From: Dictyophora rubrovolvata
Lineage: Eukaryota; Basidiomycota; Agaricomycetes; Phallales; Phallaceae
NCBI GenBank assembly: GCA_029959195.1
Contig: CP114125.1
Coordinates: 186,001 to 250,000 of the forward strand
Length of the DNA stretch: 64,000 nucleotides
Direction: 5' to 3'
A model generated the notes under the pieces. It was given only the letters and a program-made list of their open reading frames with translations. It ran no database searches and was not told the DNA's origin. This document shows, piece by piece, positions 1-64,000 of this stretch. Each line of letters starts with the position of its first letter. Positions within the stretch are counted from its first letter, which is position 1. Both the position numbers and the translations under genes were made by a program.

Positions 1-210
1 AACTATCTAAATGCTCGGCCGAGAGATGCCTCTTTTTGAATTGTTCGTAATAGTCGGAGCTTGAATTGATCTCATCGATAAGCGTCATATCTAGTTATGT
101 AAGTGAGCGCTTGTTTCGCCGGTGATGACGAGATTGCGAGCCAATACATACAGGCCAAAAGAGTACATACTCATCGGAAATCGTACGATTTTCACATACA
201 TTATGTTGAT

Positions 211-1093
211 TCATTCTTCTTTCTTTAGCCGTAAGCCTTTCTCCAATTCCGCAAAAGCCAATAAACTGGTATCCAGTCCGGAATTTGGCACACCCGAATC
301 CGGATCTTGCCGCGGAGTTTTGTTATCCAGGTCGAGTTCCTAGATGACGAAATGGTGAGTGAGGATGAGAAAATTTGAACGAGCGACTGAGAAAAAAAAA
401 TTGAGATAGGTAAATAGATCACCTCTTGGAGTCCTTCCGGCCATTCCGAGACGGGAACGCTCTTCGACGCCAAAGCCGTACGAATGGACTTCAAGGAGTC
501 CCGGTATGTCTCCAGAGAAGTGATGTATAGATCATACACACAAATTGCGCAACCTGATCAATATCAATATTGAAAAAAAAAACGTTGTATTTGTATTTCA
601 GATCTAGAACCGCCAAAAAAAACATGTGAAATGTGTACACTCGCCTGACATACAGCAGTCTAGTCAAGAAGCCAAAAGATCAATTAAGAAAACGTTTTTT
701 TTGTTTCCTCATAGAATGAAAGGAGAACGTGCCATCTGGTCCAGGCGGGATTGGCTTCTCTGGCACGATCATACCGCGGAACACCTTCGAGACTGGCATT
801 CCGAGCGTCATACCAGGATCGCCAATACTTGCGACTTCTATCTCGCCACTAGTACTACCGCTGTTGACATTGTTGTAGTTGTTGTTGTTAACATCTTCTT
901 TTTGCTTCAGTTGGCGTTGAATTGTTTTGGTCAATAACTCCCCACGAGATGTCAAGTTATGACCGCTTTTTAGCTGTGGCAGCCTCTGCCGCCTCCTGCT
1001 GGCAGTCGAAGAATAAAACCTGCCTGTGATATGTAAACAGTTCCATGAAATCAGTTTATGACATTTTGGGATAGCGTAAATGGAAATGAACAT
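211..1093 (-). CDS. OXLD1-like mitochondrial oxidoreductase-like protein
   Basis: The spliced product contains PEKPIPPGPDDCC then MSGCAICVYDLY, the signature of the oxidoreductase-like domain family (OXLD1, PF09791), a small mitochondrial protein family of unknown reaction. Exons read on the minus strand are (start)-733, 659-645, 553-423 and 339-211; all phases agree and the C-terminus is acidic and basic helical sequence ending in KKEE. The 15-nt second exon encodes the CCMSG core and is flanked by two GC-AG introns (660-732 and 554-644); the last intron (340-422) is GT-AG. An RFYSS-like stretch rich in R and S upstream of the domain fits a mitochondrial presequence. The start is uncertain: ATG at 1093 is the first in frame, but an acceptor-like site near 1020 would allow an additional upstream exon. 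Confidence 0.82.
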
Positions 1094-2157
1094 GCAAGAA
1101 AAAAAGAAATGAACTGGGGAAGTGTGCACGAAAAAAAAGGTCGAAGGGCAAATTGCTCGCGTGCGGCTAGTTGACACGCACTGACTCGGAGTTTGTCACG
1201 CTCGGGCTGGCTGTTTCGCCCACGTGTATTACGTCTTCATTCACATTTTTCATGAGTCTGCTGCATCCGACGTATACTTCTCTTTTAACATTTAATCTTA
1301 GAATTGACAATTGAAAAATAAGCAATGTTTAAAGTGGTAGTTTTTCCCGGTCAAGCTTGCAATCTCGGCCCCGCTAGTTCCCGTATTGGGAAACAGTACG
1401 TCTGATTTTTTTTTCCTCCTGTCGCCATTGACAAAACACTTGTAGGTAAGATATCAGACTCCAATCTTCGATGCCCCTGCTATGTCGTATTCGGGTGCCC
1501 AAATTTTACCTAAACAACTGATCGAGTTCTGTGAGCTTGAAAGATCTACCCAATCACTCGCAACAGCATGTGCGATATCACATATCATAGGTTAGGTCCT
1601 CTGCGAAGAATGCTTCATTCCACCCATAAAAGAAAAGAAAGCACCAGATCTTAGCCCCTGGCCCCAGCCCCTGCTACGCCGAACTTTGAGCACCAGTAAA
1701 ATTGCCGTGTCGCATGTCAAGCCTACCGTTGAGACATTGGGCCATGGGTTCCTCGAATTTTCTGAAAAGGACTAAAAATAGATACTCAAGGGCACTCCTG
1801 CACCAGCCTGTGCCCGCCCCGGTTGCCTTCCAAGTGCCTATTGCTTTTCGATGACAGAATCATGATTGGCACAACAACAAACGTTCGACTGTGTATAGAG
1901 TGGTACAAAAACTGCTCAATGATAGTTGTTGGACCTTCAGACCGCGCGGCTTTTGAAAGCAGCCTTCGACATCTGGTGTCAAGTTCTACAATCACCATGA
2001 GCTACGACAGCTTACTCTGTCGGCTCAGGCTTAGGACTCGTTTTAACTTTTAAAACATTGTACGCATCATCTACCATTACCTTCATCCTCCGCCAGTTTC
2101 AATCATTTTTTTTTACTTAACCAGTGTTGTTAACCCCTTCGTTCTATATAAAGTACA
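1094..2157. other. Intergenic, no supportable gene
   Basis: Only short open frames occur here, on both strands. One plus-strand stretch from 1325 begins with a plausible ATG and reads FKVVVFPGQACNLGP, but it stops quickly and I could not link it to any family. Confidence 0.4.
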
Positions 2158-2483
2158 ATGTGCATTTCACAAACTCTCAGCGTAATCCTCAGCGCTGCAG
2201 CACCCGCAACCGCAGGAACCGTAGACATCACATTCTTCAGACCAGCACAACCATCGCCGAGTTCAAATTGAACCCAGCCGGAAACGGCGGGTGTATCTCG
2301 TGGCCTTCCAAGTCATTCAATCTCCAAGTACAAGCCCCCGGATGCTCGACTGTCACTTTTTATACGGATGGTGCGTGCGCTACGGCTACGGCTACAGATA
2401 TTATGGATGAGAATGAGAATTGGGACGCTGGGTGTCAGACTTTTGAGTTTCCGATTAATTCCTTCAATACTCAATGCGATTGA
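2158..2483 (+). pseudogene. Small secreted cysteine-containing protein, frame broken
   Basis: An ATG at 2158 opens a typical short signal peptide (MCISQTLSVILSAAAPATA) followed by GTVDITFF, and this frame stops after about 37 codons. The rest of a small cysteine-containing secreted protein (EFKLNPAGNGGCISW, then CSTVTFYTDGACAT, ending NSFNTQCD) continues in a different frame to a stop at 2481-2483. The two halves look like one gene of roughly 105 residues separated by one small indel near 2240-2265; no GT-AG intron fits there. A TATATAA sequence lies only about 15 bp before the ATG. Such proteins are common in mushroom secretomes; the function is unknown. A sequencing error is the alternative explanation. 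Confidence 0.5.
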
Positions 2484-3223
2484 GAATAGTCGTCGGGTTT
2501 TTTGGTATTTTTTTTTTGGTTGTAGTTCCTCTACTAAAGTCTTTTTTATCCTATCTTTTAAAGATTTGGCGTCAGGCGCTGTTCCCATTTTTCCCAAAAA
2601 TATGGCGATCTGCATAGAGGATTGTCATATATTCTTCTGGACAGAGAAAATGACACAACAAACTGTAATTTTCAATCATCAAAAGGAAAGCAAAGAGTAA
2701 GAGGACAAACAAAATGATATCAAGAAGTGTAGCAAAACGATGGGGGTCTAATACGGAGAGGCCAAGTGAGATCAATATTCTCACTAGTACGTGCTCGTGG
2801 TGAGGCCACAGGAGAATGTAATCGAGGCGGGGCGAAGTTGAAGATGTCTGTTTTCAGGCGTGGTCCATCCAAGTGGGTGTTGGGAAGACATGAAAGCGAT
2901 GGGTGGATGAAGGAATGGTCGAGGTAGTGGGAATGACTGTAAGGAGCGTCAACTCAGCCCAGTGGACGGACGACTGGACTTCCCCCAATGCGGGAGTTCC
3001 CTCGTGAAAAACCTTGGCACTTTGTGTGACGTTGACGGTGCCCTTAGGTTAATTTGATTGCGTTTTACTAGTCCTCAGCAATAGCTTCAGGAATGAATGT
3101 ATTCATGGTTGCATGGATACGCCGTTTGGCCTCTATGAGAAAAGGATGTACCCCGGTGGTGGTTTTTGGACACCAACTCATTGTTGAAATCGGAGCTCAG
3201 CATTCGATTAATCCTATTGTTGG
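2484..3223. other. Intergenic, nothing recognised
   Basis: No open frame with family motifs or consistent splice sites was found on either strand. Confidence 0.4.
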
Positions 3224-4140
3224 TTAATTTAGTTCTTGGCTCCCAAAAGATGATGGAAAACCTTTGTTGCTAGCGCAGTCCACGCCTCCCGACAACCACA
3301 TTTCATACTGTGTTTCCGGGTTGGCAACCCTCACGCCGCCTGTCCCGTCGACCTTTGCCCTGGTGGAGCGCTGTTTTGGGTGGGATAAGTCACCCAAGAT
3401 GCCTACGTAGCTGAGAACAAAAACAAATGAAAAGGAACAATATTGAATCATACCGATTTCTTCGTTGGTGCCTTTCTTGACCTAGGCGGTCATATCCATC
3501 TTGAACACAAAACAATGAGAGAGCATCCGCTTGGTGTGTTATTACCTGAATCGTGCAACATTTACTCGATCTCGGCTATACCTTTGAGCATGTTGGTATC
3601 GGAGTCGCCGGCTAACACCCAAATTAATATTGCGTCGTCGGCGACGACGCATTAGTTAAGTCTTAGTAAAAATATTATAAATCCCGGTAGTTAGTTTTCA
3701 CCTTTTAATATTTATAATTCTGTATATAAAGCTCTATATTTTCGAGCACTAAATAACAAGTTCTATCTAAACTATAACCGCTAGTTGCGACAGAGCAATA
3801 GCTTGGGAACCTATTAGGAGACCACCCTCCTGGTGAATCAAAGCAATTTGATTCCACGCATGCGGGACAAAGGAATGTGTTGACACACTTCAGCAGAATA
3901 CCAATGGAACTGGACTCGCCTCTTCAGTTGATGCCATTGGCAATGAGGCCCCGAGAGACTTCCAAAATGGTTACCGTTCCAGAACCATCATCGTCAGCTC
4001 CAGGTGCCTACAAGAAAGGGAAGGTGTGTGTACTGTACCCGATCTTCTGATTCTTGAGTACTCAAACCGCTATCGTAGAGAAATGCTAGCTACATCTACA
4101 TACTTGCTATTACTGTTCCCAAAGATATCACAACCGCGTC
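3224..4140 (-). pseudogene. M28 (leucine aminopeptidase-like) zinc metallopeptidase, decayed
   Basis: Read on the minus strand, exon pieces give APGADDDGSGTVTILE, then VQFHWYSAE spliced through a clean GT-AG intron (about 3845-3900) to EGGLLIGSQAIALSQLA, and later FKMDMTA followed by VKKGTNEEIG. These are the Zn-binding Asp/Glu blocks and a downstream block of secreted M28 aminopeptidases such as fungal LAP1. The codon after DMTA is TAG where the family has an aromatic residue, the segment around 3640-3780 is AT-rich with no coding frame, and the last exon (ending at 3224) matches the family poorly. Upstream of the APGADDD exon only degenerate sequence is left and the N-terminus with signal peptide is not recognisable. 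This is a dead copy of an extracellular peptidase gene. Confidence 0.75.
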
Positions 4141-5423
4141 AATGAGCATATATAACCCAGAACGTCCTGACATTCTGCGTGCCGTGTGTACATTCTTAGT
4201 CTTGATGACAGAGGTTTGCAGAGATACCGGTGTCAGGGACATGGTTCGCCGTGAGCGGGGTTGCGACAAAGAGAGACATAGATCTTGTGGTGGTAGGTGG
4301 AAGAGGTTTACGAGGGGAAAGGAATGACGACGCTCAGCTTTTTATAGTCTAAAAGCGCGGAGTTTACTGAGTTACTGAACGGTTTTTAAGAGGTCCGTCA
4401 TTGTCTTTAAGTCTCAATAAAGAAAGAATAGAGCTTGTACGGATTATGGCTATTGAATAACGTTTGTCAAAACGCGACTGGAGACTCAAGTTTAATAAGC
4501 TTAAGACTTTAACTGGAAAATGAATCGCTATTCTTCTTGCGTTCAAACGACACATCTCTATGCCCTTTCAATAAATTTTGGAGACATGTCAGTGCGTATG
4601 ATCTTTCTCATTTGAAGACAAAATCAAGATCATGATGAGCCGACAAGTACGTTTACGAGAGCCGTGTGAGGCTTTTCAATTCAAGGATTTAACCAGCCAT
4701 ATCAGTGATCTGGGTTTGTGCTCCGGAGGACATTGACCCGACCTGGAAGGCTCTGACCGGTCTGGCTGAAGCCATCCAGGTCGGCTAATGTCCTCCGGAG
4801 CACAAACCCAGATCACTGATTGTCAATTACGGCCTGTCAACGCGTCAATTGTCTAGTACGACTGAGGTATAGTCTGGGAGGTTTTCCGTGAGACACTGGG
4901 GAAAAGTGGAGTGATCTTATTCTATTCCAATGCATGACATTTGTATCAGAACATGTGATCGACTGACTAATAAACACGTGCATTAAGGTTCGGGTGGCTA
5001 TAGCTGATTGTCTCGTAAACTTGCCCACCATCAATGAAATTCGAATCATCCACGCTCAATGCAGTTCTAGTGTCAGTACCTATGTCTATACAGAAAGAAA
5101 TTTTTTTGAGTATAATACTCCCAGACTTTACTAATTTTACTTCTCACGTCAGTCCACGTGCTGTTCTGAGTATTATTTAAGTTATATAAAGTCTTCCATA
5201 ATCGAATGACCATGAATTTTTGCGCTGAATCATGGTGTTTTTTTTTTCATATTACCCCAACATTAAGTGGTGCGTGATTTTGACAAATGTTAATGAAAAG
5301 TTTAAATTGGATGGTTCCCGTGTTCCAATGGCGGTAGGACGTAAAATCAATCACGTATACTATCCTGATTAACCCAAATAAGCAACTGAGAATTATCAGC
5401 GGAGAGTTCATTTCTTCGGTGCG
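4141..5423. other. Intergenic, contains one strong hairpin
   Basis: No gene recognised. The only clear structure is the inverted repeat at 4701-4820, listed separately. Confidence 0.4.
4701..4820. repeat. Perfect 34-bp inverted repeat (foldback, about 120 nt)
   Basis: Positions 4701-4734 are the exact reverse complement of 4787-4820. Inside, a second complementary block (ACCTGGA near 4741-4747 with TCCAGGT near 4775-4781) extends the stem, leaving a loop of about 25 nt. No target-site duplication is visible at the outer ends. It could be a small MITE-like foldback element or the source of a hairpin RNA; no protein-coding potential. Confidence 0.85.
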
Positions 5424-5430
5424 TATAAAA
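5424..5430 (+). promoter_or_regulatory. TATA box of the O-methyltransferase gene
   Basis: TATAAAA lies 57 bp upstream of the chosen ATG at 5487, a usual spacing for a fungal core promoter. Confidence 0.5.
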
Positions 5431-5486
5431 TGTGAGCTTGCCCTCAATATTTGTGCATACAACCTGCTTCCACCATAAGCGACATT

Positions 5487-7582
5487 ATGGCTTTCTCCTC
5501 AGGAAATACCCAAGCCCTAGCATTAGCCAAACTGATACACGAAACAACCAGTAAAATCATACAAGAGTACGATTCTGCGGGACAATCTCTCCCGTCTCTA
5601 GATTCCACCGACCCAGGTCCCTTCGATGCACCTGGAAAGATTTCCACTGAACTCGCTCGATACATGCGTATAGTTGGAGGAGCATGTACTCAGCTTAGCA
5701 TTATGGTCAATAGACCTGGCCATGTCATCATTAGTGTGAGCTTTTTATGATTTGTGCGTGACATGCCAGAACCTGAAAATGCACCCGTTTCAGAAAGGCT
5801 TCAATGTTAGTGACTATAAGCCTGAGGGCATTATGACAACATGCGATATTGACATGGGTGAAAGTTCATAGAAGTTTCTTGCCTCAACGTTGTTATTGAT
5901 GCCAAAGTTGCTGACCATTTACTTGATCAACCGGATGGTTTGCACATTAAAGAGCTAGCTGCTAAGAGCGGATTGGACCCCAACAAACTGGGACGAATTC
6001 TCCGTCTGCTTGCGACTGCGCATTGCTTTAGAGAAGGTAGTTTTTTAATTCATAACTCGCAAGTTCTGTGCACTCAACCTTACCCCCGCCATCTTCCCAA
6101 CAGTGAGCCCCGATGTGTTTGCAAACAACCGTATTAGTGTCCAACTGTGTACCGACAATCCAGCAGGAAATTTTGCGGGGCTTTTGTATGTAACCAATTT
6201 GTTTTTGTGAAACCGAAAGATTATTTTTCACATCATGATTTAGAGCGGACGAGGGACTCACTGCAAGCGGGTATCTGAACGAAATCATTTCTAATCCAGA
6301 ATTCGGGACATCTCTATCCTCAGATCATACCGCATTTCATAGAGCTCATGGAACATCTCTCTTCGGATTCTATGCTCGTGTAAGAGACGGACTGATCATT
6401 GCACTTTACTAACATTGAACAAATTACGTACTAGCCGGCTAATATTAACCGCCATGAGGTGAGTAGGATGGGTGCCAATTATAAATCCGTTACCCTTAAA
6501 ACAGACTAAACTAGCGGTTCACTCGAGGGATGATTGGTTTCGCAGAAATAACGGGGAAACTTTTAATACCTAGAGGTAATTTTATTTCCGTCAATGCGGG
6601 ATAATTTTCACTTACTACATATTACGTTTAAAGTAATCCCTTGGGGGTCCGCACCCGATGGTTCTACCATATGCGATATGGGTGGTGGAAATGGTCATAT
6701 AACCCTTGAATTAGCCAAACAGTATCCCAATCTTCGCGTTATCGTTCAAGATCTTCCCAGCACCATTGAGCAAGCTAAGCAGGTACACGTTTTGGATTCC
6801 AGAATCATCAATCTATATCGTTTCTCAACGAAGCCCCTCATTGTTTTAGTTTTGGAACAAGAACTTTCCAGAGGCAATTCAAACCCAACGTGTTCAGTTT
6901 ATAGGATATGACTTTTTCAAAGACTCACCTGCACCAAACTGCAAGTTCTATTACGTGAGTGTTCAACATTTATGAATCGTTTTTTGAAGAATAACATCTT
7001 GCAGATGCGACATATCTTGTGAATTCAAATAATCGTTGTCAAATAAAATCACTTGTCTCATTTTTGCATTAGACACGACTGGCCAGACTCTGATTGCCTA
7101 AAAATACTTTCAAACATTCGCAAAGTCATGGCGCCCGACTCGCTATTACTCATAAGTAGGTTTTGTACTTGTCAAATTATTAACACGACAATATTGAACA
7201 CTTGCTTGTTAGACGAGTTCGTTCCTCAGCCTGCTTCCACAGAAGGCACAATGGAAAAGGATATTGATCAGGTAAATACGTATCCGGGATTGGAACCCTT
7301 CCAGGTCTGATAAAAGCTTAGGCTCCGGAACCAATGCTAAGCAACTATGGCCAAGGCCGTATCCACCCACATCAACTAGACATACTAATGATGATAATGC
7401 TAAACAGTCAAGAACGAACACTTCGGGAATTCATTTCGCTTACGTTAGTAACCTGTTTTTCTTTTTGTTACTCGATATGGGCTGCTTGACAGATTGAAAT
7501 CTATAGAAAGCAAGCGGGATTTAAGTATGAGAAAGTTGTGGATTGTGGTGAAATGAAGATCGTGGAGTTCAGCGCGAATTGA
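5487..7582 (+). CDS. SAM-dependent O-methyltransferase (COMT-like, class I plant/fungal type)
   Basis: This enzyme class transfers a methyl group from S-adenosylmethionine to a hydroxyl on a small aromatic substrate. The N-terminal half shows the dimerisation/winged-helix part (VVIDAKVADHLLDQPDGLH, LGRILRLLAT, CFRE then VSPDVFANNRIS). The SAM-binding motif is ICDMGGGNGHITLELA, followed by VIVQDLPSTIEQAKQ; the catalytic region reads RHILHDWPDSDCLKIL, with the general-base His in HDW. The C-terminus is YEKVVDCGEMKIVEFSAN. At least ten exons are needed; all junctions I could resolve are GT-AG, including a 24-nt exon (6435-6458) and a 14-nt exon (7005-7018, MRHIL). Splicing around 5731-5880 is the least certain part. 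ATG 5487 is preferred because the sequence upstream is not family-like. The reading frame appears intact; the substrate cannot be told from sequence. Confidence 0.88.
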
Positions 7583-7652
7583 AAGCAGGCCGTTATAGCA
7601 GCATGTTTGGTGTTTGTTTGAATGATGAAGACGTAGATTGAATGTCGTGTAA

Positions 7653-8040
7653 TTAGTGACGGGGATAACACGATTCTTTTGATTTAATCTTCATTTTGCA
7701 TCCTCGGCGGTTTAGGTCATCCTCTCCGGAACTGAAGTGGAGCTTTTTGAAACATGAAGAACGGATGCATCGCAAATATGTTGAAATCCGTCCAACGGGT
7801 GTTTCGTCTGGAAAACGGTCAGGGAAAGCAACATCATAAAAGGTATCTATCTGACGGTCTTGTTTGATGAGCAATACGTCCAACGGTGCAGAACCAGAAT
7901 GGCGGATCACATTATTGAGTTCATTGCCATATATCTTTGTCACATGGTGGCATGTCCACATTGTTGGGTCAGATACGAGTGTGGCCCTCGACGAACGAAA
8001 GACATGCGACGCCTTGATCGAGGCCTAGGACGTATAATAG
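7653..8040 (-). pseudogene. F-box protein fragment
   Basis: Minus-strand translation gives KASHVFRSSRATLVSDPT, then MWTCHHVTK and SGSAPLDVLL. This matches the part of the neighbouring F-box genes just after the F-box (ATHVCRSWR, LLSDPTMWTC, SCSAPLDVLI). The F-box itself and nearly all of the repeat-like C-terminal region are missing, so this is a truncated relic of the same family. It lies directly downstream of the intact minus-strand paralogue. Confidence 0.75.
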
Positions 8041-8305
8041 GTATCTCTTGTCAGTATAAACGAGCAGCGAAAGGGCTATGCACATATAGAAATTGTGTTG
8101 GATTTCTGGAACGTGATAAAATATAGCCAAAGGTCGGTGTAGCAAGAAGTGAAAATAAGCGCGTGCGTCGTGGCTGCTTCGCGTACCGAGTTACTGTTCC
8201 GAGTACGCGTTTGCCTATGCATCCTTGCAGCCTGCGCACGTAGAGCGTCTTTAGAAAATGTATTCGCAAAGCGATGGTTATATTGTTCATATTACAAAAA
8301 GAATG

Positions 8306-9901
8306 TCATACAACTGTCACTTCCATGGGAAAACCTTCATGAGCCTGCAACCATGCATCAATATTTTCTGCCAAGCTCGAACCTCTACAACAGGTGACTA
8401 TATACTTGAATGGGTATCCGGCTTGTTCTCGAATCCTAGAACACCGGACGAGCATTCGGAGATAGGCTTCATCCAATTTTACCAAATTTTTATGGAAGAA
8501 CTGCATCCTGAGTGTACGCAAAGAGGGGCAAGGCAGCAAGTGTCCTTGGTCAGTCTCGATATTCGATCCAAGATTCGTAATGTCATCTGTTTCCGATTCA
8601 GAACTTGCTTGTGTATCGGGATTTGAATGCTGCGGTCGAGGCATTAATGCCTTTAAGTACGACCTTGAAATTGGGGAGCCTGGCAAAGGTTGATTCTTGT
8701 TATCCAGATATTGCAAATTCGCTAGTGCGACGAAAATGCTTCTGAGTATTACAGAATTCGGCGAAATCCCCCCCAGGGACATATGTGTGATGTCCGATAA
8801 ATTGTATTTTGGTAGAAAACTGGACGGATCCTCCAAGGGCGCACGAGTGTCAAAAAAGGATTCCGCTCGAAATATTGAACCAGCAGGTCTTTGGCCCATC
8901 CACTCAGAGAAGTTTACGCTTAGTCGAATGGAGTGGAAAGAGATTGATAAAAATGTGAGACGTCGTCGGTTAAGGAAGTGTAATAAAGGTGTTGAATCAA
9001 TGATCTTGAAGTGAGAATCCGTACATGTAATATCAAACTTGACATTCTCCATCGGAAAATCGAGATGTCCCAGAATAAGATTTACAACATCGACTCCACA
9101 ACTGCCTTGAAGCATTAGCTTTTGAAGACACGGCAAGGGAATCCGGCGGTTGGAAGACATCGACAAGACAGTTTTTTGTCTTAAATAGTACCATAAAATC
9201 TCGAGTATACGAAGACAGGGCGATGATTGAAAAATGTCTAGCAACTTGTCGCCGTCGATGTCGGTGTCCAGGTCAAAATGAAGATGAAGACTTGACAGAT
9301 TTTTGAACAAAGATAATTGGAGATCTTCTAAACCAAAAAAAACCTGGAGATACACATGTTTGAGATTGGGTGCATCTCCAGAAAACAGGATTTCGTGGAA
9401 CCCTTGAAGTATTTCGGTTCGCTCCCAACTGCCATCATTTGCGATGACTTCGAGATAGAACTTTTGTAACATAGGGACAGGTTTGTTAAGGCAGTGAGAG
9501 GCAGATGGTCCAAATTCTTCTGAGATAATCATTTGAAGTTGTCGACATCTGTACATTTGTCCGGAAACGACAGAAAGCATGTTGCATCGTTCAAGCATAA
9601 TGTGCGAGTCAAGAAAGTCGTCACATTGGTTGATGAGCACGTCCAATGGTGCAGAGCAGGACCGAGAAAGCGTTTCATCCAATTGATCCGGGCACATTTT
9701 GGTTCTGTCAGTAAGCATGATGCAGGTCCACATAGTCGGATCGGATAGAAGTGCGGTTCTCCACGAACGACAAACATGTGTCGCCTGGATCGGAGGTAGG
9801 TTTATCTCGTCAAATCGAAAAGAGGAATTAAGGAATAAATGGTGGGTATATGAGAACTTGATTATCCTCCTGAAGATTTCGTATGGAACGCGGTCAAGCA
9901 T
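8306..9901 (-). CDS. F-box protein with degenerate LRR-like C-terminal region
   Basis: A single open frame of 531 codons starts at ATG 9901 with MLDRVPYEIFRRIIKF, an N-terminal F-box-type motif, followed by the helix ATHVCRSWRTALLSDPTMWT typical of the large mushroom F-box families. The remainder contains repeated leucine-spaced segments (LSSLHLHFDLD, LRILEILW, LQKLMLQGSCGVD) that look like degenerate leucine-rich repeats and would select substrates for an SCF ubiquitin ligase through Skp1 binding by the F-box. An acidic, Ser-rich stretch lies near residue 430 and a conserved block EQAGYPFKYIV near the C-terminus. No intron is needed. The in-frame GTG further upstream has no F-box context. 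The target is unknown; such families expand rapidly in Agaricomycetes. Confidence 0.85.
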   Translation of the reverse strand: MLDRVPYEIFRRIIKFSYTHHLFLNSSFRFDEINLPPIQATHVCRSWRTALLSDPTMWTCIMLTDRTKMCPDQLDETLSRSCSAPLDVLINQCDDFLDSHIMLERCNMLSVVSGQMYRCRQLQMIISEEFGPSASHCLNKPVPMLQKFYLEVIANDGSWERTEILQGFHEILFSGDAPNLKHVYLQVFFGLEDLQLSLFKNLSSLHLHFDLDTDIDGDKLLDIFQSSPCLRILEILWYYLRQKTVLSMSSNRRIPLPCLQKLMLQGSCGVDVVNLILGHLDFPMENVKFDITCTDSHFKIIDSTPLLHFLNRRRLTFLSISFHSIRLSVNFSEWMGQRPAGSIFRAESFFDTRAPLEDPSSFLPKYNLSDITHMSLGGISPNSVILRSIFVALANLQYLDNKNQPLPGSPISRSYLKALMPRPQHSNPDTQASSESETDDITNLGSNIETDQGHLLPCPSLRTLRMQFFHKNLVKLDEAYLRMLVRCSRIREQAGYPFKYIVTCCRGSSLAENIDAWLQAHEGFPMEVTVV

Positions 9902-10181
9902 AGTTACTGGCACAGCTGTTTGAGTAGGCGCTCCAGTTAGTAGTGCGCGGCCACGGCCCACCACTAGTAACTACCCGTAACCTTCCCGACACACGTCGAT
10001 TATGAGATATCTAGTAAAGTGGATCACCTCAAAACCAGCAAAAATGAAAACAATTAATTCGAGATCCAACGGAGGATAATCAGCTAACGAGTTAAATGTC
10101 AAATATCCGATTGGAACCGTTCAACCAAGGTCCAGTCAGCGCTTCAGCCCTAGTCAGCCTGGGAATAGGCGGCAGAATGTT

Positions 10182-11729
10182 ATGGGTGATAGTGGTCCAA
10201 TTTTCACTTTTAACACACTAGTAACGATGCTTGACCGCGTTCCATATGAATTATTCAGCAAAATTGTCAAGTTCTCATATACCAGTTATTCATTCCACTC
10301 ATTCAACTATTCTCTTAACCTTGACGAGATGAGTGTGCCCCCGATCAAGGCAACGCATGTTTGTCGTTTGTGGAGGACCGCACTTCTATCCGATCCAACT
10401 ATGTGGACCTGCATCATACTCACTGGGAGGAACAAAATGTACCTGGATCAATTGAACGAAACGCTTTATCGTTCTGGATCTTGCCCGTTGCACGTCTTTG
10501 TTGACCATTATGACGATCTGTTCGACCCGTATTTTATTGTTTATCCGCACATGCTTTCTGTCATTTCCCAACAAATGCACAGATGTCGGCAACTCCAAAT
10601 AGTAATATCAGCACAACTATCACCTTTTGTCCTTCACTTCCTCGACAAACCTGTCCCTATGCTACAAAAATTCTATCTCGATGTTTTCAAGGATGAAGGC
10701 AGCAGTTTGGAGCCAAAGGATATTCTCAGAGGAATTCATGAAATCTTGTTTTCTGGACACGCGCCCAATCTCGAACATGCACGTCTTCAAATTTCCGGTG
10801 GTTTGGACAATCTTCAATTATCTCTTTTCAATAATCTGTCGAGTCTTCATCTTTTTTTTGTCCCGGACACTGTCATCCACGGTGACATACTGCTGGACAT
10901 TTTTCAATCATCACCCTGTCTTCGTATGCTCAACATCCTGTGGTACTTCGTAAGACAAGAACCTGTCTTGTCGATGCCTTCCAACCGCCGCATTCCCTTG
11001 CCGCATCTACAAGACCTCTCGCTCCGAGGCAGTTGTAGGGTCGATATGGTGAATCTTGTTTTGGGACATCTCGAGTTTTCCATGGAGAATATCAAGTTCA
11101 ATATCACATGCCACGATTCTCACCCCAGAATCTCTGAGTCAACCCTTTTATTACACTTCCTTTCTCAACGACGTTTCACTTTTTTCTCAATCAGTTTCAG
11201 CACCTCTAAACTGATGATAGACTTCATTGAGAAGATGGACCAAGGATCCGCCGATTCAGAATTTAGAACAATGTACGATTACATTCGTGCGCCTATGGTC
11301 GGTCTGCCCAAATTTTTGCAAACGTTCAATTTATTGGATATTACGCACATGTCCCTGGGATGTATTTCGTTGAGATGCGCGATTCTCAGAAGCATTTTGG
11401 TTTCGCTAGCAAATTTACGATATTTACTTATCCAACATGGGGATTTGGACGAGGATCTCCCTTTTCAAGACTGTCCAATTCAGATAACGTACTTAAGGGC
11501 ATTGGTGCCTCAGCGACAGCATTCCAGTCCTCAAGAACGAGCAAGTTCGGAATCGGACACAGATGATAGTAATACGGATTCTGAGCTGAGTATCATCGAG
11601 ACTTACCAAGGACAATTGTTTCCTTGCCCAGCTTTACGCACGCTCAAACTAATCCTCTCTAACGATCCTTTCTCAGCGAAAATGGATGAAGCCTATCTCC
11701 AAGCACTCTTCCGGTGTTCCAGGATTTGA
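10182..11729 (+). CDS. F-box protein, paralogue of the 8.3-9.9 kb gene, C-terminally shortened
   Basis: This is the mirror-image paralogue, with MLDRVPYELFSKIVKFSY at the F-box, ATHVCRLWRTALLSDPTMWT after it and the same LRR-like arrangement. ATG 10182 gives 515 residues; ATG 10227, at MLDRVPYE, aligns with the start of the paralogue and may be the real start. The frame stops at TGA 11727-11729 inside CSRI, exactly where the paralogue continues CSRIREQAGYP. After the TGA the same frame continues EQAGYPLKYIVNYSK and runs to a natural stop at 11853-11855, so one CGA-to-TGA type change has removed about 42 residues. Whether the shortened protein works is unknown. Confidence 0.8.
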   Translation: MGDSGPIFTFNTLVTMLDRVPYELFSKIVKFSYTSYSFHSFNYSLNLDEMSVPPIKATHVCRLWRTALLSDPTMWTCIILTGRNKMYLDQLNETLYRSGSCPLHVFVDHYDDLFDPYFIVYPHMLSVISQQMHRCRQLQIVISAQLSPFVLHFLDKPVPMLQKFYLDVFKDEGSSLEPKDILRGIHEILFSGHAPNLEHARLQISGGLDNLQLSLFNNLSSLHLFFVPDTVIHGDILLDIFQSSPCLRMLNILWYFVRQEPVLSMPSNRRIPLPHLQDLSLRGSCRVDMVNLVLGHLEFSMENIKFNITCHDSHPRISESTLLLHFLSQRRFTFFSISFSTSKLMIDFIEKMDQGSADSEFRTMYDYIRAPMVGLPKFLQTFNLLDITHMSLGCISLRCAILRSILVSLANLRYLLIQHGDLDEDLPFQDCPIQITYLRALVPQRQHSSPQERASSESDTDDSNTDSELSIIETYQGQLFPCPALRTLKLILSNDPFSAKMDEAYLQALFRCSRI

Positions 11730-11855
11730 GAACAAGCTGGATACCCATTGAAATATATAGTCAACTACTCTAAGTCTTTGGACTTAGCAGAAGACATTGA
11801 GGCATTGTTGCAGGCTTATGAAGGCTTTCCCATCGAGGTTCGGGCGGCTAGATGA

Positions 11856-12715
11856 GAACATGTAAAATAATTTAAGTAAAATTGCTTAGGATATTTTCTT
11901 TGTGATATGAACAACACGGCCACCCCCTTGGGAGAACATCGTTATATTTTTCTTAGAACGCCTTGCGTGAGCAAACGCGTATGCGAAGCAGCCACGCGTT
12001 CATTCCCTTGAATTACATATGCAAGGGATTTCCGGTCCCGTATTGTATTGATCCACCCCTACTCCATATTCAAGGTCCCGGGGCTCTTTCCCGGTCTGTC
12101 CTCTATTGCGAGGGTGACATTGGTATTGTCAAAACCTTGGTAAGTTTTGTTCTAATAGTTGGTCAGGCATGAATATTAACACAACGGACTGGTATTTAAG
12201 TTTGTGAAAATGTGCTTTTAACTGGTGCCACTCCTAAGCGTGCAAAATAAGTACGGTTTTCTTCGCTGGATATGTACGGTTTTTTGCTGCCAGATGGATT
12301 TGATTATTCTGGGCCGTGGTTTTCGTGCACAAAGTTTTAAGGTAGCTTCGGATTACAAAATATTAAGTAATGACTAGTGTGAGGTGTTCCTTTGAAGCAA
12401 CCTTTCAACGAAATGGACAGCTCTTACGAATCCTTCAAAATCGTAGGCCTGGATATAATCACGTTACTCTACCATTACGGTAGGAGTCTAGATCCATTCA
12501 GTAATTGATTGCGATTAGTCTACCACTATTTATCTATTGTTAAGCAGTCCCTTCATGGAACCTATCAAAGCACTTCCAGACAGTGCAGAATCTTGTCGGA
12601 CCCCAACTCCCACCATTTTATGAAAGAATCTCCTGCATAGAGTTTGAAATAGCGTCTTCTCTCGAGTCTTTCCTTTTCGATAACACGTTATAGACCTACA
12701 CATTACCGCTGTGGA
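11856..12715. other. Intergenic, nothing recognised beyond duplication flank
   Basis: The first 150 bp belong to the F-box inverted duplication. The remainder has only short unrelated open frames. Confidence 0.4.
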
Positions 12716-12810
12716 GACTGGACTAAATGCTAAAGGCACATCAGATTCAATCAGGTTCCCACAGTAAGCGCCTCATCCCCCACTCGCACCCATAGGTTTC
12801 GCGTCCATTT
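12716..12810 (+). repeat. Copy of the MULE transposon 5' leader
   Basis: About 95 bp here (CACATCAGATT, GGTTCCCACAGTAAG, CCCCCACTCGCACCCA) match the minus-strand sequence at about 22010-22115, immediately upstream of the MULE transposase start. The match ends around 12810, after which the sequences differ. It is an isolated fragment of a related element. Confidence 0.75.
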
Positions 12811-12890
12811 GCATGTCAAGCTAGCTCAGCTTTTTCATGGATTGGGATACTATTTATCAATCATTCTGTGCTACAGACATACTACTTAAG

Positions 12891-13320
12891 TCATTTGTCC
12901 CTGATTTGGTAGCCCATAGTATGCCTCGAAGCCCGCCTTTCCTGTCTATCCCTTGGCCAGGTAGTTTGTCGGACACGGCGGGTTGATTCGACTTGTTTTA
13001 TAGTCTTCGTAAAATTTTGAACAGTTTTTCCAATGCCGCTAATGAAACTCCTTAGCCAGATGGGATTTCCGAATTTTATCTGCTCTTCTATCACTCCCAC
13101 CGCTTCTTTCCAAGCTGCTAGCTGCTCAGATGCCATCTGCTGCAGTGTTGAAACCTGTTATAATATAAGTTCAGAACTTTAAGTCCATTTTTGCCAATAC
13201 TCTCACTTGGTCCTCAGCATCACTTTCTCCTCCCGCATTCTCTGACAGGTTGGCTGCATCAGAATTTGGAAAATCGAGGTCGGAGCTTGTGTTCCCTACG
13301 TCGCTGATGACACTTGAGCG
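12891..13320 (-). CDS. Possible two-exon gene of unknown function
   Basis: On the minus strand a Ser/Asp-rich exon (VISDVGNTSSDLDF to GGESDAEDQ) joins by a clean GT-AG intron (about 13156-13207) to VSTLQQMASEQLAAWKEAV, GNPIWLRSFISG and a basic tail ending GYQIRDK. Further upstream, across another possible intron, a GC-rich patch at 13320-13400 encodes RGRPRAKF, which resembles an AT-hook core. No family recognised. Its position beside transposon fragments makes a mobile-element-associated gene or a relic equally likely. Confidence 0.35.
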
Positions 13321-14018
13321 GGCTACAAGAATTTAGCGCGCGGCCTACCGCGCTGCCGCGACAGTGTACCGCGCGAGCCCCACCCGCCGCCCGCTGCAAA
13401 ATGTGCCCTCCTAGTGGCTGCATTGATTATAGGAGGAACATGTGCTGGCCCCGAAGTGACAGAATCGGGCTGAATATGCTTATCTTGAAATATTGAATCT
13501 ACAGAAGTATTTGAGTTACTTGAAGTTATCATATAAAGGAAAACATATATGAGGATAATCAGGATGTATAAAATAGCCGAATGGTTCACCTGGTATATAT
13601 AAATATCATAAGCTACCGAGTATTTTACTTAGAAGATGATGACCTCTTTGATTATATCCAGGTAACATTCTTGGAGGATATGAATCTGCCTGATATATTC
13701 CAGCAACTAGAAAGCAACAAGTCAGTCAGAATATTGAGTTGGTGTAAACTCAACTAACTCTTTTCTTTGGGTTTTCCAGTAGAAGAGAAATGATTGGCTA
13801 GAAATGCAGCCGACTGCTGATATAGATATGTGAACCAATCCTGTATTTACAATTTAATTATTAGACTTATATAGCTTATATCAGAAAAGTAAACACCCGA
13901 ACCATTAAAATATTAATAAATATATCAAATTGATAATAAGCAGTTGTCCAATAGCGAAGCAAGTGCTTTGAACAATGCTTATCTAATGGCGTGGTAAAGA
14001 TTCCTTACATGGCAACTC
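13321..14018. other. GC-rich patch followed by AT-rich intergenic DNA
   Basis: Positions 13320-13400 are strikingly GC-rich (GCGCGCGGCC, ACCGCGCTGCCGCGAC) compared with the AT-rich surroundings. Nothing else recognisable. Confidence 0.4.
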
Positions 14019-14590
14019 ACTGTCACGCCCTGCATGCCCCAGAGTCCAAACCCAGACTATTCCGAATCCCGTACTACATACCCTGTATTTCCCCTTAACT
14101 CTGAGACCATACTCCATCCGTACTCCATCCATACTCCGTATCAGACACCTTCCTTAAGGGGATGTGTATTCTGGTCGCTTAGTAATAAGGTACCTGGTTG
14201 TCATCTTGGCCTGCACTAGTCAATTCCCACTTTCTCTTATTTGTCATTATCCCCATTTACATAGTTCCGCTCCCTCCTGTATTTAAACCCCAGCTCCCTC
14301 AGCTGTGGATCCTCAGTCGGAATATAATCAGTTTAATCAGTTACTCTCTCATATCTAGTCCGTCTCATACTCTTAATCTGTATTGCGTAGTTGACTCGGA
14401 CTTAATGTTCGAGTCAACTCATACTTGTCGCTCACGTTGTCTTCGACAATGTGGACTTGTACTCTGTTGTCATATCACACATTGTCGGACTTGTACGTAC
14501 TTGCATACTTCCTCGTATTCCGAAATTGAGGGATATCGTAAGCTGGGCGAGTGGGTGCAACATATAAGTTGAAGCCAAGTCCCTCACCCC
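14019..14590 (+). mobile_element. LTR-like sequence, left member of an inverted pair (fossil)
   Basis: The sequence begins TGTCACGCCC, a common LTR 5' end, carries a TATTTAAACC promoter-like box near 14280, and ends near CAAGTCCCTCACCCC. A diverged copy in opposite orientation lies at 15047-15620. It is treated as an LTR-retrotransposon fossil; the family (Ty3 or Ty1 type) is not determinable because no coding domain was identified. Confidence 0.55.
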
Positions 14591-15046
14591 GTTGTCGCGC
14601 ACCAAAACCTTCCTCAATTGGTGATTAGGCTGCTTATCCAAAGCGGACATTCAAATCCTCCCTTCCTAGAAAGCGACTATCAACTTACCCAAATTCCCTT
14701 ATTCAAATAACAATAAAATGTTCAATCTTCATCTCTCATTCACATTCACGATTAGAAATCCTACCTCTTTCCCAGACACCCAAGATTCTTCCCCAGAAGA
14801 TGTTATCCCTCCGATACTTCGTTATACTCATGATAGTCCTTGTACTCATGATCTGGATATCAAGACTACTTTGTTCACTTATTATTCCCCAACGCCTATC
14901 CTCCAAATTGACCCCACGACTCTTCTCCCAGTCTACTCACACAAGGTTCCTAGAAGTATTGTTATGTACGGTGGTCCGAAGCTATTCCGGATAGTTCTGA
15001 AGAAGTCCGGACCACGGGGTCAGACGGGAGATGGAGTACTGAAGTA

Positions 15047-15620
15047 CAGGGTGAGGGACTTGGCTTCAACTTATATGTTGCGCCCACTCACCCAGCTTAT
15101 GATATCCCTCAATTTCGGAATACGAGGAAGTATGCAAGTATGTACAAGTCCGACAACGTGTGATACGACAACAGAGTACAAGTCCACGTCGTCAAAGACG
15201 ATGTGAACGATAAGTACGAGTTGACTTTGAATGTTAAGTCTGAGCCAACTACACAATACGGATTAAGAGTACGAGACGGACTGGAGATGAGAGAGTAACT
15301 GATTAAACTGATTATATTCAGACTGAGGATCCACAGCTGGGGAGCTGGGGTTTAAATACAGGAAGGAGCGGAACTATGGAAATGGGGATAACAACAAATA
15401 AGGAAAGGTGGAAACTGACTAGTGTGAGCCAAGATGATGATAATATAATCTAGGTACCTTGTTACTAAGCGCACAGGACAGAATTCTCCATAAGGAAATT
15501 CTGTGATACGGGGTATGGACAAGAACATGGAGTGCGGAATCAGGGGAGTGGGATGGAATAGAGTACGGAGTTCAGATATGTCCAGATTTGGACTACGGGG
15601 CATGCTGATGTGAGTGTGCA
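15047..15620 (-). mobile_element. LTR-like sequence, right member of an inverted pair (fossil)
   Basis: Reverse complement of much of 14019-14590: both contain AACTTATATGTTG, CCTCAATTTCGGAATACG and GTGGATCCTCAG in mirrored order. The copies differ at many sites, so the insertion is old or arose from two diverged family members. The 456-bp spacer between them holds no recognised domain. Confidence 0.55.
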
Positions 15621-18600
15621 GGAGATAAACAGAAGATCTTCAGGGAACCAAATCTGTGTTTAGAGTGTAGAGCGAAATGATATAAGATAATAGCAGTTGA
15701 GTATGAGGTTGTTTGACATTGAAAAGAACAAAATTAAGTGAGCAATGACAGATGAATCAAGAGGTCTCTGTCTCCTAAGTATAGCTTCGAAAATCACCAA
15801 TAAAGCGACTTAGAAACTTATTTTCTCTCTGGAAAATACTGGGAAGTGCAATACTGGTTTATTCTTCGTCTAAACGACGAGTTTATATATGCTTTTACAG
15901 TGAAATTTCTGACACTAAATCGGAACTTCTACTTAAGTGTGAATTTGAAGAAGACATAAGAAACATGAAAATAAAACAAGGAAAAGACAAATGGAGATGA
16001 AGGGAGAGTGTTGCGTAACGGAAATTAGAATAAAACAAAACAAAATGTAAGGATATGGAATATAGATCAAGATGGGAATGCAAGGAAATGAAGAAAAACC
16101 GAGGAAAAAGGATTGGGAACAGGAACAAGGACAGCCAAAACAAAATATGATTAATTAAGCCAGGATATTGTTTAGAGCCAGAGTGTTGGTTTGAACACAT
16201 TATTTGTAATGTATTAGTCTCGGTGAATAAGCATATAAGAGGTTCCATGCCTTGTGGAAGCCAAGACAGGGTGTCTAATTGGTAGCATGTGACTCGAGGA
16301 GGGGGCTGTGCCAAGGCTATGAAATACCTCGATCGATGGAAAAACCGGCCTGGAAAGTGGCGTTTCGACATGATTAAATAATAATAAATCCAGTGTATAA
16401 TTTCCACAGTCGAATTCATAGAAATAATGAGCATTTGAGTGAAGTTCGAGCAGGAGAAGGTGATGCAGAGTATGGGGAGAAGAGAAATAATGATTTTCTT
16501 AGTGCCAATAAAATACACTCATCATGATGTTTTTCCTTCTGGCTTGTTTGCACCCTCAACAACGCGGGGTGTGACAAGTATCTATAAATGTCGAAGTTCA
16601 GATATCATACATCCCTTCTTGGCATTCGGAAGAGAAGTCTACATTGAGAAGGAATTAAGATGGTTTACAGTAACTCATGTTTATTCTACACCAGAATCAG
16701 CCTTACAAGATTCATACCATGTCTGGTTAACAACACAAGTTGGGTTAGAATATATGATAATGGTTCTGGACATTCCTAGTCGATGGATCCTATCATCATG
16801 CAATCACCAACTGGTCTTAGGATTCTATTGACCTGCCAATCCCCTTCCCAAAGAACCAACAAACTCCTTGTCTAACCATAATTCACCTCCCCTATCTCTG
16901 ACTTCTTCCGATTTAACAATACGCCCTCCTCGATATCAACAAACAATCCGCACACTTTGACATGTTTGTTCTGGATTCCTAGAACGAGCTTGATCAGTTT
17001 GGAACATAATAAAGAACAAAAATAACGTATAAGGGTAAACATCTATTTTAATCATCTAATCTCTTTTTGTTTCGGAGTTCCAAGTTTCTTCAGCCTTACT
17101 CTATCCCTTCACTACCATAATGATCGACCTCACAGCCTCTTACACCATAGCATCATCCAATCGCCCACATGGCGATTTCAAAACAGTCATACGAGAATAC
17201 GTCTTCCGCCGAAAAGGACTAATCGATGTCAACGAAGAAACCTTGTTATCCTTTCATGATGGGTACATCTAACATACGCTCTACTACGATGATTTAAGGT
17301 TACCGCTGTCATGTATTTCATGATTTCCTCCCTTATCTACCCAAAAACAAGTATTTTCTTTATTCTTTTTTTTAGTTCCTGCTTGCTTTAATAATCCTTT
17401 ATTTGTAATGTATCTTATCTTTCAGGAACAGTCAGATGACTTAGTTCCAGGAACCCCTTTATTTTCTTATCATCTCTCTCCACTTCCCTGTCTCACTATA
17501 ATTTTCCCTGATCCACTATTATTCATTCACTTCCTTTTTAAGTAATTTCTTATCTTTCACATGATGTTTCTCTTACTAATGTTTGGAGCTATTTGTACTT
17601 GCTCAAGGTGTATAAATAGGGGCTCATTTCTCTTGTAATCATCTATCTTGTAACTACTGTTGTGCACCAAAGTGCTTATCAATCAAATTGGTCTTTTTCC
17701 TCTTATCTTTTTCTATTCTCAAGGACTTAGTAATAAGTCCCTATCTATCTCTACTAATTTGAACTTAATTCTTAAGTTCAAATCTTCCTTCAAGAGTCTC
17801 ACCTTCAATAACAGGACTTTTAGTTGCTGAACAATTCCTGAACAAAACTCTTTTTATATTTTATTAGGAACTAAGCCCATTCTAAATCTAAAACAAATCC
17901 CTCACAACCGCCAATACTTCATTTATATGATCAAGATCAATATCATATCAGAGTAAAGGGACATTTGTATGAACTTGCAGCATATCTACAGATGCATCGA
18001 GATGGACGGCTAGCTTGGCGACTCATCTTCCAACGATCTGTGCTTTTAGCCAGACAAGTCCTATTCCTTGATGCCCCTTTAGACGTGTTCCCATACCCTC
18101 CCAGTTTCTATTCTAATCCTCCTAATCCCCTTACTCCATCCCCTCGCTACGAGGCAACTAATTCAGTAACATTTTATTTGCCAACGACTAGACGATCTCG
18201 ACCAATGGAAGAAGAGGATGTACGACTCATAAAGAGGAGAAGAATAAGAGATTAAGAAAATGGAGGAATCGTTGCTGTAGCAGTATAGTGCGAAAATGGT
18301 AAAAAGGAGAGTATTGCTTTCTTCCAAATTGGGACTGTTTGTGTTTGTTGTACTTCTATTTCCTCCCTGAAAAATTCCTCATCGCTTGTTGTTCTCCCCA
18401 AATGTAACTCTTCCTCTCTTTTTCTTCTTTCTTTTTCTTTTATTGTGTCATGAAAACGGTTTACAATTGCTTATTGTTAAACCTCCTAAAAATTCCAAAA
18501 ATATTTCTTTTGTTCTAAATGGTATAAATACTGCATATAAATACATGTAACAGCAGCAATCTACCGGAACGGTTGTCTCAAGTTTAGTTCAGTTTAAGTC

Positions 18601-19030
18601 AAGTTCAAGTCAAGTTTCGTCTCTAGTCTATTTCTATGCTCACGTCTATTTCTTTGGATTACTCTGAGTGAGGCCTTGGAGTATAAACTCAACGATTCGT
18701 ATTGTCATTGAAGCCTTACTAACTTTAAACAGATTATCATTACTGTATTATCGACGGCGTATTGACACACCATTTTATCGCAAACTCACATTTATCGTCC
18801 CCCTCACACACACACGATTTTAGGATCATCATTTTTTTTGTTGTTGTTGGTTTTATATCGACACACACACACTCGCTAAATATCGTATTATTCCTCCACC
18901 CTCCTCCTTACGAAATCAGCACCAGGACCCACTCCATGGAGACTAGATGGCCTCAAACAAAATATCTTTGTAGTTTTTCCGATTGTATATATAGCTACAA
19001 CATTTAGCTATTATCTTCGGATCGTTACAA
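15621..19030. other. AT-rich transposon graveyard without intact genes
   Basis: Several stretches resemble LTR promoters or leaders, for example GTATAAATAGGGGCTC near 17612 and GGTATAAATACTGC near 18523, each followed by pyrimidine-rich leader sequence. Open frames at 16439-16831 and 17965-18255 gave no family match by eye. I see old retroelement debris here but cannot delimit elements. Confidence 0.35.
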
Positions 19031-19034
19031 CGGG

Positions 19035-19199
19035 CACTCAGTGCCTGTTGGAGGGAAAGAAGGGAATACGGAAGGAAGGGGGAATGCCAGAAATGGGATA
19101 AAATACGAGAAATAAGGAAATGAATAAGATAAACCAGAACTGAAGATAAACGAAGGAAAATAAGGGGACGACACTAGCATACCCTGACAGGAATGCCAT
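19035..19199 (+). mobile_element. Partial LTR, same family as the solo LTR at 20.3 kb (fossil)
   Basis: From GCACTCAGTGCCTGTTGGAG to GCATACCCTGACA the sequence parallels the 3' 155 bp of the LTR at 20272-20675. The 5' part of that LTR is absent here. It abuts the 3' side of the MULE transposase gene. Confidence 0.7.
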
Positions 19200-19220
19200 C
19201 ATTTTTCATGTGTGACCCAA

Positions 19221-22069
19221 CTAGGAAGTATCTTCCAAAGACATTGCTTTAACCATATAGTTTGGGACGACTCTTGTCTGAATTATCCACACGAGTTGAT
19301 CAAGTCGCAGTCGTATGTGATTGTGTAGGTAGTCATGCTTCAATTGCCGCCAAAAGTTTTCAACACTCATGGTTGTCCACCACCTTGGAAGATAAGGAGA
19401 AGTTGACCTGCTCCAGAGCTTCCATTTAACTGGTTGATACCAAGATGTCCAAAAATAACCCCAAACTTCCCAAAGCCCGCATGTAACGCAGAATTGGTAC
19501 ATCTCCCTAACAGCAACACTGTAAATTTCCCCAGCTGTGTGATGACCAGCATCGTCAGGAAAGGTGGGATGTTGGCAAAAATGTTTGGTGAAAAGGTGAA
19601 GAAGTTGATGACGGTGAACAGCAGGACAAAAAACATATTTTGGGTCACATGCCTGGGTTTCACCTTCTTCAAACATCCAGTCCGGGCCATCTTCATCATC
19701 CGTTCCATTAGCATCAGATTCATCGTGTTCAGTTGATTCAATCATGGTCTGCAATTCCAAGTCGTCATCTTCCTCCTCAATGAGCTCTTCCTCAGTTGGC
19801 AATTGTGTTCTTTGTGTCGCTGGGGGGATATGGATTTTCATACATTCTCAGCCTGGAGCAGACAATACGTATGTTTTTCCATTGAACCGAACTTTTAACA
19901 GGGGTATCATTGTCTCTGCAACATAGAAGCCATTAGTTGGCTAAGTAAAGTCTTTCAACTCAAATATTTTTCTTCTCAAAAGTGAATACATACTGTTTTT
20001 CCTTTATACTGCACAACTGGCATGAAGTCACGGTCAATCCATGGAAACTTGTTGAACGCGGCTTCAGCATCATAAAAAGCTGGCATCCTCCGGAGTATTG
20101 ATAAGCGTTTCTTTACTGCAGTAACTGCATGCCAAAAACATAGTTGGTATTTCAACATAGACACAGTTGACAGCATGCTGTTGATTTCGGATGAGTTTTT
20201 ATCTGAAAGGCCAATGATGGGTGATAGGTCATATTTCGACATGAAGTGTTGTAAAAATGCTGTTAAATAGCTGTCAGGGCTACTCTCTCAGACTAGAGGG
20301 AGGGGATCCTAAGCAAGATATATTCTAGGAATAATACTAACTCACCTAGAGGGAGGGGATCCTAAGAGAACAAACTTAGGGATCCCTCCTCTAGGGCTAC
20401 TAACTATATACTATGAAAAACGGTGAAGGCCACACATGGCCTTCGGTTCATGGACTGGGCGCAGATACACGCCGGTCCCAGACTTTTAGCTGGGGCCTAG
20501 GCCATGGCTCTGATGAGAACGCACTCAGCGCCTGTTGGAGGAAAAATGGGAATATGGAAGGAGAGGGAAATGCAAGAGATGGGATAGAATACGAGAAATA
20601 TGGAAATAAATAAAATAGACCAGAACCGAAGATAAATGTAGAAAAATAAGGGGACGACGCTAGCATACCCTGACAATAGCGTTCAAGTCCTCCAAGTTCA
20701 CTGTTGTTGTTAGACTGGAGCAAGCAGAAACCTAAGGGTAAACCAGTGCCATATGCTTCACCAAGTAGCGCAAATAGCTCAAATCGAGAACCATTTGTTT
20801 CCCCTAACTCACTGTAAGTATTTGAAAGCTATATTGTAAGCAGAACGTACATGTGGAATCTAATGCAACTTCACAAATCCTTCCACCCCAATGAAAGAGC
20901 ATATCCAGTAGACACCAGGCCAAGGCCATGAAACCTTCTTCAGCTAGCAAAGTAATTTGTTTGGCCCAGTAAACCCCTGGCTGACCTGTATTATCTTCGT
21001 GACTTTTAAGCAGATTAACTGCTGACTTCAATTGATCATTGTCCGTTTTCCAAATAGATTCATTAATCTTTGGCCAAACATAATATACTGCTCTTCGTGA
21101 AAACTGTGGATTTGGGATTCTTTTCACAATTTCGTCCCATAACTTTAAAAAAACATTAGCTTAATTCTTAAAATTTACAAATGAAATATCACTTGAGAGA
21201 CAGATTCTCATTGATTGCTTTCAACGTAAGCTTTGATATCATCTGGTATTGCGATTGAATAATAGGGAATGTGATCGCATCTGTGGTGTAATTTGACAAT
21301 TGCGCCTGGCTGTTCATGATCAATTGAGATGTGGAGCCAGCCGTTGCATTTAAATACAGCCATTGGCTGTCTATCTCGCTGTTTCATTGCATTTGGATTC
21401 TTTTCATATAAGCACTGACATGCTATATTTTGCACACAATGGTATATATAGTGTGTCTTCTTAGATGTAGCCGTTTCAAATTTTGAGTCAAATCTAGAAC
21501 ATCATGTGATACAGTGTATGGCATGCATTGTGCCTAGTAAAGCACACAATTACATACCTGAAAAAATAACCCATTGTCTCACCAATCATCTCAGCTAATT
21601 TGTGGGCCCTTTCACGGTAATCAGGCTCGGAAGCCACTTCATGGCTGGCCAATGTAAGATGGACCTCCATATCAACAATATTGTTTTTCGAAGCCAAGAC
21701 ATCCACAAACTCCTTCAAGCTGCAAGACAATGATGCACAACGACTTGTGAGTACCGTTCCTGAAGGACCTATGTTTTCCTTTTCTAAGTCTTCCTCATGG
21801 TGCACTTTCTTGTATCTTCAACTGCTGTCTTGACAAGTATCACAGGTCTTTGTGCAACCGGTACCTTTCTCAGGTCCTTGTTTACAGACAGGAAATGCTG
21901 TTATTGGCCGAACATTTTCACATTTGGCACAACGGCGATTTTGAGCACTGGCTAATTCATCGGCCATCAAGGATGCAGGGGCCTGTGTGAGAATGCAGAC
22001 GTGTTTCGTGAACAGACGCGAAACCAATGGGTGCGAGTGGGGGATGAGGTGCTTACTGTGGGAACCCAA
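19221..22069 (-). mobile_element. MULE-type DNA transposase gene, interrupted by a solo LTR
   Basis: Minus-strand exons run from an N-terminal zinc-ribbon-like part (MADELASAQNRRCAKC, then CTKTCDTCQ) through ASLSCSLKEFVDVLASK and WDEIVKRIPNPQFSRR to the catalytic region ALDSTCTF, LGEAYGTGLPLGFCLL, DLSPIIGLSDKN and MLKYQLCFWHAVTAVKKRL. The last resembles the MULE core CxxHH-type block. The C-terminal part includes MSVENFWRQLKHDYLHNH and RLDQLVWIIQTRV, common to mushroom MULE proteins, and stops at 19221. Introns are GT-AG. The frame is interrupted by the LTR at 20272-20675, which splits LGGLERY from LTAFLQHF, so this copy cannot encode full-length transposase. A MULE leader fragment also lies at 12.7 kb. 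Terminal inverted repeats were not delimited. Confidence 0.8.
20272..20675 (+). mobile_element. Solo LTR with 5-bp target duplication (fossil)
   Basis: The 404-bp unit begins TGTCAGGG and ends CCCTGACA, a perfect 8-bp terminal inverted repeat of LTR type. It is flanked on both sides by ATAGC (20267-20271 and 20676-20680), a 5-bp target-site duplication. No internal retroelement domain remains, so it is a solo LTR left by recombination. It contains two copies of AGAGGGAGGGGATCCTAAG. The intact duplication suggests a moderately young insertion, younger than the MULE it entered. Confidence 0.9.
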
Positions 22070-22115
22070 TCAAATCTGATGTGCCTTTAGCATTTAGTGG
22101 AGACTGGAGTTAGGT
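22005..22115 (-). repeat. MULE 5' leader region
   Basis: This is the sequence upstream of and around the first transposase codons that recurs at 12716-12810. It probably includes the 5' terminal region of the element. Confidence 0.6.
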
Positions 22116-22860
22116 CAGTCCGAGTGGGTGGATGGACTCACCGTTCTAAACCATGATTGTAATTTATGAAACCTTACAATATCGTCAACTGCATGATGGT
22201 GTCTAATAAGCAAAGAAGATATAACTGAACGGGGTTTACATAACTACATACTCTTTAGTGTAGTCGGTTCAATTTGGCTATGTTACCAATATTACTTCTG
22301 TTGGACTAAACATCGGGTGCAACAGTGTAAAAGTCTTCCGACTTTTACACAAGAACTTCAGATAAAACGAGGATCAGACAACAATGAGTGTAGTAACCTT
22401 CGTAGAATTAGAAGCTAAAGAATAAAATATCTACATCTCGAGTATTTATAAGAAAAAGAAAGATTATCTAATAAGAAATAAAAGGAAACTTATGGAAAGA
22501 AACTATTAATAAAGATAAAGAAATAAATGAAAGTAAGACAAGCTGACTACGTCTGTAGTCTCCGACTCGGGGAACTCGGATAAGAGTCCAGACTCTTACA
22601 AACAGCGACAAGTTGAAGTGATTGATGGAAATTATGATTCAATTATCGTTCCGCAAAACCGGTCAGTGCCAAATGACAGCGTGATTAATTTAACTTGATC
22701 TTTCCATATAAAACGGTGGCGATCAGACTATGACATTGAGAAGTCTCGTACTCTCCCCATCACTGAGAGGAGACAGGTGTACATTGGGTGTACACGTAAG
22801 CAACTGTACTCAAGTAGCGGCAACATCCGCCTCACTCCGCCCAACAAAAACTTTCGCAGC
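22116..22860. other. Intergenic with F-box gene promoter
   Basis: No gene recognised. A TATAAAA box at 22707-22713 lies about 150 bp upstream of the F-box gene start. Confidence 0.45.
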
Positions 22861-24555
22861 ATGCCTGCGTTTAGCCAACTCCCCTGCGAAATCTTCAGAG
22901 AAATAATGCTTTATACCTACCCATATATACCGGAGCCGGAGGATTACGATCATCCCCAGTTGGACCTCCAAGTACTATCACCTCCCATAGTCGCATCCCA
23001 TGTTTGTCGCTCGTGGAGACGTACACTTCTGTCTGATTCTACAATGTGGACGTGTCTTTCAATCCCGGGGGTGAAAAGCGACGGGCTAATGGAGATGCTG
23101 CGGCGATCTGGTTCTTCATCATTAAACGTATTTATCGAACTAAAGTTTAAAAACTATCGCCAGCTAATGGCCTATGGCGACACAAACGTACTTTCCATTC
23201 TTTTTCAAGAACTGCATCGGTTTAAGGTATTGCACCTCCAGATGGATCATCACGCTTCTCTTCCTGCCTATATTTCTCCTTATCCATGGTCTCAACAAAT
23301 TTTGTCGTCCCTTCAACGACCCGCGCCGCAACTACAGACGTTCTGTTTTCGCAATGCTGACCATCCCATCGATAAAACATTTCTGGACACACTATTTTCG
23401 GGAGATGCGCCGAATCTTGAGCGCATTCATTATCTACCTCCCTACGACTTCCTAGAAGTAAATTATCCTTTATTCCATAATCTATCCGAGGTGTACCTCA
23501 CTTTGCCCTGTCCCTCTACTGTGAATTTTGGTCGTTTTCTCGATTTTCTGGAATTATCGCCCCGCCTTAAATTACTTTTCGTTGCCTCTGGTTGGGAAGA
23601 AACATCCTTTGAGGGTTCTTGGCGCGTGATTGATCTGCCATGTCTTCAAAGACTTGTGCTCTTCACACATCTCACGATTGAAATAGTGGAGCTGATCTTG
23701 GAGTTCGTGAAAGTTCCCTCAACCTTCAACTGGGTTATCAGTGCCTCTCACTTGGTGGAACTTGAAGGGCCGCCATCCTTACTTCGACTTGTGTCTCAAG
23801 CACACTTCACATCTCTCAATATTACATTAACCCATTGGGGACCCATATACCTATTTTTTGAAGAACAAGACGGCATAAACTCTCACTATACCAACCAATT
23901 CGATGTCAATCGTCTCGAGTATTCCTATGAAGAAACATCGAATCTACTGAAATTTTGGGAACCGCTGATGGACTCCGTCGTATCCTCTATCACTCACTTA
24001 GAACTTGTATTTAAATGTACGTCTCTGCTTGACGAGGACTACACGATGCTTCCGATCATTCTCGGGACAATAGATAGTCTGGAATTCGTGATTATCAGAC
24101 AAGGCAAATTCAACAATCTCCAATCAATTTATGTATGTTTGTCAGCACTGGTACCAAATCCGGAACAAGTAGAAGCCTTCGAATGCAGGCCGAGTACAGA
24201 AAATCCGATACCTGATCCTGATTTGGACTCGATATCTACCGATGATTCTGAAGACGACTCTTCCACCGATTCTGGCCAACCAACGCTGACGTCAGAAGAT
24301 ACCTCGGAGTCCTACCGGCTAACATCTGCTGGAACCTTTCCTTGCCCTCGTCTTCGCGAACTAACCGTGGCAATTGATGGCCAATTAGATATGACGTGCG
24401 CAGTCATGCTTCGCGTGTGTTATACTAGACGTCAAGAAGAAGGATATCCCTTACAAATATTTGTTCATTGCCCTGGAATGAATGAAAAGGTTGCATCCAT
24501 CCTGCGGCTTGGAGAAAATAGTGACATTCACGTCTCGTCTGATCCACTTGATTAA
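22861..24555 (+). CDS. F-box protein with LRR-like C-terminal region
   Basis: A single 564-residue frame opens with MPAFSQLPCEIFREIMLYTY (F-box) followed by VASHVCRSWRRTLLSDSTMW, the same block arrangement as the 8-12 kb pair, so it belongs to the same broad family though clearly diverged. Leucine-spaced repeats follow (FHNLSEVYLTLP, LQRLVLFTHLTIE), then an acidic Asp/Ser-rich stretch (residues about 470-510) and LRELTVAID near the end. ATG 22861 is chosen because the upstream in-frame extension begins only with GTG and lacks F-box features. Predicted role: substrate receptor of an SCF ubiquitin ligase; the substrate is unknown. No intron needed; the frame is intact. Confidence 0.85.
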   Translation: MPAFSQLPCEIFREIMLYTYPYIPEPEDYDHPQLDLQVLSPPIVASHVCRSWRRTLLSDSTMWTCLSIPGVKSDGLMEMLRRSGSSSLNVFIELKFKNYRQLMAYGDTNVLSILFQELHRFKVLHLQMDHHASLPAYISPYPWSQQILSSLQRPAPQLQTFCFRNADHPIDKTFLDTLFSGDAPNLERIHYLPPYDFLEVNYPLFHNLSEVYLTLPCPSTVNFGRFLDFLELSPRLKLLFVASGWEETSFEGSWRVIDLPCLQRLVLFTHLTIEIVELILEFVKVPSTFNWVISASHLVELEGPPSLLRLVSQAHFTSLNITLTHWGPIYLFFEEQDGINSHYTNQFDVNRLEYSYEETSNLLKFWEPLMDSVVSSITHLELVFKCTSLLDEDYTMLPIILGTIDSLEFVIIRQGKFNNLQSIYVCLSALVPNPEQVEAFECRPSTENPIPDPDLDSISTDDSEDDSSTDSGQPTLTSEDTSESYRLTSAGTFPCPRLRELTVAIDGQLDMTCAVMLRVCYTRRQEEGYPLQIFVHCPGMNEKVASILRLGENSDIHVSSDPLD

Positions 24556-25231
24556 GGATCGACGTTTTTGGCATACAGATTTGTCAGCGATGCTCCTTTC
24601 GCTTCATGGCCATGGTGAGTAATATATGCCCTTTTATTGTTGAATCCGCTTCCATATTGATAATATTATTCCAAGATATTAATATATCAACACTCATATC
24701 ACCTACTCTACTTACAGAATCAGGAGTTCATCTGTTGTTTATACATACGATGGATATGGTCCGGCTGCATGCAAGGGCTCCCGCGCCTCTAGTGTGCCAA
24801 TTTTCACTTCTAACTATCTGCACCAACATTTCACAGACGCGACAACCTTCACCACGCTTCATTGTGTCCCATTCTAAACCTTCAAACAATTTTATCCGAT
24901 TTTCTTACGCGTATATTTGCGCTCAATCCATTCTGACTCGGACAAAATACTTCTACTATCACTGATGTCTAGCTTTTCTAACTTGAAATCCACATTCTTA
25001 TTCTATGCCTTATCCGTTTCAACTTCCACGATTATGTGGAATGTGAATGGGAAAACCCTAATTTGTATAATTGTACATTAATTTGTTCAAAAATTTCACG
25101 CGTATATATACATCACAAAGCAAAACACCAATCACATCCATCAGAGCTGCAGAGCACCATCGCGCCGACGCCACTCCCTGTCGGAGTCTCTGCTACCAAC
25201 GGGGTATGAGATCTACCCTCGGCGATAACCA
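24556..25231. other. Intergenic between convergent genes
   Basis: This AT-rich stretch separates the 3' ends of the F-box gene and the next minus-strand gene. No domain was seen in the open frame at 24606-24965. Confidence 0.4.
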
Positions 25232-26553
25232 TTAACTATGTGTGTGCGACAGAGAGGGACAGGAAGCACCGTACCTATCCAAAAACGTTGAATGCATATC
25301 AGAATCCGCCCAGACTTTTTGGGCGTATTGTAAAGATCGGCTTGTTATACAATTTGAACAGGCAACTTGATCGCATAAACGAGTTTGAGATTGACAGAAC
25401 GGACAATTTGATGGGATTGACGTTTGTGGTGTTGATGTTGGTGTTATTTCGTTGGTGTAGTTTTCGAAGGGTAGGGTGTGAAATGGAAATGCCGGGGAAG
25501 TTGGAGGCGAGGACATGGTGAACTCGCTGTATACTGAACGTGAAGGAGATTGTTGTTCCATATTCATTTCTATGAAAAGATTCCGTGGAAGGAAGGTTAA
25601 ACTTGAGCTGTGCGCGGGACGAGCAAGGAACTTACGTGGAGCAAATTGTTTTTCCAGATCTGAGGGGTCTTCGGTATTAATATCGACCATGCCACAGGTT
25701 ACGCGTTCTTGAACGGCTTGTAATTCGGATTCTTCAAGTTCGGCGAGATATTCTGCTATTACAGCATCTTCGTATTCGGTATCAGTGAGAGAAGAGTCTT
25801 CTTCCGTTGATATATTAGGTGGGTTTCCTGAGTAAAAATGTTAATATAAACTGCGTGGAAGTGATGCAATTCGGTGTACCGGTAAACCCTTCCTCCAACG
25901 CGTTCATGTCTTCGTACATACTTGGGTCAATTGAGCTCCCGAATTCTGTTTCAAAAGATACATTCATCGCATGTCTAGATTTCCGTATTTCATTCAGCAT
26001 GACGCGTCTGTATAACTGAATAAGTATAGTAGCATGGGTGAGCATACCCGAAAACGAAAGCAACGGTGCGGAAAAAAAAACATACCTCATCTTGAAAAAA
26101 CGCGTCCTGATCATCTCCACTTTCTTCACCATTCTCATCATCATCCATTTCCATCTCACAATCATTCTCCACGTCGAATCCATCACTACTAAACGGATGA
26201 TGATCTGAACTTCTCGCTTTTTTAATGGCCTTGCCCCGTTTTTCGCGACGAACCCGCTCAAGACAGTGCGCTTTGAAACGATCACGAAGCAATTGTCCAG
26301 CGGGTGAATCATCGAATCTCCCAGCGCTTCTGCCGCCACCATTCAGCGTTCTAGAGGAATTTTGTGATTTGTATTGTCTTTTTCGGTGAGAAGTTTGAAC
26401 AACGACGGAGTTGCTGCCCGGCCTAGATTGTGTTGATGCGCCGCCGCGGCTTAGTGGCGACGAATGTTCTGGTGAATATAGACTTCGAAAAAAGTTGGGC
26501 TTGTGCCCTTTTGAGCTTAGCGGGGATGAGTCTGGTGTTATTGTGCAATGCAT
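25232..26553 (-). CDS. RPA-interacting protein (RPAIN) homologue
   Basis: Four exons (26553-26086, 26015-25880, 25827-25636, 25569-25232) with GT-AG introns and consistent phases give 377 residues. Near residue 80-110 LRDRFKAHCLERVRREKRG matches the basic N-terminal helix of RPA-interacting proteins. The centre is acidic and helical (EYEDAVIAEYLAELEESELQ), and CPFCQSQTRLCDQVACSNC resembles the C-terminal zinc finger (CxxC-x9-CxxC). The family carries replication protein A into the nucleus. The N-terminal 70 residues and the linker before the zinc finger are Ser/Pro-rich and probably disordered. An ACGCGT box lies about 70 bp upstream of the ATG, fitting G1/S control of a replication-linked gene. 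The assignment rests on motif pattern, not on alignment. Confidence 0.62.
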
Positions 26554-26621
26554 TTTGTGATGGGTGAGAGCTTGAGTTTGAAAACGCGGTGGGCGGTAGA
26601 GATTTAAATTGCGGGGCGCGG

Positions 26622-26627
26622 ACGCGT
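26622..26627. promoter_or_regulatory. MCB-like ACGCGT box upstream of the RPAIN homologue
   Basis: ACGCGT within GCGGACGCGTGGACGCGG, 69 bp upstream of the ATG at 26553. ACGCGT is the MluI cell-cycle box bound by MBF in yeasts; function here is inferred. Confidence 0.4.
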
Positions 26628-27457
26628 GGACGCGGTACTCATCCTGGGCCGGGTGACTAAGCGCTAAGCGCTCAGCACGGGTGTCGTCGTCGCGAAGATT
26701 TGAACTTCAACGATATTTGAATGTCCACTCGCATTGCCCACTAAGTATTACCCATGGACACAATACCTATAGTGACCTATAGCTAGGCAACAGCATGAAT
26801 GGCGAAAGACGAGGTAATGGACTGGAAACACGTGTATTATTCGACGTGAGACGCGGCAGTCATGGCACAATATATTGGGCATCTACGTATACGACAAAGA
26901 ATCTGAAAATTCGTTTGTGAAAGTTTTAATAGTGTGTATGATTTTTATATGCAGTTCCTTTTTTATTTGGGATAAATTGTTATTTTGTTTTCATCCTTGC
27001 CCGGAGACAGCATTTTTATGTATATGGACAAAGCAAAAGGGTTTCTGGGTTTTTAAATGTAGATGTAAATATTCAATACTGATGGAGAAAGCTCGTTGGT
27101 GGAAGACAATATTACGATGTCGAGTAATCAAAGTGTATCGTTGACTCGTGAATTATGCGTAAAGAATTAATACACTCTCATCTTTCGGCGTTTACGCTCC
27201 TCCTCCGAGTCAAGGATAATGCTTTTGGCTAGGCTCATCGCTTTTTGGCTTTGTCGTCAGCTAATGTTGATGAGTTGCTGTGTTCGAAACCCGAGCTTGT
27301 TAAGGCGATCTTGAAGACATTGATTATCTTGAAAGCTACTTTCAACGTATTTAACTCCAGCAAACCAAGGGTTGTTGAGGCTGGGGCCGCAGTTTGAAAG
27401 ACGAAGAAGTTGATGGTGTAGTATTTGAGGAAGTCGTAGTAGCTGCTACCTGAGGTT
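26628..27457. other. Intergenic, possible extra exon of the next gene
   Basis: On the minus strand 27430-27185 reads YYDFLKYYTINFFVFQ, LGLLELNTLKVAF and ends TLADDKAKKR. It looks coding but is in a different frame from the upstream exons, and I could not place a splice junction. Confidence 0.35.
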
Positions 27458-27822
27458 TCAAAGATAGGAAAGCACCAATTTTTCGTTCTCGTCGTTCCGC
27501 TTCAACCCTTCGATTTCGGTGTATCTTCCGTTTCCAAAGACATGGCTGAATTCGTGCCAGACTGCCAGTGACTCATCCGACATTGTCAAACGTTCTTTCT
27601 TCAAAGGGGGCTTCCTACAAATTCAACGGTTGAACGAAGCCAACAAAACAGATACGAAAAGGACGACTTGTTCTTACCTGCTTCAATGGGTAGACCCGGT
27701 AGAGTCCTTGGACTGTTATTGATTCCTGGTAAGAAGGTTCTCAGTTTCACTGACTCGGACGATACCGCCCTAATGACGAATTCGGTAAATGTAACCCACT
27801 GGGTAGCGACCGTGGCATTCAT
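27458..27822 (-). CDS. Hypothetical protein, two exons, possibly incomplete
   Basis: Starting at ATG 27822, MNATVATQWVTFTEFVIRAV to LPGLPIEA joins across a GT-AG intron (about 27615-27677) to KPPLKKERLTMSDESLAVW and HEFSHVFGNGRYTEIEG, stopping at 27458. The product is about 100 residues. A further coding-looking stretch in another frame follows to 27185, so this may be a longer gene with an unresolved exon or a decayed one. No family recognised. Confidence 0.4.
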
Positions 27823-28006
27823 GTACAAGTGAATGTTATCCCGAATGTACTCTTGTCAATTTGTCGGCGGCAAGAGGGGGGCGTCTTCCGATGATACGTA
27901 AGATCCTTATGTAAGTCACACGTATCACAACAAAAAATGAATCAAATCCATGTATTTTGCCTATATTTCTACAATAACTATCTATTTAAATTCCCTCGTC
28001 TGAAAT

Positions 28007-29670
28007 TCATTTCTTAATTAACCTCCCCCTCTCCTCCCCCTCTTCATTTTCATAAAGGACATACCAATAATCGGCGCATTCATCAACGCCAAGCAAAGTA
28101 CATCCTTCGGGTGGAACAGGCACAAATGGCAAATCGTCAACGTCAATGGTTGGATAGGGTGTCTCACTACTAGTAGGAGGCTGTGGTATAATGGATTGAC
28201 TGGTGCCGGTGCTCGCCGAGGGCACGGAGTTGTGGCTCGTTCCGACGGAGGCACCGTGGGTGGTGAAGGAATATGTATCGGAAGAAGCTGTTGATGCTTC
28301 AGACAGAACATTGATTGGACGGACTGGTTCAGGGGTAGGTGGGGAGGCGGTGGAGGCAGAACTTTCAGAAGGATAACCAGTGGAAAAGGTGGAAACACCC
28401 GATGTCGCCGCTTGTACTAAGGGAGTAGAATTTCCTTCGGGACGTGTCGTTTCAGGTCCTTGTGCGCTGTTAATGACTGGCCAATATTCCTTGTAAAACC
28501 TCAACGCCTGGGCTACTTCTGCAGCGCTGGGAACGGATGGATGTCTCTCTTCAACGTCTTCCACTCCGGGCGTATCATTCTGTGGCTGATCACCGTCGCT
28601 TCGGTTCTTTCCGGTTTTTTTGGTAGCCTTGTTTATTGAAGTTTCCAAAGTCTATTAGAAAAAGTACGAAACGGGGTATTGATTTTACTCACCGGTACGA
28701 CAGGAACATCGTTCTCAGCAAAAGCATCGTCTTCTTCCTCGGACCCAGATACATAAAGGCCATCATCGGAGTCATATTCATATTCAGAGTCGGCATCTTC
28801 AACAGCCGGACCGAAAGGACCTTCGCTGGCCGTTCCTTTGTTTACTTCCCTCGCGGACTTCGCGTCATCAGAAGAGGGAGATACTTCCTTTGTTTCAACA
28901 GAAGAAAGGGGTGGTTTGGATGCCGGCTCAAGGGGACGCGTTAATAAGTACGAAGGTGGTTCAAGTTGGTGTGCTGTGGAAATTGCCTGCCTTCTGGCGG
29001 GGACTTCACCTGAGGATTCCTCGTTGTCCTCTCCCGCTTTTTTATCCTCACGCTTGTCAAGCGAGAGTGCACCTAATTTATTGGTAAATGGAAAAGAACT
29101 ATCGACAATGAATTAGGACGATGCATTCTCAAGACAACACATTATCACTTACAGGGCCTGTGATTGGCTCCTTCGAATCGTCGACGTGCTCGCACGATTC
29201 CTATCGAAGAAAGGATCATCTATACAACGTGGGATCCATTGGGATCCTGTATGAGATACAAGTGCACCAGCGTGAGCTACACCTCCCTGTGGGGAGCAAG
29301 CCATCAACCGCCGGTAAACCTGCAGTCTCATCAGGTCCACAAAGGCCACCCCAACTCGTCAGTCATTTGAATTAAACGACGAAAACTATTATTTCTTACC
29401 ACTTTCCTCATCGTTTGGGGTCGGAGATTCGGGCCCCGTCGCATGGGCATCCCCATTTGAATAATCCCACCGATTTCTTATCATCGGACCGAAGGGGAAC
29501 TCATCGTGCGGATATGGGGGCAATGAGTTATGGCGCAGGCCCGCAGTAGTGAGAGGCAAAGCCACAGAAGGTAGGGGAGGGTTGGATGGGTATGTGAATT
29601 GGGAAGGGTTTGATAAGGAGGTGTTGGACTTGTTGTTGAGATTAAAGAATCTTCCTAGTAAGGATGGCAT
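28007..29670 (-). CDS. Large disordered protein of unknown function
   Basis: Four exons with GT-AG introns can be followed from ATG 29670 (MPSLLGRFFNLNNKSNT). Exon 2 (about 29345-29155) contains VDLMRLQVYRRLMACSPQGG. Exon 3 (about 29095-28695) is acidic (EDADSEYEYDSDDGLYVSG). Exon 4 to 28007 includes PSAAEVAQALRFYKEYWPV, a Ser/Thr/Pro-rich stretch, and the C-terminal block CTLLGVDECADYWYVLYENE. The compact C-terminal block and the exon-2 helix are the only parts likely to fold. Domain unknown; composition and conserved splicing support a real nuclear-encoded gene. Confidence 0.6.
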
Positions 29671-30828
29671 ATTGGGAGGTTGAGAGAGGGGGTATGATTG
29701 GGATGGTAAAAAAAAACACGGGAACGCAGGTTCGTGATTGATTTACTCCGTAACTGTGCTCAGGCTTATATGGAGTTCCGCGAGGCAGGATGGACGAGAC
29801 CGTTAACAGTTTGAGTTTGTCAACTATGTCCGAAACTGTGTGTCCTTGCCCGTCCATGACAATAGATGATTGTGTGTCCTTCATCTAAGTGGACACTGAG
29901 TAGAAGATACGTTTGTGGACCGATTAGGACATGGTGGGATTTCAAGTGGGTCCGTCTGCGTATGCTCGTAATGCCTCTTCCATCGTTGTCCATACGTAAT
30001 TTATGACGCTACTTTAGAAACATTGCGAGCAGATTGGCGATGGTCAATGCGGCGGATTTTGAAGCCGTCTTCTATGCAAGGTTGTGCATCACCTTTCAAT
30101 TCAGTATTAACAACCACTTCGAATCAAAATATGACTTTGCAACGCCGAAGATAAGATGCAACCCACGCTGTAAATGAGGGACTTTTTAGAGGACTCCATT
30201 GTGAAGCATTCCCGAATGACATACAATAATGTAGGTAAGGCTTACATAAAGATAGAAAGAATGCTAGAGATTTAAACAGGGCTTTGGATAGATTTAAGTA
30301 TTGCCATTCAAAAGAATTAGCAGGTGCTCAATAGTCAAAATACGACCCAGACTTCTCGTCCGCATCGTGCCTTTATCACCGTATCTAAGCTTCAAGGACC
30401 CGCCCACATCATCATTACCAATGAAATACCGTAGGTTTATCAGTTCTGTCCGTTGCGACTTTAGAAACAGTTTTGCACTGTCCTCCGAAGTTGACTTCAG
30501 TCTAACGGCCATTTTTCTGAATGCAGCGTCGGTTTTCTCAGTAAACAATTTGTATGCCCCCCGCCAGTTCGTCTTTTGTGAAGATAATGATAATTCGTAA
30601 TGAGTGATTCAGCAAATTTGGGGGTGCGGGTAATTTGCGGGGACCAGATTCTGCCACGTACTCGAAGCATCGCAAAGATTTACGTTTATTTATTTATCAA
30701 ATTTAGTGAGTATCGTTACAGGTTGGGGGTACTAAAACTAACAGAACGAAAAAAAACACGAGTGGATAAAACGACACAGAGGAATCCCAAACGCCGGCTA
30801 GTAATTACAAATTTGCGTGTGTTGACTT
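29671..30828. other. Intergenic with an orphan minus-strand frame
   Basis: A minus-strand frame at 30294-30575 reads TNWRGAYKLFTEKTDAAFRK and continues to LLILLNGNT, but it has no ATG before an internal Met and an upstream exon was not found. It may be an exon of an unrecognised gene or a relic. The rest shows nothing. Confidence 0.35.
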
Positions 30829-31396
30829 CTATTTTTTGGTGTCGGGTGCATCGGGGTTTTTACATGCAATGATTTTGATTTTTTCCGCTGAAACGACTTC
30901 ATTGCTTTCCATTTTGAATTGCGGGTTTTTTACTATGAATGTCCAGACATCGTCGCATAGCCGGTACGTCCTCAAGTGACCCTAAAATACCCACAAATGG
31001 GATGGTGTCAGAAACAATCGAAATTCAGTTCCGATAGGTTACCTTGAGGGACGTCTTTGTTTTAACATGTTTTGCCAGTGTATCTGCCAACGACTTGTCG
31101 AACTAAAATACCATGCATGGCACAAGAGCACAAAAGCCGTGAGCGTTAATGAGTCGGGGGATGATCCGGTATAAACGAGAAAGGCGAGATAATCACCTGA
31201 GCGAGAACCTTCATCGCCAACTGCGGTGTTATAGTACCATCAGTAATCAATTCGTCAAGCGAGTCCGTGAGGGCCATGCCAATCCTGGGAGAGACGGTAT
31301 GCCCTGAGAATCGAGGAACGAAGATAAGAAGACGCAAATCACGCACGAAGATCCTCTATAGAATTCGTAATATACAGTCTCCTTTGCTGTTGTCAT
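30829..31396 (-). CDS. TOA2: Transcription initiation factor IIA small (gamma) subunit
   Basis: Four exons (31396-31347, 31284-31197, 31102-31043, 30981-30829) with GT-AG introns give a protein of about 116 residues, the usual TFIIA-gamma length. It reads [80 protein letters not shown] and [11 protein letters not shown]. These are the N-terminal four-helix and C-terminal beta-barrel parts of TFIIA-gamma. It joins TFIIA alpha/beta to stabilise TBP on the TATA box in the nucleus. The start follows from the conserved YYEFYR at the N-terminus. The frame is intact and identification is secure. Confidence 0.96.
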
Positions 31397-31648
31397 TTTT
31401 TCCTACTGCTATGGTGACAAAGTTGAAATAGGTGTGGCGGGCTGTTGAGGAGAAGGAAGTAGGAGGAGGAGGAAGAGGAAGAGGACTCGTCGTTGGGAGT
31501 TATGAGGTGCCTTTAGTCAGCACACTTATGTCATGTGTGAGCACGTGAGCGGGGTGTATGTGTAATTTGCGGAGCTGTAAATTCCGTAACGTAATTGAGC
31601 GCTGCCCAGCCTTTGGAGCAGCAACTCTTCATCTCGTTGCAAATCGTC
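31397..31648. promoter_or_regulatory. Divergent promoter region between TOA2 and the membrane-protein gene
   Basis: The two start codons are 253 bp apart and transcribed away from each other, so this stretch should serve both. It contains a GGAGGAGGAGGAAGAGG purine run (31453-31475) and CACGTG at 31543. No further element is proven. Confidence 0.45.
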
Positions 31649-33015
31649 ATGGTTAGTATATACACCTCAAATTAACAAAAACTTGTCTTATTGATTAAAC
31701 ATCTACTATTATAGCCTAACCTAAACTCATTCTTCACGATCCAAGTATTCAATGTTCTCACCTACTTGTGGTTCACCGCAACCAACGTCTTCGCATTCAC
31801 CCTATCCTTCGGCTGGCGAGATTTTACGGACATTGACCCACCAGATCAATGGAAATACGGCTACGGAATAGGCAAAGAAACATATCTCACTCCCGCGCCT
31901 TGGATTTACATTGTTCTCGTTGCGGTTCACATACTCTTTGCTGGGACGATTGCTTTTGCGCAGTTCACTGAACGAGGGAGAGTTATTGTTGTCGGTGGTC
32001 TTGGCTAGTACGCTCAGTTTCGGTTTTTTTTTGTGCTTGATTCTATTTTGCTGATTGTTGTGCGTGCGCTTAGTCGATGGCCCGTGCTGATGGTTCTGAG
32101 CCTCATTTGGACCGCTACTTGGCTGAGACAATGGTATTATGCCTCTTGGATTTTTGCCGTCGCAGTTGCAGCTCTGGCGATTGAGACGAACCGCACAATT
32201 AAGAGACGGTATCGTCTTCAATATGAACTCGACGTCAAGGAAGAACGTGCGTTCTGTTTTTTTTTTCATACACCTCATTGCTGTGGAGTTGCTCTAACTT
32301 GGTTATTGTCGTAGTTTTCGTCCATGTAACATTTATTTTATACCGTTCTGTGCGATGTTTTCTGAATGCATTTGGGCTGTAGGTTCCGTTCTCATTCTAC
32401 GAAGGCTGGACCATACGTAAGCCCCCCCCCCCCCCCCCCCCCCCCATGTCATGTTGCCAATACCTTCCATTCAATTCAAATGACGTGATCGCTTTGTTCC
32501 TCCGCAGTGATATTACTCGTCAACACCTTCGCAACATTCGCGCCGGTCTCCCAATCATCTGGTTTAGCAAGTAGAATCTTCGCAATCTGGTTTATGTATG
32601 TAAAACGTCTCGAGTCTCGTTACTCGTGCAGAACTTTTTTGACACCCCCAATTTTTCTTTTTCTTTCCAGCATACTCTTATCCGGCCTGGCGTTCCTGTC
32701 ATCATTCAGCTACACAACCGGCGATGTCCCTCATGCGCTTGTCCTGGCACTCGGTCAATTCGCAATATTTGTTCATCAATTCACTCGCGAGGTAACTCGG
32801 TGTTTATCATCTCTTTCGCGTGTATCTCGCTCTTACCTTTTCTTCACATTCCACAGAACAACAACCATCAACACCTTGTTGGGTGGTTTGCATTCGCATT
32901 CGGAATTATCAGCGTTTGGGCCGTGGCATATAGCTCGTGGTTGACCATTCATATCATTAGGCATGGTACCGGGTCTGTTAGGTTGCCCGAGGACAATGCG
33001 GAAGAACGTGCTTAA
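31649..33015 (+). CDS. Multi-pass membrane protein, about eight spans, unknown function
   Basis: Eight coding exons: 31649-31651, 31715-32007, 32074-32246, 32315-32325, 32383-32416, 32508-32595, 32671-32791 and 32857-33015; all introns GT-AG and phases sum to 293 codons plus stop. The first coding exon is the ATG alone, and the fourth is an 11-nt exon coding within ELFVHVPFS. Hydrophobic spans include FFTIQVFNVLTYLWFTATNV, WIYIVLVAVHILFAGTIAF, WPVLMVLSLIWTATWL, WTILILLVNTFATFA, IWFIILLSGLAFLSSFSY and FAFAFGIISVWAVAYSSWL. The short C-terminal tail is acidic (PEDNAEERA). No signal peptide and no enzyme motif. The aromatic-rich multi-helix pattern loosely recalls TspO-like proteins, but I would not assign it. 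The frame is intact. Confidence 0.8.
32422..32445 (+). repeat. (C)24 homopolymer inside an intron
   Basis: Twenty-four consecutive C residues begin five bases after the exon end at 32416 (donor GTAAG then C-run). Such a tract is likely to vary in length. Confidence 0.9.
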
Positions 33016-33452
33016 AACCCGCAAAAGCTGACTCGGAGCAATTAAAGCAAGTTTTGAGTTCTATCGTGTTAAGCTGTGGATCCGAGCTTAGCAAAAATTT
33101 CTTGGAAATAACATGTAACCCTTTTCTCCATCCATATGCTTCTGTACAACAAACAGACTGTTCGTTTTTATACTATGCCGCAATTTATTTGTTTGATATA
33201 CGACGAATTCTCAGACAATACAAGTGTGTTAAGAGTGTAGTGAGGAGTTGTGTGAGAAAGCGATTCGATGGAAATGACATTCATAGAATTATGACTTGTC
33301 TTATCACATACTCTGTCGACAACGACAGACGACGGCAAGGGCCAGTAGAGTTCGCACTAGTATGATTTGGAGTTTCGATTTTTTGCTTTGCGATCATATA
33401 CACGTTTCGAATACAGCATAGAGCAAGAAATACAAATCCTTAAATTTACAAG
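33016..33452. other. Intergenic between convergent genes
   Basis: No gene or repeat recognised; contains the 3' ends of the membrane-protein gene and the BTB gene. Confidence 0.45.
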
Positions 33453-34713
33453 TCATGACGTCGCATTACTCAACAAAAACAAGGAAGGAAGCTGTCTCCA
33501 AAAATCGTCCCTACTAGCCTCAAGCGTGGAAAGAAACCGTGCTCGACAAGGTTCACAAGTCTGAGAAGGCCATGCGAAACAAGTTCCGCCATCTTTCATC
33601 AAAAAAAGCGGATCGCGATTGCGCAGCATCTCTACTTCGAGCTGATCTCCAAACTTGTACAAACCTCGAACACATTCGCTGGGATCCGAAGATATACAAT
33701 ATACATAATGTCCTTGCGTGGCTCGTTCAGTGGCCGTTTCGATGTATCCTTTAAAGACGTCGAATACCGCATCTCGCCCAACGGTGAGACATCGGAAATC
33801 TTCAACGCCCAAAAGTGAAAAGTCCGCGGTCCGTTCGCCTTCTAACACGCTACTTGCATATTTTTCGCGATCTTGTTGTCCCATCGTAGATTCTGATAAT
33901 CGACGATCGGCTGTCCCGCGTATCCGTGAGAGATGGTAAAAAGCGGCTGGTAGTATGCTTTGGACGCTGCATTTTCGGGCAAGGCGGATGGCTGAGCACG
34001 GTTCGGGGGTTAGACTGTCCATTGAAGACGTCCCCTCGCGGTTCTCTTTTATAACACCTAGTTCCCCTTCGTTCAAATCCCATTCACTCAGTGTTGACGG
34101 CCAATCTCGCTCTAGAAGATTGATAATACTTTCTCGGAGGTGGTCGACTTGATATTTGTTTGCGAGCAGCAGGATTCCTTCCCCTATGCGGAGTGTACTC
34201 GGGTCATGTTTTCTCCATGGTATGCATCTGTACAATGATGTGAATTATAGACTGGTTTTTAAGAGTTATGTGTTTTGAGCCAAACGGGTTACCTTGAGTC
34301 ATACAAAGCACCTAGAAACTTTTCGAGGTGTTCGGATTCATCTTGCAATCTAACCAGAGGAACAGAATCAAATAACTCGTCTTCTGGATGTACATGCATT
34401 GGCAGCGCGAGCATTCCTTCGAAAACTGGAGATGCGCGAAGAAGAAAGACGCGATCGACTTTGAACGCGGTAACGACATTGTTTTTTGTGTTGGGAAGCG
34501 AGAGTAGTACAATGTCTCCGTTAGAAAAGTACAAAGAAGAGTGTTTGATTATTTCTGGATGTGCTTCCAAGCGTCGCTTCTTTTGAGATTTAGAGGTGCT
34601 TTCTGCGTCAAGTGGAGGTGTTGGCCCGGTGTTTTGGTGAAGGCGATCTTGTTGGGATGGTGTTGAGCTGCTAGAGACTGCCTGCAACTGGCCAAAAGAT
34701 TCTTCAAACATGA
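33453..34713 (-). CDS. BTB/POZ domain protein
   Basis: Two exons (34713-34293 and 34227-33453) with a GT-AG intron. Residues about 55-140 form a BTB fold of the mushroom type: SLYFSNGDIVLLSL, then FKVDRVFLLRASPVFEGMLA and VPLVRLQDESEHLEKFLGAL. Exon 2 continues with the BACK-like helix region (GILLLANKYQVDHLRESIIN, then ARKCSVQSILPAAFYHLSRI) and a C-terminal segment with CxxC-type pairs (CEPCRARFLS). BTB proteins of this type dimerise and may bind Cullin-3; large families exist in Agaricomycetes. Start ATG 34713 (MFEESFGQL) is the first in frame. Frame intact; target unknown. Confidence 0.85.
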
Positions 34714-34963
34714 TCAAAGCAGGAATAATAAATGAGATGGTGAAAGAAATGGAATTAGGTGAAGTATTTACACGTGTATTAAGATAAAGTTATGGTGTCG
34801 ATGAGAAAGACAGTAGGCTTCGGAAGTTTCCTTCGGCAAACGGCGGCAGAAAGAGCTCGTCGGGCGCTTCGACGGTTCGACGGTGAGGAATGGGCGCCTG
34901 CCCACTGACACTCACTCACTCACTACTTTCGCACGTTCGGGTGTCTTTCCCCCCCTTAACTCC

Positions 34964-36273
34964 ATGTTACGCCTCTGGTGTTCGAAAGTCCCCTCCCTGC
35001 AACTCCTTGCAGCTGGAGTCTCCTCGTCTCTGCGTCGTCCTCACTGCCCACTCTCTTTGCCCAACCCCTCTTCCACGACGAACCCTATCACCACCACGGC
35101 CAGTCAACTACCTTCTCGTCGTCGACTCTCCAACTTTATGCTGGACCCGAAGTCTCTCATGGAGGACCTGGAGAGCGAACTCTTCAACTACACTACCGGG
35201 CGTTTCCTGCAAGTCTCCTGCATCTTGTCTCGTCTTTGTTTAACTCTGTAATGTGATTGTGATGTACTCACTCAGTGCCAACGACGCCCTTCGCCTCCGA
35301 GAGCGCAGGCGCGTCTTTGACATCCCCGGACTCTTTAGAATCATTGCTAAGGCACTCAACTGCAAGACTGAAGACATCGTGGGCTTTCGAAAGTCGGAGA
35401 GAGTACTATAAGTACAAGAAGCAGCCACCGTCGGATCATGCCAAGAACCTTCGTCGCTATCTCCGTCTCGCACCGTCGCTCGTGCCGGACGACGACCCCC
35501 TCAACGCTTTCTGCATCCGCCACCCCGACCTCACCGACAGCAATCTTAAGGTTTCGTCAGATTCCAGCGGCTTGCAGATCCTTAGCGTGTTGGACTGGCA
35601 GCACGCCGTTGTCCTACCCCTCTTCCTCCACGCCGGTATGCCCGACATCATCCAGAACGAAGAAGACGAGGTCTCTCGAAGTATGGCCGAGCCTAAGCTA
35701 CCAGACGACTTCGACGAGTTACCGGAAGAAAAGCAAGAATGGGAGATGGAGCTCCTCCGTCGTCGTCTTGTGCATTATCATTACAACCTGAGCACAGCGA
35801 CGTACAACAGGATCCACCACCAGGGTCTAGTCTATTCGTTGAATACTTTCCGTCGTCGCATATTCAATCATGCAACTGCTATGTGGGAGGGTGAGACGAT
35901 CAAGTTGCTGTATGCGCTGATAGATATGGTGTCTGGCTGGGGCTGGGCGAGTTTTGCGAAGGACGGCACGCGCACGCCATGTCCGGTCGCGTTCACGGAG
36001 GACGAGCGAGCTGCGGCGGAGAAGTTGTATCGGGCACTGGCGAATGCGGAAAGAGGTGAGAGGATGCTGAGGGACAGAGTCGGCTACGGGGAGGAGACCT
36101 GGGTCCCCGTCGCTCGCTACGAGGAAGCCAAGGCACTCGGTCAGGAGATGAAGCGGATGACATTGAAGGCATGTGCGGAGGACAAAGAGACGACGGGGGA
36201 GGAGTACGCTGTGATCGAGTCAAACTGGCCCTTGGACGATATGGACGAAGAGGAGTTAGAGGAGTACAAGTAA
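34964..36273 (+). pseudogene. AIM9/APH-type phosphotransferase gene lacking its N-lobe
   Basis: The N-terminal exon has an Arg/Ser-rich presequence-like start (ATG 34964) then ELFNYTTGRFL, spliced through a GC-AG intron (35209-35275) to NDALRLRERRRVFDIPGLFR and ALNCKTEDIVGFRK. These open the fungal AIM9-like aminoglycoside-phosphotransferase family. Instead of the glycine loop and lysine that should follow, that frame stops. A second frame begins at the same point with YYKYKKQPPSDHAKN, RHPDLTDSNLKVSSDSSG (catalytic HPD and Asn) and ILSVLDWQHAVVLPLFLHAG (DFG-equivalent DWQH), and runs intact to 36273. The kinase N-lobe is therefore deleted and the two halves are out of frame. The C-terminal half alone is a 300-residue frame but could not bind ATP normally. 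Confidence 0.72.
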
Positions 36274-36699
36274 GGAATCGTTTCAGCACAGAAAAAAAAA
36301 AAGAACACAACGGAATCCTCTGCTTCAACAACTGTCTTTTTGAGATCGCTGGTGGTGGTGTTACGCTTTGCCAGGTCTATCTCTTGAACGAATGTTTGCC
36401 TTAATAGTGCGTTTATATATCTCGCGTCCCTTGCTATTGTCCTTAAGTCTCACAATTTGCCCCATGGGGTACCGGTGGATTGCTTAGCAAATGATGTAGA
36501 GTCGAAGGTTGCGCGGGCTTTCAAGAAAAAGAAACCCCGGTGCGGTGAGGATCGACAGAGTTGGCCTGGAACGTAACATTGTAGGTAGCTAACTGTTGCC
36601 ATAGGCCACCACTTGTTGTACCAAAGAACTACACATTCCTCAATCATTTAAAAATGAAGCCATATACCGAATATGACGTCGAATAGGCAATTAATTACA
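36274..36699. other. Intergenic, nothing recognised
   Basis: No coding or repeat structure beyond a short A-run at 36290-36302. Confidence 0.4.
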
Positions 36700-37260
36700 C
36701 GGGTTAATAGACGGGGCCAAACCGTGCGACAGACGCGTAATTAAGAGAATTTACTAAGCGAATTTTGACCGTTAAAGGAGACGGTTAAAAAATTGGGTAA
36801 ACGTTGGGTTTAACATTTTATTGTTAGAAACCCAATTCTTACATAAGGTTTAAAGAAGCTAAACAATTGATTTTAAATGCGTCAATGGGGCTTTTACTAA
36901 TGTTATTAAAACTTAGTTTCGTTCATTAGCTTTACTAGTGATTAAGACAATTTTAAACCAGTTAATCGTTGGAACATGGATGAAACTGGTCTTATGAAAG
37001 GTATAGAAGATAATGAATTAGTTTTGAGAAGTTTTTAAAGTTGAATTTCTCAGAGGACAAGCCTTTCCAACAGAGGAGTACAAATCTCCAATGCCCATAA
37101 AGCCCCACTTTCCCAGTTGGGCCAGTCTTCTAATGTCACAACTTGTAAAGCGTCAAAACACACAAAGAATGAATGCTATACTCGCTGCCGAGTTGGAAAC
37201 TGAATCTGATGAAGAAAGTGGAGTCAGGATTAGATGACAAACTTGACAAGAGTAAACTCA
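36700..37260 (+). mobile_element. pogo/Fot1-type DNA transposon remnant
   Basis: The plus strand contains WNMDETGLMKGIEDNELV around 36975-37025, the second-aspartate block of DDE transposases of the pogo/Fot1 branch (consensus NMDETG). It is followed by a C-terminal tail-like stretch (PIKPHFPSWASLLMSQLVK, RQNTQRMNAILAAE) in another frame. Both ends of the coding region are missing or scrambled, the DNA is AT-rich, and no terminal inverted repeats were found. Confidence 0.7.
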
Positions 37261-38492
37261 AGCAAAAGCTTAAAAAGAAGATTGAGGGGAGAAAAAAAAG
37301 GATCAATTATACGTATATACTTTACATAATGTACTACATAGTGCACGTGCAAATCCACGCATTATAATATAATGAACTTGGCCTAAGTTCATGGCATATA
37401 ACCGTTACAGCGTCTAATATCCCAAAATGGTAAGTACCACCCACCACCGCCCACTTCAGTCAGGAAGAGAGCGCCAGAGAGCCCAGGATGGAGAATATGA
37501 ACCATTCTGCAACCATTCCGCTTCTTTTTCTTCTTCTTCGCCATTGGGTAATAACATGAGCGGTTCGACAATGGGTGGTTAAGACTAGGGTTAACGCTAA
37601 CGTTAACAAGATCGCGGTCAGGGCGCTTATTTTTTGCCTCCTCTTGCAGCGGCCGACGAATGCCGGAATAAGCTGCAACGCGGCTTCGAAGCTGAACTCG
37701 GGCTGAACCAAGCGTGAACTCTAAACTTGAATGTCGTGTGTACAACTCGACACTCATTTCTATGTATGGACAAACTCTGATACTAAATCGCTGAGATAAG
37801 GTTTCATCAAACGATAGAAACATATCTGGTGAAGAATATAAATATACGGAAATAACTTTTCAAATGAGGTCAGCCCTCATCTCATGCCATTTCAAAATTG
37901 TACACGTATGTCGGATTTTTATGAAGCTGTTTTGTTTAGTATTCAAACGAAGGATAAGCTAATTAATTGGTCTTCGCTGAAACCAAGGCCATGCATCTGG
38001 GTTCCGCGACTGATTGTACTTGATGAGAATCTAGTATCCATTTGTAGAGGTACGTACTGCCTCGTATCAGGAAACCTCCTTATTTTGACTCCTGTTTGGT
38101 CCCCTATTCCTCCTATTAGAAGTGTCCTTGAACAATTGACTCATTGACGGGGCGTGCTGCCCGTCTTTTTTCTTGGCGAATGCTATGTTGTAACTAGTGT
38201 AACTAGTGAACGTTGACTGCTGCCCGCAGCCCGCCTATCAGCTGCCAGCTTCTCAGGCTCGAACTAAACTTTAATCGTTCAAAGAATTCAGGACCAAGAT
38301 TATATTACTTGGTTATTGCGCCCAATGTTAATATTCTAGCGAGGGCATTGGCTGACCTGGACTATGACGGAGTAGGAAGATGCCGCCACAGGACGGGCTA
38401 GCCCCACTACATATAACAAGAGTATTCCCCCCGCCGTGTGCGTTCCACCACGGTTTTTTTCGGGCGAGCACCGCCGCCCGTTTCATCAGAAA
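37261..38492. other. Intergenic, nothing recognised
   Basis: Short open frames on both strands carry no recognisable motifs. Confidence 0.4.
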
Positions 38493-38503
38493 ATATATAA
38501 AAG
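38493..38503 (+). promoter_or_regulatory. TATA box of the FAD oxidase gene
   Basis: ATATATAAAAG lies about 100 bp upstream of ATG 38604. Confidence 0.5.
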
Positions 38504-38603
38504 TATGGCTTCTTAATCCCCTCTACGGGCGAGTTCTCATCGCAGTCCTAGTCCCTTAATCCGATCCCACACATAACTTTTCCTTCCATCTCTCCCTCAA
38601 GCT

Positions 38604-40507
38604 ATGGGAACAGCCCTCTCTTGTTTAAAGAAACCAAAACAGTCGGCCCCACCGTCTTCGCACACCGACTTCCTGAAGGCTCTTTCGAAATCGGGTATCA
38701 AAGGAAAGATACGCGAGAAAGGCAGTATTGAATATTCTTTCGATATCATTCCTTGGAATCTTCGTTGTCAGCCGAAACCTCTTGCTGTGGTATATCCACT
38801 CAACGCAGAAGAAGTCTCGACGGTGGTCAAGATAGCAGCGAAATATGGCGTTCCGGTTCAACCGCGCAGTGGAGGGCACAGTTATGGGTCTTACTCACTT
38901 GGCGGTAGAGATGGGGCTTTGGTAGTTGATCTCGGTAAAATAAGCAGTGTCGTTGTAGATCAGAAGACTTGGAAAGCAACCATTGGGGGAGGGACCAAGC
39001 TAAAGGAAATCACGAATGGACTTTTCGAGCAAGGAAAGCGCACTATCGCTCATGGAACTTGCCCTCAAGTTGGTATCGGGGGACATGCCACCGTTGGTGG
39101 TCAAGGACCTCTTAGTCGACTATACGGACTCACTTTAGATCATGTCGTGGAAGCTGAAGTCGTGTTGGCCGATGGAGCTATAATGACAGCCAATGAGAAA
39201 ACAAATGCGGATCTTTTCTTTGTACGTGTCCTGAGTTATCTATATATAAAAAAAGCCAAGCTAACATATTATGTTCCCCACTGTATCCCAAAACAGGCAA
39301 TACGAGGTGCTGGCGCTTCCTTCGGCATCGCCACAAAATTTATCGTAGAGACACATCCTGCACCTGAAACTGTAACGCACTACTCATTCCAAATTAAATA
39401 CGGCTCTCCCGACGAACTTGCGGAGATCTTTTTGAAGTGGCAAGAGTTTATCTCCTCGCCTGTCGTAACCAAGGATCCCCTTTACAACTGCGTCCTCAGT
39501 ATTACCAATGGTCTGATCCTCGTTCAAGGATCCCGATTTGGAAAAATCGAAGAGCTACAAGCGTCGGAAATATACGTTTCCTTGAAAGACAAGTTTGGTG
39601 TTGATATTACTTCTCACGAACTGGATTGGATTGGAAGCATCTTGAACTGGGCGACGACTGGTATAGAAAACCTCGCGGGGGGTTTGGTGAGCTTGATATG
39701 ACGAAAACGTATCAGCAAAAATAACCGTGTTTTCTATAGAAAATTCCGATGTATATGAAAAGTCTGAGTGTTAGACAGGACAAACTGCTTACGCCAGAGG
39801 CAGTTAAAGCGTGGTTTGAGTATATGCATAAACATTCACCCAGTGATTGTGTACGTCCTTTTATGTTCATTTTGAAAGAACAAATTTTTGATAAAAATGA
39901 TTTTGGTACTAGGTATGGATTATCCTAGGTATTTAATTTTTATGGTTTTAGCCAACACACAGCCTAAGCAGCTTTTCGTCCCACCATTTAGCTGATCTTG
40001 AAGCTGGACATATCTCGGAGATTCCTAACGATGCCACAGCTTATTCATTAAGAGATTGCTTGGTAAAATTTAGACATTTCGTTTGAAATATCTTAGAATT
40101 AACTCAATTAATTGTTACAGTATGGGATGTGCGCCTACTCGATTGGAGGAATACCCTATCCCGATGACGGGGTAGCTTTCCTGAACGGCATGTTCAAAAC
40201 CATCACAACTCACATGCCAGACGGAAAATTTGGTGTATACCCCGGATACGTCGAGTAAATATCACTTTTCCCACACCTTTTGCGCTTATCTTTATAACTG
40301 ACCTCCCATCCCTTCAGCCCTTTCCTCCCCAAATCACAATATCCAGAATTATTCTGGGGTAAGAACTATGCACGATTACTACAAATCAAGAAGAAATACG
40401 ATCCGAATAATGTGTTTTGCAATCCTCAGTCTGTCGGTGCTGATCAACCATCACCTCCGAAACCTGCGTTTAGGATTGAGAATTCCAAACCTGTTTTGAA
40501 TATTTAA
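38604..40507 (+). CDS. BBE-like FAD-linked oxidase with an N-terminal acylation-type motif
   Basis: Six exons (38604-39221, 39297-39686, 39740-39850, 39952-40062, 40121-40254, 40318-40507), GT-AG introns, 517 residues. Family blocks: the FAD-binding PCMH core VPVQPRSGGHSYGSYSLGG (His available for 8-alpha-histidyl FAD), GTCPQVGIGGHATVGGQGPL (Cys and second flavin contact, as in bicovalent members), AIRGAGASFGIATKF, and the C-terminal BBE block NYARLLQIKKKYDPNNVF. Relatives oxidise alcohols, sugars or alkaloid precursors and release H2O2. Most are secreted, yet this one begins MGTALSCLKKPKQ with no hydrophobic signal. Gly2, Ser6 and Cys7 followed by Lys fit N-myristoylation plus palmitoylation, implying cytosolic membrane attachment (inference). 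The segment around the 39850/39952 junction is shorter than usual for the family. Frame otherwise intact. Confidence 0.88.
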
Positions 40508-40960
40508 TCATCATCTTTTTGCTTCTAATCTAACAAGAATTGTTAATATTCAATTGGTATCATCTCTCATTCAAGAATATGCAATGTTTTTTATGATAAT
40601 AAATGTACGACCCATCATGATGTTTATAAATATATCTATTTCGCCATAATTCACGTAATTTTATACTCGGACGTGCGTTACTCGAGTTTACTGCTTAAAT
40701 ATTCAACCCTTGTGATTTCAGGCCAAGGGTAGCAAATCGTGTTTGATCAGTGTTCAAAGGGATAAGTGTAACTCTGGTATTTTGTTGCTAATAAACGTCA
40801 GAACAACAACAGCTAATAAGGTGTACTCGTGCGGCTGGCACTGGAGCTATAAAACGGTGGCGAAACCTCGTTCCTCAGAAAGTCTAATCGCGTGTAAAAA
40901 GATTATAAAATGAAGTGTATGTAGCTTTGACGAATCAGTGGATAACTTGAAACCCGGGTG
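40508..40960. other. Intergenic between convergent genes
   Basis: AT-rich 3' flanks; no gene seen. Confidence 0.45.
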
Positions 40961-43552
40961 CTATTTGCCGTATCTTCCCCCAGAACCAGCGGAAACAGCG
41001 ACGGCGGAAGAAACAGGCTTCAAGAGATTATGAGTACCATTAGAGAAGTTTTTGACTTGTCGAGCAGCAGAAGCAGCCCCAGTAGAATTAGGGCTCTTAG
41101 AACCCCCAGAATGAGTAAACAGAGGAGCTCCAAGGCCCAGACCGATACCATTGGCAACCACAGCTGGTGTATTGGTATCGCGGTTACCAGACATCGGACC
41201 TAATGTGAGTGATTGCAAACAGTTAAGAGCATCAAAATTCGCTGAAATACCAGACATCGAAGAATATGCATGTGCCAAGGGGTTTAGTTGACTGCCGGTT
41301 GATTGTTTTCTGCCATTGACTGCTGTACCATTGACAGTCGTGGGATCGTGAACTTGAGAGCGCGTGACAGTAGCCGTGTTCTGCGATTGCATTGGTACTT
41401 CGAAAGCGTTATTGAAAACCCGACTGCCAGTGTCGCTGTAGGAATTGGCGCGATGGTGCGTCTTGGCTAATGTCGGAGAAGCCATTTCGAGGGGATTGAG
41501 CACAGCATTAACATGGTTCGAATTAGATCCGTAAAGAAGGGGCTTAAGATTGTCAAGTTGCGCCTGTAGTTGGTTCAAGGTTGCGTTCAGGGGTTGAAGC
41601 TGAGGAGGTACGCAAAGCTGATCAAACAATTGTTTCGGGAGCTCTATGTAGGATTTCATGACCTGAATATAGTATCGATGAGCAAGTACAGTACGTACGA
41701 CAATTCTGCTGTTGCAACCCTGCTTGCAGGCGTGCATTGTCTGGCGATAGTACAGGCTGTCCATCAAACCTAGAACAGAACGGAGGCGACATGAATTGAG
41801 CCTTAGTTTTGTTACCTCTGCTAAGTGATACAAATGGGTCCTCAGATTCTGTGAATAAATCTTGCATGTTCATGGGCAACCCGGACGCTATTGTAGGACC
41901 GCTTGGCATGCCAATTCGAGGTGAAGTTATCTGAGGCGTAAACGCTTGAGTAGTTGACGCCTAAAGAAGATGGGATAAATGCGCATAATTATCCATCATT
42001 GATGTTTGTCTTTTACCAATCGTAGTGCATATTCGGCTTCTGAGAAGACTTGAAGACGTTCGCTGTATCCACGAATTGTTCGTCCGTGAAGCTTAGAGCG
42101 AACATCCTGTGCAGCGGCTTGCGATTCCAACCTGAAATAAATAATTGATAAGTGTTGGCTCCTCGAAAATCGGGTGAAGATGAAAACATCGGTAGTACTT
42201 GACGAAGGCAACGAGGCGTGGTGGCTGCACACGAGTATCCGCGAAAAATCTACTGCTCTTGACGGGATGTGGCGCTACCAAGATGCGTAAAGTCGGAACA
42301 TCAACGTTCATAGGAAGCCTACAAGAAATGTTTACGTTGTCAAATCCAGGTAAGATCCCGACTGACCCTTCAATATAAATATCCGCTCCAGGCGAGGTAG
42401 AGTCGTCGACTGCGACGGGTGTAATTGGGTTCCTTGAGACCGTTCCCTGATGGGAATATACATTGGGTGATTGTTGCTGTGGGGTTAGGTCGACTAGAGA
42501 CGGCGATGTAACTGTTGAATCTGCAGCGCTTCGGTTAATCTTATGAGCTTGCTGAAGAGGGATTAGAGAGGAATTGTCAAATATTGAAGGCAATACATGA
42601 CGTGCCTTGGCGAAAGTTGGATGAAGGTTGTGGTGTGAGCGTAAAACATCGATGCATTGTTGTGCCGCTTCTATTGAATCAAACCTATTTGGATGGTAAT
42701 TTTAGCCAGTTACAGTTACATCAATGAGAAAAAGAAATCGAATGTACAGAACAAAACCATAACCACTACATCATAAGAGTCATCAGAGAAATTCAGAGAC
42801 GATGAAAAAGCAACATACGACGGATGATCAGAAAGTTGACGAGTAAATGTTCGACAGCTAAGGACAGTCCCAAATTGGGAAGCGAGAGCGTATAATTGTT
42901 CGGCTTTGAAGTGAGGAGGAAGGCCATTAATATATACATTAGTTGTCCTACGATAATTGTCAGTTCAAGAATGCAAAAACAATTATCAAACAAACTGTAA
43001 AGGGTTGGGGGTTTTAGTGGAACAAGCAGTCTTAACGGCCTGTGGTGACGTTTCTGAAGAAGCTCTTTATTCATCATTCTCATCGAAAAAGGCAAATTTG
43101 TCAAACACACCTGTTTGAGGCTTACTGGGAGAACAAGGTTGCTGGCTATTGGATATATCCGTCGTGGCCTCTTCGTTGAGCTGCGAGACCTGTTGTCCTG
43201 CAACACTGGCGGTTGCATCAGGATTTGCTTTCCCGGATTCTCCAGACGACGCCAATGAAATACGTAGTTTTTCCGAAGGAGATTCGGGTTGACCAATACA
43301 AGTTACGGAAGATGGGGGTGTTGAAGTCAAGACTTGAAGTGTAGCAGAAGAATGAATTGGAGTAGTAGGCTGGATAGCAGATGATGCAGAAGACAGTGAT
43401 GACAATGGTGATAGACTCGATGAAGCATCGTCACCGACTTCTTCTTTCTGAGATGACGGAGCCATCGGAGGTGTATTTGGAGAAGCAACTAAATTGACAG
43501 TTTCGGGATGAGCAGAGGCAGTTAGTGATGGAGAATTTGACGAGGATGTCAT
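40961..43552 (-). CDS. RNA-binding protein with two RRMs, MSSP/RBMS-like
   Basis: ATG 43552 opens a Ser/Pro-rich disordered region of about 150 residues. RRM1 follows as TTNVYINGLPPHFKAEQLYA, ASQFGTVLSCRTFTRQ and GYGFVLFDSIEAAQQC; the RNP-1 core GYGFVL lies on an 18-nt exon (42748-42765). RRM2 is ADIYIEGLPMNVDVPTLR to LVAFVKLESQAAAQDVRSKL and YSERLQVFSEAEYALRL. The long C-terminal region is rich in Asn, Ser, Gly and Ala and ends GSGGRYGK at 40961. At least nine exons, GT-AG introns. The first intron (about 43092-43035) and the following junctions were chosen so that SKPQT-ETSPQAVKTACSTK-TNVYINGLP reads through. Splicing near 41700-41820 is uncertain. Relatives bind single-stranded RNA and affect mRNA fate. 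Confidence 0.85.
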
Positions 43553-43835
43553 TGCAAATTTGAGAGAAATTTGAAAAAAAAAGAATCCTGTTTAAAGTAG
43601 TAAGTATATATAAAACGATGGTTGTTCTAAGGTGATGTTGATATGCTGTGGGTTTGATATTGGCGGACGAAGGCGAATGAGTTTGAGACGCGAGGAAGAA
43701 AAAGAAGGGAAAGATGCAACGAAGGGGATATTTTGCGGGTATCTCTTATAAAGAGAGCTGCGGACATTGCGCGGGGACCGCAGGATGAAGGTATCACTCA
43801 TCCTTTTTCGACGCGACCAGTGGAAGTAACGTTTG

Positions 43836-43855
43836 ACGCGTGACGCGTTACGCGT
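43836..43855. promoter_or_regulatory. Triple ACGCGT (MCB-like) array with 7-bp spacing
   Basis: ACGCGT occurs at 43836-43841, 43843-43848 and 43850-43855, each offset by exactly 7 bp, about 285 bp upstream of the RRM gene ATG (43552). In yeasts this hexamer is the MBF-bound G1/S box. Confidence 0.55.
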
Positions 43856-44319
43856 CGTGTGACATGCGTTGACACGTGACATTAACACGACAGTTCAAAG
43901 CAATTACACCGACAATTCTCCGTATTGCTCCACTATGCATTCGCCCAGACTCACCGACCGCCACAGCACCTGTAAGCTATACCGGGTCTTTTTCACATAT
44001 CAGATTCACGATTCACGAGAGAATAATGAGTCTCCAATCAGAGTTTGAGAATTCCCTTTAAGACGTTACAGGATTTATGAATTGATATTGAGGAAATGGA
44101 ATAAATGTAGAATTTTAAAAAATGGTTAGAAATTACAGGACACACCATATAAGAATATGTGATTAGTGTGAGAGAGATAAATGCAAGCTAATAGACAAAT
44201 AATCGAGCATTTAATATGTAATCGACGCGTCAAAGTACGTTTTCTCTACTAACCTTCGTATGCTACAGTTGAGGAAAATTGCTGAGTTTACAAGTTAGTC
44301 AGACTAAAGTCGCATAAAA
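43856..44319. other. Intergenic, nothing recognised
   Basis: AT-rich, with a single further ACGCGT near 44225. Confidence 0.4.
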
Positions 44320-44547
44320 CTATCTCTGACTGTTTGCGAGACCCGGGGTGGTGCTTTCCCGTAGGTTGGCTTTAAGCTCCGAATCGGTGGCTACTATCTT
44401 TTCGATAGCAACATGTATTTCCAATGCAAACTTTTTCATGGATTTCTTCTTCCTCAAGCGAAGTGGATCAAATGTGCCGGCATCATTCAAGTTATCCGCA
44501 GTACTAGGCCCACAGCAGGGCATGAAACAAGGTCGACACGTTGGCAT
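44320..44547 (-). CDS. Small cysteine-starting hypothetical protein
   Basis: A 75-codon frame from ATG 44547 reads MPTCRPCFMPCCGPSTADNL, then RLRKKKSMKKFALEIHVAIE and a helical tail. Four cysteines in the first 12 residues could be lipidation sites. No family recognised, and the frame may be one exon of something larger. Confidence 0.35.
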   Translation of the reverse strand: MPTCRPCFMPCCGPSTADNLNDAGTFDPLRLRKKKSMKKFALEIHVAIEKIVATDSELKANLRESTTPGLANSQR

Positions 44548-44915
44548 TCTTTTTTGTCTGGTTACATCTGGATGAATATTACATATGTATATACAATGAT
44601 GTGTACTTACCTCAACAAGGATGTGGGGTGTTTTTTAACCAATGAAGTGGAACGACAACATGCCGAACTTTAAATATGCAGCGAGACGATAAACTGGACT
44701 GCCAAAGCTGAACAGTGGACAAATTGTCCTAGGCTTGTTTATACCATTGTGTGGGATAAGGACTTGGACGTGGTTCCGGACAGAGCCAAGTAGCGCACAC
44801 GAATTATCAAGTTGAGCGAGCAATGATAGGGGTACAAGCAATATTTACAAAATTGGAGCTTATACATGTTCGAATGACTTAATCATAACCAGAAAAACAT
44901 ACATTTTGCATTTCA
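44548..44915. other. Intergenic, nothing recognised
   Basis: No coding or repeat structure seen. Confidence 0.4.
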
Positions 44916-46877
44916 TTAAGCAGTAAATCTGACCTGAGCTTCAGCATGAGAGAGAAGCCAAGCCCGAGAGCATGGACTGAAACCGGAATAGTTTTTACTA
45001 TCCAGAACTTTCCTCTGCCACGTATTTCCTACGTAATAAATGATGGGTTGAGGATTATACTGGATTCTAAAGATATCATCGCCATCAGTTCTCCTGTTAA
45101 TTATAGGTTCGCTTTTCGGGGCCAGCAGGTCACGCTCCTGCACAGACAATTTTGATAGTTCTGCGGCTTCGCACGGGTCGACAAAGACAGGTTGACGGGC
45201 ATCTGGAGATAGATAATGCGTTGCTTGGAAATCTGGCTTCCTCGTGCCAGGATGAATGACGATGGGTATTTCTTTACGATAGTCCTGGAAAAGTTTTGTA
45301 TCCTGGAGCCTTGAAATTTTCATGATCGGAATCCAAGGGTAATCTTCGCTGGCGAGTAAGGGGTCGTGATTTAAAACATATCGGAGGTTTAATGTGATCA
45401 CAATTTCAGCCTCGATTGACTGATAATACATGTCGAAGGAGGGGAAGGCCATTTCGTGTATAGGGACGGTGGTTGTGTTCCAGTCCGATTTTTCAGCTTC
45501 ATGCGGTGTGCAACAGTGGGGTCTTGGCGGATGAGGTTGTGGGCACGCATCGTTATTGGAAGTGGGTGAGAGCTGAGAACGACTGACGGGTGGCAGCGAC
45601 ATCTCGGCGGGAATATCCATGCCTGGGAACAGCATTTCCATACGACGATCCTTAGAGGTTGAATGTAGAGTGACTGAAGGAGAACTGATAGCGATGTTGT
45701 AGCTGACCTGATCAGCGTCGGGAATGCCTTGGGGTTCGCCGTGTATGTTGAACGTAAGATTCAGCGCTGAACCTGAGGCAGAGGATCAAAGAAAGCTTCA
45801 CCTCAACGAAAATGCTCTTACCTTGCTCCAGATGGCGACCGTAAGGAAAGGTTACATCAATGTCAAAAGAGATATTCAACGGGGTCCAAGGCTGAACTAG
45901 TCCAGTTCGACTTATCTCGGGGAAATTGGCCGTGAACGTAACAACTTCTGCTGTATTATGCCTCTCAGAATTTGAACCGACAGCATTGAACGATGACCGG
46001 CCAGCTGGAATCTCAATGATTGTTCCATTGACGAATTTGATTTCGACGGTGTAGAGGTAAATATGCTCATATCTTCTTTTGAATTCGAGTTGCTTGGTGG
46101 TTCCACGTTAGGCCTCGACAAAGATTTGAAGAGAGAAAATCCTTACCTCGAAAAGGAAGAATGGCGGTGTAGTGTCAGTAGATTCAGACGGAGGGTAATT
46201 CGTGGTCGGGACGAGGAGGGCAAAGTCGTGTATGGATTGTATTTCAGGTTGTAAAATAGGGCCTAGGAAAGGAATGCATGAATTAGTTTAAATACCAGGC
46301 CTGACAAAAAACTGGTATTGCCAGAAATTACCGTCGGATAGTTTATAGCTAGTTTTGAAAGCTACGCGCTCTTCTTCAGCTAAAACCCACATGGTAGAAT
46401 ACATCTTTTTAGCGTATCCGTCCCGTAAACGGGTTTCAAGACTTTCACAAACTGGTCCAAAGAGTCTTCTTTTTGCGCTGTTCCATTCGACTTTCCGTTC
46501 GAATGTCGAAAGATTGTTACCCAGAATATCGAAAGATTGCGGCCCTTCAGCTGATTCGACACCGGGTTTTCTGAAGGAAAAAAAATGAAATTTGAATGAA
46601 ATGGACACTGGCGGAATTGAAGAGAGTGTAAATACGCAATCTTAGCCCAAACCCGTTCTTTGAAACGCAAAATTACTGAGTACTCCAAAATGGGGTTACA
46701 GGATCCTTTGGTCTTTACTCTGACTTGTCCGGGAATGATTTCTCCTGGATCTAAATCGGGTGCACGCACCCATGCCTGAATAGCGCAGGCGTCTGGACTT
46801 GAGATGACAACGGAAGCATTAGCTGTTGAGAGAAGGGCGAACAGGGAGCACAACCAAAGACTTGAAGGACACCTCAT
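44916..46877 (-). CDS. Signal-peptide protein of unknown function, arrestin-like beginning
   Basis: ATG 46877 opens MRCPSSLWLCSLFALLSTANA, a clear signal peptide, then IQAWVRAPDLDPGEIIPGQV and YSVILRFKERVWAKI, a beta-rich stretch loosely like an arrestin-N fold. Further minus-strand exons give PQSFDILGNNLSTFERK, EEERVAFKTSYKLSDG and FALLVPTTNYPPSESTD. The large last part begins YTVEIKFVNGTIIEIPAGRS and continues through AEIVITLNLRYVLNHDP to the stop at 44916. Short GT-AG introns separate at least five exons. Several N-x-S/T sites (for example SFNAVG aside, NLTFN and NYSGF) support passage through the secretory pathway. No catalytic motif seen. Domain assignment is tentative; the gene appears intact. 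Confidence 0.65.
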
Positions 46878-47410
46878 TGTTGGTATCTGGTGGGAGTCTA
46901 CAGGGAACCTGTAGGTAGTTTGGCCAATGGCGCCCTAGCCACTGCCTCAGTTGAGTTTGAAAGCAAGTTCAAGTGAGCGCGAGATGGACAGATGCGATAT
47001 GAGATTGAAATTGATTATGGCACGAGATGAGCCGTGTTTGTCCGTGTTTGCATGGGGATGTCGACGACCATAAGCTTTTGGGTCAAGTTTAGCAGCGGAG
47101 TGATGAAGAGCGTGAGCCGGTAGGGGAAAAGGGTGCCCGTGCAAAAAGGAACAAAGAGGGAGAGAGAATTGTGTATGCCGTAGTATACGCGTATAGGAGC
47201 AGTGAAAAATAATAGAGCCAAAAGTATTTTTCTGAGATGGGGCTTCCGAGTCTCCCACAAGGGAAGATTGCGAAGCGGGAATGCCGTTTATGTTGTTAGC
47301 CTATGATTCTATTTCGAAGGGTAAATCTTTGAAGTTTGTCATTTGAGAAATCACCCTCACAGTCCCGCTACCTAATCTTTTCACGTTGACCTTACCGGAC
47401 TTAGTTTTAC
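46878..47410. other. Promoter region of the signal-peptide gene and intergenic DNA
   Basis: A CCAAT box lies at 46922-46926 (TTGGCCAATGG). No gene recognised. Confidence 0.4.
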
Positions 47411-47821
47411 ATGTCTGTAAGTAATCAAACCTGCTTCAGACGATCTGATGATTCTGATCACGGTGCCATCTCAATTGAATTAGACACGCAGCTTCGTTCT
47501 TGCCTCAGAGTTGTTTGGGTATTTTGTACGCTTGCAAAGGAAGAGCAATTGGTACGAATCTTATGCAGTTCAGACCAGACAGCGGAAGGATTCGAAAAAC
47601 GAAAAAAATGGCGGGTTGACGTTGGGTTGACGGAACGTCAATTGGAGCCAGTCACATTGTCGTCACGCAATAAGCGCCCTTTCTATTTATATCCCGAGGA
47701 GCCGCTGCCCCATTACACTCAAATTACACTATTTACGCTACAACGAAAATTGAATGGAATGAGTCCGAATGGCAAGGCTCTCCGGCTCGGTCTCACGATT
47801 TACGTCATGAAAAAACTGTGA
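47411..47821 (+). CDS. Hypothetical 136-residue open frame
   Basis: An uninterrupted frame from ATG 47411 to TGA 47821 contains LRSCLRVVWVFCTLAKEEQL and RPFYLYPEEPLPHYTQ. Nothing in it matches a known family, and it has no signal peptide or membrane span. Length and amino-acid balance make it plausible, but it may be fortuitous. Confidence 0.3.
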   Translation: MSVSNQTCFRRSDDSDHGAISIELDTQLRSCLRVVWVFCTLAKEEQLVRILCSSDQTAEGFEKRKKWRVDVGLTERQLEPVTLSSRNKRPFYLYPEEPLPHYTQITLFTLQRKLNGMSPNGKALRLGLTIYVMKKL

Positions 47822-49180
47822 GGCTATGATGTGATAATTTTACATTCAATAATTGGTTAGCACTGGGTGGGAGGAAAGTTCAAAATACGCCATGATCGAC
47901 AGCCTGAACATAAGTGTATAACAAGATATCATGCCCAAGGTTCTACAATACAACCATCAACTAAATTATCAAACAATATTGACAACCATGCATTGTTTGT
48001 AAAGGCTATAGATTCCAGATTACCATTTTGCTTCCTAGCCAACTCCAAATCCACCAATCTCCAACTGTGTGCATAATGGATGGAGTGGGCATACAACTCC
48101 CGAAGTGTCATCTTCACGTGCCGATAAAATGTTAGCATGTCTTATGTCGAGCAATTCTATACCAAAATGCGCCAAATCATCGTAAAGCTCATACACGTCT
48201 TTTCTACCAACCAAAACATAGGAATTGGCATGTATAGTCAAGGCCAGATGATTTACCTGATAGAATCCATGGACTGTCCTATCGGCATGTGAGACCCAAG
48301 CCGTTCTAACAGGAGTATTGAGAGAAGCCGTCCTTGGCCCGGGACATCCTTCTCATAATCTTTGCGCTCTTCCTCATGGTGTGACATTTTGGTATTATCT
48401 TCTCGATCTTTATATTTGTCCCATATCAATGGACGAGAATCATCACTCAACCGCGCCTGAAATAAACCGTAGCACCGGGGGACTACGGCGCCTTGCAATT
48501 GTTCAAGTTCTTCATAGAACCATGCTTCTTGTGCCATATTCACCGACCTCCCAGGGCGAGACACCTTGACTGCTAGCGGCGGCAATTCGGTATTAATCGG
48601 ACTGAGTACATTCACAGCATAGACTGAGCCAACTCTTCCCCACCCAAGTTTTTCTCCCAAAGAGACTTCGAGGTGAAGATCGCCGGGTGGCGGGAGGGTA
48701 GAATTTGGGCGAACAGGAAGGAGACCACCCGGTCGTATGAATTCTTCATCTTCAAATAAAAATTGCTTTCCAGGCTTGACAACTCCTCTGTGAAATGTTT
48801 GATTGAATACTGTGTCATTATTAGAAAGGAGATCTCGGACAGTAACACAAGAAAATGCGTTCAGAGGCTGCGATCGCTCAGGAAATCAAACATTGTTCAA
48901 CATAACACTCACTGTGAAAGTCTTCATTGTTAAATCGTTCGTGTCTTCGCAGCTGTAGTGTTGCGACGCTAAGGTCCTATGTCACATATTGTCACAACCT
49001 GTGAGTAAGGTTTTCGAGTTCGTCCGGGGATGTGAAGGTCGCCCGAATGTGTTTTTTTTATTCTCTTTTTTTTTCCTTTTTGACTTACTATTGTCTTCCA
49101 AATTTATACTTACAATAGCTCATTTGGATATATAGCTGAGGCCTCATTCATCAGATTCCGCAACCGCCTTGAAATTCTCT
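47822..49180 (-). repeat. Segmental duplication, copy A
   Basis: Copy A corresponds to 50870-52255 (copy B). Shared sequence includes gene flanks: ATATCATGCCCAAGGTTCTA near the 3' end and CAGATTCCGC near the 5' end. Both copies are in the same orientation, about 3.07 kb apart. Confidence 0.8.
47929..48927 (-). pseudogene. Small kinase-like gene, copy A, frameshifted
   Basis: From ATG 48927 (MKTFT) a 15-nt first exon joins PLNAFSCVTVRDLLSNNDTV and HRGVVKPGK, then the kinase N-lobe GEKLGWGRVGSVYAV (glycine loop), LPPLAVKVSRPG (lysine), AQEAWFYEELEQLQGAVVPR and LSILLLERLGSHMP (hinge). After an intron, RKDVYELYDDLAHFGIEL and LDIRHANILSA form the catalytic loop. One extra base near 48075, absent from copy B, shifts the frame after VVCPLH, so the DFG-equivalent VDLELARK and the tail ending EPWA at 47929 are out of frame. 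The rest of the gene and its introns are preserved, so inactivation is recent. Confidence 0.78.
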
Positions 49181-49512
49181 TCCAAGTTCAAGTTTTCGTT
49201 ACTTTGATTTGGCTTCCACATCATGAACGCTCCTCCTCCTCCTCCTCCTTGTGCATGATTATACCTTCCTGATCGCCTGTTTTCCGAGCTACATCATGCA
49301 TACCATGCTGGTACCGATCTACCCAGGGGGTCTCCCCTGCTGCGTTTCCCATTCCCTTTCGACGGACCAGATGGGATGCTGAACGCAAATTCTCAGGTCA
49401 AATTGCATGGTCTGACGAAGGCCGCTTTTTCCACAGGAACAGCACAAACAGCCACAGCCACCCAGATTGAAGAGCTGCAGCGGTCCCCAGATGCCTTAGA
49501 GGGCCAGTGCAG
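49181..49512. other. Region between divergent kinase-like and nuclease-like genes
   Basis: Contains a (CTC)6-type run at 49231-49250. A coding-looking plus-strand stretch (PRGSPLLRFPFPFDGPDG) around 49320-49380 may be an upstream exon of the nuclease-like gene. Confidence 0.4.
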
Positions 49513-50499
49513 ATGTCTTCGACATTCTTGAATAATCTAATTAACTATGCCGATCACAGGCAGCAGCGTGCACTGAGATGGATCGGTGCTAATAATTACG
49601 CTCAACCCGATACACCTACCACACCTGCTATCAATTACCCAATTACACTATTCGCGCCCCGACTGCCCAGGAGCAGGCCATAGGAATCAAAGCGATTGCC
49701 TCTTGGTATCTAGCATACGTCAATAGGGAGCCATTAATTCCAGAAATGAACACCGAACCCTCAGTTCAAGGGGAAGTTCTCTACGGAATTATTGAGCCCA
49801 TGAATGCTCTATTGAAGGTGAATTTCATCGCCACAGAAGTACTACTGGCACTTAGCATCTTCCAGACTCGGTATCCGCTACTAAGCGTTAATAACAATTT
49901 GTCTGTGAACGACAGATACCCTCGGTGGTCCCGGTCTTGTTCAGCTTTGCACAATACCCCAGGAAGCAATAATAATGCTGGGTATCCGGATTTTATCCTC
50001 CTCCGGTCAGCTGCTCCCGGTGATAATGCGGCGGTGGCGGAAGTAAAGACTTGGTGGGCCTACCCGACTGCTGTTTTTGATGAGATTTTCAGGCGGAACT
50101 TGAATCGAGATGGGAGGTTTAATCCTCACTATACCCACCCCTCAGGTAAACTTTTGAAACAGGTAAATGTAATTCTCCCCGTTCTCTTCTTATTCCCGCT
50201 CCACCCCCCAAAGTTATGCGACTCAACATTATCCATAGTTATGGGGACAATTGCATTATTTTAATTGCCAACTTGGCTTCTGCACTAACGGCCGAGCTAT
50301 ACTATTTTTCGTGCGCGCTGGTGTAAATGGCACTTTAGTCGTATCAGAGAAAATGGATTGGGACGATCCCCGCGCTGGCTTGAGTTTTTCAGCAGTGGAC
50401 TTACAGCACCTTGATGGACTACTGCGTAATGGGCTAAAATTCCCGTTCATCGACTCGTATCTATGTCCAAAAGAAGGCAGAAGGTCGAGTTGGACGTAG
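49513..50499 (+). CDS. PD-(D/E)XK nuclease-like protein of mushroom type
   Basis: The well-supported part (49746-50499) reads VQGEVLYGIIEPMNALLKVN, then RYPRWSRSCSALHNTPG, AGYPDFILLRSAAPGDNAAV and AEVKTWWAYP. A GT-AG intron (about 50163-50237) leads to LWGQLHYFNCQLGFCTNGRA and SEKMDWDDPRAGL, ending at 50499. The spacing of YPDF and EVK, with a following QLWGQL helix, fits the PD-(D/E)XK nuclease core. Proteins of this layout are frequent in Agaricomycetes, some linked to fungal-type kinases. Upstream in the same frame IKAIASWYLAYVNREPLIPE continues the protein. The region from ATG 49513 (MSSTFLNNLINYADHR) is in another frame that breaks near 49650, so the N-terminus is uncertain or disrupted. 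No nuclease activity is proven. Confidence 0.6.
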
Positions 50500-50869
50500 T
50501 TGTTGAACGTTGAAGGTCGAGGAATGATTCACTGGCACACCTCATCTAAAGTAATGGTAACTATACCTTGAAAATCTTGAAATATTTTTCCATTCATAAA
50601 TGTCTCTTCTTGTAAAGAAATTGTTACTCTGATGTGTTAGATAATTCGAGTTACGCCACCGAATCTTCTTACACAGCTCCACGAAGAAAAGGCAATGAGA
50701 TGTTTTGATATTATCCTCAAAGGATGCTTTGGATTTGTATAGCATACTTTATACTTAAACTAAATGAAGCTACGACACTCTTAAAAGGTCTTTATAAACT
50801 CGTGTATTCTCTGGCCGCGGTATTACCGTATTAGTGAGTCAAGACTCAACCTCGCGTTTCGCGATTTAC
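50500..50869. other. Intergenic, nothing recognised
   Basis: AT-rich spacer before copy B of the duplication. Confidence 0.4.
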
Positions 50870-52255
50870 ATGAGTAAACCATAAGGATATAATGTGAATA
50901 ATCAACTTTACATTAAGTATAATGCTTGACTAATACTGGGTTAGAGGTAAGATCAAAAGATACCCAGACTGACGCTGAACATAAGCGTATAATATGATAT
51001 CATGCCCAAGGTTCTACAATACAACCATCAACTAAGTTATCAAACAATATTGACAACCATGAACCGTTACAAAGGTGTATGAAATGCAGATCACCATTTT
51101 GCTTTCTAGCCAACTCCAGATCCACCAATCTCCAACTGTGCACATAATGATGAAGTGGGCATACAACTCCTGAAGTGTCATCTTCACGTGCCGATAAAAT
51201 GTTAGCATGTCTTATATCGAGCAATTCTATACCAAAATGCGCCAAATCATCGTAAAGCTCGTACACGTCTTTTCTACCAACCAAAGTATATTAGGAATTA
51301 GCATGTATAGCCACTGAAACCGGATGATTCACCTGATGGCATCCATGGGCTGTCCTACCGGCATGTGAGACCCGAGTCGTTCTAACAAGAGTATTGAGAG
51401 AAGCCGTCCTTGACCCGGGACATCTTTCTCATAATCTTTGCGCTCTTCCTCGTGGCCTGATAACTTGGTATCGTTTTCTTGATCTTCATATTTGTCCCAT
51501 GTCAATGGACGAGAATCATCACTCAACCGCGCCTGAAATAAACCGTAGCACCGGGGGACTACGGCGCCTTGCAATTGTTCAAGTTCTTCATAGAACCATG
51601 CTTCTTGTGCCATATTCACCGACCTCCCAGGGCGAGACACCTTGACTGCTAGCGGCGGCAATTCGGTATTAATCGGACTGAGTACATTCACAGCATAGAC
51701 TGAGCCGACTCTTCCCCATCCGAGTTTTTCTCCTAATGAGACTTTGAGGTGAAGATCGCCGGGTGGCGGGAGCATGGACTTTGGGCGAACAGGAGGGAAA
51801 CCATCCGGTCGTACAAGATGTTTATGTTTAAAGAAAACTGGCTTTCCAGGCTTGACAACTCCTCTGTGAAATGTTTGATTGAAAACTGCGTCGTTATTAG
51901 AAGCGAGATCTCGGACAGTAACACAGGAAAAGGCGTTCAGAGGCTGTTATCGCTCAAGAAATTAAATATTGTCTTAACCCAATACTCACTGAGAAAGTCT
52001 TCATTGTTGAACGTTGAACCGTTCGGGGGTGTCTGCGCAGCTGGAGTGTCAATATGGCAGCAGTTGAGAACACGTATTGTCACATATTGTCACGACATTT
52101 TTCAGGTTCGTCCGGGGACGTGAAGTTTACCCGAACGTATTTTCTTTACTGCTCTTTTCATCTCTTTTCAAAGTTGTTGTCTTCCAATCGTTATAAAAGC
52201 TTATTCTAATATATATCGGAAGCTTCATCCAACAGATTCCGCTGATCGTCTGGTT
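50870..52255 (-). repeat. Segmental duplication, copy B
   Basis: Partner of 47822-49180, same orientation. Coding exons are closely similar and long exact runs exist around the hinge exon; flanks are more diverged. Confidence 0.8.
51000..52004 (-). CDS. Small kinase-like protein, copy B, intact
   Basis: ATG 52004 (MKTFS, a 15-nt coding first exon) is spliced to PLNAFSCVTVRDLASNNDAV, HRGVVKPGKPVFF and the kinase fold: GEKLGWGRVGSVYAV glycine loop, LAVKVSRPGRSVN with the ATP-binding Lys, EAWFYEELEQLQ helix C, and LLSILLLERLGSHMPVGQP hinge. A GT-AG intron with AG at about 51273 leads to RKDVYELYDDLAHFGIEL, LDIRHANILSA and SWRLVDLELARKQNG, ending EPWA at 51000. The catalytic Asp and Asn are present, but His of HRD is replaced by Leu and DFG by VDLE, so activity may be weak or altered. 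Total about 290 residues, shorter than ordinary kinases because the C-lobe is cut down. Substrate unknown. Confidence 0.75.
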
Positions 52256-53253
52256 GTATCAGAGGCGTTTTCGATCTCTAATTCTCTACGACGATATCTT
52301 CGACTACCTTCATCACTAATAAAGCCTGTGGATAATCTTACGTCATTTAATCCCTCTATCATGCCTGCACTTCTCAAGTCCCTTTGGAACATGACTGCTC
52401 TAGAGAAGTTTGGTTTGAGTTGGGGCTTCGGGAGCGGGCGCCAAGGCTTGTCTAATGTGGTTCACATCTCCCGTGTGCTGGTCCACCGCCTGTCGTTGTC
52501 CTTTAATTTTCCATCGCGGGAACCGGAAGGGGCTCCGATGCCTCGCATTGCAGGGTTCACTCAGTTTTCTCCTGCCACCATTTTCAGAGGAAGCCCAGCC
52601 AACTTTTTTCAGAGATACGCAAATCGAATGCTTGCTAGTGGATGCTAACTTTTCACCACGCTCTCTTCCCGATTCCTCTCTACCGACGTTGCGTTCTCTT
52701 CCATGGCACACCTATCCTGTGAAATCCAGTTTATCCTTCTTCCTTTTCCGGTCCACGCTATCCCGCTTTGTTCACTGCGGCTAGCTTCGGCAATTCCGAA
52801 TTCAGGACCAAATTCAAGGTCAAATTCAGCCCGAATTCACGTTAGAATTCACTAACGTGAACCCCCCTAATTGATGTACGTATCAAAGACAAAAAATCAC
52901 ACCACATAATATGCAAATCAGACTCACCGAGCAGGATTAGCGATCTTCCGTTGGAGAACTGAACTATGAATTCATAAGTGACGTGCTCGAGGATAGAGTC
53001 ATCGCCAAATTAGGCTCTGCAGTAAACTTGTGCCATTGATCTGGGAAGCGAACAACTTGGTCTTTCTTTGAATTGACTTCAAAGCACCTCAAGGCCAGTT
53101 CCGCTTTTACGGAAGAAAGACCTAGTAGGATAACACATATCCATTTCGACATTCAAATCTGTTCCTCAATTTCAGTGATTGGATTAGGCAAGCACTGAAG
53201 AAGAAATCTTATCGAAGCCTGAAGAATAAATGCTTTAAATCCTCGGTGTTATC
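52256..53253. other. Mostly non-coding; possible small secreted exon
   Basis: On the minus strand ATG 53152 gives MSKWICVILLGLSSVKAELA, a signal-peptide-like start, ending at 52964. A neighbouring frame (ILEHVTYEFIVQFSNGRSLI) with a donor at about 52929 suggests an exon of a damaged or unresolved secreted-protein gene. Around 52796-52850 the motif AATTC recurs at short spacing, ending in a TTCACGTTAG hairpin. Confidence 0.35.
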
Positions 53254-53341
53254 ATGAGCGTTCGATATCGATGGGATGTGGTGAAATGCCCGAAAAGGTT
53301 CGTTGACCGACTTGGCGTCGGATTTGCCGGGGGCCTCGGAG
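53254..53341 (+). pseudogene. Possible Tim17-family first-exon fragment
   Basis: ATG 53254 reads CPKRFVDRLGVGFAGGLGG up to a GTCAGT donor. This recalls the first transmembrane start of Tim17/22/23 proteins (CPxRIxDDxGxAFxMGxxGG). No further exons were found, so this is at most an isolated relic. Confidence 0.25.
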
Positions 53342-55615
53342 GTCAGTACAATATAAATCTATCGTTACTAATTAGTCGAAGGTTATCCAGACCTTGACAA
53401 CTTAAATGAAGTCGAAAATTTAGCAGGTACCTACAACTGTATATAGTTTTATTTATGTGCTGACCTGGGTATTACACCAAGCCTGAGGTACACCGTATCT
53501 ATGAAAAAGCGGCGAAGGAAGAGGTTTAATCAGAGAGATGAGAATTTAAGATGACATGATGTATGATCCGACAGGTACTGCTAATTAATGAGCCGTGATG
53601 CTATTAAACTCGGAGAATACTGTTTTGGGCGACGTCGTACATCTGGCCTGGTATGTATGTACATGCTCCGGGAGTCCGTCAAAACGCAGGGCCTGCTCGT
53701 CCAAAGCTGAAACGGATTGTTCCAAAGTAGAGCGTATCTGATGGGCATACCTATCAACGTCCGCCGCCGTCCTCCATGGGTAACTTCGAACGTAGACTTC
53801 TTTCGGTTGAGATAACACTAGGGACTACTAGGGACTGGCGCCATTCGTAATGGAGAAGAAGAACTTCTTTGATACAAAGTGGCACGCATGCGGCATGAAT
53901 GAATAGTCGAGCTGGATTGTGAAAACTGAGCTATGGGCTGCGTCGGGAGAATGTGCCCGTGGTACCATCTGCGTCCTGGTACGGTGGACTTAGTAAGTGA
54001 TGCGAATCTGGTCGCTCTAACCCTTTCGGACGGGAAATCATTAAGCGAGATTGTGATGTCGCCAATTTTTAACCTAAGAACCAGGATTTCTCAGGGTTTT
54101 AAAATTTTACTATACATACTACATAATAGAAGAACAAGCCGTGCTCCAGGCTGCCCAGTGAGGATATGTGGATTTTGACAATGAGCCGCTAGTGAAGCTA
54201 CTGTCATCTCCGTGATCCTGTTTGAAAATAAAAGAAGATGCTTCATTGTCTCTGAGGCTGAAGACAATGGCAAATGCCTGTTGCTGTTGCTGTGGCTACC
54301 GAGTCAAACAAAAAAAAATTAGAGACGCCTTGGAGCCCAAGCGCCATTGCAATCCATCTATAATCTCGCCCTCCTGTCCACGCAGGGGGACTGGTACTTA
54401 AATCAGTCGTATTAGGCAAAAAACGAAGTCGAAGTTTAGTACCATGAATTCAAAAACTTGGCTATAACGTCAACGTCAGGTTTTTTTGAATGTGACTGAA
54501 TTGAGAAGTAACGCTGACACGGGCGTCTACTGAGGCACCTTTCACGTTTATCACCCGACGCAAGGAAGCCAAAGGGGCTGTCATAACCGAAGAATCGCTG
54601 TCAACTATTTTTGCACAAAAATTCACACACCACAAGTCAAATAACAAATTCGATTATTTTTCTCGCGATATTATTTCAGCAATCTATCCTTCAAATGGGA
54701 ATGTTAGCCTATATTGACGTATATGGACTAACACCCGAACCGACAGACGACAATTGAAAGTCACGGATCCACTCCTTAGCGGAAGCCAGGAAAAAAAAAA
54801 CAGGAAAAATAAACTTTTCGTCTCTTTTTTCTTCTTTTTGATCATTGTCTGTTTATATATCACTGCAACGTGCACCTCAGCTCTCTTTTCTTCTTCCTCT
54901 CTTCTGCATCTCACCTCTGTATCGTCACGTCCTGCACCCCGAGGGGTTGATAATGAGTAACAATTCTATTGTACACGATGGTACGCTCAACTTTGTTCAC
55001 ATTAACATCTAGCTTGTATTCTGACATATATATTCCCGTAAATCCACGCACCACCACAATTTTCTTCAATCGTTGTTTCTATCGCCAACACCTCGTTCTT
55101 TTCATTAATCACCAAACCAACCTACAAACTCAACCTCATACACCCCACCTTCTACACTCATTCAACTGTTCAACTTACACAACAGACGCGTCAGACAGTC
55201 ACACGACATCCTCACAAGCATCTGACCCATCCACCGAGTTCGAAGAGATGCGATTCTTCCCTCAATGGATAGGGTGTCAGCGCACATCGACGGCGACAAT
55301 ATCATCCACATCAAGTTTTCGATGTCATTCGCCAATAACATATCCGGCGACGGAATGGGGTGTCCAAGCATTTGAGCAGGAAGTATCCGTTTGCTTCCTT
55401 CCTCCACCAGGCGTAGCTTACGAATTAGACGTAAGTTATCCAGATGCTTCAGAAGAAAAAAAAACGCCGTCTGCGCCTCTAGCACAGCCTATATCGTTAA
55501 TGAACTCATCTCTTTATCTTTTTTTTTCCAGACACCTCTCCGAACCCAAGCCTCAAGTGCGACCCTTCAACCTTCTGGAACCGTCACACCAACGCCTAAC
55601 AGCATCACCCGCAAA
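53342..55615. other. Intergenic or leader region
   Basis: A minus-strand frame at 53585-53818 (EVYVRSYPWRTAADVDRYAH) is uncharacterised. The plus-strand stretch 54979-55500 looks partly coding (FFPQWIGCQRTSTATISSTS) and may be an upstream exon or long leader of the next gene. Confidence 0.35.
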
Positions 55616-57217
55616 ATGTCCGACCGGACTCGTCGATCTTCTTTTCTCAATTTTAATCTAGGGAATTTATTTCGCCATCCCGCTAATACGAGTGATAATA
55701 TTAGCAATATTAATCTTAATCTGAATTATTCAGATTCTTTACCACGCTCCGGATTGGAATCTTTGACTCATTTGCCACCGTCATTACCACCACTACCCCC
55801 ACTGTCTTCTTCTGAGCCGTCCCAGGATCTCAGCTATAATCATAACCATGCTTATAACAATGACATCGTGTCACTGCCATCTGTCTCCAGCGCTTCCGTG
55901 TCCACCCTCGCCTCGGCATCGGCATTCACAGTAGCTTCAAATCCATCTATATCGACCTATGCATCCGTCTCCGCTTCCATAGCTCCGTCATCCGCCTCAG
56001 CCTCAAAATCCCAAGGTCGGAAGAGCCGTGGTGCCCGATCCCATATATCTTCCTCTTCCTGGTCGTACTCCTACCCATACTCTGACTACATGTCCTCATC
56101 ATCTGGTCTGTCCATACAAGACAACTACTTGGAAGACATCGCCGCCGGCATCGATGACGATAGAACAGAGCTAGAGGAACCGACGTCGCCTACTACGACA
56201 ACGGCCAGTACAACTTCAGCTTCTGTCCTGTCGTCGTCTTCAAAACATTCAAACCTCGTGCGAAGGTTTCGCTTGCGCGGTGGAGCAGATGAGCATTTTC
56301 TCAAACCCCGATCTGCTACTGCCACGGGAATATCTTCTTCGGGGTTAGGAATCACGTCATCATCACACCACCCATCATCGCCTGTTTCGCCTAGCAAATT
56401 ACCATTCAAATCTAGATTCCATCTGAATGATACCACGAAACCGTCAAAGGAATGTGCTACAGATGATGAGGATGATAATTCGCTCCCATCTCAGCCAAAC
56501 CCCACCGCGAAATTGAAAAAACGTCTAATACTCGTTGAGCTAGACGAGGAAGGTCGCATGATCGAGAACCGCCGAGGCGGTAAGGTCCCAAGTCATAATC
56601 TCAATGACACGCTCAAACCAGCGAGTCATCTAGCTCATGCTAACCACAACAACGGTAACAACAATAACAACAACGAAACTATTGGCAAGTCAACTAGTAA
56701 CACGACTCCCAGTCCACTTGCAGTTGCCGCAGAACATTTCTCATCAACCCTATCGAATAGCCCCTTCTTTCACTTACGCTTCCGTAAACAAAAACGTCTT
56801 CTGGTGAAGGATATCCCGACTGATGACGGAGAATATACGCGCTCGCGGATCGTAGCGCTGAGACAATGGGCGGAGGTACGTGGTCTCTTTTTTCTCTCTA
56901 TTTCGTCTTCCTTTTTGGTTTGGGTTGCTTATAACGGGTTAATGTATTGTTATGTCTGGTTACCGTAGAGTCTCGGAGCTGTTCGACGTTTGTTGCGGTC
57001 CGTACCCGACGGTACGATCTGGATCGAGTTCAAAGACCGCGAGGTCGCTGAAAATGTAAGTATTGTATTCAACGACAGCTCGTCATCGGAAAGAAAACAA
57101 AGAAGTTAATATCTTGCAAAATATTTTATTCAGGTCTGTCATCTTCATGCACACGTGCATATCCCCAATGTAGGTCGTGTACGACTTGATTGGGTTGAAG
57201 GCAGGGAAGCCGGTTGA
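55616..57217 (+). CDS. Low-complexity Ser/Asn-rich protein with a conserved C-terminal block
   Basis: ATG 55616 (MSDRTRRSSFLNFNLGNLF) opens a long frame rich in Ser, Ala and Asn, with runs such as NNGNNNNNN. The folded part is at the end: RLILVELDEEGRMIENRRGG, RIVALRQWAE, then across a GT-AG intron (56876-56968) SLGAVRRLLRSVPDGTIWIE and FKDREVAENV. A second intron ending at 57134 leads to CHLHAHVHIPNVGRVRLDWV and a stop at 57215-57217. The beta-alpha-beta rhythm of the last 65 residues resembles an RRM-like fold (RxLLRS, WIEFKDRE, GRVRLDW). An alternative start upstream through a further exon cannot be excluded. Function unknown; possibly RNA- or protein-binding. Confidence 0.6.
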
Positions 57218-57998
57218 ATCCCTCCAACATTTGAATTTCGCATTAAGAAAAGAGGTACTATAATATTTCACTCTCCTCCCGGTTTTTGACGAAACTAAAT
57301 TCTTTTATTCTTCAGTCTGGTTTGGTTTGTCTCGTCCTTCCGGCCCGGGCTCGTTTTCTCTTCCAAAACTCGCAATTGTATATCTTTTTTCTCTCCTTCG
57401 TCAGAATTTATTCGTGTATCTTATATACCTTCCCCTTTTTTTTCAGTCTTCTGTCGACCGTTAACCTCATCAATCACGGATTTTTTTCCCTTTGTTACAT
57501 ACGCTTTCGCCCTCCGTACATCTTTCAGAGTACCGTTTCCGCCCCCGTCGCTATATGGGACGCGCCCACTCGGCTTTCGGTTCCCTTTGCTCTATCGAAA
57601 TATTCTCGTCTGGACCAACACCAACACCACATTATTTGTACAACAACCTGTACACCATGTATCCTGTAATACCAAAAATCCTGATACAGACTTGTATGCC
57701 TTCTTGGATTGCTTGGCTGTCCTTCAATTGCGTGCCAACGTGCCACCACGCATGCCTCGTACGTCATGCACATCATGACAAACAGCCTTCTTATCGACCA
57801 CGACCTCTTTTTTCTCAATTACTTCTCGGATCTAGTCGCAAGGACTTGGTTTAGAAATGTTGTTTCATCTCCGTGTAGTCGATACTTTACTTGTCGTGCT
57901 TCCTGGCGAAGTGCAATAATGTACATACATACGATACGTGTGTGCCACTATCAAATAAAAAAGTGTTCTAAGACAAATAATCTATGTGGACTCTGAAT
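57218..57998. other. 3' flank between convergent genes
   Basis: Pyrimidine-rich, no gene recognised. Confidence 0.45.
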
Positions 57999-60173
57999 TT
58001 ACTCATTTAACAACTGGTACCCTAATCCATTGGCCCTTAAAAGTGACTGCACAATTTTCATACCATGTAAAACTTTTTCTTCCTCCAGTCTCCGTCCAAC
58101 AATTTGAACACCAACCGGAAGACCATGCATCGCTTTTGCATCATAATTCTTATACGTGTTTTGAGCGATAGAACTGGCTTTTCGTAGCTGTTCTTTGAGT
58201 GCTGCTGAGAGATCGTCAAGTGATGAAGTGACCTTTGTCACGGGAATAACACCCGCGCTATAATCGACCTTTTTTTTCACGAAATATGAGCGGCGCCTGG
58301 CCATGGCGAGAGACGAACGCTTTTATGACGTACAATATTAAAAAGAAAAGAATACATAATCGATCCAATCGAGTTATCCGACTTCTTATGCGGGAGAGCA
58401 GGAAGACTGTGAGGAACGGTTAGCAAAAAATCTATATCTGATTTTTTCCAGGCCTGGAAAAACTTTGCACGATACGCTTCGCGGCGCGCGACAAGGGCGA
58501 ATTGTTCTGTTGTCGTTTTAGGGCCGAGGTTTCGGATGAGTCCAGCGAGAATTGGATCGCGTCGGATGTAGTGGCAGTACCAGGCGTAAAGCTTGCGTAA
58601 AATCCTAGGGAGACGGAGGATCCTAAGAATGACGGATACACCTGTGTCGTTTGGTTCGAGAAATCGGAAAGGGCGCATTACTGTTTCGGCTGTTTAATAA
58701 TTATGAGCATGGACGTTGAAAGGGATATCATATTGGCTGCCATTCTGCATCTTGACTCACCTCCGTCTGCCATTATTAGCTGAGAACCTATTTGCATGGC
58801 TTCGTATACACTCGGGGGATTGCTAAAGCCGAGAAAATTACACAGTCATTAATGAAGAGAAAGACGTATCTCATTCATTCAGTTTGAATTACTTACAAGT
58901 CAACGATCTCGTGTCCGTTTTTTCGAAGAACATCGATGACAATTGCAAGAGCTCTTTCACATGCAGGCGAAGGCGGTGTCATGCCTTACATTCGTTTAAT
59001 GAAGAGGAAGAATGATCATGCATTCATTATGCCCAACAAGGTAAGACTCCAAATTTGGTATATTCAAAGCACCCTTACTTACCGTCACTCCACATTACGC
59101 CCCATTTCGGCTTATCAGGAATATTGGTATCTCTCCAAGGTATCGGATGGCACTACCACATGTCGACGTATTAAATAAATAAATCGAATGTAAATAGATT
59201 GGTTGGTAAGCCCATGTGCATATTTTTTATCTTTCACAGAAGCCGCAGTTCGCGTGTGGGCCGCGAGTCGCGACAGCCACCGCCAAGAAGTCGACTTACA
59301 GAATGATCATATTCCCAAGGTTTCATAGAGACAATAGCTTTCCAAATTGTTTCTAAATCTTCCAAAGTCCTCGCCATAGGAGAATAGACAGCCGGAACGC
59401 CTTCTTGTCCTGGAATGCTCGTTCCGGATCCAGTGCGGGGTATACGTCCAGTAGAAGCTTTGATGGTATATACACCGGAGAAATGAGCGGGGACGCGGAC
59501 AGAACCAGCTACGTCCGTTCCAATACCAATACGCGAACCTCCATATGCTAATAAAGCTGCTTCCCCGCCTGTAGATCCACCTGGCGTATGAGTGGAGACG
59601 TGCGGGTTCGTGGTTATACCAAAGAGAGGGGACCAAGATTCGTATGATAAAAGGGTTATGGGGGTTGTTGTTTTGACAAATGGGATGGCACCTGCGTCTT
59701 TGAGGAGTTTGACCAGGATTGAGTCCGTTTTGGCGGGTTTGCTGACCTGAGAGGAATAGCCGTAACAACTATCGTATCCTTGAACGTTAAGCGTGTCTTT
59801 GAGTGAGATAGGCATTCCAGCTAAAGGCCCTGATTTGTTTACGTCGCGAGTCCACTTTTCAGCGTCCGCGAACATGATTTCCGTGAGACAGTTTGTGGTT
59901 GCTTGTGCTTTTAGAGCCTGTTTGCCATACGCGTGCAAGACATCTACGGGATCCCAGAGGTTTGTTTGAACATTCTTTACGATATCTGATACTGGTGCAG
60001 AAAGAATTGTCGTGTCGTGTGCTGTCAAGGCTTCATGATAAACTCTGGGAAGACTGGCGATTCTTCTAGCTCTTTCCGCTCGTTTAGTCTCGCTAAAAAT
60101 GACTTTTAATGTGAGCTTAGAAACGCGATACTAAAACCTGCCTTGCTCGATGATAGCCTAGGAAGAAAGCCAT
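57999..60173 (-). CDS. Amidase-signature hydrolase (fungal acetamidase/FAAH-like)
   Basis: The amidase signature Ser-cisSer-Lys triad is visible: Lys in GMPISLKDTLNVQGYDS, cis-Ser in TPGGSTGGEAALLAYGGS, and nucleophile Ser in GIGTDVAGSVRVPAHFSG. Downstream exons give HPIPWRDTNIPDKPKWGV, MTPPSPACERALAIVIDVLR, NPPSVYEAMQIGSQLIMADG, MRPFRFLEPND and LDYSAGVIPVTKVTSSL-like VDYSAGVIPVTKVT, ending PVGVQIVGRRLEEEKVLHG with the stop at 57999. Family members hydrolyse small or fatty amides. At least seven exons; one intron is unusually long (about 59137-59300). The N-terminal exon MAFFLGYHRA (ATG 60173) joins SETKRAERARRIASLP through a probable GC-AG intron (60093-60141). Frame appears intact. A LINE lies about 180 bp upstream. 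Confidence 0.87.
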
Positions 60174-60353
60174 TTGTTCATGAGAACCCTAATATCAGTG
60201 GGATTGCACGGGTACAGTATTCCAAGTCCGCAAATCGGTAAATATTGTTTCCGCATGCACTACACTCCCACGTCTATACACAGATATGCGATCCCGTTAA
60301 AGTTCATTACACACGAATATTTCTATCTAACTACCGAATACAGGTTACTATCA

Positions 60354-60840
60354 AATAGGAAAAGCGGAGTCACCACTGTGCATGGCATGCGAAATGGAGA
60401 GAGAAGACGTTACACATTACCTCATGAAATGCCCGAGGTACGACGCATACCGGCTCAAAATGCAGCAACACTATCGCCAGCACATCATCCCGAAGAAGAC
60501 ACTCTTAGCAAGTCCCAAAGCGATGAAATTCCTATTCGAGTTCGTCAACAACACGAAGCGGTTCAAATACCCATACGGATCTTTCGACGAACCGAAGACG
60601 AGAGCGCGACGTGAGGCCGCGAGAAATCCAAGGGGAAGAGCAGGCCGCAACCGAGTATAGAAGACCAGACGACCGAGACGAGAACAAGCACCAGACAGAC
60701 TAGATCATCGGATCAACCCAAAGGCTATAGCGAGGAGACAAAAGACCGACCCGAGCGGAGAGAAAAAATAATAGGAAAAGTCTCGATACATAGGGCCCGG
60801 CCCCACGAGACTTTACAGAGTTATACACACACACACACAC
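60354..60840 (+). mobile_element. 5'-truncated LINE insertion with target duplication
   Basis: The frame from 60354 reads QIGKAESPLCMACEMERED, VTHYLMKCPRYDAYRLKMQQ and ends GRAGRNRV at 60658. This is the C-terminal zinc-knuckle region (CxxC-x8-H-x4-C) that closes reverse transcriptase ORFs of fungal Tad1-like non-LTR elements. The insertion ends in a (AC)n tail (60823-60840). AGGTTACTATCA occurs at 60342-60353 and again at 60841-60852, a 12-bp target-site duplication (13 with the shared C). Only the last 487 bp of the element were inserted. Confidence 0.9.
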
Positions 60841-60987
60841 AGGTTACTATCATAATGAAAGTACTTTTGGCTCAGTCTAAACGTCTTTGGACAACTCAGA
60901 AAGACGGCTTTGAATTGTATACGAACTATATGTATATCATAATTGGCGATATCTTCTAGGCGTCCAATATAATATCATTGGTCGATA

Positions 60988-63175
60988 TCACGATTCGGGA
61001 TCTAGCTCTTCCAAAAGCTTTGAAGCCTCCAAGGTTCTTGGAACAATCCGACATTTAAAGGGTTTCGGTCGTCTATAAATAAATGAAACGTGGTTTTTGA
61101 AAAGGTATGCGGGCACAAACAATACAAGCCCCGGTTCGAACTGTTCTCGAGGATACTCCGATTCATCAGGAAGTATGTTGTATACTTGTAGCACAGACGC
61201 AAACAGAAGAAACAATGTGCTTTCCGCGAAATGTCGTCCTGGGCAAACCCTGTGGATATGTACAAGGGGGTCAATTGAGATTCAAATAATTTATTAATAA
61301 TAAACCTTCGTCCGTATCCAAAGGCATAATCATGTCCGGGAACACCGACCTCTCCATCAGCTTGAAGAAATCTTTCTGGTCTAAACTTACCAGCGTCCTC
61401 TCCGTAAATTGATGTATCCCGGAGTAGCGTCCTATATTAATACGGTTGAAAAAGACACAGAAGGCAAATTATGCACAGCCTAACTCACCAAGAATTCCCA
61501 ATGACAAGCGTACCCTTTGGAACGAAATACCCACCAACAACATCATCCGCACAAAGTACATGAGGCAACCCAGTACTAACAACGGCATTCCAGCGTAACA
61601 CTTCTTTGAGGACTGCTTCAATATATGGAAGATTTTGTCGATCTTGAAAGGCAGGTAATCCTCCGGCACCTATCACAGTGTCCAATTCGGCTTGAGCTTT
61701 CTTTTGGGCTTGTGGATTTAGGACCATGGCGAAGAAGAACTGAAGGACTGTGCTGTCTGTCTGTTGTTGAGGAAAAAGTCATGTTAATTTTTTTCGGTAA
61801 TTGGCGTAGAGAAGTCTTTCTTTACCGAGTCTATTCCAGCAAAATATGCACTTCCTGGAACGTGTTTTATTATGTCTTCATATTCTGATGAACGAGTTGT
61901 GTTATCAGCCGCAAATTGTTCGATCAAGGAGGATGCAACTGAAGGAGGGGCCTCTCCTTTTTGCTGAAATGATAGTGAATAAATGTTGAATGTAGAATGC
62001 GAGAAGAGTACCATTGCTTCCTTGATCATTTCAATTGGAGAATTGACCATCTCGAAGGCTTCTTTTCTTATTTGTTCAAGTGTGTTTTTGAAATTAGCAC
62101 CCGGAAACCAGCTAGGAACGTGCTTCACTGCAGAAAGAGACAAGTGAAAGGTGCATGTCTCTAAAGAGTCCAAATCAAACAACTTGAGACTTACAGACAG
62201 GAAGAAAATCCGCCAGATATGTTCCGGGTATGCATGCTTCTCCAATTTTGGCCAGTGTATTATCAGATAAAACTGGATATGGGTCATATTTGGAGCGTGG
62301 TTTGATTCCATATGCTACCTGTTAGATTGTTACGTTAGGTACCAAGAATGCACGTCTTGAAAGACTAAAGTTCGTACCTCCAATATGAGCGAGCCCATGA
62401 CGAAGCGGACGTGCGACCTGAGGTTGTTTGGCGACTGATGAAGACGGTATAATAATGTTCTGTATGTATTTAATAGAGGCATTAGCCGAGAAGTGGCTCG
62501 TAAGGAATGTGAGTCAAAAACCGCACCTGACATATTTTCCTTGCACAACTTGATAATCTTGTACAGCAGTCTGATTGAAAAATCGGGAGAAACATGCTCT
62601 ATAGCGACGCCATTTTTCATCGGGTTGTTGAAATGAGAATATCCATTCCAAGTCGAGTCTGACATATGTATTCAGAATATGATTTACCGGCCGGAAAAGA
62701 AGTAATCCAATTAAAGACCCACAAATCATTGACTACAGTTGACTTATATCTGTTTGAATAGATGTTCCCTCTCCTTTCAAACAATTCCTGAGCCATTTCA
62801 TGCGAGTTTACAAGGAGAATTGATGTGCCTAGTGTAGACACGTATACCAAGTCTCCTGCACAAGTCGTAAAGAAAAAACTCAGGACATTGAACATAAACA
62901 AGTACCGTATTTCTTAGCCCAACGACTATAAGTCAGCCGTTCTTCTTTTTTGGGCATATCAAGGAGATTCCCAATGAGAGGACGTCGTGGGGGACCAGGT
63001 GGGAGCTTTAGACCTGACATAGTTGAGCTTGGGGTGCGCAACGTCAGATGTATCATTTGTAACATTCCTGCGGTGAAGCTGACCGTTTCATGTACCATCC
63101 AAAGAGTGCGTAGACTGTGATCACTGTCAGAGTAGTGTAGGCTGCCATGCCCCAAGTAGGTGGAATCATTGGCAT
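60988..63175 (-). CDS. Cytochrome P450 monooxygenase, microsomal, CYP64-like
   Basis: ATG 63175 opens a membrane anchor (AAYTTLTVITVYALFGWYMK) and is spliced to the proline hinge LKLPPGPPRRPLIGNL. Further blocks: KWRRYRACFSRFFN (helix C), SAYFAGIDSTDSTVLQFFF (helix I), EAVLKEVLRWNAVV (ExxR), FRPERF (PERF) and FGYGRRVCPGRHFAESTL (haem loop with the Cys ligand). The gene ends at 60988. About eleven exons, GT-AG introns, roughly 500 residues, the normal P450 length, with all hallmark motifs present. The pattern is closest to the basidiomycete enzymes usually annotated as O-methylsterigmatocystin oxidoreductase-like. Electrons come from NADPH-P450 reductase at the ER. Substrate unknown. The amidase downstream on the same strand could be a partner, but the linkage is only positional. 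Confidence 0.92.
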
Positions 63176-63737
63176 GATGGGTGAACAGATGAACTTTCTG
63201 GCACCAGTGTACTAAAACTAGGCGTTTTATGTAAGGTTCTGCAGACATGAAATGTATTGTCAGTGACGAAGCGATGTCTAAGTGCTTATTACAATTTCAC
63301 TGACCGAACCATAGTTTTTGAGCTCCTGGCGTCATTGCTCCATGATGAAGGAGCCAACTATGCTCTAAAAGTGCCCAGATGATCCATGACAGAATTTGCA
63401 ACAGGCTGGATGAGACGGACCTATAGAACTACGGAAATACCTCGACTCCACCACCGGCTTTGAAGAGCCCGTCGGTCATCTAGTGATGAATTTGATTAGT
63501 GGTTGTACACCGGGAGAGGTTTAATTTGAGTTTACGCCACTAAATTGTCAAGCTAATAACCGTTTGAAATAGTCCATTTCGAAAAACAGTTTGTAGTCGA
63601 TTACGAGAGCCGTCATACCCCGGCGCCTTGGAGCCTTCGCTGCAAGAAAAACACAGCTGTAAATGCTTACTAATCTGCACCGAGCTGTTAGCGCTTTAGC
63701 CTTTTCACTCTCCAACTCCGGTTTTCAATACACCACC
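63176..63737. other. Intergenic, nothing recognised
   Basis: Upstream region of the P450 gene and of an F-box relic. No motif stands out. Confidence 0.4.
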
Positions 63738-63812
63738 ATGCTTGACCTTCTTCCTTACGAGATCTTTGATTATGACTTTACATACATCATTATCTCAGAT
63801 GCATCTAAATGA
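63738..63812 (+). pseudogene. F-box start fragment
   Basis: ATG 63738 reads MLDLLPYEIFDYDFTYI and stops at 63812. The opening matches the F-box start of the 8-12 kb genes (MLDRVPYEIF). No other part of the family is found before the window ends, so it is a short relic or a truncated copy. Confidence 0.55.
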
Positions 63813-64000
63813 AATACAAGAGTTGTTCGTCTATCTAGATCAGTTCTATCGCAGGCCTTTATCAACCCGGAATCTGTTGTTACTCCAAGTTACTACACTG
63901 AGTCTAGATCTGCCAGCGAACGGGATACTTGATAGAGTAACGTTGGGTTCAATAATATAACATTTACAGTTAATTAAAAGGTCGAAATCGCGGCGCACAA

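What the first reader, a model, noticed from the sequence alone, without database searches (positions are those of the whole stretch)
645..659. 15-nt micro-exon carrying the OXLD1 signature cysteines, between two GC-AG introns
Only by using GC donors at both flanking introns (GCACGT at 732 and GCGAGT at 644) does the conserved DDCCMSGCAICVYDLY motif read through. Two consecutive GC-AG introns around a five-codon exon that encodes the core of the family motif is a rare arrangement and would be missed by standard gene callers.
Basis: partly seen in the sequence, partly recalled or inferred. Interest (0 to 1): 0.75.

Follow-up and report, generated by a model that had tools for sequence, protein, structure and literature searches.

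The report
Tiny exon between two GC-AG introns
A mushroom-class fungus most likely splices a 15-base exon, with a rare GC splice donor on each side, into the most conserved part of a mitochondrial-type protein; the prediction is well supported by comparison but unproven by RNA, and it is an uncommon version of something already known rather than a new kind of biology.

Summary
On the minus strand, exons 1093-733, 659-645 (15 nt), 553-423 and 339-211 join into an intact 211-aa protein of Pfam family PF09791, the Oxidored-like/OXLD1 family (64.8 bits, cut-off 24). The nearest named relatives are Phallomycetidae. A second PF09791 gene 105 kb away has intron 1 at the same position and phase, with a GT donor and no intron 2. 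Fourteen of 128 fetched proteins carry an insert at the intron-1 site; one, Clathrus, has eight extra residues at the intron-2 site. So intron 1 is old, intron 2 is probably a younger gain, and the micro-exon is what lies between them. The other donors I could resolve were GT (28 confidently, 3 tentatively; 3 junctions unresolved). Two adjacent GC donors are unusual (about 1 in 10,000 pairs at the published 1% rate), but a few such pairs per genome are expected. Micro-exons inside conserved motifs are known, and the neighbouring cyclophilin gene has one of 13 nt. No transcript evidence was available.

The parts
733..1093 (-). coding exon 1 (start ATG at 1093, my choice of start), N-terminal part up to ...IPPGPD
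   Evidence: the start MFIS.. aligns with Clathrus P0002 MFIPFSKCYKL
660..732 (-). intron 1, GC-AG, 73 nt, GCACGT...TTGACTAG, phase 1; site shared with the paralogue and with inserts in 14 relatives' proteins
645..659 (-). 15-nt micro-exon ACTGCTGTATGTCAG, codes (D)CCMS(G)
554..644 (-). intron 2, GC-AG, 91 nt, GCGAGT...GATCAG, phase 1; absent from the paralogue; Clathrus protein interrupted at the same site
423..553 (-). coding exon 3, GCAICVYDLY...
340..422 (-). intron 3, GT-AG, 83 nt, GTGATC...TCTAG
211..339 (-). coding exon 4 to the TGA stop
633..638 (-). alternative GT donor AGT|GTACAC that would lengthen the micro-exon to 21 nt and insert Glu-Cys into the motif; weak (3 of 9 matches to CAG|GTAAGT, counted by hand)

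Best explanation
The locus is a working gene for a PF09791 (OXLD1-like) protein in an agaricomycete fungus, probably of Phallomycetidae. Shown by sequence: a 15-nt exon lies between two GC-AG introns, and joining all four exons restores the invariant CCMSxCxxCVxDxY motif. Inferred: intron 1 is old (same site and phase in the paralogue and in relatives); intron 2 was gained 15 nt further downstream in a lineage that includes Clathrus; at some time both donors came to carry C at position +2. Inferred mechanism: the ordinary U2 spliceosome removes both introns, as it does with GC-AG introns generally. Each intron is short (73 and 91 nt) and can be recognised across the intron rather than across the exon, so a 15-nt exon is tolerated. 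Each GC donor keeps enough U1 pairing elsewhere to work (5 and 7 of 9 consensus positions; 4-7 in 22 other introns of this genome). The exon is included constitutively because it encodes two of the four signature cysteines.
For: Intact 211-aa product and Pfam 64.8 bits, against 28.2 for the unspliced exon-3 frame alone. First of 5,371 splice variants against a profile that did not include this gene. Second PF09791 gene L003...CCCGAAG|GTACTT...GTTAG|ACTGTTGTATGTCAAACTGC, same site and phase as intron 1, nearly the same bases after the acceptor, and reading straight through the intron-2 site. Of 128 proteins fetched, 124 have contiguous CCMSxCxxC, 1 (Clathrus P0002) is interrupted exactly at the intron-2 site, and 3 lack CCMS because they stop in intron 1 (P0001, P0004) or start inside the motif (P0016); 14 of the 124 carry an insert at the intron-1 site. 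Donor strength in the range of the genome's GT donors. Branch-site-like YTRAY words near the 3' end of introns 1 and 2. Micro-exon in a motif core in the neighbouring cyclophilin gene.
Against: No RNA evidence. No second assembly, strain or relative's DNA across the donors could be read, so an error or a private variant at either C cannot be excluded. The other donors resolved here are GT (28 confidently, 3 tentatively), so GC use is not shown elsewhere in this genome; three further chaperonin junctions stayed unresolved, and two of them (L026, L032) have GC candidates. In relatives' unspliced proteins the donor dinucleotide cannot be told, since GGT and GGC both give Gly. The introns (73, 91 nt) are longer than 22 chaperonin introns (46-69 nt), though cyclophilin has two of 73 and 74 nt.
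Confidence: 0.9

Rival explanations
1. The second intron starts at the GT donor at 638 instead, so the exon is 21 nt and the protein carries CCMSGECCAIC; only one of the two introns is then GC-AG.
For: In frame, GT-AG, second-best of 5,371 variants at 132.8 bits.
Against: Puts two residues into a stretch that is contiguous in 124 of 128 fetched proteins; the donor AGT|GTACAC matches the consensus at only 3 of 9 positions (by hand), below all 22 chaperonin introns (4-7), against 7 of 9 for the GC donor six bases upstream.
Confidence: 0.05
2. The micro-exon is a regulated cassette: skipping it (732-554 removed as one 179-nt intron) keeps the frame and gives PDGCAICVYDLY without DCCMS, switching off a four-cysteine centre. 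The weaker first GC donor would make inclusion adjustable.
For: The exon length is a multiple of three and the skip product stays open (108.5 bits). A fungal micro-exon whose inclusion decides whether a protein has its GAL4-like DNA-binding domain is known (Trichoderma Xlr2, PMC11121469, abstract read).
Against: CCMS is invariant in the alignment; the skip intron would be longer than any intron resolved here; nothing shows that the skip form exists.
Confidence: 0.06
3. The gene is decaying or the C bases are errors: one or both donors were recently lost by T-to-C change (or misread) and transcripts are no longer spliced properly.
For: Two GC donors in one gene when the other donors resolved are GT (28 confident, 3 tentative); both are one base from good GT donors (GTACGT, GTGAGT).
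Against: No stop or frameshift in 211 codons, third intron normal; the genome search returned only one other PF09791 gene, a paralogue with a different motif (that search scores only its best candidates), so no intact second orthologue is evident; independent errors at exactly two donor positions are unlikely.
Confidence: 0.05
4. One or both introns are of the U12 (minor) type.
For: Intron 1 holds TTTCTTAAT, 8 of 9 to the U12 branch consensus TTCCTTRAY (consensus recalled).
Against: That word ends 23 nt before the acceptor, further than usual for U12 introns (recalled), and also contains an ordinary branch word (TTAAT). Donors match the U12 donor RTATCCTTT at only 4 and 2 of 9 positions. Genome searches for U12 and U6atac RNA found nothing, while U6 was found in four copies; the tool warns that the two empty searches rang in no control either, so absence is not shown.
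Confidence: 0.01

Closest known systems
1-nt exon in the PKG motif of Fusarium CYP621A (PMC12940212, abstract and passages)
   Same: Fungal exon too short for standard callers, sitting inside a conserved motif, found by motif reading and comparison of orthologues
   Different: 1 nt rather than 15, GT and AG boundaries, and confirmed by transcript reads
Micro-exons of Phanerochaete chrysosporium P450 genes, 2-10 aa (PMC1184071, passages)
   Same: Basidiomycete, very short coding exons between short introns
   Different: Splice junctions reported there for cloned cDNAs are GT/AG; no GC pair described in the passages seen
Plant micro-exons of 1-15 nt, e.g. 9-nt exon in the AP2 domain core (PMC8831610, passages)
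   Same: Tiny exon in the core of a domain, often misannotated; GC-AG introns were allowed in that pipeline
   Different: Plants; RNA-seq supported
Trichoderma Xlr2 micro-exon (PMC11121469, abstract)
   Same: Filamentous-fungus micro-exon affecting a cysteine-rich (Zn(II)2Cys6/GAL4-like) domain
   Different: Ascomycete; regulated inclusion shown; here regulation is not shown
GC-AG introns of fungi, 1.009% of annotated introns (PMC7072748 Table 1, passages)
   Same: GC donor with AG acceptor
   Different: Here two in succession on either side of a 15-nt exon
PF09791 protein in Chaetomium thermophilum complex I, PDB 7zm7 chain o (that the entry is Chaetomium complex I is recalled)
   Same: Motif PDNCCMSGCVNCVWDAY aligns to this protein, E 2.6e-7
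   Different: 380 aa; only the 58-residue domain stretch aligns; a role in complex I is not shown for the window protein

Membership tests
PF09791 Oxidored-like (OXLD1 family) | Pfam score above the curated cut-off | tested here: met
   64.8 bits against cut-off 24, residues 105-150
PF09791 Oxidored-like (OXLD1 family) | Invariant CCMSxCxxCVxDxY motif | tested here: met
   Columns C122 C123 M124 S125 C127 C130 V131 D133 Y135 invariant in 16 sequences; requires the micro-exon
PF09791 Oxidored-like (OXLD1 family) | Similarity outside the domain (N-terminal GxNLTxR, C-terminal SLxAFxExE) | tested here: met
   Alignment: SGHNLTSR and SLLAFAELEK, as in the orthologues that reach those ends; the paralogue differs at the C-terminus
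PF09791 Oxidored-like (OXLD1 family) | Mitochondrial location | not tested
   No targeting predictor was run
GC-AG (U2-type) intron | GC at the donor and AG at the acceptor at the positions that restore the motif | tested here: met
   both introns
GC-AG (U2-type) intron | Otherwise good donor consensus (U1 pairing) | tested here: inconclusive
   7 of 9 at intron 2, only 5 of 9 at intron 1; 22 other introns of the genome 4-7
GC-AG (U2-type) intron | Spliced in mRNA | not testable with these tools
   No transcript data
Micro-exon (3-15 nt as defined in PMC13149111) | Length at most 15 nt | tested here: met
   15 nt
Micro-exon (3-15 nt as defined in PMC13149111) | Included in mature mRNA | not testable with these tools
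   No transcript data; comparative evidence only
U12-type intron | U12 donor RTATCCTTT (recalled) | tested here: not met
   4 of 9 (intron 1) and 2 of 9 (intron 2)
U12-type intron | U12 branch site TTCCTTRAY close to the acceptor (recalled) | tested here: inconclusive
   Intron 1: 8 of 9 but ending 23 nt from the acceptor; intron 2: at best 6 of 9
U12-type intron | Minor-spliceosome RNAs in the genome | tested here: inconclusive
   U12 and U6atac not found, U6 found four times; no control rang for the empty searches

The most novel reading that the evidence does not exclude
The two adjacent GC donors are not accidental: they make a 15-nt, frame-preserving cassette whose inclusion is adjustable, so the fungus can make a form of the OXLD1-like protein with all four signature cysteines and a form lacking the CC pair, as a redox- or metal-centre switch in mitochondria.
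Probability: 0.06. Interest if true: 0.55.

Novelty: new member of a known kind. Interest (0 to 1): 0.27.

Why it matters
It is a clean worked example of how an invariant protein motif can vanish from automatic annotation: a 15-nt exon plus two GC donors. It also suggests how such exons arise, with an old intron and a later intron gained 15 nt downstream. Gene callers that forbid GC donors or short exons will lose or garble this family member in related stinkhorn-like fungi; the Clathrus protein looks like such a case. It does not change ideas about splicing.

Tried and rejected
A coding-potential model trained there was weak, only 19 candidate introns passed, and consensus-pattern counts showed little excess of GT over other donors, probably because donors in this genome are poorly conserved. 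None of these gives a GC rate. Instead I resolved introns from homology: chaperonin (PF00118) matches gave 25 exon junctions in 8 genes, of which I took 19 as confident, 3 as tentative and left 3 unresolved; the 22 taken are GT. I picked them by hand from listed candidates that included GC donors. Against me: one tentative junction (L036 near 2618) also has a GC candidate that fits the profile spacing slightly better, and two of the unresolved ones (L026; L032 2107-2424) have GC candidates. Introns lying inside a single match were not examined. L029 and L030 were first read in the wrong orientation and corrected.

HSP70 exons were located, but their DNA could not be cut out. Pfam scans of 30 of the 51 open frames of 130 aa or more in the window matched in 2 and gave no introns to count. 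A structure prediction of the Hysterangium relative gave mean pLDDT 65 and pTM 0.31: the micro-exon residues fall in a low-confidence loop just before a confident helix. I did not search it against known folds. Two complex I papers, searched for this protein's names, gave no hit (passages); the Chaetomium paper is not held. A search for OXLD1, YPL107W, DPC25, UPF0651 and C17orf90 listed 15 of 35 papers, none about its function by title or abstract opening. Rfam and tRNA scans of the window were empty. Adjacent GC-AG introns around a micro-exon: the listings of searches (20 of 85, 12 of 24 and 9 of 9 papers; titles and abstract openings) show none; that is not proof of absence, and subscription papers are mostly missing from the library.

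I considered and rejected: GT-only models (no CCMS), U12 introns, a chance motif, a plain pseudogene.

Full report
What is there. The window lies at C9:186001-250000 of a 28.2-Mb, 11-contig genome. On the minus strand near its left end is a four-exon gene: 1093-733, 659-645, 553-423, 339-211, with introns GC-AG (73 nt), GC-AG (91 nt) and GT-AG (83 nt). The product is 211 aa with no internal stop and scores 64.8 bits against PF09791, Oxidored-like; the unspliced exon-3 frame alone scores 28.2. The 15-nt exon is phase 1 at both ends and supplies the end of an Asp codon, Cys, Cys, Met, Ser and the start of a Gly codon.

Is the reading forced? I fixed intron 3 and listed every combination of up to two GT/GC-AG introns (40-200 nt) between 800 and 430: 5,371 variants. 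I scored the proteins with a profile built from eight relatives, not from this gene. Second (132.8) keeps the GC donor at 732 but uses a GT donor at 638 and inserts Glu-Cys into the motif. The skip form scores 108.5. The best form with GT donors only scores 108.1 and has lost CCMS. The acceptor-plus-motif string occurs twice in 269 kb, at the two PF09791 genes and nowhere else.

Comparison inside the genome. A second PF09791 gene lies about 105 kb away on the same contig and strand (L003); the search, which scores only its best candidates, returned no third. Its intron sits after CCCGAAG and before ACTGTTGTATGTCA, the same place and phase as intron 1, is 55 nt long and starts GTACTT. It reads straight through the intron-2 site (CCMSNCRPC). 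So intron 1 predates the duplication, and intron 2 was either gained in the window gene's line or lost in the other.

Comparison outside. The nearest named proteins are from Clathrus columnatus and Hysterangium stoloniferum, both Phallomycetidae. I infer that the genome belongs near them; its name was not given. A profile search gave 386 relatives, of which 120 were listed. Of the 128 proteins fetched in all, 124 have CCMSxCxxC contiguous. One, Clathrus P0002, has eight extra residues (DLCLKMFP) exactly at the intron-2 site. Three lack CCMS: P0001 (this locus) and P0004 (a close relative on a 1.1-kb contig) run into intron 1 and stop, and P0016 starts inside the motif. A spacing test flagged 18 of the 124; by eye 14 of these carry an insert at the intron-1 site, and 4 do not (P0017, P0051, P0079, P0090). 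The 14 inserts all begin with Gly, as a G|GY donor would give, and the proteins continue through the intron-2 site without a break. I read these as unspliced intron 1 and no intron 2. They cannot tell GT from GC, because GGT and GGC are both Gly. Hysterangium, Ramaria and Gautieria proteins (P0003, P0038, P0052) are contiguous, which does not say whether their genes have intron 2.

How unusual are the donors? In fungi 1.009% of annotated introns are GC-AG (PMC7072748 Table 1, passages). Two in a row at that rate is about 1 in 10,000 pairs. A genome with some tens of thousands of introns (assumed, not counted) would hold a few. In this genome I took 31 other donors as resolved: 22 in chaperonin genes (3 of them tentative), 7 in cyclophilin, 1 in the paralogue and intron 3 of this gene. 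They are GT. Three of the 25 chaperonin junctions stayed unresolved, two with GC candidates, and one tentative junction has a competing GC candidate, so this sample does not put GC use at zero. Counting matches to CAG|GTAAGT, donor 1 has 5 of 9, donor 2 has 7 of 9, and the 22 chaperonin donors 4-7, mean 5.7. So even with C at +2 the two sites match the consensus about as well as the rest.

How unusual is the exon? Not very. The cyclophilin gene just left of the window (L004 4967-4030) has a 13-nt exon coding FMLQG in RVIPQFMLQGGDF, between GT-AG introns. Published cases include exons of 2-10 aa in Phanerochaete P450 genes (PMC1184071, passages), a 1-nt exon in a Fusarium P450 motif (PMC12940212, abstract and passages), 1-15 nt exons in plant domain cores (PMC8831610, passages) and the regulated Trichoderma Xlr2 exon (PMC11121469, abstract).

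Major or minor spliceosome? Neither donor resembles the U12 donor (4 and 2 of 9). Intron 1 does hold a word 8 of 9 like the U12 branch site, but 23 nt from the acceptor; the same word contains an ordinary branch word, and intron 2 has TTGAT 9 nt from its end. U12 and U6atac RNA genes were not found while U6 was, four times, although the tool warns that the empty searches had no ringing control. The ordinary U2 pathway is the better reading.

How it most likely works. Both introns are short enough to be recognised across the intron, so the spliceosome need not recognise a 15-nt exon; GC at +2 is tolerated because the rest of the donor pairs (established knowledge of GC-AG introns, recalled). 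Inclusion should be constitutive because CCMS is invariant in the family alignment. The protein's role is not settled. A family member is a chain of PDB entry 7zm7 (chain o), which I recall as Chaetomium thermophilum complex I, so a mitochondrial inner-membrane role is the best lead, but it is untested here.

Verdict. Skipping would keep the frame and remove two cysteines, so a regulated form is possible but unsupported.

Noticed in passing
L004 4967-4030, minus strand (C9:185966 downwards, just left of the window): Cyclophilin A gene of 8 exons, 7 GT-AG introns, with a 13-nt exon coding FMLQG of the RVIPQFMLQGGDF stretch and a 27-nt exon coding FFITTVTTS.
   Followed up: yes
L003 about 3262-2575, minus strand (C9 near 291,500; start codon my choice): Second PF09791 gene with motif CCMSNCRPCVHDVY; its search returned only an identical fragment and one 52% relative, both from unnamed assemblies, so it may be a paralogue limited to this group or fast-evolving.
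   Followed up: partly
8 chaperonin genes in L025-L036, and C9:181000-450000: Donor sites are poorly conserved (GTGTTT, GTATCG, GTTTGC and the like); a plain GTRNGT plus branch-site pattern shows hardly any excess in 269 kb.
   Followed up: partly
P0002 (Clathrus columnatus Clacol_004454): The deposited protein has eight residues, DLCLKMFP, inside the CCMS-GCAIC stretch, probably an annotation error at the intron-2 acceptor.
   Followed up: partly
window:38577-39698 (+) and window:59237-60130 (-): FAD_binding_4 and Amidase domains; the 28 others of the 30 open frames scanned had no Pfam match at E 0.001.
   Followed up: no
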